Below, in pieces: positions 1-63,058 of a stretch of DNA of 63,058 nucleotides (positions are counted from its first letter, which is position 1; every line of letters begins with the position of its first letter). The notes beneath the pieces are model-generated. The model was not told where the DNA came from and did no database searches. It saw nothing but the letters and a program-made list of their open reading frames with translations. The position numbers and the translations under genes are program-made. This DNA comes from Gemmatimonadota bacterium. Lineage in GTDB: Bacteria > Gemmatimonadota > Gemmatimonadetes > Gemmatimonadales > Gemmatimonadaceae. The stretch covers positions 1 to 63,058 of the forward strand of contig JAHFCT010000019.1 of NCBI GenBank assembly GCA_023249375.1, in the 5' to 3' direction.

Positions 1-55
1 GGACGAGCAGCATGAGCATGCCACTGGACGCCGGGTACTGTTTTTCGCGGTACAT
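1..55 (-). CDS. SPFH/band-7-like membrane protein, N-terminal fragment (cut by window edge)
   Basis: Only the first 18 codons are visible, read leftward from the ATG at 53-55: MYREKQYPASSGMLMLLV. A short charged start with a Q-Y-P/T-x-S-G element running into a hydrophobic helix resembles the start of SPFH (stomatin/prohibitin/flotillin) membrane scaffold proteins. That assignment rests on one short motif and is tentative. No strong Shine-Dalgarno sequence is visible upstream. Two near-palindromes lie just 5' of the start (56-67 and 88-95). Confidence 0.45.
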   Translation of the reverse strand, partial: MYREKQYPASSGMLMLLV

Positions 56-118
56 AGTGAGATCACTCGAAGAGGGTGATGGCAAAATGATATCACTTTG
101 AAAGCAGAAAGTCAAATT
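56..118. promoter_or_regulatory. Two near-palindromic boxes upstream of the SPFH-like gene
   Basis: AGTGAGATCACT (56-67) and a second box centred on TGATATCA (88-95, within AATGATATCACTT) share the same half-sites, about 30 bp apart. The surrounding DNA is much more AT-rich than the rest of the window. This looks like a promoter with paired operator sites for a dimeric repressor of the leftward gene; the regulator is not identified here. From 119 to 272 no gene was recognised. Confidence 0.35.
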
Positions 119-272
119 TGCGTGTAAGTTGTTGCATTTATTTAAGTTATATACCAAGGTAACAGAGTCTCCGCTAACAACATCGACTCGTCCCCGATTC
201 GGTAGCAGGAGTTTGGAGGTTCAAATCATCTCGCCCCGACTGCGTGAGCTGATTGTCTGGGGACGATGTGAC

Positions 273-310
273 GAACGCTCCGGGAGATGATCTCGGAGCG
301 TTCTGTTTGT
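273..310 (+). terminator. Hairpin with weak T-tract
   Basis: GAACGCTCC (273-281) pairs with GGAGCGTTC (295-303), with an inner GAGAT/ATCTC stem, followed by TGTTTGTT. The T-rich side lies on the plus strand, so it would end rightward transcription entering from the AT-rich region. It could also mark the 3' end of the leftward sigma-54 regulator, but there is no T-run in that direction. Confidence 0.4.
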
Positions 311-331
311 TGGACCCACTGCCTGTCCCTG

Positions 332-1951
332 TCACGGGTGCCCACTGGAGGGGCCGAGCGCCTTCAACTTGCGGTACAGTGTCGCAGAGCCAATGCCGAG
401 CTTGGCCGCCGCTTGGGCGCGATTGCCGCCCACCGAGCGAAGCACGGCGGCGATGTACTCTCGCTCGACCTCCTCAAGCGTGCGGATGTCGCCGGGAGCC
501 ATAGACTCTGGTGCGGTGAGGCTGATCTCCGGCGGCAGGTCCTCCACATCGACCCGAGTGCGGGCGGCGAGTACCACGGCGCGTTCGATCGCGTTCTCGA
601 GCTCGCGAACGTTTCCGCGCCAGGCGTACGCCAACAGCCGCTGTGCCGCCGCGGGGGTGAAGCCGGTGACCTTCCGCCCGGTACGCGCCGCCGCGGCCTC
701 CACGAATGTGCGTGCCAGGGTGAGGATGTCCTCTCGACGCTCCCGCAATGGTGGCACGGTGATCTCGACGACGCGCAGCCGGTAGTAGAGATCCTCACGA
801 AAGCGCGCCGCGCGGATATCCGCCACGAGGTCGCGATTCGTTGCCGCGAGCACACGCGCGTTCACCGGTCGTGTTCGATTCTCGCCCACGCGCCGTATTT
901 CCCGTTCCTGCAGCGTGCGCAGCAGCTTCACCTGGATCGCGGGCGACGTCTCGCCAATCTCGTCGAGCAGCAGCGTGCCACCGTTCGCCGCCTCGAGGAG
1001 GCCGACGCGGTCCTGCGTAGCACCGGTGAACGCCCCGCGCACATGCCCGAAGAGTTCCGATTCGAGCAAGTTCTCCGGCACGGCGCCGCAGTTGATCGCG
1101 ACGAAGGGACCATCAACCCGCGGCGACTGCTCGTGGATAAACCGCGCCACGCGCTCCTTGCCCACTCCGCTCTCGCCGGTGAGGAGCACGGTGGAATCCA
1201 CCTGTGCCACCCGGCGTGCGAGATCCAGCACGCGTCGCATCGACGTGCTCGCTGCCACGAGTGCGCCATTCGCAAGCTCGGGGTCGCGCGGCGGTAGTTC
1301 CCGACGCTGCGCGCGCAACCGACTCTCGGCACGCTTGAGTTGCTTCGTGACGCGCGACAGCGCGTCGTCCAGTGACGCTTCCTTATAGAAGGGTAGGTGG
1401 GCCTCGATGGCCTCCCCCCACGCCTCCACCGGTCGCGCCTCAAGCCGGCATACGGCGTCTCCCTTGCCGCGACACTCGTGCTCTACAACGTAGATGTCGC
1501 GCCCGTAGGCGCGCGACGTGTATCCGGTCGTGAACCCGGCGAGTGTCCAGCAGACGGCCTCGTCGGCTCGGCCCACGTGGAGGAGGTGCTGTTCGGCTTC
1601 ATAGGAGTCTTCCCACACCCAATGCGCAACCGTCGTCGATGTGATCTCGGCGAGGCCCTGCCAGGGGATGGGTCGCACGAAGCCCTGCAGCAGATGCAAT
1701 CGTGCGCCAGCGGCGCGCCATTCCTGTTCGCTCTGCCAAGGGAATGCGGTCCGGAGCGTATCCGCCGTGCGCCATCCGTGCGCGTATCCGAAGCGCGTGA
1801 GCACGCCCCGCGCCGCCGTTAGGCCGAGCGTGTCGATCAACTCGCGCCGCAACATGCCGAGCGCGACAGCGTCGAGGATCAGCACTCGCTCTCCACCGAG
1901 GCGGATAAGCCCGCCATCGGGGTCCACACTGAGGAGTTCCCTGAGGTCCAT
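332..1951 (-). CDS. Sigma-54-dependent transcriptional activator, XylR/DmpR type (XylR_N + V4R + AAA+ + Fis HTH)
   Basis: This 539-aa enhancer-binding protein should activate sigma-54 RNA polymerase in response to a small hydrophobic ligand. Residues ~1-95 match the XylR N-terminal domain. A V4R region (~132-178) carries E-C-x7-C, as in the metal site of phenol-responsive regulators. The AAA+ core has Walker A GESGVGKE (~259-266), the sigma-54-contacting loop GAFTGA (~306-311) and Walker B LLLDEIG (~327-333). A Fis-type helix-turn-helix ends the protein (~508-533). The start MDLRELL is preferred because the longer reading frame adds 36 residues that fit no domain. It is divergent from the YceI operon, which has a sigma-54 promoter, so that operon is the likely target. 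Confidence 0.9.
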   Translation of the reverse strand: MDLRELLSVDPDGGLIRLGGERVLILDAVALGMLRRELIDTLGLTAARGVLTRFGYAHGWRTADTLRTAFPWQSEQEWRAAGARLHLLQGFVRPIPWQGLAEITSTTVAHWVWEDSYEAEQHLLHVGRADEAVCWTLAGFTTGYTSRAYGRDIYVVEHECRGKGDAVCRLEARPVEAWGEAIEAHLPFYKEASLDDALSRVTKQLKRAESRLRAQRRELPPRDPELANGALVAASTSMRRVLDLARRVAQVDSTVLLTGESGVGKERVARFIHEQSPRVDGPFVAINCGAVPENLLESELFGHVRGAFTGATQDRVGLLEAANGGTLLLDEIGETSPAIQVKLLRTLQEREIRRVGENRTRPVNARVLAATNRDLVADIRAARFREDLYYRLRVVEITVPPLRERREDILTLARTFVEAAAARTGRKVTGFTPAAAQRLLAYAWRGNVRELENAIERAVVLAARTRVDVEDLPPEISLTAPESMAPGDIRTLEEVEREYIAAVLRSVGGNRAQAAAKLGIGSATLYRKLKALGPSSGHP

Positions 1952-1967
1952 ATCAGCTGCGCGCACG

Positions 1968-2015
1968 ATGGAGTCCCCCGTCAGAATGAGAGTCAATCGT
2001 ATCGAAATGAGAGTC
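1968..2015. promoter_or_regulatory. Candidate upstream activator sites (direct repeats)
   Basis: ATGAGAGTC occurs twice (1986-1994 and 2007-2015), exactly 21 bp apart, or two helical turns, with a degenerate third copy ATGGAGTC at 1968-1975. They lie 50-100 bp upstream of the -24 element of the sigma-54 promoter, a normal place for an enhancer-binding activator, and directly 5' of the regulator's own start. Binding by the divergent XylR/DmpR-type protein is inferred. Confidence 0.5.
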
Positions 2016-2065
2016 CAGCCGACAGGCCCAACTCGGAAGTCCTTGTGCCATAGCCACATAGATAT

Positions 2066-2081
2066 TGGCAGGCGACTTGCA
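2066..2081 (+). promoter_or_regulatory. Sigma-54 (-24/-12) promoter
   Basis: TGGCAGGCGACTTGCA matches the consensus TGGCAC-N5-TTGCW at all but one position, with the invariant GG (2067-2068) and GC (2079-2080) exactly 12 bp apart. The expected transcription start is near 2091-2093, giving a leader of about 35 nt with GGGAGG (2115-2120) before the ATG at 2127. A sigma-54 activator gene is divergent from it. Confidence 0.8.
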
Positions 2082-2126
2082 CTGTGCTACCGGCGAGGAC
2101 AACCAACTTCGTATGGGAGGCACCCG

Positions 2127-2675
2127 ATGATCGTTGAACGATGGACGATCGACAGCAGTCCCTCGGCGATCCACTTCGCCGTGCGTCATCTCATGATCTC
2201 CAACGTCCGTGGCCGGTTCAGCCGCTGGAGCGGGACCATTCGCGTGGACGCCGGCGACTGGGAGCGGGCCACGGTCGACGTCGTGATCGATGCGTCGAGC
2301 ATCAACACCGGCATTCAGGCCCGCGACGCTCACCTTCGCACGGCGGAATACCTCGACGTCACGCGTTATCCGGACATCACGTTACGTGCGCGGTTGGTGC
2401 CGTCAGCGGCCGGTGAAGGCCGGCGGATTGTCGGCGAGCTGACACTCAAGGGGCAGACGACCGAAGTCGAGCTTCAGTTGACGAACCGCGGCGTCCGTCG
2501 CGACCGGTGGGGGAACGACCGTGCCGGTTTCAAGGCGCGGACGACGCTCGATCGCCGTGCACTCGGTATCACCGGCAACATGGCGCTTGACAGTGGCGGC
2601 GTCGTGATCGGCCATCGCATTCAGGTGGACATCGAGGTCGAAGCCGTACGGCAACCCACGGTGCAGGTCGCCTGA
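2127..2675 (+). CDS. YceI-family lipid-binding protein
   Basis: A 182-aa YceI domain (lipocalin-like barrel that in characterised members binds polyisoprenoid or other lipids). It has the family pattern: W-x-I-D near the start, H-F-A-V-R-H-L-M followed by V-R-G-R-F, a central S-I-N-T-x-x-x-x-R-D-x-H-L-R segment, the T-L-K-G-x-T block, and a terminal V-x-I-x-I-x-V-E strand. No signal peptide is visible, so it looks cytoplasmic unless the start is wrong. First gene of a likely operon with the coiled-coil and HdeD-like genes, behind a sigma-54 promoter. The ligand is unknown. Confidence 0.88.
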   Translation: MIVERWTIDSSPSAIHFAVRHLMISNVRGRFSRWSGTIRVDAGDWERATVDVVIDASSINTGIQARDAHLRTAEYLDVTRYPDITLRARLVPSAAGEGRRIVGELTLKGQTTEVELQLTNRGVRRDRWGNDRAGFKARTTLDRRALGITGNMALDSGGVVIGHRIQVDIEVEAVRQPTVQVA

Positions 2676-2752
2676 CCTCGCGCCTCGCGCGCAGCAGTGC
2701 GCAAAGCGGTCAACAAATGAACCGGGGCGACCCCATAACGGAGGAGGATCAG

Positions 2753-3415
2753 ATGGCGGTGCAGGACACGACGCAAGCGACAGAGGTTGCGACAGGGCCG
2801 GAAGCCACACGCAATCAGGAAGCAACGGCACGGGAGATCGAAAGAGGATGGGAGGGAGAGCTCCTCGTAAAGCAGATGGACGCGCAATTGCGCGCCGGCG
2901 AGTCGCGCCTGGATGCGCTCGAGGCTGACGCGCACGCCCGCGCGGCGAAGGTGGAGATGGAGGTCATCGCGGGCATTCGCCTGCACCGTGACCAGGCGCG
3001 CGAGCGACTGGCAGTGCTGAAGTCGCACGCGACCGAGACCTTCGTGAGCGCCAAGCGCTCCACCCAGCAGGCCATCTGGGAGTTCGAGGTGGCGATCGAG
3101 CAGATGAGCGACCGGTTCGCCGCCTGGGACGAGACCCGCAACGCGCAGCTGTTTGCGCGGCTCCACGAGGCGGAGGCGCGCCTGAGCGAGTGGAAGGCGA
3201 CGCTGCAACGCGGGCGGATTGAGCGCCAGATCCGCGATCACGACCTCATAGCGGCACTCGAGGCGCAGGTTGAGCTCGCGAAGGCGCGCGCGGCGGAGTG
3301 GGGCCGAGGGCGGCACGAACGCAAGGCGGCGGAAGCCGCCCGTGACGTTGCCCGACACTTCGAAGCCGCGTACCGCGCGGCGGCGAGGTGGTACGACGGG
3401 GAGGATGTGCCATGA
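2753..3415 (+). CDS. Coiled-coil protein of unknown function
   Basis: A 220-aa, Ala/Glu/Arg-rich, almost wholly helical protein without signal peptide or membrane segment. Long heptad-like stretches from ~35 to 210 suggest an extended coiled coil. The start MAVQD is chosen for the strong GGAGGAGG at 2740-2747; an upstream in-frame ATG at 2717 lacks one. The stop overlaps the next gene's start (ATGA at 3412-3415), so translation is probably coupled to the HdeD-like membrane protein. No family was recognised; a cytoplasmic scaffold or stress partner for the membrane protein is a guess from context. Confidence 0.7.
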   Translation: MAVQDTTQATEVATGPEATRNQEATAREIERGWEGELLVKQMDAQLRAGESRLDALEADAHARAAKVEMEVIAGIRLHRDQARERLAVLKSHATETFVSAKRSTQQAIWEFEVAIEQMSDRFAAWDETRNAQLFARLHEAEARLSEWKATLQRGRIERQIRDHDLIAALEAQVELAKARAAEWGRGRHERKAAEAARDVARHFEAAYRAAARWYDGEDVP

Positions 3416-3972
3416 TCGGTCAACTGGTTCGAAACTGGAAATGGGTGGGAGTGCGTGGCGCGCTGGGGATTCTCTTCGGTACGCTGACCCTGATCTACCC
3501 AGCCGCCACGCTCGTTGCGTTCGTCGCGATGTTCGGTGCGTACGCCATCGTGGACGGCCTGCTCCTCTTCATGTCCGCGATTGCCAACCGCAGGACCCGG
3601 AAGCGTTGGCGGCTCCTGCTGACCGGCGGCCTGCTCGGCATCGCAACCGGCGTGCTGACCTTCGCCTGGCCGGCAATCACGGCGCTGGCGTTGCTCGCGA
3701 TCATCGAGGCATGGGCGATCCTGATGGGCGTCATCGAGATCACATCCGCCATCCGGCTTCGGCGGGACATCACCGGAGAGTGGGCGATGGTGCTCTCCGG
3801 CCTGCTGGCCATCGCGCTCGGCGTGATGCTGGCCATCAACCCGGGCGTGGGCGCACTCGCGGTGGTGGTGTGGATCGGCGCCTACGCGGTGGTGTCGGGC
3901 GCGCTGCTCGTGGCGCTGGCGTTTCGTCTCCGTCACTGGGGTCGCGCGCATGGGTTGCTCGCTGCCGCGTGA
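3412..3972 (+). CDS. HdeD-like membrane protein (DUF308)
   Basis: A 186-aa integral membrane protein with about six hydrophobic segments arranged as internal two-helix repeats, each with G-x-L-x-I-x-x-G and D/E-A-W-A-I-type motifs. This matches the DUF308/HdeD family, named for the acid-resistance membrane protein of enterobacteria. The ATG at 3412 overlaps the stop of the coiled-coil gene. Last gene of the sigma-54-promoted trio, so probably made under the same inducing condition as YceI. The biochemical role of the family is poorly known. Confidence 0.82.
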   Translation: MIGQLVRNWKWVGVRGALGILFGTLTLIYPAATLVAFVAMFGAYAIVDGLLLFMSAIANRRTRKRWRLLLTGGLLGIATGVLTFAWPAITALALLAIIEAWAILMGVIEITSAIRLRRDITGEWAMVLSGLLAIALGVMLAINPGVGALAVVVWIGAYAVVSGALLVALAFRLRHWGRAHGLLAAA

Positions 3973-4003
3973 TCGTACCGCCGCTGCGAACAGTGCAACG
4001 CGA

Positions 4004-4033
4004 CCCCGCCCGCGCTCGACGCGGCGGGCGGGG
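4004..4033 (+). terminator. GC-rich hairpin after the HdeD-like gene (no T-tract)
   Basis: CCCCGCCCGC (4004-4013) pairs perfectly with GCGGGCGGGG (4024-4033) across a 10-nt loop. It sits 31 bp after the HdeD stop and well before the next ATG at 4102. There is no U-run, so it is either an atypical terminator or a processing block. Confidence 0.45.
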
Positions 4034-4101
4034 CTCGCGGCCCGAACCGGGAATAAAGCTACCAACCAATCTGCCGCGTACTGCGACCTAAGGAGCGTCT
4101 G

Positions 4102-6474
4102 ATGACGAGTGCCGCGCGAATCCAGGACTTCGACGATCCCTGCGCTCCCGAGGCGCTGTACCAGATGCTCGCCGAACATGCCACCGACCTGCTGAGTCTG
4201 AACGACGCTGACGGGCGCCAGTTGTGGGCGAGTCGTTCGCTGGTGCGCCTTCGCGGTCGCGTCGCGAGTCTCGTCGAAGACGTCCACCCCGACGATCGTG
4301 AGGCCTACGACCGCTGGTGGCAGCAAGTCCTCGCAGGCCGCGCGGAACAGCTCCGTTGGCGGATCCGCTCGGCGGCCGGCAAGCAGCACTTCCTGGAGAC
4401 CTCGGCCGCGGTGCTGCGGTATCGCGATCACGCGTACGTCCTCTGCACAGCTCGTGACATTACGCAACAGCAGGAGGCCGACGATGCGCTGCGCGCCGGT
4501 GACCTGATGCTCCGCGTGGCGGCGCGGCAGGCCCAGCTGGCGTACTGGGAGGATGATCTCGTCGCCGATCGCGTTTCGTGGTCGGAGGGGGGCTGCGTCA
4601 TTCTCGGGGATTCGACCGGACCGAACGCAATGATCTGGACCGAGTGGCTGGCGTTCATCCATCCGGAGGACCGCGCCCTCGTGGCGGAACACCGCGCGCA
4701 CATCCTGCGAGGCGGCGAGTCGGTCGGCGCCGTGACGTTCCGGCTACAGCGTCACGACGGCACGCTCCGCTACGTCGAGACGCATGTGGAGATCGGCCGT
4801 GACGACGACGGACGGCCGGTTCGCGCGTTCGGCGCCATGCAGGACGTGACGTCGCGAGAACAGTCCGCGATTGCGTCGCGAGCGAACGACGCGCGGCTCC
4901 GCCTCGCGCTTGAGGGGACTGGCCTCGGGACCTGGGAATGGAACCTGGATCTGAACACCGCGGAGTACTCGGACGAATGGAAGCGACAGCTCGGCTACGC
5001 ACCACACGATATCGCCGACCGGTATGACGAGTGGGAGAGCCGCCTCCACCCAGACGACCGCGCGCGGGTGTTGTCCGCGTTGCGCGACTATCTGGATGGC
5101 CGGCGGCCCGAGTACGAACTTGAGATGCGCCTGCGGCACAAGGACGGGTCGTATCGTTGGATTCATACACGCGGCGTGGTGCTACGTGACGGCAGCGCGA
5201 CGCAGACGCGCATGGTCGGTGGTCACGTGGACGTCACCGAACAGAAGCGGCGCGAAGAGCATCTCCGGCAGGCGCAGAAGATGGAGGCGGTTGGACGTCT
5301 CGCCGCGGGGATTGCCCACGACTTCAACAACTTGCTGACCATCATCGACGGATACGCGGATATCCTCGCGCAGACGCTCGACCAGACCGATCCGTCGCAG
5401 GCCGATCTCGGCGAGATCAAGATGGCGGCGCGCAGCGCGGCGAGCCTGACGCGCCAACTACTGGAGTTCAGCCGTCAACAGATCGTGCAGCCCCAGATTC
5501 TCGATCTCAACGGCGTGCTGCGTCGCCTCGAACCCATGCTCGGTCGCGTGATCGGTGAAGATGTCACCCTGACCATACGCCGGAACGCGGGCGGTCTAGT
5601 GAACATCGATCCCGGCCAGCTCGAGCAGGTCGTCATGAACTTGGCGGTGAACGCGCGTGACGCGATGCCCGACGGCGGACGGCTCACGATCGAAACGCGG
5701 GACGTCGACCTTGACGACTCGGACGTGGTGCAGTTTCCAGGTGCGACGCCGGGCATGCACGTACTGCTCGAGGTGAGCGACACGGGCAGCGGCATGGATG
5801 CGGCGACGCGCGCCCAAGTGTTCGAACCGTTCTATACGACCAAGGCCGAAGGCAAGGGCACCGGTCTTGGCCTCGCGACCGTCTACGAGATCGTGAAACA
5901 GAACCAGGGCTCGATCGTGGTATCGAGCGAGCAGGGCCACGGAGCGACCTTCAGTATTCTCCTCCCCACGGCGACCGGCAGCGCGGACGCGCCGCTCCCA
6001 GTCGTCGACGCAAGCGCGCTGCGAGGGACTGAGACGGTGCTCGTCGTCGAAGACCAGCCAGATCTGCGCGGCCTGCTGGAGCGAACGCTGCGCCGGCGCG
6101 GGTACACGGTGCTCCCGGCCGCGAGTGGAGACGAGGCCGTCGCGATCGCAAAAACGTACGCAGGGACCATCGATCTCCTGTTAACGGACGTGATTCTGCC
6201 CGGCGCCAACGGGCGGGAGACGGCACTCCAGGTCCTGATCGAGCGCCCCGCCGCGCTAGTGATTTACATGTCTGGCTACACGGACGACGCCATCATTCGT
6301 CATGGGGTCTTCGAGAAGGAAGTGGTATTCCTCCAAAAGCCGTTCACCGGGGATGCTCTCGCGCGGCGTATCAGGGAAGTGCTATCGGCGGAATCGCAAG
6401 ACGTTGAGGATCCTCTCGTCACTCCGGCCAAGTTGGACGAGGCACATGGAGGCGCTGGCCAGTCCGCGTTCTAA
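4102..6474 (+). CDS. Hybrid PAS sensor histidine kinase with C-terminal receiver
   Basis: A 790-aa hybrid kinase without obvious membrane segments, so probably a soluble sensor. Three PAS domains are visible (~17-125, ~136-250, ~262-384), each ending in the D-V/I-T element of PAS/PAC units. The dimerisation helix has the phospho-acceptor H406 in GIAHDFNNLL. The ATPase domain has N-A-R-D-A-M-P-D-G-G, DTGSG and G-T-G-L-G-L-A boxes. The receiver (~640-765) keeps acidic VVEDQ, phospho-Asp D696 in LLTDVILPG, and K in LQKPF. GGAG lies before the ATG. No DNA-binding domain is present, so the output partner is not evident; a related kinase lies at 7793. Confidence 0.9.
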   Translation: MTSAARIQDFDDPCAPEALYQMLAEHATDLLSLNDADGRQLWASRSLVRLRGRVASLVEDVHPDDREAYDRWWQQVLAGRAEQLRWRIRSAAGKQHFLETSAAVLRYRDHAYVLCTARDITQQQEADDALRAGDLMLRVAARQAQLAYWEDDLVADRVSWSEGGCVILGDSTGPNAMIWTEWLAFIHPEDRALVAEHRAHILRGGESVGAVTFRLQRHDGTLRYVETHVEIGRDDDGRPVRAFGAMQDVTSREQSAIASRANDARLRLALEGTGLGTWEWNLDLNTAEYSDEWKRQLGYAPHDIADRYDEWESRLHPDDRARVLSALRDYLDGRRPEYELEMRLRHKDGSYRWIHTRGVVLRDGSATQTRMVGGHVDVTEQKRREEHLRQAQKMEAVGRLAAGIAHDFNNLLTIIDGYADILAQTLDQTDPSQADLGEIKMAARSAASLTRQLLEFSRQQIVQPQILDLNGVLRRLEPMLGRVIGEDVTLTIRRNAGGLVNIDPGQLEQVVMNLAVNARDAMPDGGRLTIETRDVDLDDSDVVQFPGATPGMHVLLEVSDTGSGMDAATRAQVFEPFYTTKAEGKGTGLGLATVYEIVKQNQGSIVVSSEQGHGATFSILLPTATGSADAPLPVVDASALRGTETVLVVEDQPDLRGLLERTLRRRGYTVLPAASGDEAVAIAKTYAGTIDLLLTDVILPGANGRETALQVLIERPAALVIYMSGYTDDAIIRHGVFEKEVVFLQKPFTGDALARRIREVLSAESQDVEDPLVTPAKLDEAHGGAGQSAF

Positions 6475-6563
6475 GTCGCGCTGATTGACCACCAGTCGCA
6501 CTGAATAGCTGCTGACCGAGCGCCAACGGCACGGGTACTGATTGATCATCTCAGGGAGTGGCT

Positions 6564-7673
6564 ATGCGCTCTTCACGCTTATCGCGGTCTTCGCGGTCTT
6601 CGCGACACTGGCGACGACCTGCGGAAACCATCTTGGCCCGGACCGTGGTCAGGATGCTGGATTTTGCCGCAGAGCAGGGCCTGGACCGGCAGGCGCTCGC
6701 CGCCGGGGCGGGACTCAATCGTGTGGATCTCAGCCATGCCGACGCCCATGTGCCGCTGGCCACTCAGGTCGCGCTGTTCCGGCTGATAGGCCGGGAGACA
6801 TCCGATCCCGGGTTCGGAGTCAAGTTCTCCACGTCGTTGGGCACCGGTGATTGGGGACTCCTCGGTTATGCGCTGTACCACAGCGCGACGCTCGGCGCCG
6901 CGCTCCGCCGCCTCGTGAGGTACTCCGCAATCGCCACCGAAGCCGTGCAGTTCAGGCTTGAGGCTCCCAACCGGCAACACGTCGCGATCGCGGAAGGCCA
7001 CACGGCGCTCGGAGGGGGCTTCCCCATCGCGGTCGATGAACGCCTGACCGCCGTGTTGCACGGCGTGCGTGACATCACGAATGCCGACGTCCGGCCGGTG
7101 GAGGTCTGCTTTGCATACGACCGACCGAGAAGCACGCTGGAGCATCAGCGGTTCTTCCGGTGCCCGCTCAGGTTCGGTCAACCCGTGTCGAAGATCGTGC
7201 TCTGGGAGCGCGACCTTCAGTTGACCGTCTCGCACGGCGACGAGCAGCTCGCTGGGTATCTCAGCGTGGTCGCGGAACAGGTGCTTCGGACGCTCGTGTC
7301 GGGAGCCTCCTTCAACGAACGAGTGCGCGCAGCGATCTGGACGCTACTGAGCGAAGGCCCTCCGAGGCTCGAACAGGTTGCGTGCGCGCTCCACCTGTCT
7401 GCGAGGTCGTTGCAGCGTCACCTGGCGGAGGAGGGAACCTCGCTCCGGGCTGAAGTTGAAGCCATTCGCAAAGCCATGGCCATCGCGGGGCTTCAGAGCC
7501 GAGACAGGTCCATAGAGGAGCTGGCTTTCATGCTCGGCTACTCGGATAGCGGCACGTTCTACCGCGCGGTCAAGCGCTGGACCGGCCAGACGCCGCAGCA
7601 CTACCGCAAGAGCGTGGCGCCAAGCGTTCAAGAGGATGCCGGCCCGGTTCGTCGAGTGATGGACCCGACCTAG
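6564..7673 (+). CDS. AraC-family regulator with Arabinose_bd-type N-terminal domain
   Basis: About 369 aa. Residues ~25-205 match the N-terminal sensor domain of the OruR/ArgR-like AraC subgroup (PF12625 type), including the G-x-L-G-Y-A-L-Y-x-S-A-T-L segment. The C-terminal double helix-turn-helix spans ~268-348, with helix 1 around LEQVACALHLSARSLQR and helix 2 around LGYSDSGTFYRAVKRW, and P-Q-H-Y-R closes the domain. ATG 6564 is chosen because AGGGAG lies 7 nt upstream; a GTG at 6558 overlaps that site. The first 20 residues are Ser/Arg-rich and come from a small tandem repeat, so the true start could be later. The inducer is unknown. Confidence 0.85.
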   Translation: MRSSRLSRSSRSSRHWRRPAETILARTVVRMLDFAAEQGLDRQALAAGAGLNRVDLSHADAHVPLATQVALFRLIGRETSDPGFGVKFSTSLGTGDWGLLGYALYHSATLGAALRRLVRYSAIATEAVQFRLEAPNRQHVAIAEGHTALGGGFPIAVDERLTAVLHGVRDITNADVRPVEVCFAYDRPRSTLEHQRFFRCPLRFGQPVSKIVLWERDLQLTVSHGDEQLAGYLSVVAEQVLRTLVSGASFNERVRAAIWTLLSEGPPRLEQVACALHLSARSLQRHLAEEGTSLRAEVEAIRKAMAIAGLQSRDRSIEELAFMLGYSDSGTFYRAVKRWTGQTPQHYRKSVAPSVQEDAGPVRRVMDPT

Positions 7674-7753
7674 GTCCTTTCAGCAGACCATCTTTCCGCG
7701 TGGCGCCAATTGCCGCAGCTGTGGCGTGTGGCGCTTTCAGATGTCGCCGCCGG

Positions 7754-7787
7754 CCTCCGAACGTTCAAGCAGGAACGGATCCGGAGG
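7754..7787 (+). promoter_or_regulatory. Hairpin that occludes the ribosome binding site of the second PAS kinase
   Basis: CCTCCG (7754-7759) pairs with CGGAGG (7782-7787), and CGTTC (7762-7766) with GAACG (7773-7777), closing an AAGCAG loop. The 3' arm contains the Shine-Dalgarno GGAGG (7783-7787), 5 nt before the ATG at 7793. If formed, the stem would hide the ribosome site, suggesting translation control. It could also be an inverted-repeat operator. Confidence 0.45.
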
Positions 7788-7792
7788 TCTAA

Positions 7793-10024
7793 ATGCTTCG
7801 CCAAACCAGTCCGTTGAGAGTAGTGCGATCTCGTGACTGCGCGGATGAGGGGCCCTGTCGCGTTGAAACCGGCGCGCCACTGAACGGTGGAACAGAAGTC
7901 GTCCTCGATGCGTCGACCCCATCTGCGGCGCAACTCGCCCAAGCCCAGGAGGAGCTGACTCGCCTCACCCGGGCGGTGCAGCGCTCTGCAAGTCTGTTTC
8001 GCTCGATCGTGGACAACGTGACCGACCTGCTGGCTGTGCTCGACGCGGATGGCGGCATCCGGTACCTCAGCCGGTCGGCCACTACCGTGCTCGGCTACGA
8101 GCCACGGGAGCGACTGGGGCGCACGCACTTTGAACTGGTGCACCCAGACGATCTGGAGCGCGTCAGGCGTGTGTGGGGAAGCCTCACCTCAGGGAAGAGC
8201 ACCAAGCGGTTGACGTGCCGCTGTCGCCACAAGGATGGGTCGTGGCGATACCTCGAGTCCACGGGTGCCAACCTGCTTGCCGACTCGATCGTGCGAGGAA
8301 TCGTGATCACCGCACGGGATGTCACCGAGCGCACCGAGGCGGAAGTGCGGCTGCGAGCGCAGGACCGTGAGATGCGCGCGATCGTGGAGGCGGTCAACGA
8401 CATCGTCTTTGAATTCGACGGTGAAGGTCGCTACCTGGGCGTGTGGGCCGCCGACGAGACGAAGCTGATCCACCCCAAGAACGAGTTGCTGGGTCGTCGG
8501 GTGGCCGATGTGTTGGGACACGATGCGGCCATGCCCTTCCTTGTGTGCATTCGCCGGGTGCTCCGCACCGGTGTCGCGGAGACCCTCGAGTACGCGCTGA
8601 CCCTGGAGAACGGCGAGCATCGGTTCGATGCGAGATTCAGGCGGCTCCCGAACTTCGGCGGACAGCCTGATACGGTGCGCATGATCATCGCGGACGTAAC
8701 CGAACGCAAATGCGCCGAGGAGCAACTGCGACGGTCAGAAGCCGGATACCGTAGCCTGATCGAGCACGCGCCAGTGGGGATCTATCGCACCACGCCCGAT
8801 GACCGTTTCATGGCGGTCAATCCGGCGCTCGTAGCCATGCTCGGCTACCGGAACCCGGAGGAGCTGATTGGGCGTCCGATCACGACGGTCTTCTGCGCCG
8901 ATCTGAAGGAGCGCGACGAGTTGCTGTCACGCTTGCGGACGTCCGGCGGGAGCGTGGTTGAGACGGAGTGGAAGAAGAAAGACGGTAAGTTGGTCACCGT
9001 GCGCATCACCGTGCGCGTTGTGCATGATTCGGGCGCGGGGACCGACTGTTTCGAAGGTCTGGTCGAGGATGTGACCGACCATCGTTTGCTCGAGCGACAG
9101 CTCCGCGTTGCTCATCGGCTGGAGTCCGTTGGCCTGCTGGCCGGCGGCGTGGCCCACGACTTCAACAACCTGCTGGGCGTCATCGGGGCGGGTGCCGACA
9201 TTGCCGAGGCGCAGATCGAGCAGCACATGGACGCGATCCGCGATGAGCTGCACGTCATCACGTCCGCAGTGCAGCGCGGTGGCGCTCTGACCAAGCAGTT
9301 GCTGGCCTTCGCCCGCCGTCAGCCCATCACGCCGCGTGCCTTCTTGCCATCCGAGGCGATTGGGCAGTTGCTCGATCTGCTCAAGCGGCTGCTCGGAGTC
9401 GGCGTGTCGATCGAGACCGACTTCGCCTCGACAGCCCGCGTGGAGATGGACCCGACGCAGTTCGAGCAGGTGATCGTGAACCTGTCGGTGAACGCACGCG
9501 ACGCGATGCCGGACGGCGGAAGACTCACGTTCGGGACTGCGAACATCGACCTCGACGAGGTCGGCTGCCGCGACTGTGCCGGAGCGAGACCCGGACAGTA
9601 CCTGATGCTGTCGGTGAGCGACACCGGCGCCGGCATGAGTGAAGAGACCAAGGCGCGGCTCTTTGAACCCTTCTTCACGACGAAACAGTCAGACCGGGGG
9701 ACGGGGCTCGGGCTCGCAACCGTGCATGGGATTGTCGCGCAGAACGGCGGACACATCTGCGTCCACAGCGAGCCGGGCCGGGGCGCGACCTTTCGGATCT
9801 ATCTTCCCCGCGTGGACGAGCCGGTGGGCGCCACGCCCCTCGCAGAGCAGGGGAACCAGGTGTTGAAGGCGCCGGACGGACAGACTGCCTGCACCGACGA
9901 CGCGGTCGTTCGCCACGACATCCTAGAGGAGGGCACGGCATTCCTCCAGCAGCCGTGCGCTCCCGAAATCCTCGTCCGAAAGGTGCGCGAGATTCTCGAC
10001 CGGTCCGCGTCAAAGGCCACATAG
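7793..10024 (+). CDS. PAS sensor histidine kinase with an eroded receiver domain
   Basis: 743 aa with the same plan as the kinase at 4102. Three PAS domains (~65-180, ~190-305, ~315-430) lead to a dimerisation helix with acceptor H455 in GVAHDFNNLL and a complete ATPase domain (N-A-R-D-A-M-P-D-G-G, DTGAGM, F-F-T-T-K, G-T-G-L-G-L-A). After the kinase only the C-terminal third of a receiver remains (~680-735): D-D-A-V-V-R-H-D-I-L-E-E aligns with D-D-A-I-I-R-H-G-V-F-E-K of the neighbour. The part holding the acidic pair and the phospho-Asp is gone, and the conserved K of LQKPF has become Q (LQQPC). The kinase should work, but not through its own receiver. The leader hairpin covers the ribosome site. 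Confidence 0.88.
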   Translation: MLRQTSPLRVVRSRDCADEGPCRVETGAPLNGGTEVVLDASTPSAAQLAQAQEELTRLTRAVQRSASLFRSIVDNVTDLLAVLDADGGIRYLSRSATTVLGYEPRERLGRTHFELVHPDDLERVRRVWGSLTSGKSTKRLTCRCRHKDGSWRYLESTGANLLADSIVRGIVITARDVTERTEAEVRLRAQDREMRAIVEAVNDIVFEFDGEGRYLGVWAADETKLIHPKNELLGRRVADVLGHDAAMPFLVCIRRVLRTGVAETLEYALTLENGEHRFDARFRRLPNFGGQPDTVRMIIADVTERKCAEEQLRRSEAGYRSLIEHAPVGIYRTTPDDRFMAVNPALVAMLGYRNPEELIGRPITTVFCADLKERDELLSRLRTSGGSVVETEWKKKDGKLVTVRITVRVVHDSGAGTDCFEGLVEDVTDHRLLERQLRVAHRLESVGLLAGGVAHDFNNLLGVIGAGADIAEAQIEQHMDAIRDELHVITSAVQRGGALTKQLLAFARRQPITPRAFLPSEAIGQLLDLLKRLLGVGVSIETDFASTARVEMDPTQFEQVIVNLSVNARDAMPDGGRLTFGTANIDLDEVGCRDCAGARPGQYLMLSVSDTGAGMSEETKARLFEPFFTTKQSDRGTGLGLATVHGIVAQNGGHICVHSEPGRGATFRIYLPRVDEPVGATPLAEQGNQVLKAPDGQTACTDDAVVRHDILEEGTAFLQQPCAPEILVRKVREILDRSASKAT

Positions 10025-10144
10025 CGTCTTCATTCCGATGTCATGGCCGCGATCAGCTGGCCGAACCACCACTCTCCTCACGTCCCCCATTCGGCGATCA
10101 CACTGCAGTCAAACATCTACGCACCAGGCATTTCGAGGATACAC

Positions 10145-12262
10145 ATGTTCAGGAACTTGCGGTTAGGCACCAGACTCATCGGCGGCTTCGCCAGCGTCGC
10201 ACTGCTCGTGCTCATCATGGGCTTCGTTGGACTGCGCAGCCAGTCGTCGGTGTATGCCGACGTCTTGAAGATCACGGACATTAGCGTACCTCAGCTGGCG
10301 ACACTGAACGTCCTCGACGGCGCCATGCGCGATCTCCGGCGGATGCAGGCTGGCGAGTTGCTCGCCAAGCGCGACAAAAACGAGAGCCTCTTCGCCGACT
10401 ACCACAAGCAGAGAGACAGCATCGCCGTGAACTACCGGACGAGCCGCGAGGAATTCGACAAGGTGCCGCGCTCCTCCGACGAGGACGCGATCTGGAAGGA
10501 GCTGTCCAAGGACTCCGACGCGTTCGCGGTGGCGAGTGACAGGGTTGAAGCGCTGCTCGCACAGAACAAGGTCGATGAGGCGCATGCGGAGTTCCTGGGC
10601 GACGCGAAGGTGCAGTTCGGCGCCTGCAACGCACTGCTCGGCAAGCTAGCCGGTACCGTCGTCGCTACCGCGAAGGCCCATGAGGCCAGGGTCGATGCGA
10701 CAAACGCCGCCGCTCGCATCGAGTTAATCGTCGCGGGAGTGCTCGCCTGGCTGCTGGCGGCGGCCTTGGGCCTCTTCCTGACCCGCGGCATCGCCGTGCC
10801 GGTGAAGGCGCTGGCAGCGGCTGCGGACCGGCTGGCCCTGGGCGACACGAACGTCGCCGCTGACACCGACTCGCGAGACGAGCTCGGCGATCTGGGTCGG
10901 TCGTTCAACGCCATGATCGCCACCTCAAAGGAGCAGGCGCAGGCCGCCAGGCGCATCGCCGCAGGTGATCTCACCGTGACTCTCAAGGCAAAGTCGGACG
11001 CCGACTTGCTGACACAGAGCTTCATTCACGTGGTCGAGTCGCTGCAAAGCCTCGTCGGCGAAGCGAAGTTGTTGACGGAGGCGGCCATCGCCGGCCGGTT
11101 GAGCACGCGCGGCAACGCCGACAAGTTTGCCGGCGGCTACCGGGAGATCGTGGTCGGAGTGAACCAGACGCTCGACGAGATCCTGAATCCGATCAATGAC
11201 GCGACCGACATACTGCAGCGCGTCGCTCAGCGCGACCTTACGGCGCGCGTGACTGCCGAATATCAGGGCGACCATGCGAAGATCAAGGAAGCGCTGAACA
11301 ATGCCGTGGAGAACCTGCAACAGGCATTGGCCGAAGTCTCCACGGCCACCAGCCAGGTTGCGGCGGCCGCGGATCAGATCGCCTCGAGCGGGCAGACCTT
11401 GGCGCAGGGCGCCAGCGACGAGGCGAGCATGATCGAGGAAGTGTCGTCGAGCCTGCACGAGATCACGTCGATGGCGCGGACGAGTGCAGCGGGTGCGAAG
11501 GAAGCGGAGACGTTGGCCCAATCGACGAAGGCCAGCACGGATCAGGGCAGCGAGAAGATGCATGAGCTGGGCGACGCGATGGGCAAGCTGAAGACGTCGA
11601 GCGACCAGACCGCGAAGATCGTCAAGACAATCGATGAGATCGCCTTCCAAACCAACCTGCTCGCGCTCAATGCGGCGGTGGAAGCGGCCCGGGCCGGCGA
11701 CGCCGGAAAGGGTTTTGCGGTGGTGGCTGACGAGGTGCGGGCACTGTCGATCCGCGCGGCGGAGGCGGCCAAGCAGACGGCGGCGCTCATCGAGGAGTCG
11801 GTGGAACATACGCGGCGCGGCGTGACGATGACGACCGAAGCGCAGGTGAACTTCGCTGATATCGCCAAGCGATCGAACCGGGTGCGCGAGGTGATGGCGG
11901 AGCTGGCTGCCGCGAGCGAGCAGCAGACGTTGGGGATCGCACAGGTAAACACGGCGGTGGAGCAGATGAACGCGGTGACACAGGCGACGGCGGCGAGCGC
12001 GGAGGAGAGCGCGAGCGCGGCGGAAGAACTGACGAGCCAGGCCACTCAAATGCGCGAACTTGTGAGTCGGTTCAAGGTCGATGGCGACGAGCGCGGAGCG
12101 AACCGGGCAGCACCGGTGCACGCGGTGCGGCGACCGAGCGCGGCACCGCATCTCGTGGCGCGTCGGCCGCAGACGTTTGGCAAGGGCCGCACGGCAGTGC
12201 TGAGGGCGGCCGCGCAGGTGATCCCGTTCGGCGGCGACGATGACGCGGTGTCCGAGTTCTAG
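10145..12262 (+). CDS. Methyl-accepting chemotaxis protein
   Basis: 705 aa. The N-terminus has a membrane helix (~11-30), a periplasmic four-helix-bundle-type sensor (~35-190), a second membrane helix (~192-212) and a HAMP domain (~213-265). A further HAMP-like stretch precedes the cytoplasmic signalling hairpin, whose tip contains [20 protein letters not shown] from ~496. A basic 60-residue tail follows; no NWETF-type CheR/CheB docking pentapeptide is present. The start MFRNLRLG is preferred over the ATG at 10043 because GAGGA precedes it and it places the membrane helix normally. cheW follows 80 bp later; no cheA is in the window. Confidence 0.92.
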
Positions 12263-12342
12263 CCGCGTCCCCGGATCGGGGCCTGCCACACGGGCGGCCC
12301 CGATTCCGCCCCAGCCTTACTCCTCAGAGACCGGAGTTCTTC

Positions 12343-12846
12343 ATGTCCACCGCCACCGCCACCGTTCCCGCATCGCAGCATCGGGCGCATGAGGGCAAGT
12401 ACCTGACCTTCTTCCTCTCGAACGAGGAATACGGCCTCAAGATCCTCACGGTGCACGAGATCATCGGCATGATGCCGGTGACGCACGTGCCCCGGACACC
12501 CGATTTCATCAAGGGCGTACTGAACCTGCGCGGCAAGGTGATCCCTGTGATCGACCTGCGTATCCGGTTCCGCATGAACGTGGTGGAGACGCAGGACGTC
12601 TGCATCATCGTGGTGCAGGTGCGCGGCATCCAGATGGGGATCGTGGTGGATCGGGTCTCCGAAGTGGTAACGGTCACCGCAGACGAAATCGCGCCACCGC
12701 CGTCGTTCGGCGTCGACGTGCCAACCGACTTCCTGCTCGGCATCGGCAAGAGCCACGGCCGCGTGAGGCTGCTGCTGGACATCGACCACATTCTTACCGA
12801 AAGTGAGGTCGCACTTCCGCAGTCACCCATCGCCCTGTCTACCTAG
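12343..12846 (+). CDS. cheW: CheW chemotaxis coupling protein
   Basis: 167 aa, a single CheW domain linking chemoreceptors to the CheA kinase. Signature segments include Y-L-T-F-F-L-x-x-E-E-Y-G-L-x-I near the start, I-x-x-V-P-R-T-P-x-F-I-K-G-V-L-N-L-R-G-x-V-I-P-V-I-D-L in the middle and a D-x-V-S-E-V element after it. GGAG lies ~10 nt before the ATG. It follows the chemoreceptor gene and probably serves it. Its last 8 bp overlap the end of the convergent YdeI-like gene. Confidence 0.93.
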   Translation: MSTATATVPASQHRAHEGKYLTFFLSNEEYGLKILTVHEIIGMMPVTHVPRTPDFIKGVLNLRGKVIPVIDLRIRFRMNVVETQDVCIIVVQVRGIQMGIVVDRVSEVVTVTADEIAPPPSFGVDVPTDFLLGIGKSHGRVRLLLDIDHILTESEVALPQSPIALST

Positions 12847-13447
12847 CGGGGAGCTTAGCGCTCAAGAGCTGCGGAATTCGCTCGCCGCGAGCCGAGTGCA
12901 CGATGAGATGTTCAAGCCGCCGCTCGCGCGTCGCCTCCTGCTTCGCACTCATTACATAGGATGTCACTAAGCGTCGGTATCCCGGCGGCTGCGCCTCGAA
13001 GAACTTCCACGCGCCTTTCACGGCCTTGAAGCGTTTCAGGAAGGCCGCCGAGAACTCCGGCGGCGCCGTCTCAAACGAATAGATGCCCGTGCGCGCCGGA
13101 TCTCGGCGTGCGAACGCCGCGAGGCCCGCCGGCGTCATGCGCCCAGCAGCGATGAGCGCGTTGACCTTCCGTACGTTGACGTTGCTCCAGATCGACTTCG
13201 CCTTGCGCGGCGTGTAGCGCTGCATGTAGCGCTCGGCGTCGATGCTCTTCACGACGCCGTCAATCCATCCGAAGCACAGCGCTTCATCAAGCGCCTGCTT
13301 GTAGATCACGCCGCCTTTGCCGGAGGCCTTCTTGTAGTAGCCGATCCAAAGTTCGGTCTTCGACGCGCCGTGTTTGGCGAACCAGCCGCGGAGGGCGGCG
13401 GGAGTCCTGAAGAACTGTGGCTTGGGCAGTGCAGGGGGAAGGGGCAC
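12839..13447 (-). CDS. YdeI/OmpD-associated family protein
   Basis: 202 aa. Matches the YdeI/OmpD-associated (bacteriocin-protection-like) family: an N-terminal F-R-T-P-A-A-L-R-x-W-F-x-x-H segment, W-I-G-Y-Y-K-K-x-S-G-K, E-A-L-C-F-G-W-I-D-G, and Y-T-P-R-K-x-x-S-x-W-S-x-x-N in the first 100 residues, then a C-terminal F-F-E-x-Q-P-P-x-Y-R-R block. The start is a GTG (13445-13447) lying inside a short GC-rich repeat, so the first residues VPLPPALP are encoded by the repeat and no Shine-Dalgarno sequence is evident. Function of the family is unclear; resistance to peptides has been suggested for homologues. Confidence 0.82.
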   Translation of the reverse strand: MPLPPALPKPQFFRTPAALRGWFAKHGASKTELWIGYYKKASGKGGVIYKQALDEALCFGWIDGVVKSIDAERYMQRYTPRKAKSIWSNVNVRKVNALIAAGRMTPAGLAAFARRDPARTGIYSFETAPPEFSAAFLKRFKAVKGAWKFFEAQPPGYRRLVTSYVMSAKQEATRERRLEHLIVHSARGERIPQLLSAKLPAR

Positions 13448-13516
13448 GGTGTGGTGCAGGAGAGGGGGCAGGGTGTGGTGCAGGGGAAGAGGCAGGGTGT
13501 GGTGCAGAGACAGGGG
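13429..13516. repeat. GC-rich dispersed repeat, family 1, tandem copy (site A)
   Basis: Three tandem units of about 24-28 bp share the core GGCAC/AGGGTGTGGTGCAGG with purine spacers. The repeat contains the GTG start of the YdeI-like gene. Inverted relative to the copy at 13586-13620; further copies are at 37999-38036 and 48666-48708. Confidence 0.8.
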
Positions 13517-13585
13517 AATTGATGCATCGTAGAATCATCCGCCAGAGTGCACTTACCCGCACATTGCTCCCCAGCCCGCGCTTTC

Positions 13586-13620
13586 CCCTTCACCACACCG
13601 TGCCCCTTCCCCTGCACCCC
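13586..13620. repeat. GC-rich dispersed repeat, family 1 (site B, inverted to site A)
   Basis: CACCACACCGTGCCCCTTCC followed by CCTGCACC is the reverse complement of the unit at 13429-13516. It ends 9 bp before the ATG of the hydrolase at 13630, where a Shine-Dalgarno sequence would be expected and none is seen. Confidence 0.8.
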
Positions 13621-13629
13621 CAGCGATAA

Positions 13630-14448
13630 ATGCCCCCTCGCGTAGCATTTGCGGTCATCCACGGCATTGGCGCTCAAAAGCCCGTCTTCGCCGACGCGTT
13701 CATCAACGCGGTGCGTGCGCGCGTCGTCAAACACGGCATGCCGGCTGCAGCGCTCGAAGCCGCGCCAGTCTACTGGGGCGACTTGTTTCAGGTCGACGAG
13801 GACGATCTCTGGCGCCGAATGTCGCAATCGCACCGCCTCGACTGGCAATGGCTGCGCAAGTTCGTGATGAGCGTGCTGGCCGACGCGGTGGCGTATCGCC
13901 GCCCGAACCCGGGGCAGTACGATCACTATCAGGCCGTGCATCAGCGCGTGTACGAGCGGCTGGCCGAACTCTCGGTGCGCGCCGGCATCACCACGCCGCT
14001 CGTCGTGGCCGCGCACTCACTGGGGACCGTCATTCTCTCCGATCACGTGTGGGATGAGCAGAAGCGTCGAGGACCGGGGCGCGACGCGTTCACGCGCTGC
14101 GAGACGCTGGCCGGCATCATCACCTTTGGCTCGAACATCCCGCTCTTCACGCTCGGACTGCCCGACGTGAAGCCCATCGCCTTTCCGCCTCCCGGCCACG
14201 GGCTGAGCGCACCGGTGCGCGCCGCGGCGCGGTGGAACAACTACTTTGACCGCGATGATGTGCTGGGCTATCCGCTTCGCGAAATCAGCCCGGCGTACGC
14301 CGCGGCGGTGAGCGAGGATCTTGCACTCGAGGTGGGCGGGCTGTTCGGCAGTTGGAGTCCGGCGGCGCACGGCGCGTACTGGGAAGACTCCGGCTTCATT
14401 GACCGGGTGGCCGCGCAAATCGCGGCTGTCTATGAGGCGCAACGATGA
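13630..14448 (+). CDS. Alpha/beta-hydrolase fold protein
   Basis: 272 aa, no signal peptide. The N-terminal strand F-A-V-I-H-G-I-G (H-G oxyanion region) and the nucleophile elbow A-H-S-L-G-T (~134-139, Ser as nucleophile) mark an alpha/beta hydrolase of the lipase/esterase type. A later D-R-D-D and a C-terminal H region could supply the acid and base, but they cannot be fixed from sequence alone. The leader upstream is a copy of repeat family 1 with no Shine-Dalgarno. Its stop overlaps the next start (ATGA at 14445), so it is coupled to the small secreted protein. Substrate unknown. Confidence 0.8.
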   Translation: MPPRVAFAVIHGIGAQKPVFADAFINAVRARVVKHGMPAAALEAAPVYWGDLFQVDEDDLWRRMSQSHRLDWQWLRKFVMSVLADAVAYRRPNPGQYDHYQAVHQRVYERLAELSVRAGITTPLVVAAHSLGTVILSDHVWDEQKRRGPGRDAFTRCETLAGIITFGSNIPLFTLGLPDVKPIAFPPPGHGLSAPVRAAARWNNYFDRDDVLGYPLREISPAYAAAVSEDLALEVGGLFGSWSPAAHGAYWEDSGFIDRVAAQIAAVYEAQR

Positions 14449-14891
14449 CGAGACGCGCATGGATGTGGGTTGTTGGTGTGGCGAGTCTGCTGAGTGCGCC
14501 ATCGACGCGGGCGCAGGTGGTCTCAGCGCGCGCGCCATCAGCGCCGGTGCCAGTGGCGCAGGCCCCCGCTGTCCTCGGCGAATGGCGCGGCCGCTCGACC
14601 TGCCTCGTGCGTCCGTCGCCATGCAATGACGAAGTCGTGGTCTACGACATTCGGCGCGACAGCGTCTATGGCGATTCACTCGCATGGCAGGCCGACAAGA
14701 TCGTGAATGGCGTGCGCGACCCGATGGGCGTGCTGCGCTGCGCGTGGCACTCGCCGGTGCTGGCGTGCAAGCTGCGCGTGGCCGACTGGTGGCGCCTCAC
14801 GCTGCATGGCGACACGCTTTCCGGATTCCTCGACCTGGGCGACGGCCGCCGCTTTCGCGAGGTTGTCGTCACGAGGGCGCCGAAGCCGTGA
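14445..14891 (+). CDS. Small secreted protein of unknown function
   Basis: 148 aa. A Sec signal peptide is clear: T-R-R, a hydrophobic stretch V-V-G-V-A-S-L-L-S, and an A-x-A-like site before Q-V-V (~24). The mature part has W-R-G-R-S-T-C, a C-N-D pair and C-A-W-H-S-P-V-L-A-C, giving four cysteines that could form two disulphides in the periplasm. Strand-rich C-terminal half. The start overlaps the hydrolase stop, and the stop overlaps the GTG of DUF72. No family recognised. Confidence 0.72.
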   Translation: MTRRAWMWVVGVASLLSAPSTRAQVVSARAPSAPVPVAQAPAVLGEWRGRSTCLVRPSPCNDEVVVYDIRRDSVYGDSLAWQADKIVNGVRDPMGVLRCAWHSPVLACKLRVADWWRLTLHGDTLSGFLDLGDGRRFREVVVTRAPKP

Positions 14892-15697
14892 ACGCGGCGA
14901 TTCGCCTCGGCTGCCAAGGGTGGAACTACACCGCGTGGGTCGGGCCGTTCTATCCGGACAAGACGCGCGCCTCGGCGTTTCTCACAGTGTACGCCCGCGC
15001 ATTCAAGACGGTCGAGGTGGACAGCTCGTTCTACGCGACGCCGGCCGTGCAGACGGTGCGCGGCTGGGCGTCCCGCGTGAGCGACGACTTCAAGTTCTCG
15101 CTCAAGCTGCCGCAGGAGATCACGCACGAGAACCGCTTGCGGCACAGCGAGGCGCAGACGGCGCAGTTCTTTGACGTGGCGCGAGAGCTTGGGCCCAAGC
15201 TCGGCCCGGTGCTGATTCAGCTCGGTCCCGACTTTGCGCCGGCGGAACTGCCGGCGCTGGCCGCGTTCCTGCCGCTGCTGCCGCGCGATGTGCAGGTGGC
15301 GGTGGAGTTTCGCCAGCGCGGGTGGATCAACGAGGGCATCATCGCGCTGCTTGCCGAACATCACGTGGCGCTGGCGCTGGTAGATGCGCGGTTCATTCCG
15401 CGCTCGGTGATGCTCAAGCTCGCCGAGCATCCAACGGCGGATTTTGCGTACCTGCGGTGGATGGGGCCCGACCGCGACATCGTGGATTACTCGCGCGTGC
15501 AGCACGATCGGTCCAAAGAACTCGACCTGTGGCGCAAAGCCATTCCCGTGATCGCCAGCAAGGTGAAGACAGTGTACGGCTACGTGAACAACCATTTCAG
15601 CGGTCACGCGCCGGCCGATGTGCGCACACTACAGCGGCAACTTGGGCAAGCGTCGGTGGATCCGTCGCAGTTGGGTGAGCAACTGCGACTGTTCTAG
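14888..15697 (+). CDS. DUF72 TIM-barrel protein
   Basis: 269 aa. The N-terminus I-R-L-G-C-Q-G-W-N-Y-x-x-W-V-G-P-F-Y-P, the V-E-V-D-S-S-F-Y segment and F-K-F-S-L-K-L-P are hallmarks of DUF72 (YecE-like) proteins, a TIM-barrel family with no firmly known reaction. A C-terminal Y-x-Y-V-N-N-H-F-x-G-H-A-P motif also fits. The GTG start at 14888 overlaps the preceding stop (GTGA), so it is the third gene of a coupled set. A bidirectional terminator follows at 15719-15754. Confidence 0.9.
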   Translation: MNAAIRLGCQGWNYTAWVGPFYPDKTRASAFLTVYARAFKTVEVDSSFYATPAVQTVRGWASRVSDDFKFSLKLPQEITHENRLRHSEAQTAQFFDVARELGPKLGPVLIQLGPDFAPAELPALAAFLPLLPRDVQVAVEFRQRGWINEGIIALLAEHHVALALVDARFIPRSVMLKLAEHPTADFAYLRWMGPDRDIVDYSRVQHDRSKELDLWRKAIPVIASKVKTVYGYVNNHFSGHAPADVRTLQRQLGQASVDPSQLGEQLRLF

Positions 15698-15718
15698 ATG
15701 CGTGTTGGGGAACAACGT

Positions 15719-15754
15719 ACGCGGGGCGGGCTCAGCGCAGAGCCCGCCCCGCGT
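15719..15754. terminator. Bidirectional hairpin terminator between convergent genes
   Basis: A perfect 15-bp stem, ACGCGGGGCGGGCTC (15719-15733) with GAGCCCGCCCCGCGT (15740-15754), closes a 6-nt loop between the ends of DUF72 (15697) and the giant lipoprotein (15780). There is no long U-run on either side. Confidence 0.7.
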
Positions 15755-15779
15755 GGCGCATCATGACCTGTCGCTGCGC

Positions 15780-18700
15780 CTACGGCAGCCAACTGATCGT
15801 GCCGGAGCTGGAGGTTCCCTTGTAGTTGATGCAGCCGCCGCCGCACGCCGTCATCGCATTCGCCGAGGTCGGCGTCGTGCTCAAGAGCGAGACGTTTTGT
15901 GTCCCGGAGTTCAGCAAGTACAGCCCGGTGCTCGAAAGCGTCCCCGTAAAGGTGAGCCCGGAGAACGTGTACGTGCCCGCCGACGAGCGCGCGAACTCGA
16001 ACATCGGGGCGCCGAACCCCAAGCCAAAGTCCTGGAACGTCACGTTGTCAAAGGTCGCGTTGGACGTGCCGTCGCTGAACCTGAGCATCGCGTTCGAGAA
16101 GATCATCGGGGTGGCGGCGCCCGTCTGGCTCAGTCCCGAGACCTCGAGTCTTCTGTAGCTCTCCGACGACACCGTGGCGGCGCCGGCGCCCGTGCCGTGC
16201 GACAGTGTGCCGTGGATGGCGGCGTCGCGCGAAAGCGCGAGTGTCGAGCCGCTTTCGATCTGCACGTCGTTGAAGAAGTAATAGACGAACGAATCGAAGT
16301 TCACGGTGCTCGCGCCGCCCGAGAACACCGTCTTGTGCGTGCCGGTTGGCGCGAACGCGCCGGAGGCGCTGCCGCACTCGCCGCACGTTTCAATCACGCC
16401 GCCGATGATCTCGAACCGCCCAGCCGTCATCATGCTGGCCCCGCCATAGAAGTACGCACCGCCGCTGCCAATGAACACCTGATCGGCGGCGTTCGTCATC
16501 GTCAGCGTGCCGCCGTTTTGCGTTTCGAGCGACGCCGCGTCCAGCCGCCCGCCGTTGATCATGAGATCGCCAGACACGCTCGACGAGTCCATGTAGGTAT
16601 AGTCGATCGTGAGCGCGTCATTCACCTTGAGCTGGCTGCCGGGGCCCGCAATCCGGTATTTCCCGTACACGTACACAATGTTGAAATTGCCGACGATCGA
16701 ATTGAACGCGCTGCCGTCACCCTTCAGGTTGAGGCCCTCGCCCTCGCACGTGTTCACGGCCTCGGCGCCGAGCGCCGAGACCACATTGCCGTAGACGTTG
16801 ATGCCTTGGTTGCAGCTGAGGTCGATGGTGGCGCCCGCTGCGATCGTCAGGTTGTGGACTTCGGCCGGGCCGCCCACGTTCCGCGGATAATTCGTCAGGC
16901 CAGCCGGAATCGTGACGTCGTCACTCGATCCTGGCGCATAGCCTGTCGACCAGTTGCTGCCGTCGTTCCAATTGGTCGAGTAGACACCGGTCCAGGCAAA
17001 CGACGCGGCCCAGTTGGTTCCTGCACCCGAGAGTAGGACATGCCCGCCGTGCATGGTTGGGTACGGGTCCCACATGTCGAGGTACAGCGCGTCCTCGGGC
17101 GCGGGCGCGCGTGTCTCCGTCGCGGCGATGTAGTAGCCCGTGGTCGGCGTGGTGTAGAAGGACCACTCGTCGAGTTCCACGTGCCCAGAGGAGCAGTCGC
17201 AGTTGGTCGAGTTGTCACCCGCGCGCTGGATGGTGAACTGCGTCGCCGCCGGGTCCATGTTGTCGAAGACGACGTAGTACATGTCCCAGACCGGCTTGCC
17301 GTCGAGGAGCACCCACCGAATGTTGTCGAACTCCAGCTGGTAGACGTCGGCGCCGTGCGACGTCACCGTATGTTGCGAAGCCGTCGTCGAGTTGACGAGA
17401 TAACAGTCGCCGCCGGTCATCAGCTGGCCGGTGACCCATAGGTCGCTGTTGAGATGGAACTCGCTTCCGGAGAGGTAAAGCGCGCCAAAGTACGACGACG
17501 CTCCGCACGGGTCCGACGCGCACGGATTGGCGAACTGGATGACCGATGCCGATGAGCCGCTGGCCCTCCGGCGCTTGAACAGCCGCACGCCTTCGGTCGA
17601 CAACTGCGCGGCTGTTCGATTGCTGAGTGCCAGCGGATGCCGGCGCAGCATCGCGGCTCGCCTGACTGCGTGCCGCTCCAGCAGCCGTGTCCGACGCACC
17701 TGCGCCGACAACGCCGTGACGGCACGCATCTGACGAGCGGGCGCCTTCAGCGCCCGCACGCCGCGGTTCGCCCGAGGCGCCAGCACGCGCGCCACGCGCT
17801 CTCCGCCCTCCGACTCGGACATGCCGACGTCCACCTCAAACGAGTCGGCTGGAGCGAACGCATTGGCTGCACCGCCGCCCTGGGTGAAATCGCCGAGGAC
17901 TTCCATCCATCCGGCCGTCAGCAGACCCGCGGTGCTTCCGCCGGCAAAGACCGCGGAGCCCATCACGCCGAGGTACGGATCACTGTCGTCGGTGTTCATC
18001 TTCAGCACGCCGCCGGAGCGCGTGGCGAAGTCGCCCATCACCGTCACGCCCGCATTGGCGAGCTCGAAAATGCCGGACGCGCCAGTCACCGTGAGGTTGC
18101 CGTTCAGCTGGAAGTCCTGCGTCGGCGTGAAGTGGCCCGTGACCGCCATGTTCGTGCTGACGACCGGTGTTGGGGCGTTCACCCAGACGATCGACGTGCC
18201 CGCAAACTCCGTGCTGTCGACGCGCCATCCGCCGAGCGCCACCGTGGTCGAGTCTGTGATCGTGCCGCCCACTCCGGCAACGCCACCCGCCGGACTCACT
18301 ACGAACACACTCGGAGCGATGGTAACATCGCCCATGAAGTTGATCTCGCCCGTAAGCTCCTTCGGTCCCCAACCGGAGAAGACCGCGTGGTGAATGCCCT
18401 TGCCCGACACTCGTGGCGCGGTCACGACAATGTGCTGTGCGCTCTCGTCATTCCGTGCGAAGACCACGGTGTGCGTCCCCGTGGATTGGAGGGCAGTCGC
18501 GCTCTGCAGCGCGACATCCTGTCGTACGACCAGCTTGCCCGACGACGGAGCGCTCGTCCCGGCGGTGGCGGTGAACTGGACGATTCCCAAGACGTCGACG
18601 GAGTCAGCGGCTCGCGAGCCGGCAAGCCGGCCGCCACTCGAGATGACGAGACTGTCGTGGACCGTCACGGAGTGGCCGTTCGGATCAAGCACGCCGTTCG

Positions 18701-21700
18701 CGCGGATCGACAGCGACTGCGGCACGATGAGGTCGAACGTGAGCAGCGGCGTCCCCGAGATCATGACGGCCAGAATGCTGGTCCGGTTCAGGAAGAGCTG
18801 CGATGCCGTACCGCCATAGCCTATCGAGTCGACGCTGGTCGTCGTGTCGAGCGACAGGACGCCCTTGGTGAACAGCCGCGAGAAGTAGACGTTGGTTCCC
18901 GAGGCAGTGCTCACGTTTCCCTTCACGGCGACGAGCCGCGGGCTGCCCGATGTGCCGACGGCCGACACCCACGATGCCGAATCGACCGCGAAATTGCCCT
19001 GCGTATTGGACGCGGTGAGGAACGTCACGCCACCGCTCGCCTTCGCGATCGTCAAGTTCCCGAGGCACGATGCCGCGCAGCCGCCACCGTTGAGTGTGTC
19101 GGGGTTGGCGAACGTGACCGTCTGAGCCGCGGTGTCAGCCAGCACCGTCGTATGACCCGGCGAGGCAGCGAGCGCGCCCGGGTTGGTGCTCTGCGTCAGA
19201 TTGCCGAACACGGTCATTGTGCCGGCCGTGAGCTGGCCCGACGTGTTCCCGCCGGCGAACGTCGCATTGCCCTTCACGGTCAGCGAGCTGGCGCCCGTCT
19301 GCATCACGACGATGCCGCTGCCGGACGTCAGCAGGTTCTTGCCGACGGTCAGCGTCCATCCGTTCGGGTTGAGCGCGCCGAAGACCTGTACATTCGCGTT
19401 AGGCAGCGACAGGTCGGACGACAACTGCACGCTGCCGCTGGCCACCTGGAAGTGCTTGGCCGGCAGCGAGGCGGGGAGCATCGACACCACGCCGGGGCCA
19501 GTGAAGATCGAGTCGACGTTCCAGCTTCCCGCCGTAGCGTCGATGATGCCGGGGCCTCGCAGCACCGTCCGTGCGGTGCCGGTGAATGCTCCCGATCCGG
19601 CAAGCACGAAGCCGGTGCCATCAATCCTCATCTGGCTGCCCGTGGCCAGGCTCTTCGCGCCCGCGCCGGAGAACTCGACGTTCGAGAACACGACGCTGCC
19701 GCCGCTGGCGAGCGAGATGGTCTGCGCACTGACGCCGTTCAACTTGATCAGATGCGGCGGGGCCATCAACACAATTGCCGTGGCAGACGCGGTGAAGTCG
19801 CCCGACACGGCGAGCGTGCCACCGGTCATCGATGTTGTGCCGGTGCCACCAAAGTTCGCGTTGCCGGCAACGGTGATCGCGCCCGTGGTCTCGCCAATCA
19901 CGCCCGTGCCGCTCGTGACGAGATCGCCGTTGATGGTTGCGGCGTTGCCGTTCGGGTTGAGACTGCCGGATGTCACGAAGACACTGCCCATGAAGCCAAC
20001 GCCGCCGGCAAGCTCGTACCTCCCGGCAACCGTCACCTTCGGGAAGCTCGGCCCGACGATCGATGCATTGGTCCCGGCGAGGATGAGCGAACCGCTTGAG
20101 GCGTCCACGACGCTGTTTCCGCCGGCGATCACGTCACTGCCAACCGTCAGGTCATAGGCGTTGAGATGCAGCTTGGCGCCATTCGCGATGGTGAGCTTGG
20201 CGACCGTCACGTTGCCCGAAAGGCCGGGCTGCTTGGCGGTGGAATCGATGCGCACCGAGTCGGTGGCCGATGGCACACCGGCGAGCGTCCAGTTGGCGCC
20301 GTTGGTCCACAGCGAGTCGCCGCCGAGTCCAGTCCACACTTTGACCAGGAAGTTGCCCGTCGCGGTAAAGGTCGCCGGGGCGACGCCCGTGTTGGCCACC
20401 GCCGCCGTCACGGTGTTGGTGCCGGCCGTGCCGCCCAGCTTGAGCGTGGTGCGCGCGCGTCCGTTGACGTCCGTCGTGTTGGTGAGTGTGGTAGGTGCGG
20501 CAACGCCGGTGCCGAACGCGCCGCCACCGCCGGTGACCGCCCACGTGATGCGCTCGCCGGACACGACATTCGCGTACGCGTCGGTCACAAAGACGACGAA
20601 TGGACTGCCGAGCGATGTGTTGACGCTCGCCGACTGCGCATTGCCGCTGTCGGCGAGGATCGTGGCGGCGGGGCCCGCAACCACGCTCATCGTTGTCGTG
20701 ATCGCGGGCAGCGTGCCGCTGGCGAACTTGAGCGTGTACGCGCCGGCCTTCTGTGCCATCTGATCGTTGAACGAGGCGACGCCCGCCTCGGGCGTGACCG
20801 CCGCTGCGCCAAAGAGCAGCGCACCGGCAGGACCGCTCGCAATCGACAGCACAATCGGCGTGCTTGACGTCGTCACGCGATTGCCATGTGCGTCGAGCAC
20901 TTCAACACTGAACGCCGGCGTCGCCGCGCCGGCGGTCCAGGACGCCGCTGGCGCCGTGACGATGTGCAGCGTCGCCGGTGCGCCGGCCGTGCCGGTCGCC
21001 GTTACTTCGATTGCGGTGACCCCGCTGGTGCTGACCGACAGCTTCTGTGCACCAGAGCCCACGGTCCAGAATGTCCACGCGCGGCCATTTGCATCAGTGG
21101 TTGCCGATGCGGGCGCCACGGTGCCGCCGCCCGCCGTCACCGCGAATGCGATCGTGCGTCCCGCCACCGGGTTGCCGCCCGCGTCGGCGAGATGAACGAC
21201 GATGGTGTCGAGCGTGGCGCCCGCCGGCATCGTCTGTCCGCCGCCGCGCGCGAGCGTGAGCACACTCGGTGCACCGGTCGTGATCGTGACCGGCGCACTC
21301 GTGGCGCCTGCCAAGCCGGTGGCCGACGCGGCGAACGCGATGGTGACCGGACGCGACACGCGCAGATCATTGAACGTGGCCGCGCCAGCGGCCGCGGTGC
21401 GCGTCAGGGTGCCCGTGAGCGACGAAGCCAGTTCCGCCGGAGACGCGGCGAGCGTGACGCTCCCCGTGAAACCGATCACCGTGTTACCGCCGTCATCCTG
21501 CGCGGTGACCACCACCGGCGCGAGCGCCGACACGGCATCACCGCTCGTCGGAACGGACGTGAACACCAAGCGCGAGGCGGGGCCCGTGAGCACATCGAAT
21601 CCGCTCGACACCGCGGCGCTGAGCGTCCCCGAGGAGAATCGCAGGGCGTAGCCGACGCCTGGCTTCGCGATGCTCAGGGTGCTGAACGTGGCGATGCCGC

Positions 21701-22952
21701 CCACGGCGGCCACCGTTGTGGTTCCGCCGAGCGTGCCGCCGCCGGGGTTGTTGTTCAGCGCGGCAACGATACTCCCCGTGAAGTTGGTGACGATGTTCCC
21801 GAGATCATCCTGCGCGTGCACGGTGACCGTCGAAATTGGCCTGCCCGCCGCAGCGGATTGCGGCTGCACGCCGATCACGAGTCGCGTGGGCACCGCGGCG
21901 CGCGCCGTGGCGTTGAAGGTGATCGGCGAATCCAGCAGCCCGGTCGAGAAGACATTCAATTGCTGCGCACCGGCCACGGGGCCAAGTGTCCACGACGCAC
22001 TCGCGGTGCCATCGGCAGCGGTGACGACATCGGCGGCACTCACCGACCCGCCAGTCAGCGGACTGAAGCCCACGTGCACGCCGCCGACGCCGATGCCATC
22101 GGATGCCGTCACCCGCACCGCGATCGGTTGCGACAGCGCTTCGTTGACGAACGCATTCTGCCCATCGCCGCTTACCATCGCGATGCGCGCGGCTGGCAGT
22201 GTCACGGTAACGGTCGAAGAGTCCTTGGGCCCGGTGAGGAGTTCCGCATAGACCTTGGCCGTACCGCGCCCGACGAAGTTGATGGCGCCCGAGGACGCAT
22301 TGGGCACCGTCACAACCGCGGGATTTGAACTCGAGAAGACAATGGGCGTTCCGGCAATCGCGGTGCCGGTGGACGTCACCGCCTGCGCGGCCAGCGTGGA
22401 CGACTGACCGGCGAGTCCACTGACGCTCTTGGGCGTGATGATGACGGCCGACGCATTGGCGCCCGTGCCGGAATACACGACGGGTACGTTGACGGCGGGG
22501 GGCGCGCTCGAGCCCGCGGCCGAGGGGATGACGGTGAGCGGCGACGAGCCCTTGAATACCGTATCGCCCGCCGCGTTGACGTAGTTCAGGTTCAGGTTGA
22601 GCGGCACGCCGGTCGAGGACGCCGAGGCCGGCAGCGGGACGATGAGCGAAAGCGTGAGGGAATCAGCACCAACCGGAAAATTCACGACCGTGTCGAGCGC
22701 GATGGTGCCGTCTTCACGGCGCAGCGTGATGCGCACGCGCTCGAACGCCACCTGCGTGAGGGCCGCGCGAAGGGCCGGGCCCCTGATGGGTGTTTCGAAC
22801 AGCGCGTTGAATGCGATGGTGCCGCGCTGGTGGAAGACATTCACCGGTGATGTGCCCGGCGCCGTGAGTTCCTTGCCGCAACTCAGCAACACGACGGTAA
22901 GGAGACCGGCGGCGGCGGCAAGGCGACGAGCAGGAGATGTGGCAGTCGACAT
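15780..22952 (-). CDS. Giant Ig-like / beta-helix surface lipoprotein (2390 aa)
   Basis: Predicted cell-surface protein. The first 30 residues form a lipoprotein signal with lipobox LLSC before GKE. Residues ~35-150 form a domain shared with the giant protein at 23712-29954 (V-A-F-E-R-V-x-I-x-L-R-R-E-D-G, Y-V-N-A-A-G-D-T-V-F-K-G). Several bacterial Ig-like modules follow to ~950, with recurring W-T-L-G-P-x-A-G and G-P-A-S-R-L-V-F elements. From ~970 the pattern changes to L-W-T-N-G-A-N-W-T-L followed by beta-helix-like repeats (G-N-A-x-F-x-G-G, L-T-A-G-x-M, A-Q-T-V-T-F-A-N-P). An Arg-rich stretch of ~93 residues (DNA ~17550-17831) breaks one module. The Cys-rich last third ends in S-W-L-P. 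No catalytic domain seen; adhesion or sheath role inferred. No Shine-Dalgarno visible. Confidence 0.85.
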   Translation of the reverse strand: MSTATSPARRLAAAAGLLTVVLLSCGKELTAPGTSPVNVFHQRGTIAFNALFETPIRGPALRAALTQVAFERVRITLRREDGTIALDTVVNFPVGADSLTLSLIVPLPASASSTGVPLNLNLNYVNAAGDTVFKGSSPLTVIPSAAGSSAPPAVNVPVVYSGTGANASAVIITPKSVSGLAGQSSTLAAQAVTSTGTAIAGTPIVFSSSNPAVVTVPNASSGAINFVGRGTAKVYAELLTGPKDSSTVTVTLPAARIAMVSGDGQNAFVNEALSQPIAVRVTASDGIGVGGVHVGFSPLTGGSVSAADVVTAADGTASASWTLGPVAGAQQLNVFSTGLLDSPITFNATARAAVPTRLVIGVQPQSAAAGRPISTVTVHAQDDLGNIVTNFTGSIVAALNNNPGGGTLGGTTTVAAVGGIATFSTLSIAKPGVGYALRFSSGTLSAAVSSGFDVLTGPASRLVFTSVPTSGDAVSALAPVVVTAQDDGGNTVIGFTGSVTLAASPAELASSLTGTLTRTAAAGAATFNDLRVSRPVTIAFAASATGLAGATSAPVTITTGAPSVLTLARGGGQTMPAGATLDTIVVHLADAGGNPVAGRTIAFAVTAGGGTVAPASATTDANGRAWTFWTVGSGAQKLSVSTSGVTAIEVTATGTAGAPATLHIVTAPAASWTAGAATPAFSVEVLDAHGNRVTTSSTPIVLSIASGPAGALLFGAAAVTPEAGVASFNDQMAQKAGAYTLKFASGTLPAITTTMSVVAGPAATILADSGNAQSASVNTSLGSPFVVFVTDAYANVVSGERITWAVTGGGGAFGTGVAAPTTLTNTTDVNGRARTTLKLGGTAGTNTVTAAVANTGVAPATFTATGNFLVKVWTGLGGDSLWTNGANWTLAGVPSATDSVRIDSTAKQPGLSGNVTVAKLTIANGAKLHLNAYDLTVGSDVIAGGNSVVDASSGSLILAGTNASIVGPSFPKVTVAGRYELAGGVGFMGSVFVTSGSLNPNGNAATINGDLVTSGTGVIGETTGAITVAGNANFGGTGTTSMTGGTLAVSGDFTASATAIVLMAPPHLIKLNGVSAQTISLASGGSVVFSNVEFSGAGAKSLATGSQMRIDGTGFVLAGSGAFTGTARTVLRGPGIIDATAGSWNVDSIFTGPGVVSMLPASLPAKHFQVASGSVQLSSDLSLPNANVQVFGALNPNGWTLTVGKNLLTSGSGIVVMQTGASSLTVKGNATFAGGNTSGQLTAGTMTVFGNLTQSTNPGALAASPGHTTVLADTAAQTVTFANPDTLNGGGCAASCLGNLTIAKASGGVTFLTASNTQGNFAVDSASWVSAVGTSGSPRLVAVKGNVSTASGTNVYFSRLFTKGVLSLDTTTSVDSIGYGGTASQLFLNRTSILAVMISGTPLLTFDLIVPQSLSIRANGVLDPNGHSVTVHDSLVISSGGRLAGSRAADSVDVLGIVQFTATAGTSAPSSGKLVVRQDVALQSATALQSTGTHTVVFARNDESAQHIVVTAPRVSGKGIHHAVFSGWGPKELTGEINFMGDVTIAPSVFVVSPAGGVAGVGGTITDSTTVALGGWRVDSTEFAGTSIVWVNAPTPVVSTNMAVTGHFTPTQDFQLNGNLTVTGASGIFELANAGVTVMGDFATRSGGVLKMNTDDSDPYLGVMGSAVFAGGSTAGLLTAGWMEVLGDFTQGGGAANAFAPADSFEVDVGMSESEGGERVARVLAPRANRGVRALKAPARQMRAVTALSAQVRRTRLLERHAVRRAAMLRRHPLALSNRTAAQLSTEGVRLFKRRRASGSSASVIQFANPCASDPCGASSYFGALYLSGSEFHLNSDLWVTGQLMTGGDCYLVNSTTASQHTVTSHGADVYQLEFDNIRWVLLDGKPVWDMYYVVFDNMDPAATQFTIQRAGDNSTNCDCSSGHVELDEWSFYTTPTTGYYIAATETRAPAPEDALYLDMWDPYPTMHGGHVLLSGAGTNWAASFAWTGVYSTNWNDGSNWSTGYAPGSSDDVTIPAGLTNYPRNVGGPAEVHNLTIAAGATIDLSCNQGINVYGNVVSALGAEAVNTCEGEGLNLKGDGSAFNSIVGNFNIVYVYGKYRIAGPGSQLKVNDALTIDYTYMDSSSVSGDLMINGGRLDAASLETQNGGTLTMTNAADQVFIGSGGAYFYGGASMMTAGRFEIIGGVIETCGECGSASGAFAPTGTHKTVFSGGASTVNFDSFVYYFFNDVQIESGSTLALSRDAAIHGTLSHGTGAGAATVSSESYRRLEVSGLSQTGAATPMIFSNAMLRFSDGTSNATFDNVTFQDFGLGFGAPMFEFARSSAGTYTFSGLTFTGTLSSTGLYLLNSGTQNVSLLSTTPTSANAMTACGGGCINYKGTSSSGTISWLP
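17550..17831 (-). other. Arg-rich insertion inside a beta-helix module of the giant lipoprotein
   Basis: Between ...FEVDVG and SVIQFANP the reading frame carries ~93 residues rich in Arg, Ala and Leu (such as RRTRLLERHAVRRAAMLRR and RLFKRRRASG). Neighbouring modules run straight from F-A-P-T-G-T-H-K-x-V-F to x-V-x-F-A-N-P. The composition is unlike the Gly/Thr/Ser-rich rest of the protein. Confidence 0.6.
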
Positions 22953-23118
22953 AGTGCCGATGCGAAGGTGCGTCCGACAGCCTGCCGGCGCACGAAACGC
23001 CCTCTGCCGCCACGCGCGGTGCCGCGTGCGCGTCTCGGCGCGGAGTGGATGGACGGGGGGCGATCAGTTCTGCTCTAACGTATGGCCACTCAGAGGAGTG
23101 CGCGAGGGCAAAACACCA

Positions 23119-23150
23119 CGGCGGTCCGTGATCCAGATCACGGGCCGCCG
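23119..23150 (-). terminator. Intrinsic terminator of the giant lipoprotein 2/DUF3761 unit
   Basis: CGGCGG-T-CCGTGATC (23119-23133) pairs with GATCACGG-G-CCGCCG (23136-23150) around a 2-nt loop. On the minus strand the stem is followed by GTGGTGTTTTGC, a modest T-rich tail. It lies 26 bp past the DUF3761 stop, so the second giant gene at 22952 probably has its own promoter between 22953 and 23118. Confidence 0.7.
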
Positions 23151-23175
23151 AAGACGCGGTGTATGTGCGGCAATG

Positions 23176-23715
23176 CTATGGACGGCGCTGTGGCAGAAAT
23201 GCGGTCAGTCCGCCGTGCGCATCGCACCGTGACGCCACGCGTTCTCCGGAGAGAAACGTCCCGTCCTTGCAAACGACTGTGGCGTTCGCGGGTGGCGTCG
23301 GTGGCGGCGGTGGCGGCGGTGGCGGTGTCACGGCCTTCGCGCTCGCGGTCAGCGCCCGCGAGGCGGTCACCGGCGGCGGTGCAACGTCGCTTTGCGGTGC
23401 CGGCGGCGGCGCCAACTTGGTGATGCCCGCATCGGGACGTGCCTTCGCGGCGGGTGGGGCGGTCACCTCCGGATAGCGGTACGCCATTCCCTTGTGCGCG
23501 TCACAGGCTGCAGGCGTGCCACCCTTGGGTGCCCACGTGCCGTCCACGCAGCGGATCATTGATCCCGCCGGACGCGTGGTGTTCACCGCGGGCGGCGGTG
23601 CCGCCGGCGGGGTCGGCTTCGGCGGGGCGCTCTGTGCGAACGCCGCTGGGCCCAGCAGCGAGCCTGCGCAGAGCGCAATGCGTGAAAGAGACCGGCGTGT
23701 CATGATGGGGCTCAT
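23176..23715 (-). CDS. Secreted protein with two DUF3761 domains and a polyproline linker
   Basis: 179 aa. A Sec signal peptide ends near A-A-F-A-Q-S. Two copies of the DUF3761 pattern follow: C-V-D-G-T-W...C-D-A-H-K-G (~53-77) and C-K-D-G-T-F...C-D-A-H-G-G (~146-168). Each has a D-G-T element, a Cys pair and C-x-x-H-x-G. The domains are joined by a Pro/Ala-rich linker with nine consecutive prolines, coded by GGC/GGT-type triplet repeats that could vary in length. ATG 23715 overlaps the stop of the giant lipoprotein (ATGA), so the two are translationally coupled. Role unknown; a periplasmic or surface partner of the giant protein is inferred. Confidence 0.82.
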   Translation of the reverse strand: MSPIMTRRSLSRIALCAGSLLGPAAFAQSAPPKPTPPAAPPPAVNTTRPAGSMIRCVDGTWAPKGGTPAACDAHKGMAYRYPEVTAPPAAKARPDAGITKLAPPPAPQSDVAPPPVTASRALTASAKAVTPPPPPPPPPTPPANATVVCKDGTFLSGERVASRCDAHGGLTAFLPQRRP

Positions 23716-26700
23716 GGGACGATCTGGATGGTGAAGATGCGCTGTTGATAGCCGGTACCGCTGATCGTGAAGGTGGCCGTGCCCGGTGTCGCGCCAGCCA
23801 CGAGCGTCACCGGGGCATAGCTCCCGCCATCCGCGACGACGACCGACGAGATGGGCGATCCGGTGCCCGCACCCGAGTTATCGAGCACATCCACGTTCGA
23901 GCCAACGACGCCGATTGTGGTGTTCCCGGCAGAATACCCGTAATTGCGGTCCGGCGTCTGCAAATAGACGTAGAGCGACGCCGTCGAGCCGACCTTCATG
24001 GACGTGGGCACCGACGAAATTCCAAAGACGCCTTCCGACACATCGATGATCAGACGTCCGCTCAAGATGCTTGGCGCGCTGAGTGTCAGCGTGTCGCTCC
24101 CCGCACTGACGCCGGTAATCTGGAAGTAGCGGTAGTAGTACCCGGCCGGAATCGTGTCGGCGAGCGTCCCGGTCATCGAGGTGTGGCCACCCACACCGAT
24201 GATGGAATAGGGCAACGGCACCTGCGGATAGAAGCTGACGCTGGTGTAGAAGTTCGTTCGCTGCCCAATGCCGAGCCGCAAGACGTCATTGTTCGGATAG
24301 AGCTGTGACTGCGACACCTGTATGTTGGTGAATCCCGGGGCGTAGGCTCGGAATCCGGTCCTCGCATCCGACGCGGTGATCGTCGCGCGCCCAATCGAGA
24401 TTGGAAGCGTCGATGCCGACCAGTTGGAGGAACTGCCTGCCGGAATGGTGACGGCGGCCGAATCGATGCCGACAATGCCGGGCGCGCTCGACGACAGCAT
24501 CACGCGCACGTCTTCGGTGATGAGCCGGCTGTTGTAGCCGTCCGACTCGACGGCCACCACTTCGAACTGCCGGCCGCCATCGCCGGTGTACATGTTGTCA
24601 TAGTTGGCGTAGAACGTCGGCCGACTCACCGTGATTCCCCCCGTGACCGACGCATAACCCGGCGCTGCGGCCGTCACCTCCAGGCCGCCGACGGTATCGA
24701 GCGCCGTCGTTTCGTAGTACGCGTAGTTGCCTCCGGCGGGGATCAGCACCGAATCGGGCATGCTCACCAGTGCCGTGGTCGAACGGTTGAGCCTCACCCA
24801 CGTTGGGACGAGCACGCTGTAGTCGGTGTAGACGTACTGCTCCTCGCTGTCCGTGCGCTGCCGCATGCCGAGGCGCAGCGGGTTGCTGTAGTACGGGAAG
24901 TGCAGTTGCGGCTGCAGCACGGTCACGGCGTTCGAGGTGTCGGGCCGGTACCGTCCGGCGTCGTCGGTGAGGATGAACTTCGCCGACCCCGGTCCCGTCA
25001 GCTGCATCGGGCTCGAGGTATAGTACTCGTCCGGATAGAGGATCAAGCTCGGCGACAGCGCGCTGGCGACGCCAGGGCTGCTGGACGTGACCGTCACCCG
25101 CACGGTATCGGTCGAGTTGTGCGAGTTGCCCAACGAATCCGTGAGATAGAAGTAGACCTCGCCATACGGATAGTTCTGCAGCAGCGTGGAACTCTCGCCG
25201 CTCACGTACGCCGTGATCTGCGGTGTCGTCACCCGCACCAACAGGGTATCGCTGACGTGACCCGGCGCCGTGAAGATGAGCGTGTCGGTGCCGCGGTTCA
25301 CGCCGGACACGTAGATGGTCGGCGAATAGTACTCATTGACCGCGAGGTTCCACGCGGTGTCAGAGAGCACGGTGGCCGCACCGAGTTTCCGGATGGAAAG
25401 CCGCGTCGCCGGCTGGTTGCCGCTCCGGTACGCGGAGAACGTGGTGTACTGGCGATTGCCGATGGTGATCAGCGAGTTCGCGATGTTGATGCGTGGCGTC
25501 GTGTCAGGCGGCGCGCCGCCGGACGGCAGATAGACCGTCACGCCAAAGGACACCGGCGTGTGGCCGGGCGCGCTCAGCATGATCGTGGTGGAACCGGTGT
25601 CGATCGGGTTCAGGTAGCCGTAGTTGTAGTACTGGCCCTGATAAATGGTCATCGTCGCACTCGTCGGCTTCACCTTCGTGGTGTCAGCCGACGTGATCGT
25701 GACCGTCAAGTCCGAGGTGCGGTAGTGCGTGTTGTAGAGGCTGTCGCGCACGTACGCCGCGAAATACTGTGTGGAACCGCCCTTGTAGAGCGTGTAGTAC
25801 GGCCCGGCGTATGTGAGCTGCGGCGTGGTGACCGTGACCGGTGCGGTGCCGCTCGAGTAGCCGGCGCCCGACCAATCGATGTTGGCGGTGCCGGGCGTCT
25901 GGCCGTACACGCGGAAGGTGTCACTCGAATACTGATTGGCCCCGACAATGGCCGTGCCATCCACCGCGGCCACCGCAGAATTCACGCTGGCCAGCGCAAG
26001 GGATGTGGCGCTCTTCTGCGGCGTGCTGCTGCCACTGAGGTAGAAATACGGTTGGAGATACTGCCCCGCACCCACGGTCGTCGTACCGGTCCAGTTCACC
26101 GTTTGCAACGTGCCGTCGACGATGACCAGCACGGAATCGATGCCGTGGCCGGGGTCGGTGTATCGGAGGTAGGCCGAGCCGGCGCCTAGCGCGTTGAAAT
26201 ACGCCTGGGCGTAGTAGTTGTCGGTCGGAATGATCACCGTGGCCTGCGCCGGCACCACCACCGCCGGATTGCTCGACGACGCCGAAACGACCAAGGGCGT
26301 TGCGCGATACCCTGAGTATCCGGTGGTGATCGAGTCGTCGGCGTACACGTAGACGCTGCCTGGCGTCGCCGACCCGAGCTTCATCGAGATGGCGGTGCAG
26401 CACGACACCCTGATAGTTGAGGGGTGGATGTCCACGAGCATCGTGTCGGGAGTCCAGCCCGGCGCCGAGGCAATCACCGACGTCGATCCGACCCCGGTGC
26501 CAACCACGCTGAAGTTCCCCGAGCTGTTGCCCTGCGTGATGAGGGCGGTCGCGGGCACCGTGGCGATGGCGGGATTCAGTGACACGAGGTTCACCGTCAA
26601 CGGCAACTGCGCATAGGCGCCGCGACCCAGCCAGACAGTCTCCTTCTGTCCGAGGCTCGTCGTGACGCTTGAGCCAAGGTTCAGGTCGCGCGCATACACC

Positions 26701-29700
26701 TGAATCCACCCGGTTGAACTGCCATATCCGGGTGCCGACACCGTGAAGTTCACCGAGCCCGCGAGCGAATCACTGATGAAGAAGATGTACCCCTGCGTCT
26801 CGCCTTCCTTGATGGTCAGCGTGGCCAGATTCGCAATCTTCTTGAGGCGCACCTTGGCGGCCGCAGCCGGCGGGTCGAAATCACAGCCGCCGGTGTTTCC
26901 CGTCGCGCGCAAACCCGGCGACGGCACGATGTGCACGTACCCCGAGTCCGATAGCTCGAACGAGACGATCGTGCCTCCCGCCGGAGCGGGGGCGCTCAAG
27001 TTCACGCGCGTTTCAACGGTGTCGCTGTTGGCGTTGATGTACAGATAGGAGTTCTGCAGGCCGACGTTCGCCTGGTACACGTAGAGCAGCACCGTGTCCG
27101 CGCCGAGGCCCGGCGCGCTGGCAACGGCATGCGAGCTTCCTTGATAACGGCCAACCGCCGTGGCAACCGCAAAGTTGGAACCGGCGGGAATCGTCACCGT
27201 GCTCGTCGCCCAACGTGAAAGCGTGTCGAGCGTCGACAATGTGACGGTCACCGGCGACGGCGGCGCGGCATCGAGGAAGACGTTGATGGGCGTGTTGACG
27301 CCGGTGGTGACGTTCAGGTTGTCATAGCCAAGCGTGATCTTCGTCGGCGTCCCGATGCCGACGAGCGATGCCGTCGCCGAAATGTTGACGACCGTGGCGC
27401 TCGGCGCCGTAACGGCGACGGTGTTCGCACCCGCGCCGGCACCGAGCGTGAGCCGCGTGCGCGCCCGGCCGTTGTCGTCCGTGACACTGCTGGTGGCGCT
27501 CAGCGTCCCGCCGCCCGCCGTCACGGCCCACGTGACGGTGACGCCGACCGCGATGTTGCCGTAGTTGTCGGTCACGCGCACGACGAAGTCGCTGGGCAGC
27601 GTTGCTCCGGCCGAGCCCGACTGCGTGGCGCCACTGTCCACCACCGTCGAGATCTGCGTGCCGGCCGAGACATTGATCAGCACGCTTGGTGCCGCGGTGA
27701 GCGCGCCGGACCTGAACGCGAGTTCGTAAGTGCCCGCCTGCTGCAGCGCGAGCCCGCGGAAGATCGCAACGCCCTGCAGCGCAGTGACCGTGGTCAGGCC
27801 AAAGATCGCCGAGCCGGTGGGACCGCTGACGATGTTCGCCGTGACCGGCCCGGAGAACGTGCTCACCAGATTGTTGTCGACGTCGACGACGTTTACGACG
27901 ATTGAGTCCGTACTCTGGCCGGCTACCCACCGGACGGCCGGCGCCTGCTGGAACTTGAGCTGCGTCGGCGTACCCGCCGTGGCCGTGGCCGTAACCAGGA
28001 TGGGCGACCCCGTGAGTCCGGCGGACGTCACCGTCATCGTCTGAGGACCGCTGATGAGTCCGAGTGACCAGCGTACGGCGGCACGCCCGAGCACGTCGGT
28101 GTTCACCGTCGCCGCCGACACGTGGCCAGCTCCCGACGCGACCGCAAAGCCCACCGTTCGGCCGGCGACGCCGTTCCCCTGCGCGTCGGTAACAAGCGCA
28201 ACGACGGAATCAATGTCCGTTCCGCCGCGACGCGTGAGGTCGGCGCCGGCGATGACCTGCAAGCGAATGGCGGCGCCCGCCGCAATGCTGATGGCCGAAC
28301 TCGTTGCACCAGTCAGCCCTGAGAGCGAGGCGGCCAGCGTGTACCCCGCGCCGGACTTGCTGATGTTGACATCGGTAAACGTCGCGACGCCGTTGACCAC
28401 CGGTCGGGTCAGCGTACCGCCGAGTGTGGCGCCCGCCGTCCCCGAGGAAAGAGCCATCGCCACACTGCCCGAGAATGCCGTGGCCACGTTGCCAGCGGCG
28501 TCGAGGACGCTCACGGTGATCGCCGGACTCAGGGCGATGCCCGCCGTGCCCGTCGCCGGAACGGCCGTGAACGCGAGACGCGTCGCCGCGCCCGCCCGAA
28601 CCTCAAACGGAATCGAGGTCGCCGGGCTCAAGCCCGTCGCCGTGAAGACGAGCGTGTAGCCCACGCCGGGCTTGTCGATGGTCAGATCGTCGAAGACGAC
28701 GTTTCCGCCCGCCGCCACGCGCGTTCGCGTGCCGCCCAGTGTCGCGCCGCCAGGATTTGCGCCGAGCGCCACGCTCACCGATCCGACGAAACTTGCCGAC
28801 GGCAGGCCGGCCGCGTCGCGCGCCGAAACCTGCACCGAGGCGAGCCGCGTGTTCACCGTCACCGACGCCGGCTGCGTGACGATCGCAAGCGCCGAAGGCG
28901 GAAGCGCCGAGGCCGTCGCATTAATCGTCAGCGGTGAACCGGCGAGTCCGGGCGACGTCACGAGAAGACTCTGCCCACCCACGATCGGGCCGAGTGTCCA
29001 GCCGATGTTCACGTATCCGTCGGCGCTCGTCGTGGCCGACGGCGGCGTGACGACGCCACCGCCGCTCGCAACGGCAACCGTCACGGGAATGCTGCCGACA
29101 CCCACACCATCCGGTGCCGTCACACGGACGCGGATAGTCTGTGGCACATCAAGCCCGGCACCGACCGTCTGGTTGCCACCGTCAGTCAGCGCAAGATTCG
29201 TCGCCTTCAGCGAGATATCGATCCGCGCCGTGTCGGCGGGGCCCGTGAGCAACTGGGCAATGAACGTCCCGGTGCCGCGCACACTCCGCAGCACCGCGTT
29301 GGGCGCCGTGGTGTTCGGCACCGTGATGAGCGTTGGTGTTGAGGTCGAGTAGACAATCGGTGTTCCGGCAATCGGAATGCCTTTCTCGTCCACGGCGACC
29401 GCCGCGAAGCTCAGCTGGTCGCCGTTTTGGCCGCTCGTCGTCTTGGGCAGGATGTGCACACCCACGGCGGTCGACCCAACGCCGGTGTATTGCAGCGGGA
29501 TCTGCACCGGCGGCGGCGCGGTCGCACCCGGCGCCGCTGGCGCGACCGTCACGTTGAACGGGCCACCCTTGAACACCGTGTCGCCGGCGGCATTGACGTA
29601 GCCCATGCTCACCGAAAGCGGGACGCCCGCGGCCGGTGCGTTGGCCGGCAACGGCACGTTGAGACTCAGCGAGACTTCATCGACACCCGGCGGAAAGAAC

Positions 29701-29954
29701 ACGACGGTGTCGATCGCAATCGATCCATCCTCGCGGCGCAGCACGATGTGCACGCGCTCGAACGCCACCGATGATTCGGCCGAAACCCCGTTGGCCAACG
29801 CCGGGAATCTGGGCTCCACCTGGAACATGCCGTGGCGGAACGCACTCACGCCGCCAGATGGCGCCGTGACCTCGCGACCGCAGCTCAGCAGGGAAAGCGC
29901 GAAGACGCCAAAACCGATGGCGACCACGCGCAACGGCGCACGTGTCTTGGACAT
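23712..29954 (-). CDS. Giant Ig-like surface lipoprotein with Tyr-marked tandem repeats (about 2080 aa)
   Basis: Starts MSKTRAPLRVV with a hydrophobic stretch and lipobox LLSC before GRE, hence a lipoprotein; the longer frame upstream lacks a signal and is discarded. The shared N-terminal domain (~25-135) and Ig-like modules up to ~870 parallel the giant protein at 15780. The second half is different: roughly a dozen ~90-100-residue beta-sandwich-like repeats in which an N-P/S-P-x-V-V segment is followed by I-P-A-G or I-x-x-G/D, then a Tyr cluster (DNYYAQAYF, GQYYNYGYL, NEYYSPTIY, DEYYTSSPM, AGYYYRYF), then G-x-x-x-L-x-x-S-A-P-G-Y/H and a D-T-L/V-x-V-x-V strand. No enzyme domain. Coupled to the DUF3761 gene. 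Probable adhesin or surface-layer stalk. Confidence 0.85.
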   Translation of the reverse strand: MSKTRAPLRVVAIGFGVFALSLLSCGREVTAPSGGVSAFRHGMFQVEPRFPALANGVSAESSVAFERVHIVLRREDGSIAIDTVVFFPPGVDEVSLSLNVPLPANAPAAGVPLSVSMGYVNAAGDTVFKGGPFNVTVAPAAPGATAPPPVQIPLQYTGVGSTAVGVHILPKTTSGQNGDQLSFAAVAVDEKGIPIAGTPIVYSTSTPTLITVPNTTAPNAVLRSVRGTGTFIAQLLTGPADTARIDISLKATNLALTDGGNQTVGAGLDVPQTIRVRVTAPDGVGVGSIPVTVAVASGGGVVTPPSATTSADGYVNIGWTLGPIVGGQSLLVTSPGLAGSPLTINATASALPPSALAIVTQPASVTVNTRLASVQVSARDAAGLPSASFVGSVSVALGANPGGATLGGTRTRVAAGGNVVFDDLTIDKPGVGYTLVFTATGLSPATSIPFEVRAGAATRLAFTAVPATGTAGIALSPAITVSVLDAAGNVATAFSGSVAMALSSGTAGATLGGTLTRPVVNGVATFTDVNISKSGAGYTLAASLSGLTGATSSAISIAAGAAIRLQVIAGADLTRRGGTDIDSVVALVTDAQGNGVAGRTVGFAVASGAGHVSAATVNTDVLGRAAVRWSLGLISGPQTMTVTSAGLTGSPILVTATATAGTPTQLKFQQAPAVRWVAGQSTDSIVVNVVDVDNNLVSTFSGPVTANIVSGPTGSAIFGLTTVTALQGVAIFRGLALQQAGTYELAFRSGALTAAPSVLINVSAGTQISTVVDSGATQSGSAGATLPSDFVVRVTDNYGNIAVGVTVTWAVTAGGGTLSATSSVTDDNGRARTRLTLGAGAGANTVAVTAPSATVVNISATASLVGIGTPTKITLGYDNLNVTTGVNTPINVFLDAAPPSPVTVTLSTLDTLSRWATSTVTIPAGSNFAVATAVGRYQGSSHAVASAPGLGADTVLLYVYQANVGLQNSYLYINANSDTVETRVNLSAPAPAGGTIVSFELSDSGYVHIVPSPGLRATGNTGGCDFDPPAAAAKVRLKKIANLATLTIKEGETQGYIFFISDSLAGSVNFTVSAPGYGSSTGWIQVYARDLNLGSSVTTSLGQKETVWLGRGAYAQLPLTVNLVSLNPAIATVPATALITQGNSSGNFSVVGTGVGSTSVIASAPGWTPDTMLVDIHPSTIRVSCCTAISMKLGSATPGSVYVYADDSITTGYSGYRATPLVVSASSSNPAVVVPAQATVIIPTDNYYAQAYFNALGAGSAYLRYTDPGHGIDSVLVIVDGTLQTVNWTGTTTVGAGQYLQPYFYLSGSSTPQKSATSLALASVNSAVAAVDGTAIVGANQYSSDTFRVYGQTPGTANIDWSGAGYSSGTAPVTVTTPQLTYAGPYYTLYKGGSTQYFAAYVRDSLYNTHYRTSDLTVTITSADTTKVKPTSATMTIYQGQYYNYGYLNPIDTGSTTIMLSAPGHTPVSFGVTVYLPSGGAPPDTTPRINIANSLITIGNRQYTTFSAYRSGNQPATRLSIRKLGAATVLSDTAWNLAVNEYYSPTIYVSGVNRGTDTLIFTAPGHVSDTLLVRVTTPQITAYVSGESSTLLQNYPYGEVYFYLTDSLGNSHNSTDTVRVTVTSSSPGVASALSPSLILYPDEYYTSSPMQLTGPGSAKFILTDDAGRYRPDTSNAVTVLQPQLHFPYYSNPLRLGMRQRTDSEEQYVYTDYSVLVPTWVRLNRSTTALVSMPDSVLIPAGGNYAYYETTALDTVGGLEVTAAAPGYASVTGGITVSRPTFYANYDNMYTGDGGRQFEVVAVESDGYNSRLITEDVRVMLSSSAPGIVGIDSAAVTIPAGSSSNWSASTLPISIGRATITASDARTGFRAYAPGFTNIQVSQSQLYPNNDVLRLGIGQRTNFYTSVSFYPQVPLPYSIIGVGGHTSMTGTLADTIPAGYYYRYFQITGVSAGSDTLTLSAPSILSGRLIIDVSEGVFGISSVPTSMKVGSTASLYVYLQTPDRNYGYSAGNTTIGVVGSNVDVLDNSGAGTGSPISSVVVADGGSYAPVTLVAGATPGTATFTISGTGYQQRIFTIQIVP

Positions 29955-30208
29955 GAGGGCGAATCGGTTTGAGCCAGACAACGGGGACACGGGGTCCCCC
30001 GGAATGACCGACAGATCGGGACGAAGCGTCCCGAGAGTGCTCGATACTGCGCCGCGGTGGCGGGAACCGCCAGTCCGCAAGAACAATACTGGACGTTCTA
30101 TAACCTATGACGCTAGCGCGATCCGCCAGTGATGCCCGTCACAGCACCGCACCAATCGCTCAGTGCACGACGGACCGATTACCTTCCGAGAGCCTCGCCG
30201 TGCTCCCG

Positions 30209-30928
30209 ATGACCACCCGAAAACCCCTGCTGATCCCGATCATGCTGACCCTGGCGTTCGCCGGAGTCTGCGGTCGGCTTGGCGTCTGGCAACTGCGGCG
30301 GCTGGAAGAGCGTCGGAGCTGGAACTCGCATCTCGACCAGCGCCTTGCCGCCGCCCCGTCCGCGGTCACTTTGCTGCCACCCGATACGTCGAGCGGCCAT
30401 TACCGCCGGGTAATAGCTCGGGGAACGTATGATTACGCGGGCCAGGTGTCGCTGGCCGGCCGCAGTTCCCTGGGCTCGCCCGGTGTGCACCTGTTCACGC
30501 CGCTCCGGCTGGCGGACGGCGCCCTCGTCATCGTCAACCGCGGATGGGTCTACGCTCCCGACGCGATGACGGTGGATGCCGCAAGATGGCGGGAACACGA
30601 CGGCGATCCGGTGACGGTCCTCGGGTACGCGGACACATGGACCGGACGCGAGACCGCACCAGTGTCCAACGGCCGGCACATCGTGCGCGAACTGGATTCT
30701 GCGGCGGTGGCACGACTCGTCGGCGCGCCGATCCTGCCGTACTACATCGTCCAGACGTCAGACAGCGCTTCGGGCCCCGACCGTCCCGTGCGACTCGGCG
30801 AACCCGTCCTCGACGATGGTTCGCACCGCAGCTACGCCATCCAGTGGTTCTCGTTCGCGCTCATCGCGGTCGTCGGCGGCGCACTGCTGGTGCGCGAGGA
30901 ACTCGTCAGGCGACGCGCGTCCGCTTGA
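30209..30928 (+). CDS. SURF1-family protein (cytochrome c oxidase assembly)
   Basis: 239 aa with the SURF1 plan: an N-terminal membrane helix leading into G-x-W-Q-L-R-R-L-E-E, a soluble periplasmic domain with Y-R-R-V-x-A-x-G-x-Y-D, R-G-W-V-Y-A-P, and a C-terminal membrane helix preceded by H-R-S-Y-A-I-Q-W-F-S-F-A, the family's second signature. SURF1 proteins aid haem-copper oxidase assembly at the membrane. No cox genes are nearby. Start ATG 30209; a GTG at 30200 in the same frame is possible. Its last 23 bp overlap the convergent EamA gene. Confidence 0.87.
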   Translation: MTTRKPLLIPIMLTLAFAGVCGRLGVWQLRRLEERRSWNSHLDQRLAAAPSAVTLLPPDTSSGHYRRVIARGTYDYAGQVSLAGRSSLGSPGVHLFTPLRLADGALVIVNRGWVYAPDAMTVDAARWREHDGDPVTVLGYADTWTGRETAPVSNGRHIVRELDSAAVARLVGAPILPYYIVQTSDSASGPDRPVRLGEPVLDDGSHRSYAIQWFSFALIAVVGGALLVREELVRRRASA

Positions 30929-31811
30929 ACTGCAGCACGACCACCGCGGCCACAATGGCCGCTCCGCCGGCGAGCGTGCGCAGCGTCAGCGGCTGGCCGA
31001 GTACCGCGGCGCCGAGCAGCGCGGTGAGGAATGGCTCGACCGTCGAAATGATCGCCGTGCGCACGGGCCCAAGGCGCATCAGCCCCATCAGGAAGAAGAC
31101 CGACGGCAGCACCGTGCTCCACAGCGTGAGCGCGATGATCGCGACCCACGCGCTCGAGGGCATCGCAAACTGGAACGAGCGATCACTGGCCGAGAGCACG
31201 AGAAAGCAGACCGCCGCTCCGATCTTGGAATACGCCGACGTCACCGCCACCGGCCAGTCCTTCTGCATCCACTGCATCGCGGGAATGAGCAACCCGTACA
31301 GCAGCGCCGCGCCGAGCGCGTAGATGATTCCGCGCGATGCGCTGCCGCTCATCGCCGGCGTGCCCACCATCACCGCCGTGCCGCCGAATGAAAGCGCCAA
31401 GGCCATCGCGCGCCTTGCGTCGAGCTTCTCCGAGCCGCGCAGCGCCTGCACCAGCGTCACCCACACGGGATAGGTGTAGAACAGAAACGCCAGCGTGGCG
31501 GCCGTGATGTACGCCAGCGAGGAGAGCGCGCAGTAGACCATCAGCGCCTGGCCGCCGCCGCCGACGACCATCCACAGCAGCGCTTCATTCGGCCGCATGC
31601 GCCGCGACGGTCCTCGCACGCCCACCCACGTGACGAGCACCAGCGCGGACAGCACGTATCGCCACGTCAGCACCGTCGAGAGCGACAGCCCGCTGCGCAT
31701 CGCGACGCTCGTGAGAATCGACACCGCGGCAAAGCCGCTGGCCGCCAGCAGCGTCAGGCCGGCGCCGATGCGCGCCTCGCGGTCGAACCCGCTCATGCCC
31801 GGCGCGGTCAT
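30906..31811 (-). CDS. EamA-family (DMT superfamily) transporter
   Basis: 301 aa with ten hydrophobic segments in two EamA repeats. Each repeat shows a W-R-Y-x-L-S/A-type first half and a terminal R-x-x-G-P-V-R-T-A-I-I-S-T-V-E-P-F signature (second repeat, ~240-260). Such proteins export or import small metabolites; the substrate cannot be read from sequence. Its ATG overlaps the stop of the paralogue upstream (ATGA at 31808-31811), and the 3' end overlaps SURF1 by 23 bp. The two EamA genes are tandem paralogues and may form a heterodimer or reflect a recent duplication. Confidence 0.88.
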   Translation of the reverse strand: MTAPGMSGFDREARIGAGLTLLAASGFAAVSILTSVAMRSGLSLSTVLTWRYVLSALVLVTWVGVRGPSRRMRPNEALLWMVVGGGGQALMVYCALSSLAYITAATLAFLFYTYPVWVTLVQALRGSEKLDARRAMALALSFGGTAVMVGTPAMSGSASRGIIYALGAALLYGLLIPAMQWMQKDWPVAVTSAYSKIGAAVCFLVLSASDRSFQFAMPSSAWVAIIALTLWSTVLPSVFFLMGLMRLGPVRTAIISTVEPFLTALLGAAVLGQPLTLRTLAGGAAIVAAVVVLQFKRTRVA

Positions 31812-32695
31812 GAGGTGGCCGGCTGGTGTTGGAGGAGCAGCACGGCCGCCGCGATCATCACGCCGCCCAGCAGCGTGCCGGGCCCCACGCGCTGGCCCAG
31901 CACCAGCGCGCCGAGGAGCGTCGTGTAGAACGGTTCGATGGTGGAGATGATCGCCGTGCGCACGGGGCCCAGCACGGCGAGTCCGTTGAGAAACGCGATG
32001 AACGTGATCACCGTCGATCCAAGGGCGAGCGCCACGATCACGGCCCACGCCGCCGAGGGCATGTCGGCGTGCAGCGTGCCGCGCCAGGCGGCGATGATCG
32101 CGAAGACAATTCCCGCGCCGGCAATGACGAGCGCCGATGCCGCGGACGCCGACAGCGGTCCGCGCATCCAGTGCAGCAGCGGGATGTAGGCCGCGTAGAT
32201 GAACGCCGCGCCCAGCGCGCAGGCCACGCCGGCCGCCGGCAGCGCGGACGCGCGCGGGGCGCCAATGATCACGCCAAGGCCGCCGAGGGCGAGCGCCAGC
32301 GCGATCGTCTTGCGCACGCCCACGCGCTCAAGCCCGCGCATTACCGACAGCAGAGCCACCCACGCCGGAAACGTGTAGAAGAGAAAGCTGAGCGTCGCGA
32401 CGTCGAGCCAGCGCAGCGCGGACAGCGAGATGCCGCTGATGGCCACCTGGCCAGCGCCGCCGGCGGCGAGCAACGCGAGCGCGCGCGGCCGTGTCACCGC
32501 CTGCATTCCCGCACCGGCGATCAGCAGCAGGAACGGCGCCGCCAGCGTGTAACGCCAGGCCATCGCGTTGGCGAGCGTGAGTCCGTGCCGCTGCCCGATC
32601 ACCATCAGCACGCTGATGGATCCAAAGCCGCAGGCGGCGAGCGCCACGAGCAGCGTGGCGCGCCACGTCGTCCCGCGCAGGGCGCTCGTGCTCAC
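31808..32695 (-). CDS. EamA-family (DMT superfamily) transporter, paralogue
   Basis: 295 aa, ten predicted membrane helices in two EamA repeats, closely similar to the next gene (shared W-R-Y, T-L-x-F-L-F-Y-T-x-P and G-P-V-R-T-A-I-I-S-T-I-E-P-F). The start lies 4 bp after the mgtE stop and its stop overlaps the next start, so mgtE and both transporters look like one operon on the minus strand. Substrate unknown. Confidence 0.88.
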   Translation of the reverse strand: MSTSALRGTTWRATLLVALAACGFGSISVLMVIGQRHGLTLANAMAWRYTLAAPFLLLIAGAGMQAVTRPRALALLAAGGAGQVAISGISLSALRWLDVATLSFLFYTFPAWVALLSVMRGLERVGVRKTIALALALGGLGVIIGAPRASALPAAGVACALGAAFIYAAYIPLLHWMRGPLSASAASALVIAGAGIVFAIIAAWRGTLHADMPSAAWAVIVALALGSTVITFIAFLNGLAVLGPVRTAIISTIEPFYTTLLGALVLGQRVGPGTLLGGVMIAAAVLLLQHQPATS

Positions 32696-32699
32696 GTCA

Positions 32700-34148
32700 T
32701 CACAGCAGCGTGCCGCGGAGGATGACCAGCGCGACGGTGAAGTAGATGACCAGGCCGGTCACGTCGACGAGCGTGGCGACAAACGGCGCCGAGGCGCTCG
32801 CCGGATCAAATCCGGCGCGCCGCAGCACGAACGGAAGCATGGAGCCGGCGAGCGTGCCGAACGTCACGACGCCGATGAGCGTCACGAAGACGGTGATGGC
32901 GATGAGCGTATAGTTCGGGCCGTAGTCGTAGCCGATCAGCAAGCTGCCGAGGTGCACGTTCTTGCCGGCGAGCGCCTGCCAGGCGAGCACCCGCAAGGCG
33001 CCGATCGTGCCGAGAATGCCGCCCAGCGCAAGACCCGACGACAGTTCGCGGATCGCGACGCGCCACCAATCGGCGAGCGTCGCCTCGCCAAGCGCGAGCG
33101 ACCGGATGATGAGCGACGTCGCCTGCGATCCGGAGTTGCCGCCGGAACTGATGATCAGCGGCACGAACAGCATCAGCACGGTGGCGCGCTGCAATTCGCT
33201 CTCGAAATAGCCCATCGCGCTCGCGGTGAACATCTCGCCGACGAAAAGCACCGCGAGCCAGCCGGCGCGCTTCTTGAGCAGGGCGAGGAACCCCGTTTGC
33301 ATGTACGGCTCATCGAGGGCTTGCATGCCGCCCAGCTTCTGGACGTCCTCCGTCTGCTCTTCTTCGATCGCGTCAATGACGTCGTCCACGGTGACCGCGC
33401 CGAGCAATCGCCCGTGTTCGTCCACCACCGGGACGGCGACGAGGTCGTACTCGACGGTCATCCGCGCCACTTCCTCACGGTCGGCCGTGGCGACGACGCG
33501 CTGCACGTCGGTCCACGCGACGTCCTGGATGCGTGCGCCTTCCGCCGCGGCGAGCAGTTCGCGCAGCGACATCACGCCGGCGAGTTCACCCGCCGCGTTC
33601 AGGACGTAAATCGTATTCATCGCCTCGCGGCGGCCGCCGCGTGCGATCGCGCGCACCTGCGACAGCGCAGACTCCACCGTGTCAGTCTCGAGCACCGAAA
33701 CCACTTCGGTGGTCATCAGGCCGCCGGCGGTGTCGGCTTCGAACTCGAGCAGGCGCCGAGTCTCGCGCCGCGTCGCCTCGGGGATCGCGCCGAGAATGTC
33801 CTCGGCGGTGTCCTCGTCCACTTCCTCGAGCACGTCGGCGCGCTCGTCGGGATCCATCTGCGCCACGAGCGGCGCGGCCTGCTCGGTGGTCATCCCCTCG
33901 AGCAGCGCGGTGCGGATCTCTTCGTCGAGATACTCGAGCACGTCGGCGGCGCGTTCGGGCGACAGCGCGGCGAGGAACGCGGGCAGCGACGCGCGCGGCA
34001 TCGCCTCGGCCACATCGGCAAGGTCGGCCGGATGCAGCTCCGCCGTCTCGGCCGCGACGGAGCCCGGCGAAGATTCGAGCAATTCAAGGATGTCGGGCGC
34101 GAGCAGCGCGGCGAGATCCTCGGCGTCGGGTTTCTGCTGTGGCGTCAT
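32700..34148 (-). CDS. mgtE: MgtE magnesium transporter
   Basis: 482 aa. The cytoplasmic N domain (~20-125) has the helical M-D-P-D-E-R-A-D-V-L-E/E-D-I-L-G-A-I-P pattern. A CBS pair follows (~130-255; G-G-L-M-T-T-E-V-V-S-V and V-P-V-V-D-E-H-G-R-L-L-G), then five membrane helices with the family motif P-L-I-I-S-S-G-G-N-S-G-S-Q and the pore segment D-P-A-S-A-S-A-P-F-V-A-T-L-V-D-V-T-G. MgtE is a Mg2+-gated channel-like transporter in the inner membrane, closed by Mg2+ binding to the N and CBS domains. Start MTPQQKP chosen because the upstream extension has no domain. First gene of the operon with two EamA transporters. Confidence 0.94.
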   Translation of the reverse strand: MTPQQKPDAEDLAALLAPDILELLESSPGSVAAETAELHPADLADVAEAMPRASLPAFLAALSPERAADVLEYLDEEIRTALLEGMTTEQAAPLVAQMDPDERADVLEEVDEDTAEDILGAIPEATRRETRRLLEFEADTAGGLMTTEVVSVLETDTVESALSQVRAIARGGRREAMNTIYVLNAAGELAGVMSLRELLAAAEGARIQDVAWTDVQRVVATADREEVARMTVEYDLVAVPVVDEHGRLLGAVTVDDVIDAIEEEQTEDVQKLGGMQALDEPYMQTGFLALLKKRAGWLAVLFVGEMFTASAMGYFESELQRATVLMLFVPLIISSGGNSGSQATSLIIRSLALGEATLADWWRVAIRELSSGLALGGILGTIGALRVLAWQALAGKNVHLGSLLIGYDYGPNYTLIAITVFVTLIGVVTFGTLAGSMLPFVLRRAGFDPASASAPFVATLVDVTGLVIYFTVALVILRGTLL

Positions 34149-34313
34149 AGGGGACCCGTGTGGGCTCGGGATCGCGGAATGTCGGGCGACGTGGCGGCAA
34201 GGTACCGGGCAAACCATCCCCCCTGCAACCCTTTGCGCGAACGCGCTGTCGAAACAGGTGACCCGGCGCGCACGTACAGCCGGACATCGCCTCCCGCCCC
34301 GAACCCGCTTGTC

Positions 34314-36866
34314 ATGATTCTCGCGCTACTGACCACGGCGCAGCTCGCCGTTGCCGCCAACACGATTGCCGTCTCGCCGTCGAAGGATCTCCCGGCGGTT
34401 CCTCGCGCCACCGCCACCGTCGCGCAGGCCGCGCGCGCCGCGCACCCCATCGTCATCGATGGCCGCGATGACGACGAGGCGTGGCGCACCGCGCAGGTGA
34501 TCGATGCGTTCCGCGAGTTTGATCCCGTGGAGAACGGCGACCCGCACGGTTTCCGCACCGAAGCGCGCGTGACGTACGACGATCGCAACCTCTACGTCTT
34601 CGTGCGTGCCTTCGACCCGCGTCCCGATTCGCTGCTCGCGCTCCTTGCGCGGCGCGATGTGCACACGCAGTCCGACTGGTTGCACCTGATGATCGATTCC
34701 TACCACGATCGACGCACGGGCTTCCGCTTCACGGTCAATCCGGCCGGTGTGCAGCGCGACGTCTACATGAGCAACGATGGTGACGAGGACCTTTCGTGGG
34801 ATGCCGTGTGGCAAGTGTCGACGCGCGTCGAGAAGGATGCGTGGACCGCCGAGTATCGCATTCCGTTCAGCCAGCTGCGCTTCGCCAACACCGACGTGCA
34901 CACGTTCGGCCTTGCCATCTGGCGCGACGTTGGCCGCACGAACTCGCGGATCTCGTGGCCGCTGTATCATCGCAATCAGCCCGGCTTCGTCTCGCAGTTT
35001 GGCGAACTGCGCGGCATCGACCGCATCACCACGCCGCGCCGTCTCGAGACGACACCGTACACGCTGGCCAAGGACCAGTCGCATCCCGAGACGAACGGCC
35101 GCTTTGGCCGGCAGCAGGCGGCGGCCGTCGGCGCCGACGTGAAATACGGACTCACGTCGAATCTCACGATCGACGCGACCATCAACCCGGACTTCGGTCA
35201 GGTGGAGGCCGATCCGTCGGTGCTCAACCTCACCGCGTTCGAGCAGTTCTATCAGGAGCAGCGGCCGTTCTTCCTCGAAGGGCAGGGGATCTTCCGCTAC
35301 GACCTCAACTGCAACGACGGCCAGTGCAGCGGCCTGTTCTATTCGCGCCGCATCGGCCGCTCGCCGCAGCTCGGCGACACGTACAGCGACGCGAGCAATC
35401 CGCTGAACACCACCATCCTTGGCGCCGCCAAGGTGACCGGGCGGCTCGCCAGCGGCCTCTCGATCGGCGTGATGGATGCCATGACGCAGCGCGAAGTGTC
35501 CACCGGCGGCCGCACCATTGAGCCGGCCGCCAACTACGGCGTCGTGCGCCTGCAGCAGGATTTGCGACAGGGCAACTCGGGCTTCGGCATCATGCTGACA
35601 AGCACCGATCGCCAGCTCGATCAGTGGTCGGCCGACTACCTGCGGCGCGGCGCGCGCACGTTCGGCGCGGACTTCCGGCACCGTTTCTGGAAGAACACGT
35701 ACGAACTCAGCGGCTACCTCGCCGGCAGCCAGGTCAACGGCACTGCCGCCAGCATGAACTCGCTGCAGCTCAGCTCGGTGCACAACTATCAGCGCCCCGG
35801 CTCGGGGCTCGACCTCGATCCCACCGCGACGTCGATGTCGGGCGCCACGATGCAACTGGCGCTCGCCAAGCAGGGCGGTGGCAAGACTCGCTTCATGACC
35901 GGCTATCAGCGCACTACGCCCGGTTTCGAGGTCAACGACCTCGGCTTCCTGTCGCGCGCCGACATGCAGAGCTTCTTCAACTGGCTGCAGGTGGCGTACA
36001 CCAAGCCGACCAATTGGTATCGCAGCGTGCGCGTGAACTTTAACCAGTGGAACTCGTGGAACACGGGCGGCCAGCTGCTGGAGCGCGGCGGCAACATCAA
36101 CGCGCACGCCGAGTTTGCCAATCAGTGGTGGGGACACATCGGGTACAACCTGAACGGAACGGGCGGCGCGTCCGACGACCGCGTGTCGCGCGGTGGCCCG
36201 ACGGTGCGCAATGTCTTCAGCCGCTCCGGCTGGGCAGGCATTGAGGGCGATCGGAGGTGGAAGATCCAGCCGACGCTCTTCTTCCAAGGCCAGTTCCGCG
36301 ATGCCTCTGGCGGCTCGTTCGCGGGCATCGACCCGCAGGTCTCGATGCGCGTCGCCAGCCGCCTTCAGGCGCGCGTCGGGCTCTCGTTTCAGCACATGAT
36401 CAACGACGCGCAGTGGTACGGCAACGAACAGGACGCGCACGGAACCACGCACTACACGTTCGCTCGCCTCGACCAGCACGTGGCGTCGGTGACCACGCGC
36501 CTCGACATCACCGCCACGCGCGCGCTAAGTCTGCAGTTGTATGCGTCGCCCTTCGTCGCCACGGGCGCGTACAGCGGCTTGAAGGAACTCAATGACCCGA
36601 GCGCGAAACGCTATGCCGGCCGCTACAAGACGTACGGCAATGGCGCGGCGCTCGAGGGCTTCAACTTCAAGCAGTTCCGCTCGAACACCGTCGTGCGCTG
36701 GGAATACCGGCCGGGTTCGACGCTCTTCTTCGTCTGGTCGCAGGGACGACAGCAGGATTCGCTGAACCCCGGCTCGTTCGAAATGGCACGCGACATGCGC
36801 GACCTGTTCAAGGCGCGCCCCGACAACACGCTGCTCGTCAAGGCGGCGTACTGGCTGAACTACTAG
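34314..36866 (+). CDS. CBM9/DUF5916 outer-membrane protein
   Basis: 850 aa. Signal peptide M-I-L-A-L-L-T-T-A-Q-L-A-V-A-A. The first ~190 mature residues are a CBM9-type domain (I-D-G-R-D-D-D-E-A-W, then D-D-R-N-L-Y-V-F-V-R-A-F-D, N-P-A-G-V-Q-R-D, and W-T-A-E-Y-R-I-P-F-S-Q-L-R-F). DUF5916 follows, with D-A-T-I-N-P-D-F-G-Q-V-E-x-D-P-S-V-L-N-L-x-x-x-E and F-F-L-E-G, then alternating strands up to a C-terminal R-W-E-Y-R-P-G-S-T-L-F-F-V-W and a last strand ending in L-N-Y, as in outer-membrane barrels. Substrate unknown, probably glycan or peptide related. A paralogue is at 53088. Divergent from mgtE. Confidence 0.88.
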   Translation: MILALLTTAQLAVAANTIAVSPSKDLPAVPRATATVAQAARAAHPIVIDGRDDDEAWRTAQVIDAFREFDPVENGDPHGFRTEARVTYDDRNLYVFVRAFDPRPDSLLALLARRDVHTQSDWLHLMIDSYHDRRTGFRFTVNPAGVQRDVYMSNDGDEDLSWDAVWQVSTRVEKDAWTAEYRIPFSQLRFANTDVHTFGLAIWRDVGRTNSRISWPLYHRNQPGFVSQFGELRGIDRITTPRRLETTPYTLAKDQSHPETNGRFGRQQAAAVGADVKYGLTSNLTIDATINPDFGQVEADPSVLNLTAFEQFYQEQRPFFLEGQGIFRYDLNCNDGQCSGLFYSRRIGRSPQLGDTYSDASNPLNTTILGAAKVTGRLASGLSIGVMDAMTQREVSTGGRTIEPAANYGVVRLQQDLRQGNSGFGIMLTSTDRQLDQWSADYLRRGARTFGADFRHRFWKNTYELSGYLAGSQVNGTAASMNSLQLSSVHNYQRPGSGLDLDPTATSMSGATMQLALAKQGGGKTRFMTGYQRTTPGFEVNDLGFLSRADMQSFFNWLQVAYTKPTNWYRSVRVNFNQWNSWNTGGQLLERGGNINAHAEFANQWWGHIGYNLNGTGGASDDRVSRGGPTVRNVFSRSGWAGIEGDRRWKIQPTLFFQGQFRDASGGSFAGIDPQVSMRVASRLQARVGLSFQHMINDAQWYGNEQDAHGTTHYTFARLDQHVASVTTRLDITATRALSLQLYASPFVATGAYSGLKELNDPSAKRYAGRYKTYGNGAALEGFNFKQFRSNTVVRWEYRPGSTLFFVWSQGRQQDSLNPGSFEMARDMRDLFKARPDNTLLVKAAYWLNY

Positions 36867-36905
36867 TAGAGGAAACCTTTTCCACGATTCGACGTACTAA
36901 CAGTA

Positions 36906-36985
36906 TGACGCACGACCGGCAGCGGTAGACAAGCCGGCGCTGGTGGGGGGCCGGCTCCTTCCTGTCGGTCGTGCGGCACCTCCAA
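36906..36985 (+). ncRNA. Structured intergenic RNA candidate (nested hairpin)
   Basis: GCACGACCG (36910-36918) pairs with CGGTCGTGC (36966-36974), enclosing a second stem AGCCGGC (36932-36938)/GCCGGCT (36950-36956) with a purine-rich loop. A strong terminator follows directly (36989-37027). No reading frame covers it convincingly and it does not match tRNA, tmRNA, SRP or 6S by eye. It could be a small RNA or the 3' end of the DUF5916 mRNA. Confidence 0.45.
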
Positions 36986-36988
36986 GGG

Positions 36989-37027
36989 CGAAAACGTCGC
37001 TTCTCACGAAGCGGCGTTTTCGTTTTT
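36989..37027 (+). terminator. Strong intrinsic terminator
   Basis: CGAAAACGTCGCTTC (36989-37003) pairs with GAAGCGGCGTTTTCG (37008-37022), a 15-bp stem with one wobble, a TCAC loop and a TTTTT tail. It ends the DUF5916 transcript and/or the structured RNA at 36906. Confidence 0.9.
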
Positions 37028-37094
37028 CGTGGCCAGCGCTGATATTCAATTGCCTGCGCTGTTCCCTGTCCGCATCTCCGCACCCTTGGTTGAC

Positions 37095-37988
37095 ATGTCC
37101 ACCACTCTCGCCTTCCTCGGCCTTGGCGCCATCGGCACGCCGATGGCGCGTCACCTCGCGATTCCCGGATTCTCGCTCGCGGTGTGGAATCGCACGAGCG
37201 CCAAGAGCACGGCGTTCGCCGCGGCGCATCCGGCCCGCGCCGCCGCCTCACCCGCCGACGCCGCGCGCGGCGCCGAGTTCGTGATCACCTGTCTTCCCAC
37301 CTCGCGTGAAGTCGAGGCGCTGCTCGACGGGCCCGACGGCCTGCTCGCCGGCATGGCGCAGGGCACGCTGCTCATCGACTGCACCTCGGGCGATCCCGCC
37401 ACCTCACAGCGCATGGCGGCCAAGCTCGCCGAGCGCGGCATCGGATTCATCGACGCCCCCGTCTCGGGCGGCGTGGTGGGCGCCGAGAACGGCAAGCTGA
37501 CGATTATGGTGGGCGGCGACGCGGCGCTGCTTGAGCGCGCAATGCCGGTGCTAAAGGCGATGGGTGAGAAGATCGTGCATTGCGGTGCGGTCGGCGCGGG
37601 TGACGCGCTCAAGGCGGTGAACAACGCGCTGCTCGCGGTGCACATCTGGTCGGCGGCCGAAGGGCTGCTGGCGCTGTCGCGCGCCGGTGTGAAGCCAACG
37701 GTGGCGCTCGACGTCATCAACGCATCGAGCGGCCGGTCCAACTCGTCAATGAATCTCTTTCCCGAACGCGTCCTGACGCGCGCTTTTCCGCGTACCTTCA
37801 GACTGGCCCTGCTCGACAAGGACGTGGGCATCGCCGCGCAGGTGGCGCGCAACGAAAAGGTGACGTCGCCGCTGATCCAGCTGACGGCGGAGCTGTTTCG
37901 CGCCGCGCACGTCGCGCTGGGTGAAGAGGCCGATCATGTGGAAGCGGTGAAGTATCTCGAGCAAATGGCGGGAGGAGAGATCCGATGA
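37095..37988 (+). CDS. NAD(P)-dependent beta-hydroxyacid dehydrogenase (3-hydroxyisobutyrate dehydrogenase family)
   Basis: 297 aa. The N-terminal Rossmann fold shows F-L-G-L-G-A-I-G-x-P-M-A-R, and the substrate site D-A-P-V-S-G-G-V-V-G-A-E-N-G. The catalytic Lys lies in G-D-A-L-K-A-V-N-N (K in the usual G-x-x-x-K-x-x-N-N motif), followed by the helical dimerisation domain with K-D-V-G-I-A. Such enzymes oxidise 3-hydroxyisobutyrate, tartronate semialdehyde or related beta-hydroxyacids. Start MSTTLAFLG chosen because the Rossmann motif begins five residues later. Its stop overlaps the next start (ATGA), so it is coupled to the aminotransferase-like gene. Confidence 0.88.
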   Translation: MSTTLAFLGLGAIGTPMARHLAIPGFSLAVWNRTSAKSTAFAAAHPARAAASPADAARGAEFVITCLPTSREVEALLDGPDGLLAGMAQGTLLIDCTSGDPATSQRMAAKLAERGIGFIDAPVSGGVVGAENGKLTIMVGGDAALLERAMPVLKAMGEKIVHCGAVGAGDALKAVNNALLAVHIWSAAEGLLALSRAGVKPTVALDVINASSGRSNSSMNLFPERVLTRAFPRTFRLALLDKDVGIAAQVARNEKVTSPLIQLTAELFRAAHVALGEEADHVEAVKYLEQMAGGEIR

Positions 37989-39253
37989 CAGTGACTATGG
38001 TGCAAGGAAAGGGGCACGGTGTGGTGCAGGGCATGGGAACCACTGTTGAAGTGATTCGTGCGCGCTTTCCGGCGCTCGTGCGAGTGCACAACGGACATGA
38101 GGTCGCGTACTTCGACGGTCCCGGCGGCACGCAGGTGCCGCGGCAGGTCGTGGATGCGATGTCCGATTACCTGCTCCACCACAACGCCAATACGCACTGG
38201 GCGTATCCGACAAGTGAGGAAACCGACGCCGCGATCAGCGGTGCGCGCGCCTCGCTCGCGGCGCTGCTGAACGCCGCGCCGAACGAAATCGCGTTCGGCG
38301 CAAACATGACGACGCTCACGTTTCACCTGGCACGCGCGCTGGGCCGCGGCTGGGGACCCGGCGACGAGGTGATCATCACCGAGCTGGATCACCACGCCAA
38401 CCAGGGACCGTGGCGCGCCATCGAGAAGGAGCGCGGCATCACCATCCGTGTGGTGCCCATCGACCTCGAGTCGTATGAACTCGACTGGGACGCGCTCGAG
38501 CGCGCCTTTACGCCGCGCACCAAGCTGCTTGCCATCACCGCGGGGTCGAACGCGCTGGGCACCAAGCCCGACGTGAGCAGCGCGGCGCGGCTGGCGCACG
38601 ATGCCGGCGCGCTGTGCTTCGTGGACGCGGTGCACTACACGCCGCATGGCGTCGTTGATGTGCAGGCGTTCGACTGCGATTTCCTTGGCTGCTCGGCGTA
38701 CAAGTTCTACGGACCGCACATCGGCGTGATGTACGGCAAGGCGGATCGGCTCGCGGCGCTCGACGTACCCAAGCTGCAGCCAGCACCCGATACCATCCCC
38801 GAACGGTTCGAGACCGGAACGCTGAGTCACGAGGGGATCGTTGGCGCCGGTGCCGCGGTGCAGTTCCTCGGCTCACTCGGCACGGGCACCGATGACCGCG
38901 CCAAGGTTGTGAGCGCGATGACCGCGCTGCATGTGCGCGGCGAGCAACTCTTCGCCCGTCTGTGGGAGGGGCTCGGCGCCATCGACGGCGTGACGCGGCA
39001 CGGACCGCCGCCCGGACGGCCGCGCACGCCGACCGTGGCGTTCACGGTCAGTGGGATGACGCCGGAGGATGCGGCGCGCGCGCTTGCCACGCGGGGCATT
39101 TTCGTTTCGCACGGCGACTACTACGCGTCCACCGTGGTCGAGCGGCTCGGCCTGCAACCCGACGGCATGATCCGCGCGGGCTGCTCGTGCTACACCTCGG
39201 ACGACGAGATCGAACGGTTGATCGCCGGCGTCGCGGGGCTCGGCAAAGCGTAG
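37985..39253 (+). CDS. Cysteine-desulfurase-like class V aminotransferase (PLP)
   Basis: 422 aa. Fold-type I PLP enzyme of the class V group. H-H-A-N-Q-G-P-W, the aspartate in C-F-V-D-A-V-H-Y-T, and the Schiff-base Lys K240 in C-S-A-Y-K-F-Y-G-P-H-I-G are visible. A C-terminal R-A-G-C-S-C-Y replaces the usual R-x-G-x-x-C region, so desulfurase activity is uncertain. GGAGGAG precedes the ATG, within the end of the upstream gene. The first ~17 residues (rich in Gly, Val, Gln) are encoded by a copy of repeat family 1; the conserved domain starts at T-V-E-V-I-R-A-R-F. Partner of the coupled dehydrogenase. Confidence 0.88.
   Translation: MTVTMVQGKGHGVVQGMGTTVEVIRARFPALVRVHNGHEVAYFDGPGGTQVPRQVVDAMSDYLLHHNANTHWAYPTSEETDAAISGARASLAALLNAAPNEIAFGANMTTLTFHLARALGRGWGPGDEVIITELDHHANQGPWRAIEKERGITIRVVPIDLESYELDWDALERAFTPRTKLLAITAGSNALGTKPDVSSAARLAHDAGALCFVDAVHYTPHGVVDVQAFDCDFLGCSAYKFYGPHIGVMYGKADRLAALDVPKLQPAPDTIPERFETGTLSHEGIVGAGAAVQFLGSLGTGTDDRAKVVSAMTALHVRGEQLFARLWEGLGAIDGVTRHGPPPGRPRTPTVAFTVSGMTPEDAARALATRGIFVSHGDYYASTVVERLGLQPDGMIRAGCSCYTSDDEIERLIAGVAGLGKA
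37999..38036. repeat. GC-rich dispersed repeat, family 1 (site C, inside a coding region)
   Basis: GGTGCAAGGAAAGGGGCACG plus GTGTGGTGCAGGGC is the same unit as site A (13429-13516). Here it is in the opposite orientation relative to the gene and codes the first residues (VQGKGHGVVQG) of the class V aminotransferase. Confidence 0.8.
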
Positions 39254-39264
39254 TCGCGCGTTCG

Positions 39265-39295
39265 AAGGCACGCGGGCCACACGTCCGCGTGCCTT
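39265..39295. terminator. Bidirectional hairpin terminator
   Basis: AAGGCACGCGG (39265-39275) pairs exactly with CCGCGTGCCTT (39285-39295) between two convergent genes. A-rich and T-rich ends flank the stem, so it can act in both directions. Confidence 0.75.
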
Positions 39296-39334
39296 CGTTG
39301 CGTCCGTGCTGTGGGTTCGTTGCCGCGCGCCGGG

Positions 39335-40492
39335 CTACCGACTCGCCGGCTTCGGCGCGGACGCCGATTTCCGGTGCGACTCCAGTTCCTTGTCGAGTCC
39401 CGGCACGAACGGCTCGTACTTCGAGCCCGGATGCCACAGCACCCATCCGTCGTAGCCCGCGTCGTACACGGCCTGCTTCTGCGCGCGGATCTCGGCGGGG
39501 CCGTACGGCGGCTGGCCAAGCGAGAACGCCTGCAGCCAGGGCCGCACATGCTCGGGTGTGTGAATGCCGAGCTTCTCGTCGCGTTCGCGGGCGCGGGTGA
39601 TTGCCGCCGCGATCACCTTGTACGGCTCGGCGTTCGGACGCGCGAGGTTGAACGCGCCGTGCGGGTAGTGCGATGGATATACCATTGGCAGCAAGACGTC
39701 CGCGCGCGGCGAGAGCGCCTCCCACTGCTGCCCCACTTCGAGCGCGCCCGACACGGTCGTGACGAGTCCGAAGATGTCGGCCGTCGTCCGCACGCCGAGC
39801 TTCCCGATGCGCCCCTTCGCGTAGCTCAGAAACTCGGCGAGCGCGGCTGGTTTATCGACTCCATTGGCATCTGGAAACACTTGTTGCGGCAACGATTTAT
39901 ACGGCTCAGGAAAACGTATGTAGTCAAACTGTACCTCGCCAAACCCGAGCTTCACCACTTCTTCGGCGATCCGCACATTGTAGTCCCACAACTCGTGGTG
40001 ATACGGATTCACCCACGTGAGGCCCTGCTTGTCGCGCCACGCGCTGCCGTCGGTCTTGCGAATGGTCCACTGCGGATTCACGCGCGCCGTCACCGAGTCC
40101 TTGAACACCACGATGCGCGCGATGGCGAGGATCTTGTGCGTCTTCAGCGTGTCGAGCAGCGCGCGCAGCTCGCCGATGGTCCCCGCAGTGCCGGCGTTGC
40201 GCTGCACCACCGGATCGGCGGTCTTGTAGTTGATGCCGAACTCGTCCTTGATGTCGATGACGAAGGCGTTGATTTCGGTCTGATCGGCAATCGCGATGAG
40301 CTGCCGCATCCGCTTGGTGCTCTGGGCCGCAAACCGATTGATGTAGAGGCCGCGCACCACCGGCGATGCAATCAAGGGCAACGGTGCGGCGGCTGGCACC
40401 TGGGCCGTCACCCGCGGCGAGGCAGCGGCTGGCGTTTGCGCGGCCAGGGTCGAACTCACGAGCACAGTGGGGAGCAGCAGGCGATATCGCAT
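39335..40492 (-). CDS. Putative secreted glycoside hydrolase (DUF4015 type)
   Basis: 385 aa. A signal peptide (M-R-Y-R-L-L-L-P-T-V-L-V-S-S-T-L-A-A-Q) leads to an Ala/Pro linker and a TIM-barrel-like domain from ~50. G-L-Y-I-N, F-V-I-D-I-K-D-E-F-G, A-R-I-V-V-F-K-D, W-V-N-P-Y, V-Q-F-D-Y-I-R-F-P and L-L-P-M-V-Y-P-S-H-Y match the DUF4015 glycosyl-hydrolase-like family. The acidic residues in I-D-I-K-D-E and F-D-Y-I-R-F are likely catalytic or structural. Exported. Polysaccharide target unknown. Divergent from the lipoprotein at 40555. Confidence 0.85.
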   Translation of the reverse strand: MRYRLLLPTVLVSSTLAAQTPAAASPRVTAQVPAAAPLPLIASPVVRGLYINRFAAQSTKRMRQLIAIADQTEINAFVIDIKDEFGINYKTADPVVQRNAGTAGTIGELRALLDTLKTHKILAIARIVVFKDSVTARVNPQWTIRKTDGSAWRDKQGLTWVNPYHHELWDYNVRIAEEVVKLGFGEVQFDYIRFPEPYKSLPQQVFPDANGVDKPAALAEFLSYAKGRIGKLGVRTTADIFGLVTTVSGALEVGQQWEALSPRADVLLPMVYPSHYPHGAFNLARPNAEPYKVIAAAITRARERDEKLGIHTPEHVRPWLQAFSLGQPPYGPAEIRAQKQAVYDAGYDGWVLWHPGSKYEPFVPGLDKELESHRKSASAPKPASR

Positions 40493-40554
40493 GGCGTGCA
40501 AGCTAAACGGCAACGCGCACGACGAGCGACCCCCAGCCCCTGCTATATTGCGTC

Positions 40555-41817
40555 GTGCTTCCACGCCGACTGCTCCCCGTAATCGTGCTCGCTGCCTGCG
40601 CCCGCGCCCCGCAGGGGCCGGCGCCGCACGCGGAGTTCCTCGTCGCCAATGCCGACTCGACCTTCTGGGTGACGTCGGACGTGCGCGGCGTGCGGATGCG
40701 CGGCGCACCGATGGTGCTCGCGCGTGACAGCGGCCGGTTTCAGGAACTCTACGTTTCCGATGACGACCACTCGTACTACGATGCGGTCTTTGTCGGGCAG
40801 CGACTCTACCGCCGCGACCTGATTTCGGGCGACTCCACGCCGCTTCTCTCGGACGGCGAGGTGGCCGGCATGGCCGAGCGATTCGCGCGCGAGCATCCCG
40901 AAGAGCGGCCGCTCGCCGCGGACGAAGACGGAGCGGCCCAGCCCCGCACCTCGGCGATGGCGGAGCTGCACGTGCTCGAGATCTTCGGGCGGTACGCGTC
41001 GTACGAGCATCTCACCGACATCGACATCCGCGGCGGCATCAGCCGGCATGCGGCGCACGGCGGCGTCATTGACCTGCACTCCGGCGCCGAACTGACGGTG
41101 CGCGATCTCTTCGGCGCGGCGGAGCAGGCGCGCCTGGTGCCGGCCGCGGAATCGGCCTGGCGCAGTGCGCGCGATTCGCTGCTCGCCGTCGCGCCCGGCA
41201 AGGGTGATGCGGCGCGTTCCGCCATCGCGCACTTTGAGTTCAGCCCCGGCAGTTTCACGCTCGCCGCCCTCGAGCGCATGCCGCAGGTGCGGTTCGTCGT
41301 GCCGGGCTCGGGCGGCGGCGCGGGCGGCGTGACCATCGCACTGCCGGCGCAGAATGTCACCGTGCCCGCGTGGTGGCGCGACGTGCGCGAGCAGCTGCCG
41401 CTGGGCACGCCGCCGCTGCATCGTTGGCCGCGCGAGAGGTTTGAACTCGTGGCGCGCAGCGACACGACCGGCGGCACGCGCGCGACGCTTGCGCTGCGCG
41501 ACGGCACGCATGAGTGGCCGGTGGGTGTGGTGCAGGGCCCCCTGCGGCGCGTCTTCTGGCTCGACGCGCCGGCGCTGACACGGGAGGGGCGCGACGCCCT
41601 CGTGCGCGCGTTCGACGAAGCGTCGCTCTACTCGGAACAGACCCGCATCGTGCAGGCCCCGCGCCTGCGCGGGCGGCCGCTGCTCGTTCCCGTGGCGCAC
41701 CGCCGAGTGGAGAATCGGCGCCTTCGTCCCGAAACTCTCAACGGGCGGCATCATCGCGATGGCGCCCCCGCGCGCCGTGGGCGCCGGCTGGACGCACCCG
41801 GTGAGGAGGCTCGGTGA
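40555..41817 (+). CDS. Lipoprotein of unknown function with basic C-terminal tail
   Basis: 420 aa starting at GTG 40555 with a short lipoprotein signal, P-R-R-L-L-P-V-I-V-L-A-A-C. TATATT lies at 40544-40549, 6 bp before the GTG, hinting at a very short or absent leader. The body includes H-V-L-E-I-F-G-R-Y-A-S-Y-E, D-I-D-I-R-G-G and D-L-H-S-G-A-E-L-T-V-R-D-L-F; the last is seen in DUF3298-like domains. The last ~45 residues are Arg-rich and read unlike the rest. The stop overlaps the next gene's GTG, which supports this frame to the end. No confident family. Confidence 0.72.
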   Translation: MLPRRLLPVIVLAACARAPQGPAPHAEFLVANADSTFWVTSDVRGVRMRGAPMVLARDSGRFQELYVSDDDHSYYDAVFVGQRLYRRDLISGDSTPLLSDGEVAGMAERFAREHPEERPLAADEDGAAQPRTSAMAELHVLEIFGRYASYEHLTDIDIRGGISRHAAHGGVIDLHSGAELTVRDLFGAAEQARLVPAAESAWRSARDSLLAVAPGKGDAARSAIAHFEFSPGSFTLAALERMPQVRFVVPGSGGGAGGVTIALPAQNVTVPAWWRDVREQLPLGTPPLHRWPRERFELVARSDTTGGTRATLALRDGTHEWPVGVVQGPLRRVFWLDAPALTREGRDALVRAFDEASLYSEQTRIVQAPRLRGRPLLVPVAHRRVENRRLRPETLNGRHHRDGAPARRGRRLDAPGEEAR

Positions 41818-42254
41818 AGGCCAAGCGACAGGAACCGACGCTCAAGGTCGCGCTGCCGTACACGGCGGCGCGGGCAAACGCCGCGTTGCCGCTGGTCCGG
41901 CGCATCGTCGCCGATCTCGTGGGATACTACCGCCAGTGGGAAGACGCGGTGCGCCAGGTCGACCTCACGAGCCACGACAACCTGATCGAGAACTCCGAGG
42001 CGGTACGATGGCAGCGGGAGACGCAGCGGCTGGCCGCCGAGATTGACGGCTGTGTGCGCGAACTCGCCGAACTCGGTGTTGAAGTGCGCGGCATCGACGT
42101 GGGGCTGGTCGATTTCCCAGGTACGCTCGACGGGCGCGACGTCTATTTCTGCTGGATGCTCGGCGAGAGTGCGGTGACGCACTGGCACGAGTGCGACGCG
42201 GGCTTCAGTTCGCGTCAGCCCTTGCCACTGGACGCGCTCGCGAGGCTCGGCTAA
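41814..42254 (+). CDS. DUF2203 family protein
   Basis: 146 aa. Starts at GTG 41814 overlapping the previous stop, with GGAGG at 41804-41808. N-terminal helical half (L-P-L-V-R-R-I-V-A-D-L) and C-terminal block G-L-V-D-F-P-G-T-L-D-G-R-D-V-Y-F-C-W-M-L-G-E, then W-H-x-C-D-A-G-F-S-S-R-Q-P-L match DUF2203. No reaction is known for the family. Cytoplasmic, small, coupled to the lipoprotein. Confidence 0.88.
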   Translation: MKAKRQEPTLKVALPYTAARANAALPLVRRIVADLVGYYRQWEDAVRQVDLTSHDNLIENSEAVRWQRETQRLAAEIDGCVRELAELGVEVRGIDVGLVDFPGTLDGRDVYFCWMLGESAVTHWHECDAGFSSRQPLPLDALARLG

Positions 42255-42332
42255 CGGTCCACGCGGTGCCCGCGGTGCCCGCGGCGCCGGACGGTCCGTG
42301 GCTCGCCGCGCGCTCCGTTCTGCGGCGGCCCG

Positions 42333-43268
42333 TCAGTCGCCGTCGGCCCCGTCGCGATAGGGCACGTCAATCTCCATTCCGTCGCGCGCGATCGTGACGC
42401 GCCCAAAGACCTCGCGCGCCTCGCGGTCGAGATCGGACGGATCGCGCGAGTAGCGCGCGGAGAAGTGCGTCAGCGCGAGATGCGTGACGCCGGCGGCGGC
42501 CGCCACCTGCGCGGCTTCACGCGCGGTGCTGTGTCCCGTCTCGAGCGCGCGCTCCATCTCCTCGTCGCCGAAGGTGCTCTCGTGCACGAGGAGGTCGGCA
42601 CCTTGTGACATGGCGATGGTCGTCGCGCACGGACGCGTGTCGCCCGTGATCACGACGCGGCGGCCGGTGCGCGTGGGACCAACCAGCGTTGCCGGCTCAA
42701 TCACGCGGCCGTCGTCGAGGGTGATCGCCTCCCCCTTGTGGATGCGGCCCCACAGCGGCCCTTCGGGAATGCCAAGCTCGCGCGCGAGGTCGGGATTGAA
42801 CCGCCCGCGCCGTTCGTCTTCGACAAGCGCGTAACCCACCGCCACCGCGCCGCGATGTTCCACCGGGTAGGGCACGATGGAGTAGTCCTTGCGCTTCACC
42901 GGCTCGCCGGGCACGAGCTCGGTGATCTCCACGGCATACGTGAGCCGTTCGCCGCCAAAGGCGTCGGCGCGCTTCATCAGTTGCGTGACGCCGCGCGGGC
43001 CCCAGATGCGCAGCGGCTCCGTGCGCCCCTGCAGCGAGAGCGTGCGCATCAGTCCGAGCGCGCCGATGATGTGATCGCTGTGAAAGTGCGTGAAGAACAG
43101 GTCGCCGAAGGTGAAACCCACGCCGTAGCGCATCATCTGTCGCTGCGTGCCCTCGCCGCAGTCGATGAGCATCGTCTCGCCCTCGCGCACGAGGGCGAGC
43201 GCGGAGACGCCGCGCTCAACCGTCGGGCGCGACGCAGAGGTGCCGAGGAAAGTGAGGGAGAGGGACAA
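42333..43268 (-). CDS. rnz: Ribonuclease Z (tRNA 3' processing)
   Basis: 311 aa metallo-beta-lactamase-fold nuclease that trims tRNA 3' trailers, needed here because the tRNA genes seen lack encoded CCA. The metal motif H-F-H-S-D-H is at 61-66, preceded by L-I-D-C-G-E-G-T-Q-R-Q. Other ligands lie in Y-P-V-E-H-R-G, T-G-D-T-R-P-C, L-V-H-E-S-T-F and L-T-H-F-S-A-R-Y, all standard for RNase Z. The start is a TTG (43266-43268) preceded not by a Shine-Dalgarno sequence but by a run of CCATCTA-type heptamers. Confidence 0.93.
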   Translation of the reverse strand: MSLSLTFLGTSASRPTVERGVSALALVREGETMLIDCGEGTQRQMMRYGVGFTFGDLFFTHFHSDHIIGALGLMRTLSLQGRTEPLRIWGPRGVTQLMKRADAFGGERLTYAVEITELVPGEPVKRKDYSIVPYPVEHRGAVAVGYALVEDERRGRFNPDLARELGIPEGPLWGRIHKGEAITLDDGRVIEPATLVGPTRTGRRVVITGDTRPCATTIAMSQGADLLVHESTFGDEEMERALETGHSTAREAAQVAAAAGVTHLALTHFSARYSRDPSDLDREAREVFGRVTIARDGMEIDVPYRDGADGD

Positions 43269-43278
43269 GAGGGGAATA

Positions 43279-43314
43279 GATGGTGGATGGGAGATGGTAG
43301 ATGGCAGACGATGG
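43279..43314. repeat. Heptamer array (GATGGNN), family 2, site E
   Basis: Four tandem heptamers GATGGTG, GATGGGA, GATGGTA, GATGGCA, then GACGATGG. It starts 10 bp upstream of the TTG start of rnz. The sense strand reads as pyrimidine-rich CCATCTACCATC. A related array is at 44326-44370. Confidence 0.8.
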
Positions 43315-43349
43315 AAAATAATCTCGCATTATGGCGACGCGTGTGGCGA

Positions 43350-44318
43350 TCAGGTCGCCGCGGCGAGAATGCCCTGCAGGCGCTGCTCGTCGATGTTGCC
43401 GCCGCTGATGATCGCGGCAATCGGCGGCACGAGGTGGCGCAGGCGCCCCGTGCGCAGCGCGGCGACGCACACGGCACCCGAGCCTTCGGCGCGAATGCCC
43501 TCGGCCAGCCACAGCCAGGCGATGGCGCTAGCGATTTCCTCCTCGGTCACGGTCATGATCGATTCCAGCGTCGCCTGGCCGATGGCCAGCGCGTCGTCGT
43601 CGACTTGCCCGGCAAGACCGTCGGCGAGGGTTGGCAGGTTCTCGATCTCGATGACGCGGCCGGCCTCGAGTGCGCGCGACATCGCGTCGGTGCGCTCACT
43701 CTGTACGCCGATGAGTCGCACGTGCGGCGCCTCGCTCAGCAGGAAGGCGCCGACTCCTCCGAGCAATCCGCCCCCTCCCACGCACACGAGCATCGACTGC
43801 AGGTCGGGCAGCTCCTCGAGCACCTCGACGGCGACCGTCCCTTGCCCGGCGAGCAGCGGCACGCCGAGGCACGGATGCACGAAGGTGGCACCCGTTTCCC
43901 CGGCGAACGCGCGTGCTCGCACCATCGCATCGTCGTAGTCGACGGCGTCATCGATCACCCGAGCGCCGCGGCGGGCGATCCCTTCCTTCTTCACGGCCGG
44001 CGCGTTGCGCGGCACGAAGATCGTGGCTGAGACGCCCAGCCGCTGCGCCGCCTCGGCCACGCCGAGCCCGTGATTACCGGCGCTCGACGCGACGATGCCA
44101 CGGGCGCGCTCGCCGGCGGAGAGCAGCGAGACCGCGTTGAACCCGCCGCGCAGGTTGAACGAGCCGGTGAGCTGCTCGGACTCGATCTTCAGGTAGACAT
44201 CACCACCCGCGAGCGCGGAGAGCGCTGTCGACTTGCGCAGCGGCGTACGCACGGCGACGCCCTGAATGCGGCCGGCGGCCTCGCGGATTTCGGTGGCGGA
44301 GGGGAGGAGACGGGGCAA
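43350..44318 (-). CDS. PLP-dependent threonine/serine dehydratase family enzyme
   Basis: About 322 aa. Fold-type II PLP enzyme: the Schiff-base Lys is in the conserved neighbourhood S-F-N-L-R-G-G (R where K is usual, see findings) after Y-L-K-I-E-S-E-Q-L-T-G. The S-S-A-G-N-H-G asparagine loop, the phosphate cup V-G-G-G-G-L-L-G-G and the C-terminal E-G-S-G-A follow. Start assigned to TTG 44318, giving the usual length; a longer frame to a GTG at 44414 would translate the heptamer array. Convergent with nothing and next to photolyase. Confidence 0.82.
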   Translation of the reverse strand: MPRLLPSATEIREAAGRIQGVAVRTPLRKSTALSALAGGDVYLKIESEQLTGSFNLRGGFNAVSLLSAGERARGIVASSAGNHGLGVAEAAQRLGVSATIFVPRNAPAVKKEGIARRGARVIDDAVDYDDAMVRARAFAGETGATFVHPCLGVPLLAGQGTVAVEVLEELPDLQSMLVCVGGGGLLGGVGAFLLSEAPHVRLIGVQSERTDAMSRALEAGRVIEIENLPTLADGLAGQVDDDALAIGQATLESIMTVTEEEIASAIAWLWLAEGIRAEGSGAVCVAALRTGRLRHLVPPIAAIISGGNIDEQRLQGILAAAT

Positions 44319-44325
44319 GGTGATG

Positions 44326-44370
44326 CAGACGGTAGATGGTAGACGATAGATGGTAGATGCTGGAAGATGG
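44326..44370. repeat. Heptamer array (GTAGATG), family 2, site F
   Basis: Tandem seven-base units GTAGATG, GTAGACG, ATAGATG, GTAGATG followed by CTGGAAGATGG. It lies directly 5' of the proposed TTG start (44318) of the dehydratase, in the same position and orientation as site E at rnz, about 1.05 kb away. Confidence 0.8.
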
Positions 44371-44386
44371 AATACGGCCGTCGCCG

Positions 44387-45844
44387 TTACAACGCCAGCA
44401 CCTCGCCATTCCACCGTCGCTCGTACCCAGCCGCATCAAATTTCTTATACGCGCGCTCCAGCGACATCGACCTGATGGTTCCCCATACCGGACGTTCGCC
44501 CCACGGGCGGTCGAACTTGCCGAAGCACCACTGAATGCCGCCGTAGCTCGACGGGTCGCGGCCATCGAGCGCCCACTTGTCGTTCAATTGGATGAGATGC
44601 CGCATCGCCGCGGCGTACGTCGGCGTCCACAGGAGCACCGACTTGCCCCAGTACATCCGCATCACGTTGTGTATTACGCCGGTGGCGAGCAGCTCACGCT
44701 GCGCCGCGTTCCACAGCGGATGATGGGTCTCGGCGCGTTCGAGCTGCTCCACCGTGTACTCCGCTTCACGCCGGTCCCCGGCGTGGGCGGTCATCGTGCG
44801 GTGCACCCAGTCGGGAAGCGCGTCGAGTGCGCGAAAGCGCGCGTTGCGCCGGCAGAAGTTGAGGGAGAGTTCGCGCCAGGTCACCAACTCGTCGAGGAAC
44901 CGTTCGGCGCCGGCTCGTCCCACCGCGGCGATGGCGGCGCGCGCCACGTCGCCCGCGCTCACCTGACCGAAATGCAGGTACGGCGACAGCCGCGACGATC
45001 CGTCGTCATCGACCGGGTTCGCGCGCCGCTCATCGTAGGCCGCAAGGGCGCCGCCGCAAAATCGGCGGATCCGCGCCATCGCGGCGGTGCGTCCGCTCTT
45101 GAGCGCCACGGGCGGCACGCTGTGGTCTATTTCGCAGCGCGCAATCTCCGCGGCGAGGTCGCCGGTGAGGTCCAGCCGCTCCGCTTCGAGTGAGTGCCAG
45201 AGCGCGTCGGGTACCGCGACGCGCGCGGTCGCGTCCGCCACGGGCTCGAGCGCATGCGCGAGATGCGCCATCACCTTGGGTCGCAGCGTGCGCGCGGCGT
45301 ACTCTTCCTTCTCGAACAGCGCTGAGGGGACGATGGCGTACGATTCCACCGCCAAAACGACGCACGCGCATCGCGCGGCGAAGCGTTGCGTACGATCCGC
45401 GATACCCGCCGTGGGATAGTCGTCGGTGACGACCATCGCGGCGCGCGCGGCCAGGCGATCGACGGTGCGGCGGTCGTCGTCCCGGCGCCGGCGCAGCACG
45501 AACTGGTAGTGCAGGCCTCTCTGCTCCGCGCGGCGGGCGAGTTCGCGCGCGTTGTGCAGGATGAACGAGTGGATGCGGTCGCTGGCGTGCTCGTAGGTGG
45601 GATCGAGCCCCTGATGGATGATCACCGGCACGCCAAGCCGGTCGGCCTCACGCACGGCGCACCGCAGGGCCCAGTTGTCCTCGAAACGATGCGTGGCCTG
45701 CATCCAGTACAGCACGTACTCCCCGGCGCCTCGTTCCGCGTGCGTGTTGATGCGGCGAGCGCGCAGCGCGAGCTGGTCACGAACGAACGGCGAGGACAGG
45801 GCGTGCGGCACGGGGGTGAAATATGCTCCAGAGGTTGACTTCAC
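44387..45844 (-). CDS. Deoxyribodipyrimidine photolyase, class II type
   Basis: 485 aa FAD enzyme that repairs cyclobutane pyrimidine dimers with light. The N-terminal Y-V-L-Y-W-M-Q-x-x-x-R-x-E-D-N-W-A-L and C-terminal V-M-R-M-Y-W-G-K, L-N-D-K-W-A-L-D-G-R-D-P-x-x-Y-G-G-I-Q-W and D-R-P-W-G-E-R-P-V-W-G blocks are diagnostic of class II photolyases, rather than the common bacterial class I. GTG start at 45844; an in-frame GTG 11 codons later is possible. The start region overlaps the -35 box of the divergent tRNA promoter. Confidence 0.92.
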   Translation of the reverse strand: MKSTSGAYFTPVPHALSSPFVRDQLALRARRINTHAERGAGEYVLYWMQATHRFEDNWALRCAVREADRLGVPVIIHQGLDPTYEHASDRIHSFILHNARELARRAEQRGLHYQFVLRRRRDDDRRTVDRLAARAAMVVTDDYPTAGIADRTQRFAARCACVVLAVESYAIVPSALFEKEEYAARTLRPKVMAHLAHALEPVADATARVAVPDALWHSLEAERLDLTGDLAAEIARCEIDHSVPPVALKSGRTAAMARIRRFCGGALAAYDERRANPVDDDGSSRLSPYLHFGQVSAGDVARAAIAAVGRAGAERFLDELVTWRELSLNFCRRNARFRALDALPDWVHRTMTAHAGDRREAEYTVEQLERAETHHPLWNAAQRELLATGVIHNVMRMYWGKSVLLWTPTYAAAMRHLIQLNDKWALDGRDPSSYGGIQWCFGKFDRPWGERPVWGTIRSMSLERAYKKFDAAGYERRWNGEVLAL

Positions 45845-45862
45845 CCCAATTCGGACTACAAT
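45835..45862 (+). promoter_or_regulatory. Sigma-70-type promoter of tRNA-Ala
   Basis: TTGACT (45835-45840), a 16-bp spacer and TACAAT (45857-45862) point rightward; expected start near 45869, leaving a ~95-nt leader before the tRNA. The -35 box overlaps the first codons of the divergent photolyase gene. Confidence 0.65.
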
Positions 45863-45963
45863 TCCAAATGTCTGTGGGGCCCCGCCTCTGGTGGGGCCGG
45901 TTCGTTCCCAGACCCGGGTGCGACCGGTTGCGTGCGTAGAGCGTCGCCCTCGTTGGTTTTCTT

Positions 45964-46036
45964 GGGGCTGTAGCTCAGCTGGGAGAGCGCTGCAATCGCA
46001 CTGCAGAGGCCAGGGGTTCGATCCCCCTCAGCTCCA
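45964..46036 (+). tRNA. tRNA-Ala (anticodon CGC)
   Basis: 73 nt. Acceptor GGGGCTG pairs with CAGCTCC. The D arm contains AGCTCAGCTGGGAGAGC, the anticodon stem CTGCA/TGCAG encloses loop ATCGCAC (CGC at 34-36), and the T arm is GGGG-TTCGATC-CCCC-type. Discriminator A at 46036 is followed by CTT, so CCA is not encoded and RNase Z processing is expected. Confidence 0.95.
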
Positions 46037-46117
46037 CTTGAAGTGACAATTGATGTGCCCGCCGCCGTTCGGTAGGACGTAGAGTTCCAATGACGGCGCG
46101 CGAGGCCACTTTATACG

Positions 46118-46146
46118 AAGGCCGCACTTTCGAGTGCGGCCTTTTG
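46118..46146 (+). terminator. Intrinsic terminator downstream of tRNA-Ala
   Basis: AAGGCCGCACT (46118-46128), a TTCG tetraloop and AGTGCGGCCTT (46133-46143), followed by TT-G. It lies 80 bp past the tRNA end and within the longer reading frame of the next gene, arguing for a later start of that gene. Confidence 0.85.
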
Positions 46147-46290
46147 CGTTGCATGGCACGGCCACCCGGCCGGCTGTTGACTCCCTCTCGCTGGAAACCA
46201 AATTGCCGTGGACGGGTGCAATCAGCGGGCCCAAGCCCGGTTCCACCACGGGGCGGCGGCGCGCGCCCACGGTCACCGCAAGGCAGGTAC

Positions 46291-47001
46291 TTGGCCGTTC
46301 CGATTCTCGTTTTTCACAAGATTGATGCGGTGTCGCCGAAGTCCCGCGTGCCGCGCAACTACGTGCGTCCCGGGCAATTCGACGCGCTGCTGGCGTCGCT
46401 CCGCCAATCGGGATACGCCGGCATCGGCTTCGATCAATACCTCGCGTACCGGCGCGGCACGGCGACGCTGCCGAGGAAACCGATCCTCATCACGTTCGAC
46501 GACGGCTATCGCTCAAATGCCGAGATCGCGGCGCCGATTCTTCGCAAACACGGCTTCACGGCCACGATCTTCGTCGTGCCCGGCCTACTTGGCGGCACGA
46601 ACTCGTGGGACGCGGACGAGCCGCAGGAACCACTGATGACCGCCAGCGAGATCCGCGCGCTGCGCGCCGACGGTTTCTTCTTTGGATCGCACACGTACTC
46701 GCACGCGCGGCTGACCGCGCTGCCACCCGACGCGGCGCTACGCGAGCTGCGCAACTCGCGCGAGGCACTCGAGACGCTGCTCGGCGAGCCCGTGCGCACC
46801 ATCTGCTATCCGTGGGCGCAGCACGACGAGCGCGTCCGCGCGCTCGCCCAGCAGGCCGGTTATGCGTGCGGGGTGGGCATTCGCCGCCGTCTCAACCGCG
46901 ATGATACCGACGTGATGGCGCTGCACCGCATTCCGGTGACCCACCTCGACTCGACGTGGCGCGTGCGGTGGGATCTCTTTCGCCTGGGATTCCGCCAGTG
47001 A
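46291..47001 (+). CDS. Polysaccharide deacetylase (NodB homology)
   Basis: About 236 aa. NodB motif 1 is T-F-D-D-G at 68-72, motif 2 S-H-T-Y-S-H, and later C-Y-P-W resembles motif 3, as in metal-dependent polysaccharide deacetylases. Starts at TTG 46291 with an AGGCAGG just upstream; the upstream extension would read through the tRNA terminator. Its stop overlaps the next GTG (GTGA), so it is coupled to the glycosyltransferase, suggesting a joint role in surface or exopolysaccharide formation. No signal peptide is visible. Confidence 0.85.
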   Translation: MAVPILVFHKIDAVSPKSRVPRNYVRPGQFDALLASLRQSGYAGIGFDQYLAYRRGTATLPRKPILITFDDGYRSNAEIAAPILRKHGFTATIFVVPGLLGGTNSWDADEPQEPLMTASEIRALRADGFFFGSHTYSHARLTALPPDAALRELRNSREALETLLGEPVRTICYPWAQHDERVRALAQQAGYACGVGIRRRLNRDDTDVMALHRIPVTHLDSTWRVRWDLFRLGFRQ

Positions 47002-48098
47002 CGCAGGTGCTCGGGATGCGCGTGGCGTACCTCTGCTCGGCGGACTCGTACCGCGGGTCGGCGGTGAGCTTTGAGCACCTTGCGCTCGGCTTGGCGCGAC
47101 ATGGCGGCGTGGCGCGCGTCTTCACCGGACACGAGGTGCTGACCGTCCCGCTGCGCGCATCCGGGGTCGACGTGGTGCAGCTCGACCTGCGTTCCACGAG
47201 CCTGCGCACGGCGATACGGCTGCGTCTTGAGCTCAAGAAGTTTGGCGCCGAGGCGCTGGTGGTTGACCGCCCGCGCGACCTGCGCCTCGGCATGTTGGCG
47301 ACGTACGGTTCGCCCGTGCGGCTCGTCAGCCGTTACAACGCGCACGCCGCGCGTCCGCCGCACGACGCGCTGACGCGGCTGGCGTACCGGTTCGGCGTCA
47401 GTTCCACGATTTTCCTCACCGACGAAATGGCGGAGCGCATTCTGCGGGTCGCCCCGTGGATGGCGCGCGCGGGACACCGCGTCATCGCGGAAGGCGTTGA
47501 TACCGAGGCGTTCCAGCCGGACGCGGCTGCCGCGGCCGCATTCCGTGCACGTCACGGCCTGGGCGACGAGCCGTTTGTGCTGTCGGTGAGCGCCCTGACG
47601 GTTGAGAAGCGCCTCCAGATGATCTTTGATGCGATGTACGAAATGCCCGGTTCGCCTACTCTCGTGATGTGCGGCGAGGGACCGATGCAGGAGAAGCTGG
47701 CGTCGCTCGCTGACGTGCTGGACGTGCGCGTGCGATTTCTCGGGCGGCTGCCGCGCCGGGAACTGCGCGGCGCCTACGGTGCGGCGGGCGTGCTGGCGCA
47801 CGCGTGCGACGTGGAGACGTTCGGTCTCAGCGTGCTCGAGGCGATGTCGTGCGGCTGTCCCGTGGTGGGTGTGCGCGCCGGCGGGCTGCGCGAGGTTGTC
47901 GGCGAAGACGGCGTGGCCGGCGTGCTCGTGGCGCCCGACGCCGCCGAGGACATGGGCCGCGAGATCAGCCGCTTGCTGCGCGACCGCGAACTTGCGGATG
48001 GCATGGGGCGTGCGGCGCGCGCGCGCGCCGTGGAGCGCTTTGCGCTCGACCGCATGCACGAGGAATACGCGCAGGCGGCGCAGGACGCGCGGAGGTAG
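46998..48098 (+). CDS. Glycosyltransferase, GT4-like
   Basis: 366 aa from GTG 46998 (ATG 47016 is an alternative start). GT-B fold: N-terminal Y-L-C-S-A-D-S-Y-R-G-S-A-V-S-F-E-H-L-A, the linker A-E-G-V-D-T-E-A-F, then the donor-sugar half with V-S-A-L-T-V-E-K-R, F-L-G-R-L-P-R-R-E-L, E-T-F-G-L-S-V-L-E-A-M-S-C-G-C-P-V-V-G (E-x7-E motif) and a C-terminal helix. Transfers a sugar from a nucleotide donor to an unknown acceptor. Coupled to the deacetylase. Confidence 0.88.
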   Translation: MTQVLGMRVAYLCSADSYRGSAVSFEHLALGLARHGGVARVFTGHEVLTVPLRASGVDVVQLDLRSTSLRTAIRLRLELKKFGAEALVVDRPRDLRLGMLATYGSPVRLVSRYNAHAARPPHDALTRLAYRFGVSSTIFLTDEMAERILRVAPWMARAGHRVIAEGVDTEAFQPDAAAAAAFRARHGLGDEPFVLSVSALTVEKRLQMIFDAMYEMPGSPTLVMCGEGPMQEKLASLADVLDVRVRFLGRLPRRELRGAYGAAGVLAHACDVETFGLSVLEAMSCGCPVVGVRAGGLREVVGEDGVAGVLVAPDAAEDMGREISRLLRDRELADGMGRAARARAVERFALDRMHEEYAQAAQDARR

Positions 48099-48122
48099 GA
48101 CGCGCGCTACCAGCCCTTGTGG

Positions 48123-48665
48123 CTACCAGCCTTGGCGCGCGCGAAGCCCTGTCACGTGCGCAGTGTGATGCCGGCCGTGCCACGAGTACAGCGCGACGAG
48201 CACGTCGATGGTCATCGTGCGTCCGTGCTCCGGATGCACGACCGTGCGGGCGAAATCGTCATCGGCGAGCGAGCGGAGCAGGACGACCCAGCGCTGATGC
48301 ACGCCGTCGAGAATGCCGAGCGACGGTTCCACCGGCAACGTTCTTGAGTCGGCGAGTTCCGCCCACGCCTTCTCGTCGTAGGGCTTGATGGTGGGATTCT
48401 GCTCGGTGAGGGCGAGCCGCACGCGCGTCACCGCGTTCATGTGCGAGTCGGCGACGTGATGCACGAGCTGGCGCACGGTCCAGCCGTCGGGGCGATACGG
48501 CGTGTCGAGCTGCGCCTCACTCAAGCCGTTCACCGCGGCGCGGAGCTGCGCGGGGAGCGCCTCGATGGCGGCGATGTGCGCGATGCGCTGCTCCTGCGAG
48601 ATGGGAGCCGACGCGTCGAACTTGCCGATGGGATAGCGGAGGTCAGCTGGCATGTCGGCCTTCAT
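48123..48665 (-). CDS. DinB/YfiT-type putative metal-dependent hydrolase or thiol transferase
   Basis: 180 aa, four-helix DinB fold. D-L-R-Y-P-I-G-K-F at the start and L-V-H-H-V-A-D-S-H, then S-W-H-G-R-H-H-T-A-H are the family metal-binding histidines. YfiT/BstA members act as bacillithiol-type transferases; whether this organism has that thiol is unknown. The ATG 48665 directly follows a copy of repeat family 1; an in-frame ATG four codons later is an alternative. No Shine-Dalgarno sequence visible. Confidence 0.86.
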   Translation of the reverse strand: MKADMPADLRYPIGKFDASAPISQEQRIAHIAAIEALPAQLRAAVNGLSEAQLDTPYRPDGWTVRQLVHHVADSHMNAVTRVRLALTEQNPTIKPYDEKAWAELADSRTLPVEPSLGILDGVHQRWVVLLRSLADDDFARTVVHPEHGRTMTIDVLVALYSWHGRHHTAHVTGLRARQGW

Positions 48666-48708
48666 GGTGCAGGGGAAGCGGCACGGTCGGGTGCAGGGGA
48701 ACGGGGGG
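48666..48708. repeat. GC-rich dispersed repeat, family 1 (site D)
   Basis: GGTGCAGGGGAAGCGGCACG and a second, shorter unit fill the 43-bp gap between the DinB start and the stop of the aminotransferase at 48709 exactly. Same core as at 13429, 13586 and 37999, with C for G in AAGCGGC. Confidence 0.75.
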
Positions 48709-50181
48709 TTAGAGCGTGAACCACTCGTGGACCCTGGCCTTCAGCTTGGCGTCGCCATCCTGGTGCGCGTATTCATTGGTGGTGCTCGAGTACACGTAGT
48801 CGCGTGACCACGCCTTCTGGTTCGAGACGCACTCGGCGACGGCGTTGATCGAATGGTCGATGTCGCTCATCGTCGTGCTCGGGTGAAAGCTCAGGCGTAC
48901 CCAGCCGGGCTTGTCGGAGAGGTCGCCCTGGTCGATGCGGTCGGTGATCGACTTGGAGCGTGATGGGTCCACGTGCAGCAGATAGTGGCCGTAGGTGCCG
49001 GCGCAGGAGCATCCGCCGCGCGACTGCACGCCAAAGCGGTCGTTGAGCAGGCGCACGAGGAGGTTGTAGTGCATCCCTTCCACCCAGAATGACAACATCG
49101 CGAGACGGCGGCGCACGCCCTGCGCGAGCACGTGCACGCCGGGAATGGCGGTGAGCTTATCCATCGCGTACGGGGCAATGATGTGCTCGCGCGCCTGCAT
49201 CGCATCGACGGTCATCTCGTCCTTGAGCTGCACGGCGAGCGCGGACTTGATGGCCTGCAAGAATCCCGGCGTGCCGCCATCTTCGCGCGCTTCGATGTCA
49301 TCGAGGAAGGCGTACTGTCCCCACGGGTTGGTCCACGCCACGGTGCCGCCGCCGGCTTCGTCGGGGACGGTGTTTTTGTAGAGCGCGCGATTGAAGACAA
49401 TCACGCCGGCGGAGCCTGGCCCGCCGAGGAACTTGTGAGGTGAGAAGAGCACGGCGTCGAGGGCAGCCTCGGGATCTCCAGCGGGATGCATGTCGATATG
49501 CACGTACGGCGCGGAGGCCGCGAAGTCGATCAGCGCCACGCCGCCGGCGCGATGCATGAGGCGCGCCATCTCGTGATAGGGCGTGAAGATGCCCGTCACG
49601 TTGGAGCACGAGCTGAACGCGCCGATCTTCACCGGCCGGTCGCGATAGGTGTGGAGCTGTTCTTCGAGCGCGTCGAGTGAGACCACACCCTCGGCGTCGG
49701 GCGGCACGACGACCACATCGGCGATCGTCTCGTACCACGAAGTGTGGTTGGAGTGATGCTCGAGGTGGGTGACGAAGACGACCGGGCGTTCGTTCGCTGG
49801 AAGGTTGACGTAGCGCCGGAGGCCTTCGGGGGCCTTGAGGCCGAGTATGCGCTGGAGCTTGTTGACGGCAGCGGTCATGCCGGCGCCGACGGTGAGGATC
49901 AGGTCGTCGCGCGAGGCGTTGATGTGGCGGCGCAGGATGTCGTGGGCTTCGTGGTAGGCGATGGTCATCGCCGAACCCGTGACGGAGGATTCGCTGTGGG
50001 TGTTGCCGACGAATGGGCCGAAGCGCGAGATCAGGCGGTCTTCGATGGGGCGGTAGAGGCGTCCGCTGGCGGTCCAGTCGGCGTAGACGACGCGGTGCTC
50101 GCCGTAGGGCGAGGTAAACCGCTGGTCGTGGCCGATGGTCTGGCGCCGAAAGGGCTCGAAGTGCTGTTCGAGATCGGTCAT
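48709..50181 (-). CDS. Aminotransferase class V-fold PLP enzyme
   Basis: 490 aa. Fold-type I PLP enzyme: F-V-T-H-L-E-H-H-S-N-H, A-L-I-D-F-A-A-S-A-P-Y (PLP Asp) and Schiff-base Lys K250 in F-S-P-H-K-F-L-G-G-P-G-S. G-G-C-S-C-A-G-T-Y-G-H in the C-terminal half could supply a catalytic Cys of the desulfurase kind, but the longer length (490 vs ~400) and extra C-terminal domain mark a distinct branch. Probably monocistronic or upstream of the DinB gene (43-bp gap). Substrate unknown. Confidence 0.85.
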   Translation of the reverse strand: MTDLEQHFEPFRRQTIGHDQRFTSPYGEHRVVYADWTASGRLYRPIEDRLISRFGPFVGNTHSESSVTGSAMTIAYHEAHDILRRHINASRDDLILTVGAGMTAAVNKLQRILGLKAPEGLRRYVNLPANERPVVFVTHLEHHSNHTSWYETIADVVVVPPDAEGVVSLDALEEQLHTYRDRPVKIGAFSSCSNVTGIFTPYHEMARLMHRAGGVALIDFAASAPYVHIDMHPAGDPEAALDAVLFSPHKFLGGPGSAGVIVFNRALYKNTVPDEAGGGTVAWTNPWGQYAFLDDIEAREDGGTPGFLQAIKSALAVQLKDEMTVDAMQAREHIIAPYAMDKLTAIPGVHVLAQGVRRRLAMLSFWVEGMHYNLLVRLLNDRFGVQSRGGCSCAGTYGHYLLHVDPSRSKSITDRIDQGDLSDKPGWVRLSFHPSTTMSDIDHSINAVAECVSNQKAWSRDYVYSSTTNEYAHQDGDAKLKARVHEWFTL

Positions 50182-50279
50182 GAAGGGCTTGGCGTGGGGA
50201 GCTTGATTATAAGGGGCGAGCGCGGGGCGCGGGGACGGAACAGTCCTTCCGCCGCCCGTCCGATACTCCGTGCAAGGGG

Positions 50280-50307
50280 TTGATTGACCCCCCCAGCTGG
50301 GTATAAT
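50280..50307 (+). promoter_or_regulatory. Sigma-70-type promoter of tRNA-Gln
   Basis: TTGATT (50280-50285), 16 bp, TATAAT (50302-50307, perfect -10). Expected start ~50314, about 25 nt before the tRNA. Confidence 0.75.
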
Positions 50308-50338
50308 TCGATTCCCCTGCGATAGCGGGTGGAATTGC

Positions 50339-50411
50339 TGCCCCTTGGTGTAACTGGCAACACGTCTGACTCTGGATCAGAAGAGTCCAGGTTCGAGCCC
50401 TGGAGGGGCAA
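50339..50411 (+). tRNA. tRNA-Gln (anticodon CTG)
   Basis: 73 nt. Acceptor TGCCCCT pairs with AGGGGCA; the anticodon stem TCTGA/TCAGA encloses CTCTGGA (CTG at 34-36); T arm CCAGG-TTCGAGC-CCTGG. Discriminator A at 50411 followed by CTC, so CCA is not encoded. Confidence 0.94.
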
Positions 50412-50414
50412 CTC

Positions 50415-50453
50415 AAAGCGGGTCAACCGGATTGGTTGGCCCGCTTTGCTTTT
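50415..50453 (+). terminator. Intrinsic terminator of tRNA-Gln
   Basis: AAAGCGGG-T-CAACC (50415-50428) pairs with GGTTG-G-CCCGCTTT (50434-50447), followed by GCTTTTC. Confidence 0.85.
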
Positions 50454-50523
50454 CTACAGGGCTACTCCTTCTGACAGCCCCCTGAAGAAACCGGGGCTGC
50501 GTACGCACGAAGCTCCGGCAAGG

Positions 50524-50811
50524 CTACTTCCCCGCGGGCGTCGGCTTGCGACAGTCGTAGCTCGTCAGCAACTGTGTGGCACTGAACCGGTAGCGCGCAA
50601 AGAAGAACGCCTCCTGACCGCGGGCCCGGCAGAATGCGGTGGCCTCGCGAACCACGGCGTCGTTGATGATCTGGGCGTTCATGTGCCGGTACGTCACGCG
50701 GTCGCCCTCCACGCGCACGTCGATGTACGGCTTGTCGGCGACGGAGGTGCGAGGCGCCCTGGTGCAGCCGGCCACGAGACACATCGCGAATGCTCCTACG
50801 AGTCTTTGCAT
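50524..50811 (-). CDS. Small lipoprotein of unknown function
   Basis: 95 aa. Starts MQRLVGAF with a lipobox V-A-G-C; GGGGA precedes the ATG. The mature part has R-M/V-E-G-D-R-V-T-Y-R and F-C-R-A-R-G-Q-E plus a C in S-Y-D-C-R, so one disulphide is possible. No family recognised. A separate unit from the larger secreted protein at 50921. Confidence 0.65.
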   Translation of the reverse strand: MQRLVGAFAMCLVAGCTRAPRTSVADKPYIDVRVEGDRVTYRHMNAQIINDAVVREATAFCRARGQEAFFFARYRFSATQLLTSYDCRKPTPAGK

Positions 50812-50920
50812 CGGCGTTCCCCGGTGAAAGGTCACCCTGCATGCGCTCAGTCCGAAGCAGACTTCAATTGTCATCTCCGGCGTCGGTTGCCCAACGCGAC
50901 ACTCCAGCGACTGCGACCCG

Positions 50921-52357
50921 CTACCGCACCACGGTCCCGCTCACCACCCACCCGTGCGGACCGTAGTTCCTGTTCTGCTCGAGCAGGCTGATGCTGAACG
51001 TCCCCGACGTGGCGTCCGCGCTCACCGGCACACGCACATTGAACGGCCGGTTCATCCGCTCGCCCCTCGGCGCGATGTAGCCGTAGTAGCCATGCTCCTT
51101 TCCGACATTCACTTCGACGACGAGTTCGTAATAGTCGCCGGAGCCGGGGCCGCTCGATTCGTTGTCGCTGATCGCCGTTCCGGAAATCGTTAGCACGCTG
51201 CCCGCCAGCTTCCCGTTGTATGAGCGGCCAGCAACGTTTCCACGATCCCCACCCGACGGCGGATCGAGCTGCACACCGGCGACGGTGTAGTTGAGGTGCC
51301 CCCAGTAGCCCGGCAGCTCGAGCGTCAACGTCGTCGATCCGCCGGCCGTCGCACCCGATGCTGCGGCCGCACTCGTCGATGCACTGCCCGACGCACCAGA
51401 CGCGGGCGCCGGCTTGTTCTCGAGCGCTTGGTTCGCCTTGGTGAGCGCCTTGTCCGCCTTGGTGAGCGCGTCATTGATGCGGTCGAAGATGCCTTTCTTC
51501 TTCTGGGTCGTGCCGCCGACGGTTGCCACGCCCGTGCCGGAGACCGGAGCGTTCACGGCGTCAACGGCGGTTTCGAACTTGGCGGTCGCATCGTTGATCT
51601 GCGCCTTGTCGCGCGCGATCACACCGCGGTTGCGGTCAATGGCGTCCATCGCCCGCGCCCGGCCGCCGTCGAGTGTCACCCACGATGTGTCCTTCAGCGC
51701 TCCCTCGCGGAACATCGCGGGCATGTCGTTGAAGATCACGGTCACCTGATCGCCGAGGGCATCGAGCCGTGTGCGCAGCTCGCGAACCTTCTCGAGATTC
51801 TCGCGCGTTGGCGGCGCGTTTAGCGACTCCTGCAGCTCGGCCTTGGTGCTGTTGTACCAGCCGACGCCGGACTTGATCGTCTGGCTGTACGCAGGGTTTT
51901 CAAACAGGGGGTTGGGATGCGGATCATACTGCCGCATGTGCTCGTACTCATGCCGGAGCGTGAGCGCCCATCCAACCACGACGTTTGTCTGGTTGGCTGA
52001 GCCCTGAATGGCTGGATCGGTGCGAATGTCGGCCAGCGCCTTGGCGCTGATCGTCATGCGGTTGTCGGCCGTGCCGGTGCCGAGTCCGGTGGCGCCAGCA
52101 AGCGGACGCAGAATGAAGGAGCGGTCCAGCGCGCCGACACCGGTGACGGCGTTCGCGTCTCCGGTGTTGCCAATGGTCGCTCGTCCGGACCGGATGTCGT
52201 TCTCAATGGTGTTGGCGAGGTCCGGCTCATCGAGCTTGCGCAGCATGGCCGTGACGATCTTGATCTGATCGGGGACCTTTGCCTGCGCGGCGCACTCGGG
52301 TGCCGCCACGAGAAACGCGGCGCTTAACAGCAGCATGGGACGCGATGCGTGCGTCAT
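50921..52357 (-). CDS. Secreted protein with HEYEH zinc-protease-like motif and C-terminal beta domain
   Basis: 478 aa starting MTHASRP after GAGGGG, with a signal peptide ending near A-A-Q-A-K. The N-terminal half has L-T-L-R-H-E-Y-E-H-M-R-Q-Y (HExxH at 136-140), the hallmark of zinc metallopeptidases; a third ligand was not identified. A Lys/Ala-rich helical linker (A-L-T-K-A-D-K-A-L-T-K-A) joins a C-terminal beta-rich domain (~360-478) with L-P-G-Y-W-G-H-L-N-Y and Y-Y-G-Y-I-A-P-R-G-E. Exported protease or carrier with a binding domain is inferred. No known family recognised. Confidence 0.68.
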   Translation of the reverse strand: MTHASRPMLLLSAAFLVAAPECAAQAKVPDQIKIVTAMLRKLDEPDLANTIENDIRSGRATIGNTGDANAVTGVGALDRSFILRPLAGATGLGTGTADNRMTISAKALADIRTDPAIQGSANQTNVVVGWALTLRHEYEHMRQYDPHPNPLFENPAYSQTIKSGVGWYNSTKAELQESLNAPPTRENLEKVRELRTRLDALGDQVTVIFNDMPAMFREGALKDTSWVTLDGGRARAMDAIDRNRGVIARDKAQINDATAKFETAVDAVNAPVSGTGVATVGGTTQKKKGIFDRINDALTKADKALTKANQALENKPAPASGASGSASTSAAAASGATAGGSTTLTLELPGYWGHLNYTVAGVQLDPPSGGDRGNVAGRSYNGKLAGSVLTISGTAISDNESSGPGSGDYYELVVEVNVGKEHGYYGYIAPRGERMNRPFNVRVPVSADATSGTFSISLLEQNRNYGPHGWVVSGTVVR

Positions 52358-52521
52358 GTGACTGCCCCTCACAGGTGTGACGATCGGTGGATATGCGCCG
52401 TGAGGGGGGCACGCGCCGTCAAACATCATATCGCCGGATCGCCGTGTCCGCGAGAGCCGAGCCGTGCGGCCGTGCCTCGTCGACCATCGCGCGCATCCGG
52501 TCGCGCCGCGTCACTCGCTGT

Positions 52522-52540
52522 GCCGCCCAGCCTGGGCGGC
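52522..52540. terminator. Hairpin after the FmdB-like gene
   Basis: GCCGCCCAG (52522-52530) pairs with CTGGGCGGC (52532-52540); 9-bp stem, 1-nt gap, no T-run. Likely ends the leftward zinc-ribbon gene. Confidence 0.5.
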
Positions 52541-52552
52541 GCGCTACGAAGC

Positions 52553-52768
52553 TCAGGTGAAGCCAGAGCTTCCGCCGCAGCCTGACCGTCCGCTGCCCGA
52601 GCCCGACCGGCTGCCGGTCAGCACACTCACCGCCGTGAACCGCCGCTCGACGTTAGCCGAGCCGCAGGTGGGGCATTGGATGCCCTCGCCGGCGGAGTAG
52701 GCCGACATCGAGAGGCGCACCTCATACGGCGCGGCGCACTCTCGGCAGGTGAACTCGTAGCTCGGCAT
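52553..52768 (-). CDS. FmdB-type zinc-ribbon protein
   Basis: 71 aa. M-P-S-Y-E-F-T-C-R-E-C near the N-terminus and C-P-T-C-G-S-x-x-V-E-R-R-F later give the two CxxC pairs of a zinc ribbon of the FmdB/regulatory type. The last ~20 residues are Gly/Ser-rich with one more Cys. Small cytoplasmic protein, target unknown. AT-rich sequence lies upstream at 52800-52845. Confidence 0.88.
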   Translation of the reverse strand: MPSYEFTCRECAAPYEVRLSMSAYSAGEGIQCPTCGSANVERRFTAVSVLTGSRSGSGSGRSGCGGSSGFT

Positions 52769-53087
52769 GGGGTGAGGCGCGGGATGATCGAGTCGGGAAC
52801 AAGATTATTCTAAATGTCTGAACAGTTATAGAAAGATATATAAATGGCCGCGCGCAAGCGAGTGGGGTGGCAGGCGAGCCGCGCGGCGCCGTCCACCGAG
52901 CGCGATGAAACGGCCTTTTCCCCCCACCGTAGGGTGATGTGTGCGAGTGGCCGGTGTGCGATGGCTGACCATCCGGTCGATCAGGGGGGCGGTCCTTACA
53001 ACTCTCCGCCCGCTGCCGTTGTCCAACGACAGACCGACCACTCGCACGCGTTTCGACCCACCGTCTCTCCCCAGGCGCCGCCAAGCC
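52769..53087. other. 319-bp divergent intergenic region, no gene seen
   Basis: An AT-rich island (52800-52845) with several TATA-like boxes probably holds promoters for the leftward zinc-ribbon gene and the rightward DUF5916 gene. GTGCGAGTGG (52941-52950) is repeated inverted as CCACTCGCAC (53038-53047), 87 bp apart, within the DUF5916 leader. No open frame here looks coding. Confidence 0.5.
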
Positions 53088-55853
53088 ATGATCAATACCG
53101 CCGCACGCCCGCGCTCGTATTTTTGCCTGCCGTCGCTGCTGCTGTCGCTCACCGCGGCAAGCGCCGTATCCGTTGCGGCAAGCGCGCAGAGCCCCGCCGC
53201 CAACGCCTCATCCGTCGTCGTACCCACCGCCGTCGCGGCGCGCCGCACGACACCGGTCGTCATGGACGGCCGGCTCGACGAGGCGGCATGGAAGGTGGCC
53301 ACGGTCATCACCGGGCTGCGGCAATACCAGCCCACGGAAGGCGCCGCGGCGTCGTTGCCGACGGAAATCCGCGTGCTCTTCGACGATCGCGCGCTCTATG
53401 TCGGCGCGCGGATGTCGGACCCGCAGGGGCGCGCCGGCGTGCGCGCGCCGCGCGCGCGGCGCGACCAGCTGCTCGACGGCAACGGCAACAACGGGGCCTT
53501 CAACTCGCTGACCTCGGACAAGCTCGTCATCGTCCTCGACCCGTTCCACAACCACCTCGATCAGGCGTTGTTCGAGATCAACCCGGCCGGCGTGCGCGGC
53601 GAGTCGTTCAATGGCGACGATTCGTGGGACCCGGTGTGGGAAGCAGCCACGCGCGTCGACGAAGGCGGATGGACGGCCGAAATCCGCATTCCCTATTCGC
53701 AGCTCCGCTTCTCGCGCGACGAGGTGCAGCGCTGGGGTCTGCAGTTCTGGCGCTACATCGACCGGCTGAACGAACGCGACATGTGGTCATTCCGAAAGCA
53801 GAACGAGAGCGGCGGCCCGATGTTTTACGGCCACCTCGACGGCATCGCCCCAGGCGCGCAGCCCAAGCATCTGGAAGTCGTGCCCTACACGGTGGCCAAG
53901 GGCCAGTGGCAGCCAGCCGCGGCGGGCGATCCATACCACTCGGGCTCGGACCACACACTCACCGTGGGCGGCGACCTGAAATACCTGCTCACGACGAACC
54001 TGACGCTCGACGCGACGATCAACCCGGACTTCGGCCAAGTCGAAGTCGATCCGTCGGTGCTCAACCTGTCGGCATCGGAGACCTACTACGACGAGAAGCG
54101 TCCGTTCTTCGTGGCGGGGAGCAACGCGTTCGATTTTGGCGGCTCGAGCTGCTTCTTCTGCGACAACATGTCGTACCTGGGCACGTTTTACTCCCGCCGC
54201 ATCGGACGTCCGCCGCAGCTGGCGGGTGACGTGAGCTCGCGCGCCGCATACGCCGACATTCCGGACAACAGCTCGATCCTGGGTGCAGCGAAGATCACGG
54301 GGCGCACGAGCAAGGGCTATGGCATCGGCATTCTCGACGCGGTGACCGACCGCGAGACGGCGACGTTCGTGCGATCGGCCGGCGCGCCGGGCGAGCATCA
54401 GCTCGTGGAGCCGATGACCAACTACTTCGTGGGGCGCGTGAAGAAGGACTTCCACGAAGGCGCGACGACGATCGGCGGCATCTTCACGTCCACACTGCGG
54501 CGCCTCGGCGACGATTCGCTGGCGGCGAATCGCCTGCGCAGCCAGGCGTCGGCCATCGGCGTGGACTGGGTGCACACGTGGAGCAGCCGCACGTATCGCT
54601 GGATGGGCAGCATGGTGGCGTCCGATGTCGGCGGGAGCGCGTCGGCGATGGCGCAGACGCAGCGGTCGAGTGCGCACTACTACCAGCGTCCCGACCGGCA
54701 GGTGATTGACGGCGGCTTCTTTGGCGCGCGGTATGACACGACGGCGACGTCGATGCGCGGCTGGGGGCTGTACACGCGCGTGGCCAAGGACAACGGCAAC
54801 TGGCTGTGGGAACTGGCGCAGAACTGGCGCAGCCCCGGCTTTGAGGTGAACGACCTGTCGTACGTGGATCGCACCGGCTACCGCTGGATGAACGGCAACA
54901 TCGCGCGCAGCTGGGTGAAGCCGACGAGCTGGTACCGCAACATCTTCGTCTCGACGGGCGGCGAGCAGCAGTTCAACTGGGACGGGCTCCGCACGTTCCA
55001 GGATTTCACGGCGTACTACGGCATGGAGCTGCCCAACTACTGGCGCATTCGCACGTTTGCGATTCGCGAGCAGGTCACCGACGACGATCGCCTGTCGCGC
55101 GGCGGCCCGGTGATGAAGCGCGACGGCTACTCGTTTGGTCACGTGCAAGTCTCCACCGATCCGCGCCAGCTGGCGGTGTTCGACTTCACGATGAACTTCT
55201 CCAACGGCGTGCGCGAGCCGACGCACATGCGGCAGTGGCAGCCCGGCATTGCTCTCAAGCCGATGCCGAGTCTGTATGTGCAGTTGGCGCCGTCGTACAA
55301 CACGGCGGAGGACGACGCGCAGTATGTGACGACAATCAACGACCCGACGGCCGCGGCGTTCGGCGGCAAGCGCTATGTGTTTGCGTTCATCCGCACGCGC
55401 ACGCTGTCGCTGGAGACACGCGCCAACTGGACGTTCACGCCCAACCTGACGCTGCAGCTCTACCTGCAGCCGTTCTTTGCGAGCGGCGACTACCAGACAT
55501 TCCGCGAGTTCGCCGCGCCGCGCACCATCAAGAAGCTCGATTACGGGCGCGACATCGGGACGATCACGCGCAATGCCGCGACCGGGACGTACACCGTGGA
55601 TCCAGACGGTACGGGCCCGGCCGCGCCGTTCAGCTTCGGCGACCCGAACTTCGCGGCGCGTTCGCTGCGCGGCACGGCGGTGGTGCGCTGGGAGTATCGT
55701 CCGGGTTCGACGGTGTACTTCGCCTGGACGCAGCAGCGCAGCGGCGCGAGCGCCGACGGCTCTCTCGATCTCTCGCGCGACAACTCGGCGCTGTGGCGCG
55801 ATCCGGCCGACAACGTCTTCCTGATCAAGGTGAACTACTGGCTCGGGCGCTAG
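53088..55853 (+). CDS. CBM9/DUF5916 outer-membrane protein, paralogue
   Basis: 921 aa. Start MINTAARPRS followed by a long signal peptide ending in V-A-A-S-A-Q-S. CBM9-like domain ~45-230 (V-V-M-D-G-R-L-D-E-A-A-W, D-D-R-A-L-Y-V-G-A-R, N-P-A-G-V-R-G-E-S-F, W-T-A-E-I-R-I-P-Y-S-Q-L-R-F), then D-A-T-I-N-P-D-F-G-Q-V-E-V-D-P-S-V-L-N-L and strands leading to R-W-E-Y-R-P-G-S-T-V-Y-F-A-W and a last strand N-Y-W-L-G-R, the outer-membrane barrel ending. A C-F-F-C pair (~360) is absent from the paralogue at 34314. Long leader with an inverted repeat. Confidence 0.9.
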   Translation: MINTAARPRSYFCLPSLLLSLTAASAVSVAASAQSPAANASSVVVPTAVAARRTTPVVMDGRLDEAAWKVATVITGLRQYQPTEGAAASLPTEIRVLFDDRALYVGARMSDPQGRAGVRAPRARRDQLLDGNGNNGAFNSLTSDKLVIVLDPFHNHLDQALFEINPAGVRGESFNGDDSWDPVWEAATRVDEGGWTAEIRIPYSQLRFSRDEVQRWGLQFWRYIDRLNERDMWSFRKQNESGGPMFYGHLDGIAPGAQPKHLEVVPYTVAKGQWQPAAAGDPYHSGSDHTLTVGGDLKYLLTTNLTLDATINPDFGQVEVDPSVLNLSASETYYDEKRPFFVAGSNAFDFGGSSCFFCDNMSYLGTFYSRRIGRPPQLAGDVSSRAAYADIPDNSSILGAAKITGRTSKGYGIGILDAVTDRETATFVRSAGAPGEHQLVEPMTNYFVGRVKKDFHEGATTIGGIFTSTLRRLGDDSLAANRLRSQASAIGVDWVHTWSSRTYRWMGSMVASDVGGSASAMAQTQRSSAHYYQRPDRQVIDGGFFGARYDTTATSMRGWGLYTRVAKDNGNWLWELAQNWRSPGFEVNDLSYVDRTGYRWMNGNIARSWVKPTSWYRNIFVSTGGEQQFNWDGLRTFQDFTAYYGMELPNYWRIRTFAIREQVTDDDRLSRGGPVMKRDGYSFGHVQVSTDPRQLAVFDFTMNFSNGVREPTHMRQWQPGIALKPMPSLYVQLAPSYNTAEDDAQYVTTINDPTAAAFGGKRYVFAFIRTRTLSLETRANWTFTPNLTLQLYLQPFFASGDYQTFREFAAPRTIKKLDYGRDIGTITRNAATGTYTVDPDGTGPAAPFSFGDPNFAARSLRGTAVVRWEYRPGSTVYFAWTQQRSGASADGSLDLSRDNSALWRDPADNVFLIKVNYWLGR

Positions 55854-55858
55854 GTGCG

Positions 55859-55891
55859 CGCGCTGCTAGCGCGCTGCCAGCGGGCTGCTAG
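55859..55891. repeat. Three tandem 11-mers between convergent genes
   Basis: CGCGCTGCTAG, CGCGCTGCCAG and CGGGCTGCTAG lie end to end (55859-55891). The third copy overlaps the stop codon of the convergent lipoprotein gene, and each copy contains TAG or CTA triplets, giving stacked stops. Confidence 0.75.
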
Positions 55892-56337
55892 CGGGCGGTG
55901 AGCGCGGTCGCTGAAAAGAGCACGGTAGAACTGGCGCCGCGCGGCGCGTTGGTCCACGTCGCGCGCGCCGACTGCGCGCCGGCGGCTGGGCCCAGTGTCC
56001 ACACGGCGCGATTGGTGTAGCCGCCGGAATCCGCGAGTGCGCGGATGGATCCGCCGCCGCTCTCCACCGTCCACGCATAGCGCTGCGACGGCGCGGAGAC
56101 CACATCGCAAACGAAGGACGATCCCTGTCCCAGTGCGAGCCGAGGTTCCACGGCGAGCGGCGATGGCAGCGCAGTGCCGGGCGATGCGCTCTGCCCGTTG
56201 CCGGCGACGATGGCGGTCACGACCGGGCACCAGTCGCCGGACACGCGACCGGTCCCTGAGCACGCGCAGAGCAGCAGCCCGGCAATGAGGGCGAGCAATG
56301 CGGCGAGCAGGCGAGGCGTTCTTCGCTCGGTGTGCAT
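55888..56337 (-). CDS. Lipoprotein with a single Ig-like module
   Basis: 149 aa. Lipobox L-L-L-C-A-C after a hydrophobic stretch. The mature part ends in one bacterial Ig-like module whose V-W-T-L-G-P-A-A-G-A-Q-S segment matches the W-T-L-G-P-x-A-G-A-Q element of the giant lipoproteins. It has Cys near the N-terminus (W-C-P-V) and at F-V-C-D. It looks like a minimal relative of the giant surface proteins; function unknown. Confidence 0.78.
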   Translation of the reverse strand: MHTERRTPRLLAALLALIAGLLLCACSGTGRVSGDWCPVVTAIVAGNGQSASPGTALPSPLAVEPRLALGQGSSFVCDVVSAPSQRYAWTVESGGGSIRALADSGGYTNRAVWTLGPAAGAQSARATWTNAPRGASSTVLFSATALTAR

Positions 56338-56489
56338 AGGCGTGGGGATCTAGGGGTACGCCACGCCGGAGGGCCACTGTCTGAGTTACGTCGTGTCGGC
56401 AAGCCCGTCAAGACGAGCCGCGTACTGTGGCGCGGACCAGCGGGCCGCGGTCCCGGGCACGGACGGCGTGTGGCGCCGTTTGCTCGCGA

Positions 56490-56891
56490 TTACGAGACGT
56501 CGCCGCCGACGCAGTGCTTCAGCGGGAGATCCACGCGGCAGATGTGGTTGTGCAGCCAGTGTTCGAGGGCGTCGACCATGATCTGTGCATCGTGGGCATC
56601 GTACCCATGTGTGGCGTGCCAGCGACGATGTTCGGTGAGCATCTCGATGAGCGCCGCGTGCTGCGCCTTGTTGGTCTGGGCGGTGGGGCAGCGATGCTGC
56701 AGCATGCAGCGTTCTTCGTAGCTGAAGTGGTCGCGGCAGTAGCGATCGAGGAACGAAAGCAGCTGGGCGTACGCGCCCGCAGCCGATGCGGACGCGATGG
56801 CCGTGCGGATCTCGCCCACCGTTCGGAACAGCGCCTGATGCTGCTCGTCGATGCGGGCGATGCCGGTGGCGTACGAGGAATCCCACTCCAT
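56490..56891 (-). CDS. Bacteriohemerythrin
   Basis: 133 aa, single hemerythrin domain binding O2 at a di-iron site. M-E-W-D-S-S-Y is the usual start; ligands H18 (in I-D-E-Q-H), H55 and E59 (H-F-S-Y-E-E), H78 (A-Q-H-A-A-L) and H114 (L-H-N-H-I) are visible. Probably an oxygen store or sensor in the cytoplasm. The longer upstream frame is discarded because M-E-W begins the domain. Confidence 0.92.
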   Translation of the reverse strand: MEWDSSYATGIARIDEQHQALFRTVGEIRTAIASASAAGAYAQLLSFLDRYCRDHFSYEERCMLQHRCPTAQTNKAQHAALIEMLTEHRRWHATHGYDAHDAQIMVDALEHWLHNHICRVDLPLKHCVGGDVS

Positions 56892-57068
56892 ATCGAAGAC
56901 TAACCCGCGTGGAGCGCGTGGGACCACTGTGCGCAGTACGCAAGTGTTTGTCGGACGGGTGCCGGCTGGCGCCGAGGCGACTGACGCGCCGCTGAGTTGC
57001 GGAATGTCCCGGTTGGCCAGATGTTCGATGGCGAGTCCCCCCGCATCTTCCGGCTTCCGGGTCCACCG

Positions 57069-57623
57069 ATGACTGCTCCTGGCGCGCCGACCGACCCGAT
57101 TCACGAACCGATCACCGGCACCGCGTTCCATCGCGCGGTGGCCGCCGTGGAGCATCATCGCAATCGTGTGCGCGGCGCGATTGCGCTGGCGCTGGTGGCG
57201 CGCTTGTTTGGCGAGTTCAACCTCATGACGCTGGTGCGCAACGCGCCCGCGCTGATCGATGCGCTACCGTCGATGGGCTTGGCTTTGCTGTCGTACCTGA
57301 TCGTGCTCTGGTTCCTGGCGGCCCGCACACGCGACCGCTTTGGGTTCGGCATGGCGCTGGGCATCGGCGTGCTCGAGGCCACGTACCTGCTGGTGACGAC
57401 GTTCGTGACGGGCCGGTTCGTGTTTGCCGATGACTGGCCCGCGCTGGTCGTTGCCGTCGCGCATCTGCCGTTGGCCGTAGTGGCGTTCCGCTCCTCGTCC
57501 GCGTATCCGGCGCATGACACCAAGCGGCCGTGGATCGTGGGCTTCGTGGCGGCGCTCGTCTTCGTGGCCGTGCCGTGGGTGGCGCCGTCGGTCATGGAGT
57601 TCGTGAAGCGCGTGCGCGGGTAG
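57069..57623 (+). CDS. Integral membrane protein of unknown function
   Basis: 184 aa, about five hydrophobic segments: ~40-60, 72-92, 98-118, 125-145 and 155-175. The start M-T-A-P-G-A-P lies near the start of the divergent hemerythrin. No conserved motif recognised. The next gene follows after 7 bp, so the two are probably co-transcribed. Confidence 0.7.
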   Translation: MTAPGAPTDPIHEPITGTAFHRAVAAVEHHRNRVRGAIALALVARLFGEFNLMTLVRNAPALIDALPSMGLALLSYLIVLWFLAARTRDRFGFGMALGIGVLEATYLLVTTFVTGRFVFADDWPALVVAVAHLPLAVVAFRSSSAYPAHDTKRPWIVGFVAALVFVAVPWVAPSVMEFVKRVRG

Positions 57624-57630
57624 CGCCGCG

Positions 57631-58854
57631 GTGCGTCGAGTGCTCCTGCTCGGCCTGGGCGCGCAGGGGAAGGCCGCGCTGCACGACTTGGTGAACAGCG
57701 ACGACGATACGCACGTCGTGGTGGCCGACGTCGATCCGTCGCTCACTGCCTATGTCACCCGATATCCGAACGCACGCGTGTGCGCCGAATCGCTGGACGC
57801 GACGGATGAAGCGGGTATTGCCGCACTGATGCGCGAGGCCGACGTGGTGGTGGAGGCGTTGCCGGGTCCGTTTGCGCTGCGGATGGGCACGCTGGCGGCG
57901 GAGTGCGGCGTTGGGCTCGTGAGCAGCATGTACTATCGCGATCCGCAGCAACGCGACGCACGGATACTCGCGGAGTCGGAGCGCGAGATCGCGCGCGTGG
58001 ATGCGATGGCAAAGGCGAAGGGCGTGGTGCTGCTCACTGAGTTCGGCCTTGATCCGGGGCTGGACCTCATTCTTGGCGCGGCGGCGCTGCGCGAGTTTGA
58101 CGCCGTGCACGAGTTCCACGCCTACGGTGCGGGCATTCCGGCCGCCAACGCGAGAGACAATCCGCTGACCTACAAGTTCTCGTGGTCGCCCATTGGCGTG
58201 ATGCGGTCGTATCGACGGCCGGCGCGCGTCATCACGAAGGGCGAGGCAGTGGAACTCGATCCGACGACGCTGTTCGAGCCCGAGCGCATTCACCGGCTCG
58301 ACGTGGATGGCATTGGCTTACCGCTCGAGTGTTATCCCAACGGCGACGCGGTGCACTACGCCGAGCTCTTTGGCCTGCGCGGGACGGTGCGCGAGATGGC
58401 GCGCTACACGGGGCGGTTGCCCGGGCACAGCGCCTTTTGGAACGTGATGGTGAAGAGCGGCTTTGTCGACGCGCCGCCAATCACGGTGGATGACGTTCAG
58501 GTGTCGCCCATTGCATTCACGGCGGCGCTGCTCGCCGGCCAGCGGCAGTTCCAGTACACGGGCGACGAGCAGGACCTGGCGTTCATTCGGGTGGACGTGC
58601 GCGGCCTGCGCGCCGGCAAGCGCTTGCGCGTGACGTACGACGTGGTGGACACGCGCGATCTCACGACCGGATTCACCGCGATGCAACGGACGGTTGGATT
58701 TACGCTTGCGATTGGCGCGCGGCTCATCCTCGACGGCGCGCTCGCCGCGCGTGGGGTGCTCACGCCGCTCGATGTGTCGTACGATCACGTCTTTCCGGCG
58801 CTCGCGCGTCGCGGCATTCACGTGACGCGGCGCGAGGAGGCGTGGGATGCGTGA
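57631..58854 (+). CDS. Saccharopine dehydrogenase-like NAD(P)-binding protein
   Basis: 407 aa from GTG 57631. Rossmann motif V-L-L-L-G-L-G-A-Q-G-K-A, then V-V-E-A-L-P-G-P-F and F-G-L-D-P-G-L-D. T-Y-K-F-S-W-S-P and later domains match the saccharopine/lysine-oxidoreductase-like family, which acts on amino-acid adducts such as carboxynorspermidine or saccharopine. Substrate not fixed by sequence. Possibly an operon with the membrane protein upstream. Confidence 0.87.
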   Translation: MRRVLLLGLGAQGKAALHDLVNSDDDTHVVVADVDPSLTAYVTRYPNARVCAESLDATDEAGIAALMREADVVVEALPGPFALRMGTLAAECGVGLVSSMYYRDPQQRDARILAESEREIARVDAMAKAKGVVLLTEFGLDPGLDLILGAAALREFDAVHEFHAYGAGIPAANARDNPLTYKFSWSPIGVMRSYRRPARVITKGEAVELDPTTLFEPERIHRLDVDGIGLPLECYPNGDAVHYAELFGLRGTVREMARYTGRLPGHSAFWNVMVKSGFVDAPPITVDDVQVSPIAFTAALLAGQRQFQYTGDEQDLAFIRVDVRGLRAGKRLRVTYDVVDTRDLTTGFTAMQRTVGFTLAIGARLILDGALAARGVLTPLDVSYDHVFPALARRGIHVTRREEAWDA

Positions 58855-58926
58855 GTCTGCGGGCGCCGCGGCGCGCCCGGTGCATCCTAACGCTGCGCCA
58901 GCCGCCGCTGAACCAGTCGCTCGCTC

Positions 58927-61900
58927 TCAGCGTCGTGGCTTCTCCACCGGAGTCAGCTTCGCCAACTGTCGCTTCGCATCCGCGACGCGTGGCTGCAATT
59001 CGGGGTCGGCATTCTTCCACAGCTCGATGAACGCTCGAAAGTTCTCGGCGGCCTTGTCGGGCTTGCCGAGCGATGCGTAGAGCTGGCCGAGGCGTTCACG
59101 AATAGCCGGCACGCGAAGGGGGTCGTTCTCTATCCACGCTTTCCCCCAGAAGGGCGTCGCGAGGTAGCGCTCGAAATTCGCGACGGCCGAGTCGGCCTGT
59201 CCGGCCGCGTCGTAGGCGCGCCCAAGGTCGAACGCCAAACAGCCAGCGCACTCGTCTGACGGGAGGCTGTCGGTCGTGAACGCGCTGCGCCGGAACTCGG
59301 TGATGGCGTCGCGCGGCGCGTTGGCGGCAAGCGCAATCTCGCCGAGTGCGTGGTGCAACCCGGGCTCCTTCCACCGGCGGAGCGCCGTGTCGGTGACCTC
59401 GTTGCGATACTGTGCGAGCATCGCCCTCGCCTTCTCCGGCCGGCCAGCGTTCGCCAGCACTTCCGCGACCCGCAGATACGGGCGGTCGCTCTGCGGCAGG
59501 TCGCGGAACGGGATCTTGGCGATGGCGGCGTCGAGTTCGGTGACAACTGCTGGCGATGGGCCGCGCACGGCGAGGGCGAGTTGCAGCGGAAGAACGTCCT
59601 TGAACGCTCCTGCCTCCCGGCGGAGACTTTCGGTGGTCTCGCTGAGTCGCCGAACCTCGGCGAGGCGACCGTCGAGCAAGGCGAGCGAACGCTGGCCGAC
59701 GAATGCGCCCTCCCTGGCGCGCACCGATGCGCTGGGGCGCGACATGGTGTCGATGAAAGCGCGATAGCCGGCGATATCGCCGCGCGCCCAGCGCACAAGA
59801 AGGCCGCGGCCGGTGCCATAGCCCAGCGAGATGGACTTCAACTTGTCGGCATAGACCGCGGCGCTGTCGAACTTCCCCTGGTTGATCTGCAGCTCGATGA
59901 TGTTGCCGTAGGAAGTGCCGTTGGGAATGGGGCTCAGGCGAATCGAGGCGGCGTTCAGCGACTCGGCCTTGGCATAGTCGCGGATGCGTCGATACTGCTC
60001 GCCGAGGTTGGCGAGAAGCGGCGGGAGGGTATCGCCGCGCCGAAGGATGCCCTCGTATGCCGCGATGGCCTTCCGCGTGTCGTGGCCGGGACCGAGCGAG
60101 TAGTAGCGGGCGGTGACGGCATCATGCTCCATCAGCGGGAGGCGGTCGCGCAGCTCGTAGGCGCGCGTGATGGCGGAATCGATGGCAGACTGCGACCCGC
60201 CGTAATTGGAGAGTTCAGCGCCGAGGGCGCTCCACGCCGAAGCAAACGTCGAGTCGAGCGCGACGGCTTCGCGCGACATCGTGATGGAGGCGCGATCGCC
60301 GAGCGCGTTGGCGCGCACGGCGTCACTGTACTTTCGCAGTGCCTCGAGCGAGCTGGTTGTGGCCTGGAACAGGGGTGGCGTGGCGTTCACCGAACGGAGC
60401 GACTCGCCGGCCTTGGCACGCAGCGCACGCGCCAGCTTGTCGGCGGCGTCGATGAGACCGCGCGGCCCGTCACCAGTCTCGCGGAACGAAGCGAGTTCGA
60501 TGCCCGAGTCGGCACGCACGAGCCGCACGGAGACGATGTACCCGCCCGGCACGCCGGTGATCTCGCCGTCGATCACGGCTTTGAATCCCTCGCGTAGGGC
60601 AATTTGCTGCGCCACGCGCGAGTCGACGCGCGACGCCGGATCGAGCTTCATCCGGACGAGCGCGGCCGGCAGAGCCGCGGATGGCACGAGGGTGAAGGTT
60701 GTGGATCCGGACAGGCCGGCGCGCACGGCATCCGAGACGACACGGCCCAGCGTGCTGTCGGTGTTGGTGGTGCGGAAGTCGGCGATGAGGATCGGGTCGC
60801 GGCGACTGAGTTGTCCGCTGGCGAAGAGTGTACCCACGGGCCCGATACCGAAGACGCGCATGGTCATGACCGCGACGATCACGAGCATGAACACTCCCAC
60901 CGCGTACATGCCGCCGCGCGCCGTGCGCTGCCAGCTCACGTGCGGCGCGGCCTTCAGCGCCATCGTGGCCATGGTGCCGTGCTGCAGCGACGGGGTTCCG
61001 CCCGGCGTGTAGGTGGGCGTGGTCGCCATGGCGCGACGCGTGACGCGATGGACGTAGCCCGTCCAGAGGATGACGGGCAGCCCCAGCGCCATCACGACGA
61101 GCGAACCGGAGAAGACCCAGTCAGGCAGCCCGATGCCGACGATCGCGGCCTTGGCGAGCACCGCGACGGCGACGAATGCCGCGGCGTAGATGGCGAGCGC
61201 CCGGGTGAACATTCCGGGCCCGCCGAGCAGCGCTTGCGGCATGGCGTCCATGCCGCTGCCGCTCGTAATCGTCTCGAGCGCGCGCACGATGTCGCTGGCC
61301 GACTGCGGACGGTCGTGCGCCTCCTTGGCGAGGCAGCGCATCACGAGATCGGCGAGCGGCGCCGGCACATCGGTGCGCAGTTCGTTGATCGGGCGGGGCA
61401 CTTCGCTCATCTGCGCCGCGAGCATCCGCTGCGGCGTGCGTCCGGCGAACATCGCCTGTCCAGCGAGCAGTTCGTACGCCATGGCGCCAAGCGAATAGAG
61501 GTCGGCGCGATGATCGACGTTGGGATCGCCCGCCGCCTGTTCCGGCGCCATGTACGCCGGCGTGCCGATGGAGGTGCCGATTTGCGTGAGCGTGGCGCTG
61601 CCGCTCGAGGTGCGCGCGGCACTGATGGCCTTGGCGATGCCGAAGTCGAGCACCACGGCGGTGCCGCCAGAGAGCATCACGTTGTCAGGCTTGATGTCGC
61701 GGTGCACGACGCCGCGTGCATGTGCGTAGGCGAGCGCCTTCGAGACGTCCTTCATGATGCCAATGACGTTGGTCACCGGCATCGGGCCGCGCGCGAGGTG
61801 GGCGCGCAGCGACTCGCCCTCGACGAAGGGCATGGAGTAGAACGGGAGACCGTCGGTGTCGCCCGCCGTCAGCACGGGGACGATGTTGGCCTGCTGCAGC

Positions 61901-62109
61901 GCGGCCGCGGTGCGGATCTCGCGTTCAAAGCGGTCGACGCTCAGCCCCTGCGCAAGGTCGGGCGAGAGCACCTTGACCACGACCTTGCGGCCCAGGCGCA
62001 GTTCATCGGCGACGAAGACGCGGCTCATGCCGCCACCGCCGAGTTCGCGGTCAAGGCGATAGGCATCGCCGAGTGTCTTCTGTAGCTGGGACCGGAGGTC
62101 GGTGCTCAG
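58927..62109 (-). CDS. Ser/Thr protein kinase with membrane helices, FlgO-like domain and TPR repeats
   Basis: About 1060 aa from CTG 62109, chosen because GAGGA lies just upstream and the frame reads L-S-T-D-L-R-S-Q-L-Q-K-T-L-G-D-A-Y, the usual kinase start of this group; the only upstream ATG (62307) adds 66 residues without a domain. Kinase: G-G-G-G-M-S-R-V (~24-31), ATP Lys K46, H-R-D-I-K-P-D-N (136-143), D-F-G (155-157), A-P-E-Q (188-191). Then several membrane helices, a FlgO-like domain (I-L-I-A-D-F...S-D-A-V-R-A-G-L) and TPR-like repeats to the end. Such kinases sense periplasmic signals and control transport or stress. Target not apparent. Confidence 0.88.
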   Translation of the reverse strand: MSTDLRSQLQKTLGDAYRLDRELGGGGMSRVFVADELRLGRKVVVKVLSPDLAQGLSVDRFEREIRTAAALQQANIVPVLTAGDTDGLPFYSMPFVEGESLRAHLARGPMPVTNVIGIMKDVSKALAYAHARGVVHRDIKPDNVMLSGGTAVVLDFGIAKAISAARTSSGSATLTQIGTSIGTPAYMAPEQAAGDPNVDHRADLYSLGAMAYELLAGQAMFAGRTPQRMLAAQMSEVPRPINELRTDVPAPLADLVMRCLAKEAHDRPQSASDIVRALETITSGSGMDAMPQALLGGPGMFTRALAIYAAAFVAVAVLAKAAIVGIGLPDWVFSGSLVVMALGLPVILWTGYVHRVTRRAMATTPTYTPGGTPSLQHGTMATMALKAAPHVSWQRTARGGMYAVGVFMLVIVAVMTMRVFGIGPVGTLFASGQLSRRDPILIADFRTTNTDSTLGRVVSDAVRAGLSGSTTFTLVPSAALPAALVRMKLDPASRVDSRVAQQIALREGFKAVIDGEITGVPGGYIVSVRLVRADSGIELASFRETGDGPRGLIDAADKLARALRAKAGESLRSVNATPPLFQATTSSLEALRKYSDAVRANALGDRASITMSREAVALDSTFASAWSALGAELSNYGGSQSAIDSAITRAYELRDRLPLMEHDAVTARYYSLGPGHDTRKAIAAYEGILRRGDTLPPLLANLGEQYRRIRDYAKAESLNAASIRLSPIPNGTSYGNIIELQINQGKFDSAAVYADKLKSISLGYGTGRGLLVRWARGDIAGYRAFIDTMSRPSASVRAREGAFVGQRSLALLDGRLAEVRRLSETTESLRREAGAFKDVLPLQLALAVRGPSPAVVTELDAAIAKIPFRDLPQSDRPYLRVAEVLANAGRPEKARAMLAQYRNEVTDTALRRWKEPGLHHALGEIALAANAPRDAITEFRRSAFTTDSLPSDECAGCLAFDLGRAYDAAGQADSAVANFERYLATPFWGKAWIENDPLRVPAIRERLGQLYASLGKPDKAAENFRAFIELWKNADPELQPRVADAKRQLAKLTPVEKPRR

Positions 62110-62318
62110 GGAGTCCTCAGGAGGGGCGCGACCGAGGGAAGGTATCTGGCGAGCGAGGGAAGCACTAGGCGACGATCTGGCCTTAGTGGGGTGTGATCCC
62201 TTATCATCCGCCGTTACGGGTTTGTTGCAATTCGACTCGTTTGCTGAATGCCGCCGAGTGACCGCGAGCCATGCCAGTGGCCCTGGTGTTTGCGGTCCAA
62301 AGACCATACTGGACCCCG

Positions 62319-62936
62319 ATGAAGCCCAGCAGACGCGAAGTGTTGACGTACAGCGGCCTGTTTCTCCTCAGTGCCGTGGCGTACTTCAACATCTGCCACC
62401 ACGTGAAGGCTCCCGTCGAGGTCTTTATGCCGGCGTGGGTGCCGTTCCTGCCGTGGCTGGCGATTCCATACCTGCTGCAGGTGATCGGCAGCTATTTCAT
62501 GGTGTTCGCGATCCGCGACAAGGCAATTCGCCGAGCGTGCTGGTACGGCTACTTCTCGTCGTACACCGTGACGTGTCTCATCTGGTGGTTCTATCCGACG
62601 GTGATGTATCGGCCGGTGGCGTCGGCGGCGTGGTGGAACTTCCCATTCAACGTGATGGCGAGCACGGATCTTCCCGTGAGCGTCCTGCCGGCGGGGCATG
62701 TGCTGATGCCGGTGCTGCTGTGCTGGGGCTTGGCCTACGACCGCCCGCGCTGGCTCCGGTGGCTGGTGCCGGCCGAGCTGCTCGGCACGATCGCGATCGT
62801 CACGACGTGGCAGCACCGGCCGAGTGACATTGTGATCGGTGTTGCCTTTGCGGTCGTCGCCGGGCTGATGTTCGGAATGGGGCGGCGGCGTGCGGGGAAC
62901 GCCGCGGTGACCGAAGAACTCGCGAGCGCCGCCTGA
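62319..62936 (+). CDS. PAP2/AUR1-like membrane phosphatase or phosphotransferase
   Basis: 205 aa, five to six membrane helices. S-V-L-P-A-G-H (H127) resembles PAP2 motif 2, and T-W-Q-H-x-P-S-D (H166, D170) resembles motif 3. The usual SR of motif 3 is missing, as in AUR1-type inositol-phosphotransferases, so lipid head-group transfer rather than plain dephosphorylation is possible. Divergent from the large kinase. Confidence 0.75.
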   Translation: MKPSRREVLTYSGLFLLSAVAYFNICHHVKAPVEVFMPAWVPFLPWLAIPYLLQVIGSYFMVFAIRDKAIRRACWYGYFSSYTVTCLIWWFYPTVMYRPVASAAWWNFPFNVMASTDLPVSVLPAGHVLMPVLLCWGLAYDRPRWLRWLVPAELLGTIAIVTTWQHRPSDIVIGVAFAVVAGLMFGMGRRRAGNAAVTEELASAA

Positions 62937-62974
62937 TGGCGGTGTGCTTCAGGGCTTCCGGGCCCAAGGATACG

Positions 62975-63058
62975 ATGACCATGGCTTCCCGAACTTCCGT
63001 GCCGTTTGCCCTGCCGATCGCACTCGCGCTGGCCGCGTCGGCGGCGCTCGTTCCGAGT
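62975..63058 (+). CDS. Secreted protein, N-terminal fragment (cut by window edge)
   Basis: Start ATG 62975 with AAGGA upstream. M-T-M-A-S-R-T-S-V-P-F-A-L-P-I-A-L-A-L-A-A-S-A-A is a signal peptide; only 28 codons are visible. 38 bp after the PAP2-like gene, so probably in the same unit. Confidence 0.6.
   Translation, partial: MTMASRTSVPFALPIALALAASAALVPS

Follow-up and report, generated by a model that had tools for sequence, protein, structure and literature searches.

Tandem heptamers of the STRR type in cyanobacteria are dispersed through non-coding DNA, and their length changes in steps of seven. Direct repeats of the heptamer TAACTGA are found in marine Beggiatoaceae, some Cyanobacteria and Bacteroidetes, in sets of 2-6 or more copies, with more than 100 mostly intergenic sets per genome (MacGregor 2015, PMC4679880). 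These sets lie just before start codons and overlap the expected ribosome site; Shine-Dalgarno (SD) sequences are rare there, and the orientation of the repeat to the start is fixed (PMC4679880). In the BOGUAY genome, 147 of 170 sets face starts and 12 are directed toward stops, and TAACTGA was proposed to act as a functional translation leader (PMC4679880). Among the long simple sequence repeats of prokaryotes, those with a seven-base unit form the most frequent class (Mrazek 2007, as described in PMC4679880). The REP/BIME palindromes of Enterobacteria are dispersed intergenic stem-loops, a fraction of which lie at most 15 nt after stop codons (PMC12306157).

Heptamer arrays upstream of rnz and a dehydratase-like gene

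The window (the whole stretch of 63,058 nucleotides that was analysed) is contig C48 of a Gemmatimonadaceae (Gemmatimonadota) genome, G000, a 3.81-Mb draft in 120 contigs that is 96% complete. Two arrays of seven-base units had been predicted at 43279-43314 and 44326-44370, and both are real. Our unit model bounds them, on the plus strand, at 43277-43311 (TAGATGG, TGGATGG, GAGATGG, TAGATGG, CAGACGA) and at 44326-44367 (CAGACGG, TAGATGG, TAGACGA, TAGATGG, TAGATGC, TGGAAGA), and Tandem Repeats Finder reports period 7 at 43277-43308 (4.6 copies) and 44327-44359 (4.7 copies). The exact sequence GATGGNNGATGG occurs three times in the window, every copy in the first array, where 0.18 copies are expected and none of 100 shuffles reaches three. 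The top-scoring tandem repeat of the window lies elsewhere, at 13429-13516, and is an array of the 24-base unit GTGCAGGAGAAGGGGCAGGGTGTG.

The arrays are 8 and 7 bp from the TTG starts of two minus-strand genes. The first is rnz, encoding ribonuclease Z (42333-43268, start at 43268), whose product scores above the cut-off of NCBIfam model TIGR02651 and is 80-87% identical to RNase Z of uncultured Gemmatimonadota MAGs. The second is a threonine/serine dehydratase-like (PLP) gene (43350-44318, start at 44318), whose product matches the threonine ammonia-lyase and serine-threonine dehydratase models of NCBIfam, in all cases below cut-off. Both TTG starts agree with orthologues: those of rnz begin with ATG, GTG or TTG at the same codon, and the dehydratase orthologues likewise support their start. 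Within the genus, rnz orthologues with arrays use TTG, GTG or ATG.

On the gene strand, the rnz-side array reads TCGTCTGCCATCTACCATCTCCCATCCACCATCTA and the dehydratase-side array TCTTCCAGCATCTACCATCTATCGTCTACCATCTACCGTCTG. Each is of CCATCTA type in the sense of its gene, which confirms the shared orientation originally predicted, and the purine strand of the rnz-side array is directed away from rnz. The first unit of the other array, CAGACGG, is a typical head unit. The sense strand is pyrimidine-rich, as had also been proposed (74% pyrimidine and 6% G in the rnz array, 71% and 10% in the dehydratase array), and both leaders are nearly devoid of predicted structure (-1.4 and 0.0 kcal/mol). 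Neither array has a second arm nearby.

Beyond each array lies a candidate -10 element on the minus strand. A TATTTT box at 43315-43320, 46 nt before rnz, matches the consensus TAnnnT, and a weaker CATCTT box at 44364-44369, 45 nt before the dehydratase start, overlaps the array call and is conserved as CATCTTCC in L101, L103, L105 and L110. Among 52 rnz orthologues with a clear start codon, most of them without arrays, a TAnnnT hexamer ends 4-9 nt before the start in 42 (0-3 in shifted controls) and an SD-like motif is present in 2. This spacing and the absence of an SD form the pattern expected of leaderless transcripts, and array-less rnz genes appear leaderless-like on that basis. The TATTTT box of the window likely corresponds to this hexamer and likely serves as a -10 element; the CATCTT box is a possible one. 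Array-less orthologues have the -10 box at the spacing that marks leaderless genes, about 6 nt from the start codon, and in the window the box stands 46 nt away.

The box of rnz is retained within the genus (TATTTT in the window, TTAGTTT or TTACCTT in congeners), and in most members the array lies between box and start; dehydratase orthologues share this layout, the array following the CATCTTCC box. Both arrays follow a likely promoter box and precede the start codon, and are therefore probably part of a transcribed leader. A weak terminator-like stem-loop is present on the minus strand at 43325-43341, its T tail overlapping the TATTTT box; one such site was found, against 0.4 in shuffles.

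Neither gene has an SD sequence, in agreement with the original prediction. Judged from the orthologues, the missing SD at rnz is ancestral and independent of the array. Since rnz has no SD across the family, array or not, the array does not replace one; inserted between the box and the start of an SD-free gene, it would instead lengthen an existing SD-independent leader. Nor do we see the pattern expected of an SD-replacing leader, with arrays where the SD is absent and an SD where the array is absent. An SD-like motif precedes about 29% of called genes genome-wide, so SD-free starts are common here anyway. At starts flush with an array, SD motifs number 0/12, against 29% elsewhere (p=0.02; small numbers and our own gene calls), and part of this deficit follows from the composition of the unit itself. 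TTG is over-represented at such starts, as predicted (3/12 versus 19/956 elsewhere, p=0.002), although this comparison rests on few genes and our own start calls.

Placement and polarity across the genome

The census covered stretches of G000 totalling 1.49 Mb, many of which were picked for containing matches, so that the density of arrays is inflated; this choice should leave position and polarity unaffected. Genes were called with our own simple codon-usage finder, the genomes are drafts, and sites shared between species do not count as independent, given the kinship of these species. In this DNA the array model detects 75 arrays, against none in a shuffle. Fourteen lie within called genes and 61 are intergenic, while 88% of the DNA is coding. 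The 5' edge of the purine strand is no more than 8 bp from a gene edge in 32 of the 61 intergenic arrays (21 stops and 11 starts), but the opposite edge does so in only 2; random placement within the same intergenic regions gives about 8.7 per edge. The same test yields 21 versus 1 in G008, whose unit is GAGATGG (null 3.3 and 3.2; 17 stops, 4 starts), and 22 versus 1 in G010, whose unit is GGTGGAC (null 4.3 and 4.4; 15 stops, 7 starts).

Genes for tRNAs are also bordered by arrays. On contig C77, arrays begin about 2 bp after a tRNA-Asp and about 9 bp after a tRNA-Leu, and one ends about 5 bp before tRNA-Asp; on contig C20, an array begins about 8 bp after a tRNA-Leu. In each case the purine strand points outward. 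The arrays are therefore a genus-wide family that lies flush on gene edges, at stops more than at starts and at tRNA genes too, with the purine strand directed outward.

These observations bear on the original prediction in two ways. Arrays do occur genome-wide and beyond starts, which goes part of the way towards refuting it, but their placement is far from a random scatter. Some arrays do lie flush with starts, but stops are about twice as frequent and tRNA edges are occupied as well. Leaders specific to starts are accordingly rejected on the stop placement in G000, G008 and G010 and on the tRNA edges.

Several other accounts of the placement were considered. C-terminal truncation as the source of the stop-flush position is rejected for tuf and lepB, whose C-termini are of equal length in congeners with other units. 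Avoidance of upstream ATGs might give polarity at starts, but leaves convergent stop-stop regions and tRNA genes uncovered. The idea that the arrays are multiple -10 boxes (TACCAT) is countered by CCCATCT and CCCGTCT, two units that lack TA but occupy the same site. A speculative insulation by Rho rut sites, in which RNA would be C-rich only where transcription runs into a gene, suits the mirror symmetry, but paired arms would mask the C-rich strand.

Two further loci of G000 show unusual arrangements. Two near-perfect heptad hairpins with the identical loop TGACGGCGC occur on contig C106 (L095) at 14076-14148 and 15302-15381, both within a called 3.6-kb ORF (13872-17510); coding sequence, too, can thus contain arrays or be split by them. 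On contig C26 (L201), an array-bearing segment of about 50 bases is present twice, 221 bp apart (7992-8012 and 8213-8233), beside a run of N; this is probably an assembly gap at a repeat.

Paired arms and changing units

Arrays have a recognizable anatomy. The gene-proximal, or head, unit is most often CAGAYGG or GTGAYGG in three genomes, the inner units are TAGATGG, GAGATGG or TGGACGG, and array ends tend to come after NNGA. A minority of arrays are paired: when neighbouring arrays among the 75 of G000 lie at most 200 bp apart, 12 of 15 such pairs are inverted, with the purine arm first. In the tuf-rpsJ spacer, a stem-loop is present in 9 of 10 congeners, where it occupies much of the spacer and begins directly 3' of the EF-Tu stop codon. 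Its arms pair more stably with each other than with arms from other species (-51 versus -39 kcal/mol, p=2e-5), and in 7 of the 25 consensus pairs both partners have changed. Homogenization within a genome would yield the same pairing signal, so these figures establish that the arms are matched, not that structure is under selection. The signal for exact copying between the arms of one hairpin in G000 is weak (p=0.07), with one clear case at C106 14076-14148. Rfam covariance models applied at the gathering threshold to L221, L233, L240 and L243 gave no match.

It is possible, though less likely than not, that each array is one half of a stem-loop at a gene boundary that is under selection for punctuating transcripts, by terminating them, protecting their 3' ends or insulating genes in the manner of REP/BIME elements, and that single arms are remnants or partial elements. 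The inverted purine-first pairs and the widespread tuf-rpsJ stem-loop with its matched arms are what this would produce, and flush placement at stops is shared with a fraction of REPs (PMC12306157). However, a nearby second arm is missing from most arrays, the two of the window among them, the leader arms do not fold, and homogenization accounts for matched arms equally well.

The repeated unit differs among genomes and can be regarded as a dialect. The typical unit is TAGATGG or CAGATGG in the genome of the window, GAGATGG in G008 and GGTGGAC in G010. In counts that include overlapping matches inside one array, G010 has 104 matches to GGACGGTGGACGGTGGACGG and the other ten genomes have 0-7 each, G003 has 217 matches to the triplet pattern GGTAGNN, and TAGATGG-type patterns range from 0 to 121 per genome within the genus. 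Array sites common to congeners include rnz, the dehydratase gene and tuf-rpsJ, and species differ in both the unit and the number of units. The rnz site carries CCATCTA in the window, CCATCTG/CCATCCG in G001, CCCATCT in G008, CCCGTCT in G005 and CCGTCCA in G010; across the orthologous rnz and dehydratase sites together, the units are CCATCTA, CCCATCT, CCCGTCT, CCGTCTG and CCGTCCA. Sites that are shared while their units change point either to concerted change at dispersed loci or to the recurrent formation of new arrays at the same positions. They also imply that there is no conserved unit-specific recognition by the ribosome. The predicted role as a translation leader is compatible with the position of the arrays, which have a likely promoter box on one side and the start on the other, but not readily with the variation of the unit among species at the same rnz and dehydratase positions.

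Multiples of three aside, period 7 is conspicuous among the tandem periods. It is also prominent in distant Gemmatimonadaceae, where purine-rich arms lie on stops (AGTGAGA in L175, CGGTGGA in L105, GGTGGTC in L111) and pyrimidine-rich arms lie near starts. In three congeners (L247, L251 and L249), purine-rich tandem arrays with a unit of about 12-13 bases, of the AGAGAGACAACAG type, run from the lepB stop codon onward. The same position carries heptamers in the species of the window and two others; here the position is kept and the period has changed.

Explanations and comparison with known systems

The reading we favour, with a confidence only slightly above even, is that these are fast-turnover gene-edge heptad arrays and that the two single arms of the window are passive, unstructured leaders of SD-independent genes. 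DNA-level turnover, through slippage and through copying between arrays and between arms, would make the arrays and homogenize them, and selection on genes would restrict where they persist. The pyrimidine-rich arm at rnz or the dehydratase gene would be transcribed without blocking SD-independent initiation and would be neutral for translation. Paired arms would probably punctuate transcripts as REP-like stem-loops. The TTG enrichment at array-flush starts is not explained in this way and counts against a purely passive leader, and the outward polarity, which extends to convergent gene ends and tRNA genes, is outside what such turnover accounts for.

A more ambitious proposal, which we regard as tentative and rather improbable, is a class of self-homogenizing gene-boundary elements. 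In it, heptad arrays with a head unit would be anchored purine-outward on all kinds of genes, would form stem-loops in pairs and shift jointly across a genome to another unit at kept sites, and would be upheld by a copying or recognition system while acting as transcript boundaries.

In the original prediction the arrays are translation leaders that stand in for the SD and could tune expression by their length. We consider functional leaders of this kind, whether as a site for S1 or another RNA-binding protein or as an enhancer, with copy number tuning expression, unlikely. The short distance to both starts, the SD and TTG counts at array-flush starts, the pyrimidine-rich unstructured leaders and the precedent of TAACTGA (PMC4679880) all speak for them, but stops outnumber starts in all three genomes, tRNA edges carry arrays too, rnz has no SD even when no array is present, and the unit changes between species at the same site. 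The notion of the array as an SD substitute is the part that these data do not support.

Unlikely, too, are plain replication-slippage microsatellites, that is, neutral heptamer expansions tolerated wherever no gene is broken. The prominence of period 7 and the depletion of arrays from coding DNA would follow naturally, and in most repeat-rich genomes seven-base units make up the most frequent class (Mrazek 2007, as cited in PMC4679880), but slippage fails to give strict outward polarity, the recurrence of a single unit at about 100 places in a genome, a shared head unit or matched inverted arms. Spread by REP/RAYT or reverse-transcriptase mobile elements, although it could yield palindromes that are scattered through intergenic DNA and share a defined head unit, is very improbable because the enzymes are absent: a search of the window's genome (96% complete) for the Y1 HUH transposase (PF01797) gave no match, as did G008, with matches in 2 of 11 genomes, and reverse transcriptase (PF00078) is absent from 10 of the 11, all counts being from incomplete drafts. 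One of the two transposase matches in the genus, at 489-845 of contig C122 in G010 (L323), is a Y1 relative broken by one TAG stop.

Intergenic heptamer arrays have so far been seen as slippage products or translation leaders. To account for the strict, replicated geometry, the genome-specific unit at shared sites and the matched inverted arms, a copying or selective process beyond these two ideas is needed. SD-independent initiation also becomes testable in this genus, through a natural collection of genes whose leaderless-type promoter has acquired a long non-SD leader.

The TAACTGA repeats are the closest precedent and take away much of the novelty of a heptamer leader without an SD. As in that system (PMC4679880), the units here are seven bases long, many sets are intergenic and often near starts, the orientation to the start is fixed, and the SD is mostly absent. 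However, the TAACTGA unit is shared across distant species, whereas the unit here is specific to the genome, and TAACTGA faces starts, whereas stops predominate here and tRNA edges are used. In addition, the purine strand here runs outward whichever end of a gene it borders, and arms are commonly paired in inverted order. In the open-access literature, including PMC4679880, we found no description of outward purine polarity, use of tRNA edges, a genome-specific unit or inverted arms in such arrays. Like STRR heptamers and the repeats of Mrazek 2007, these arrays are tandem, dispersed, non-coding and variable in steps of seven bases; gene-edge polarity, a head unit and a genome-wide dialect at shared sites are found here and, as far as those repeats are described in the accounts available to us, are not reported for them. 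As dispersed intergenic stem-loops, the inverted pairs and the tuf-rpsJ element bear a partial resemblance to REP/BIME sequences, since a minority of arrays are paired, but they are built of heptads, occur in a genome with no Y1 transposase and belong to a family that also uses starts and tRNA edges. Finally, rnz orthologues resemble leaderless or otherwise SD-independent genes, in having TAnnnT about 6 nt upstream of the start codon and in lacking an SD. Unlike in leaderless genes, an array-bearing stretch of 40-60 nt parts the box from the start in this genus, where the rnz mRNA is probably no longer leaderless.
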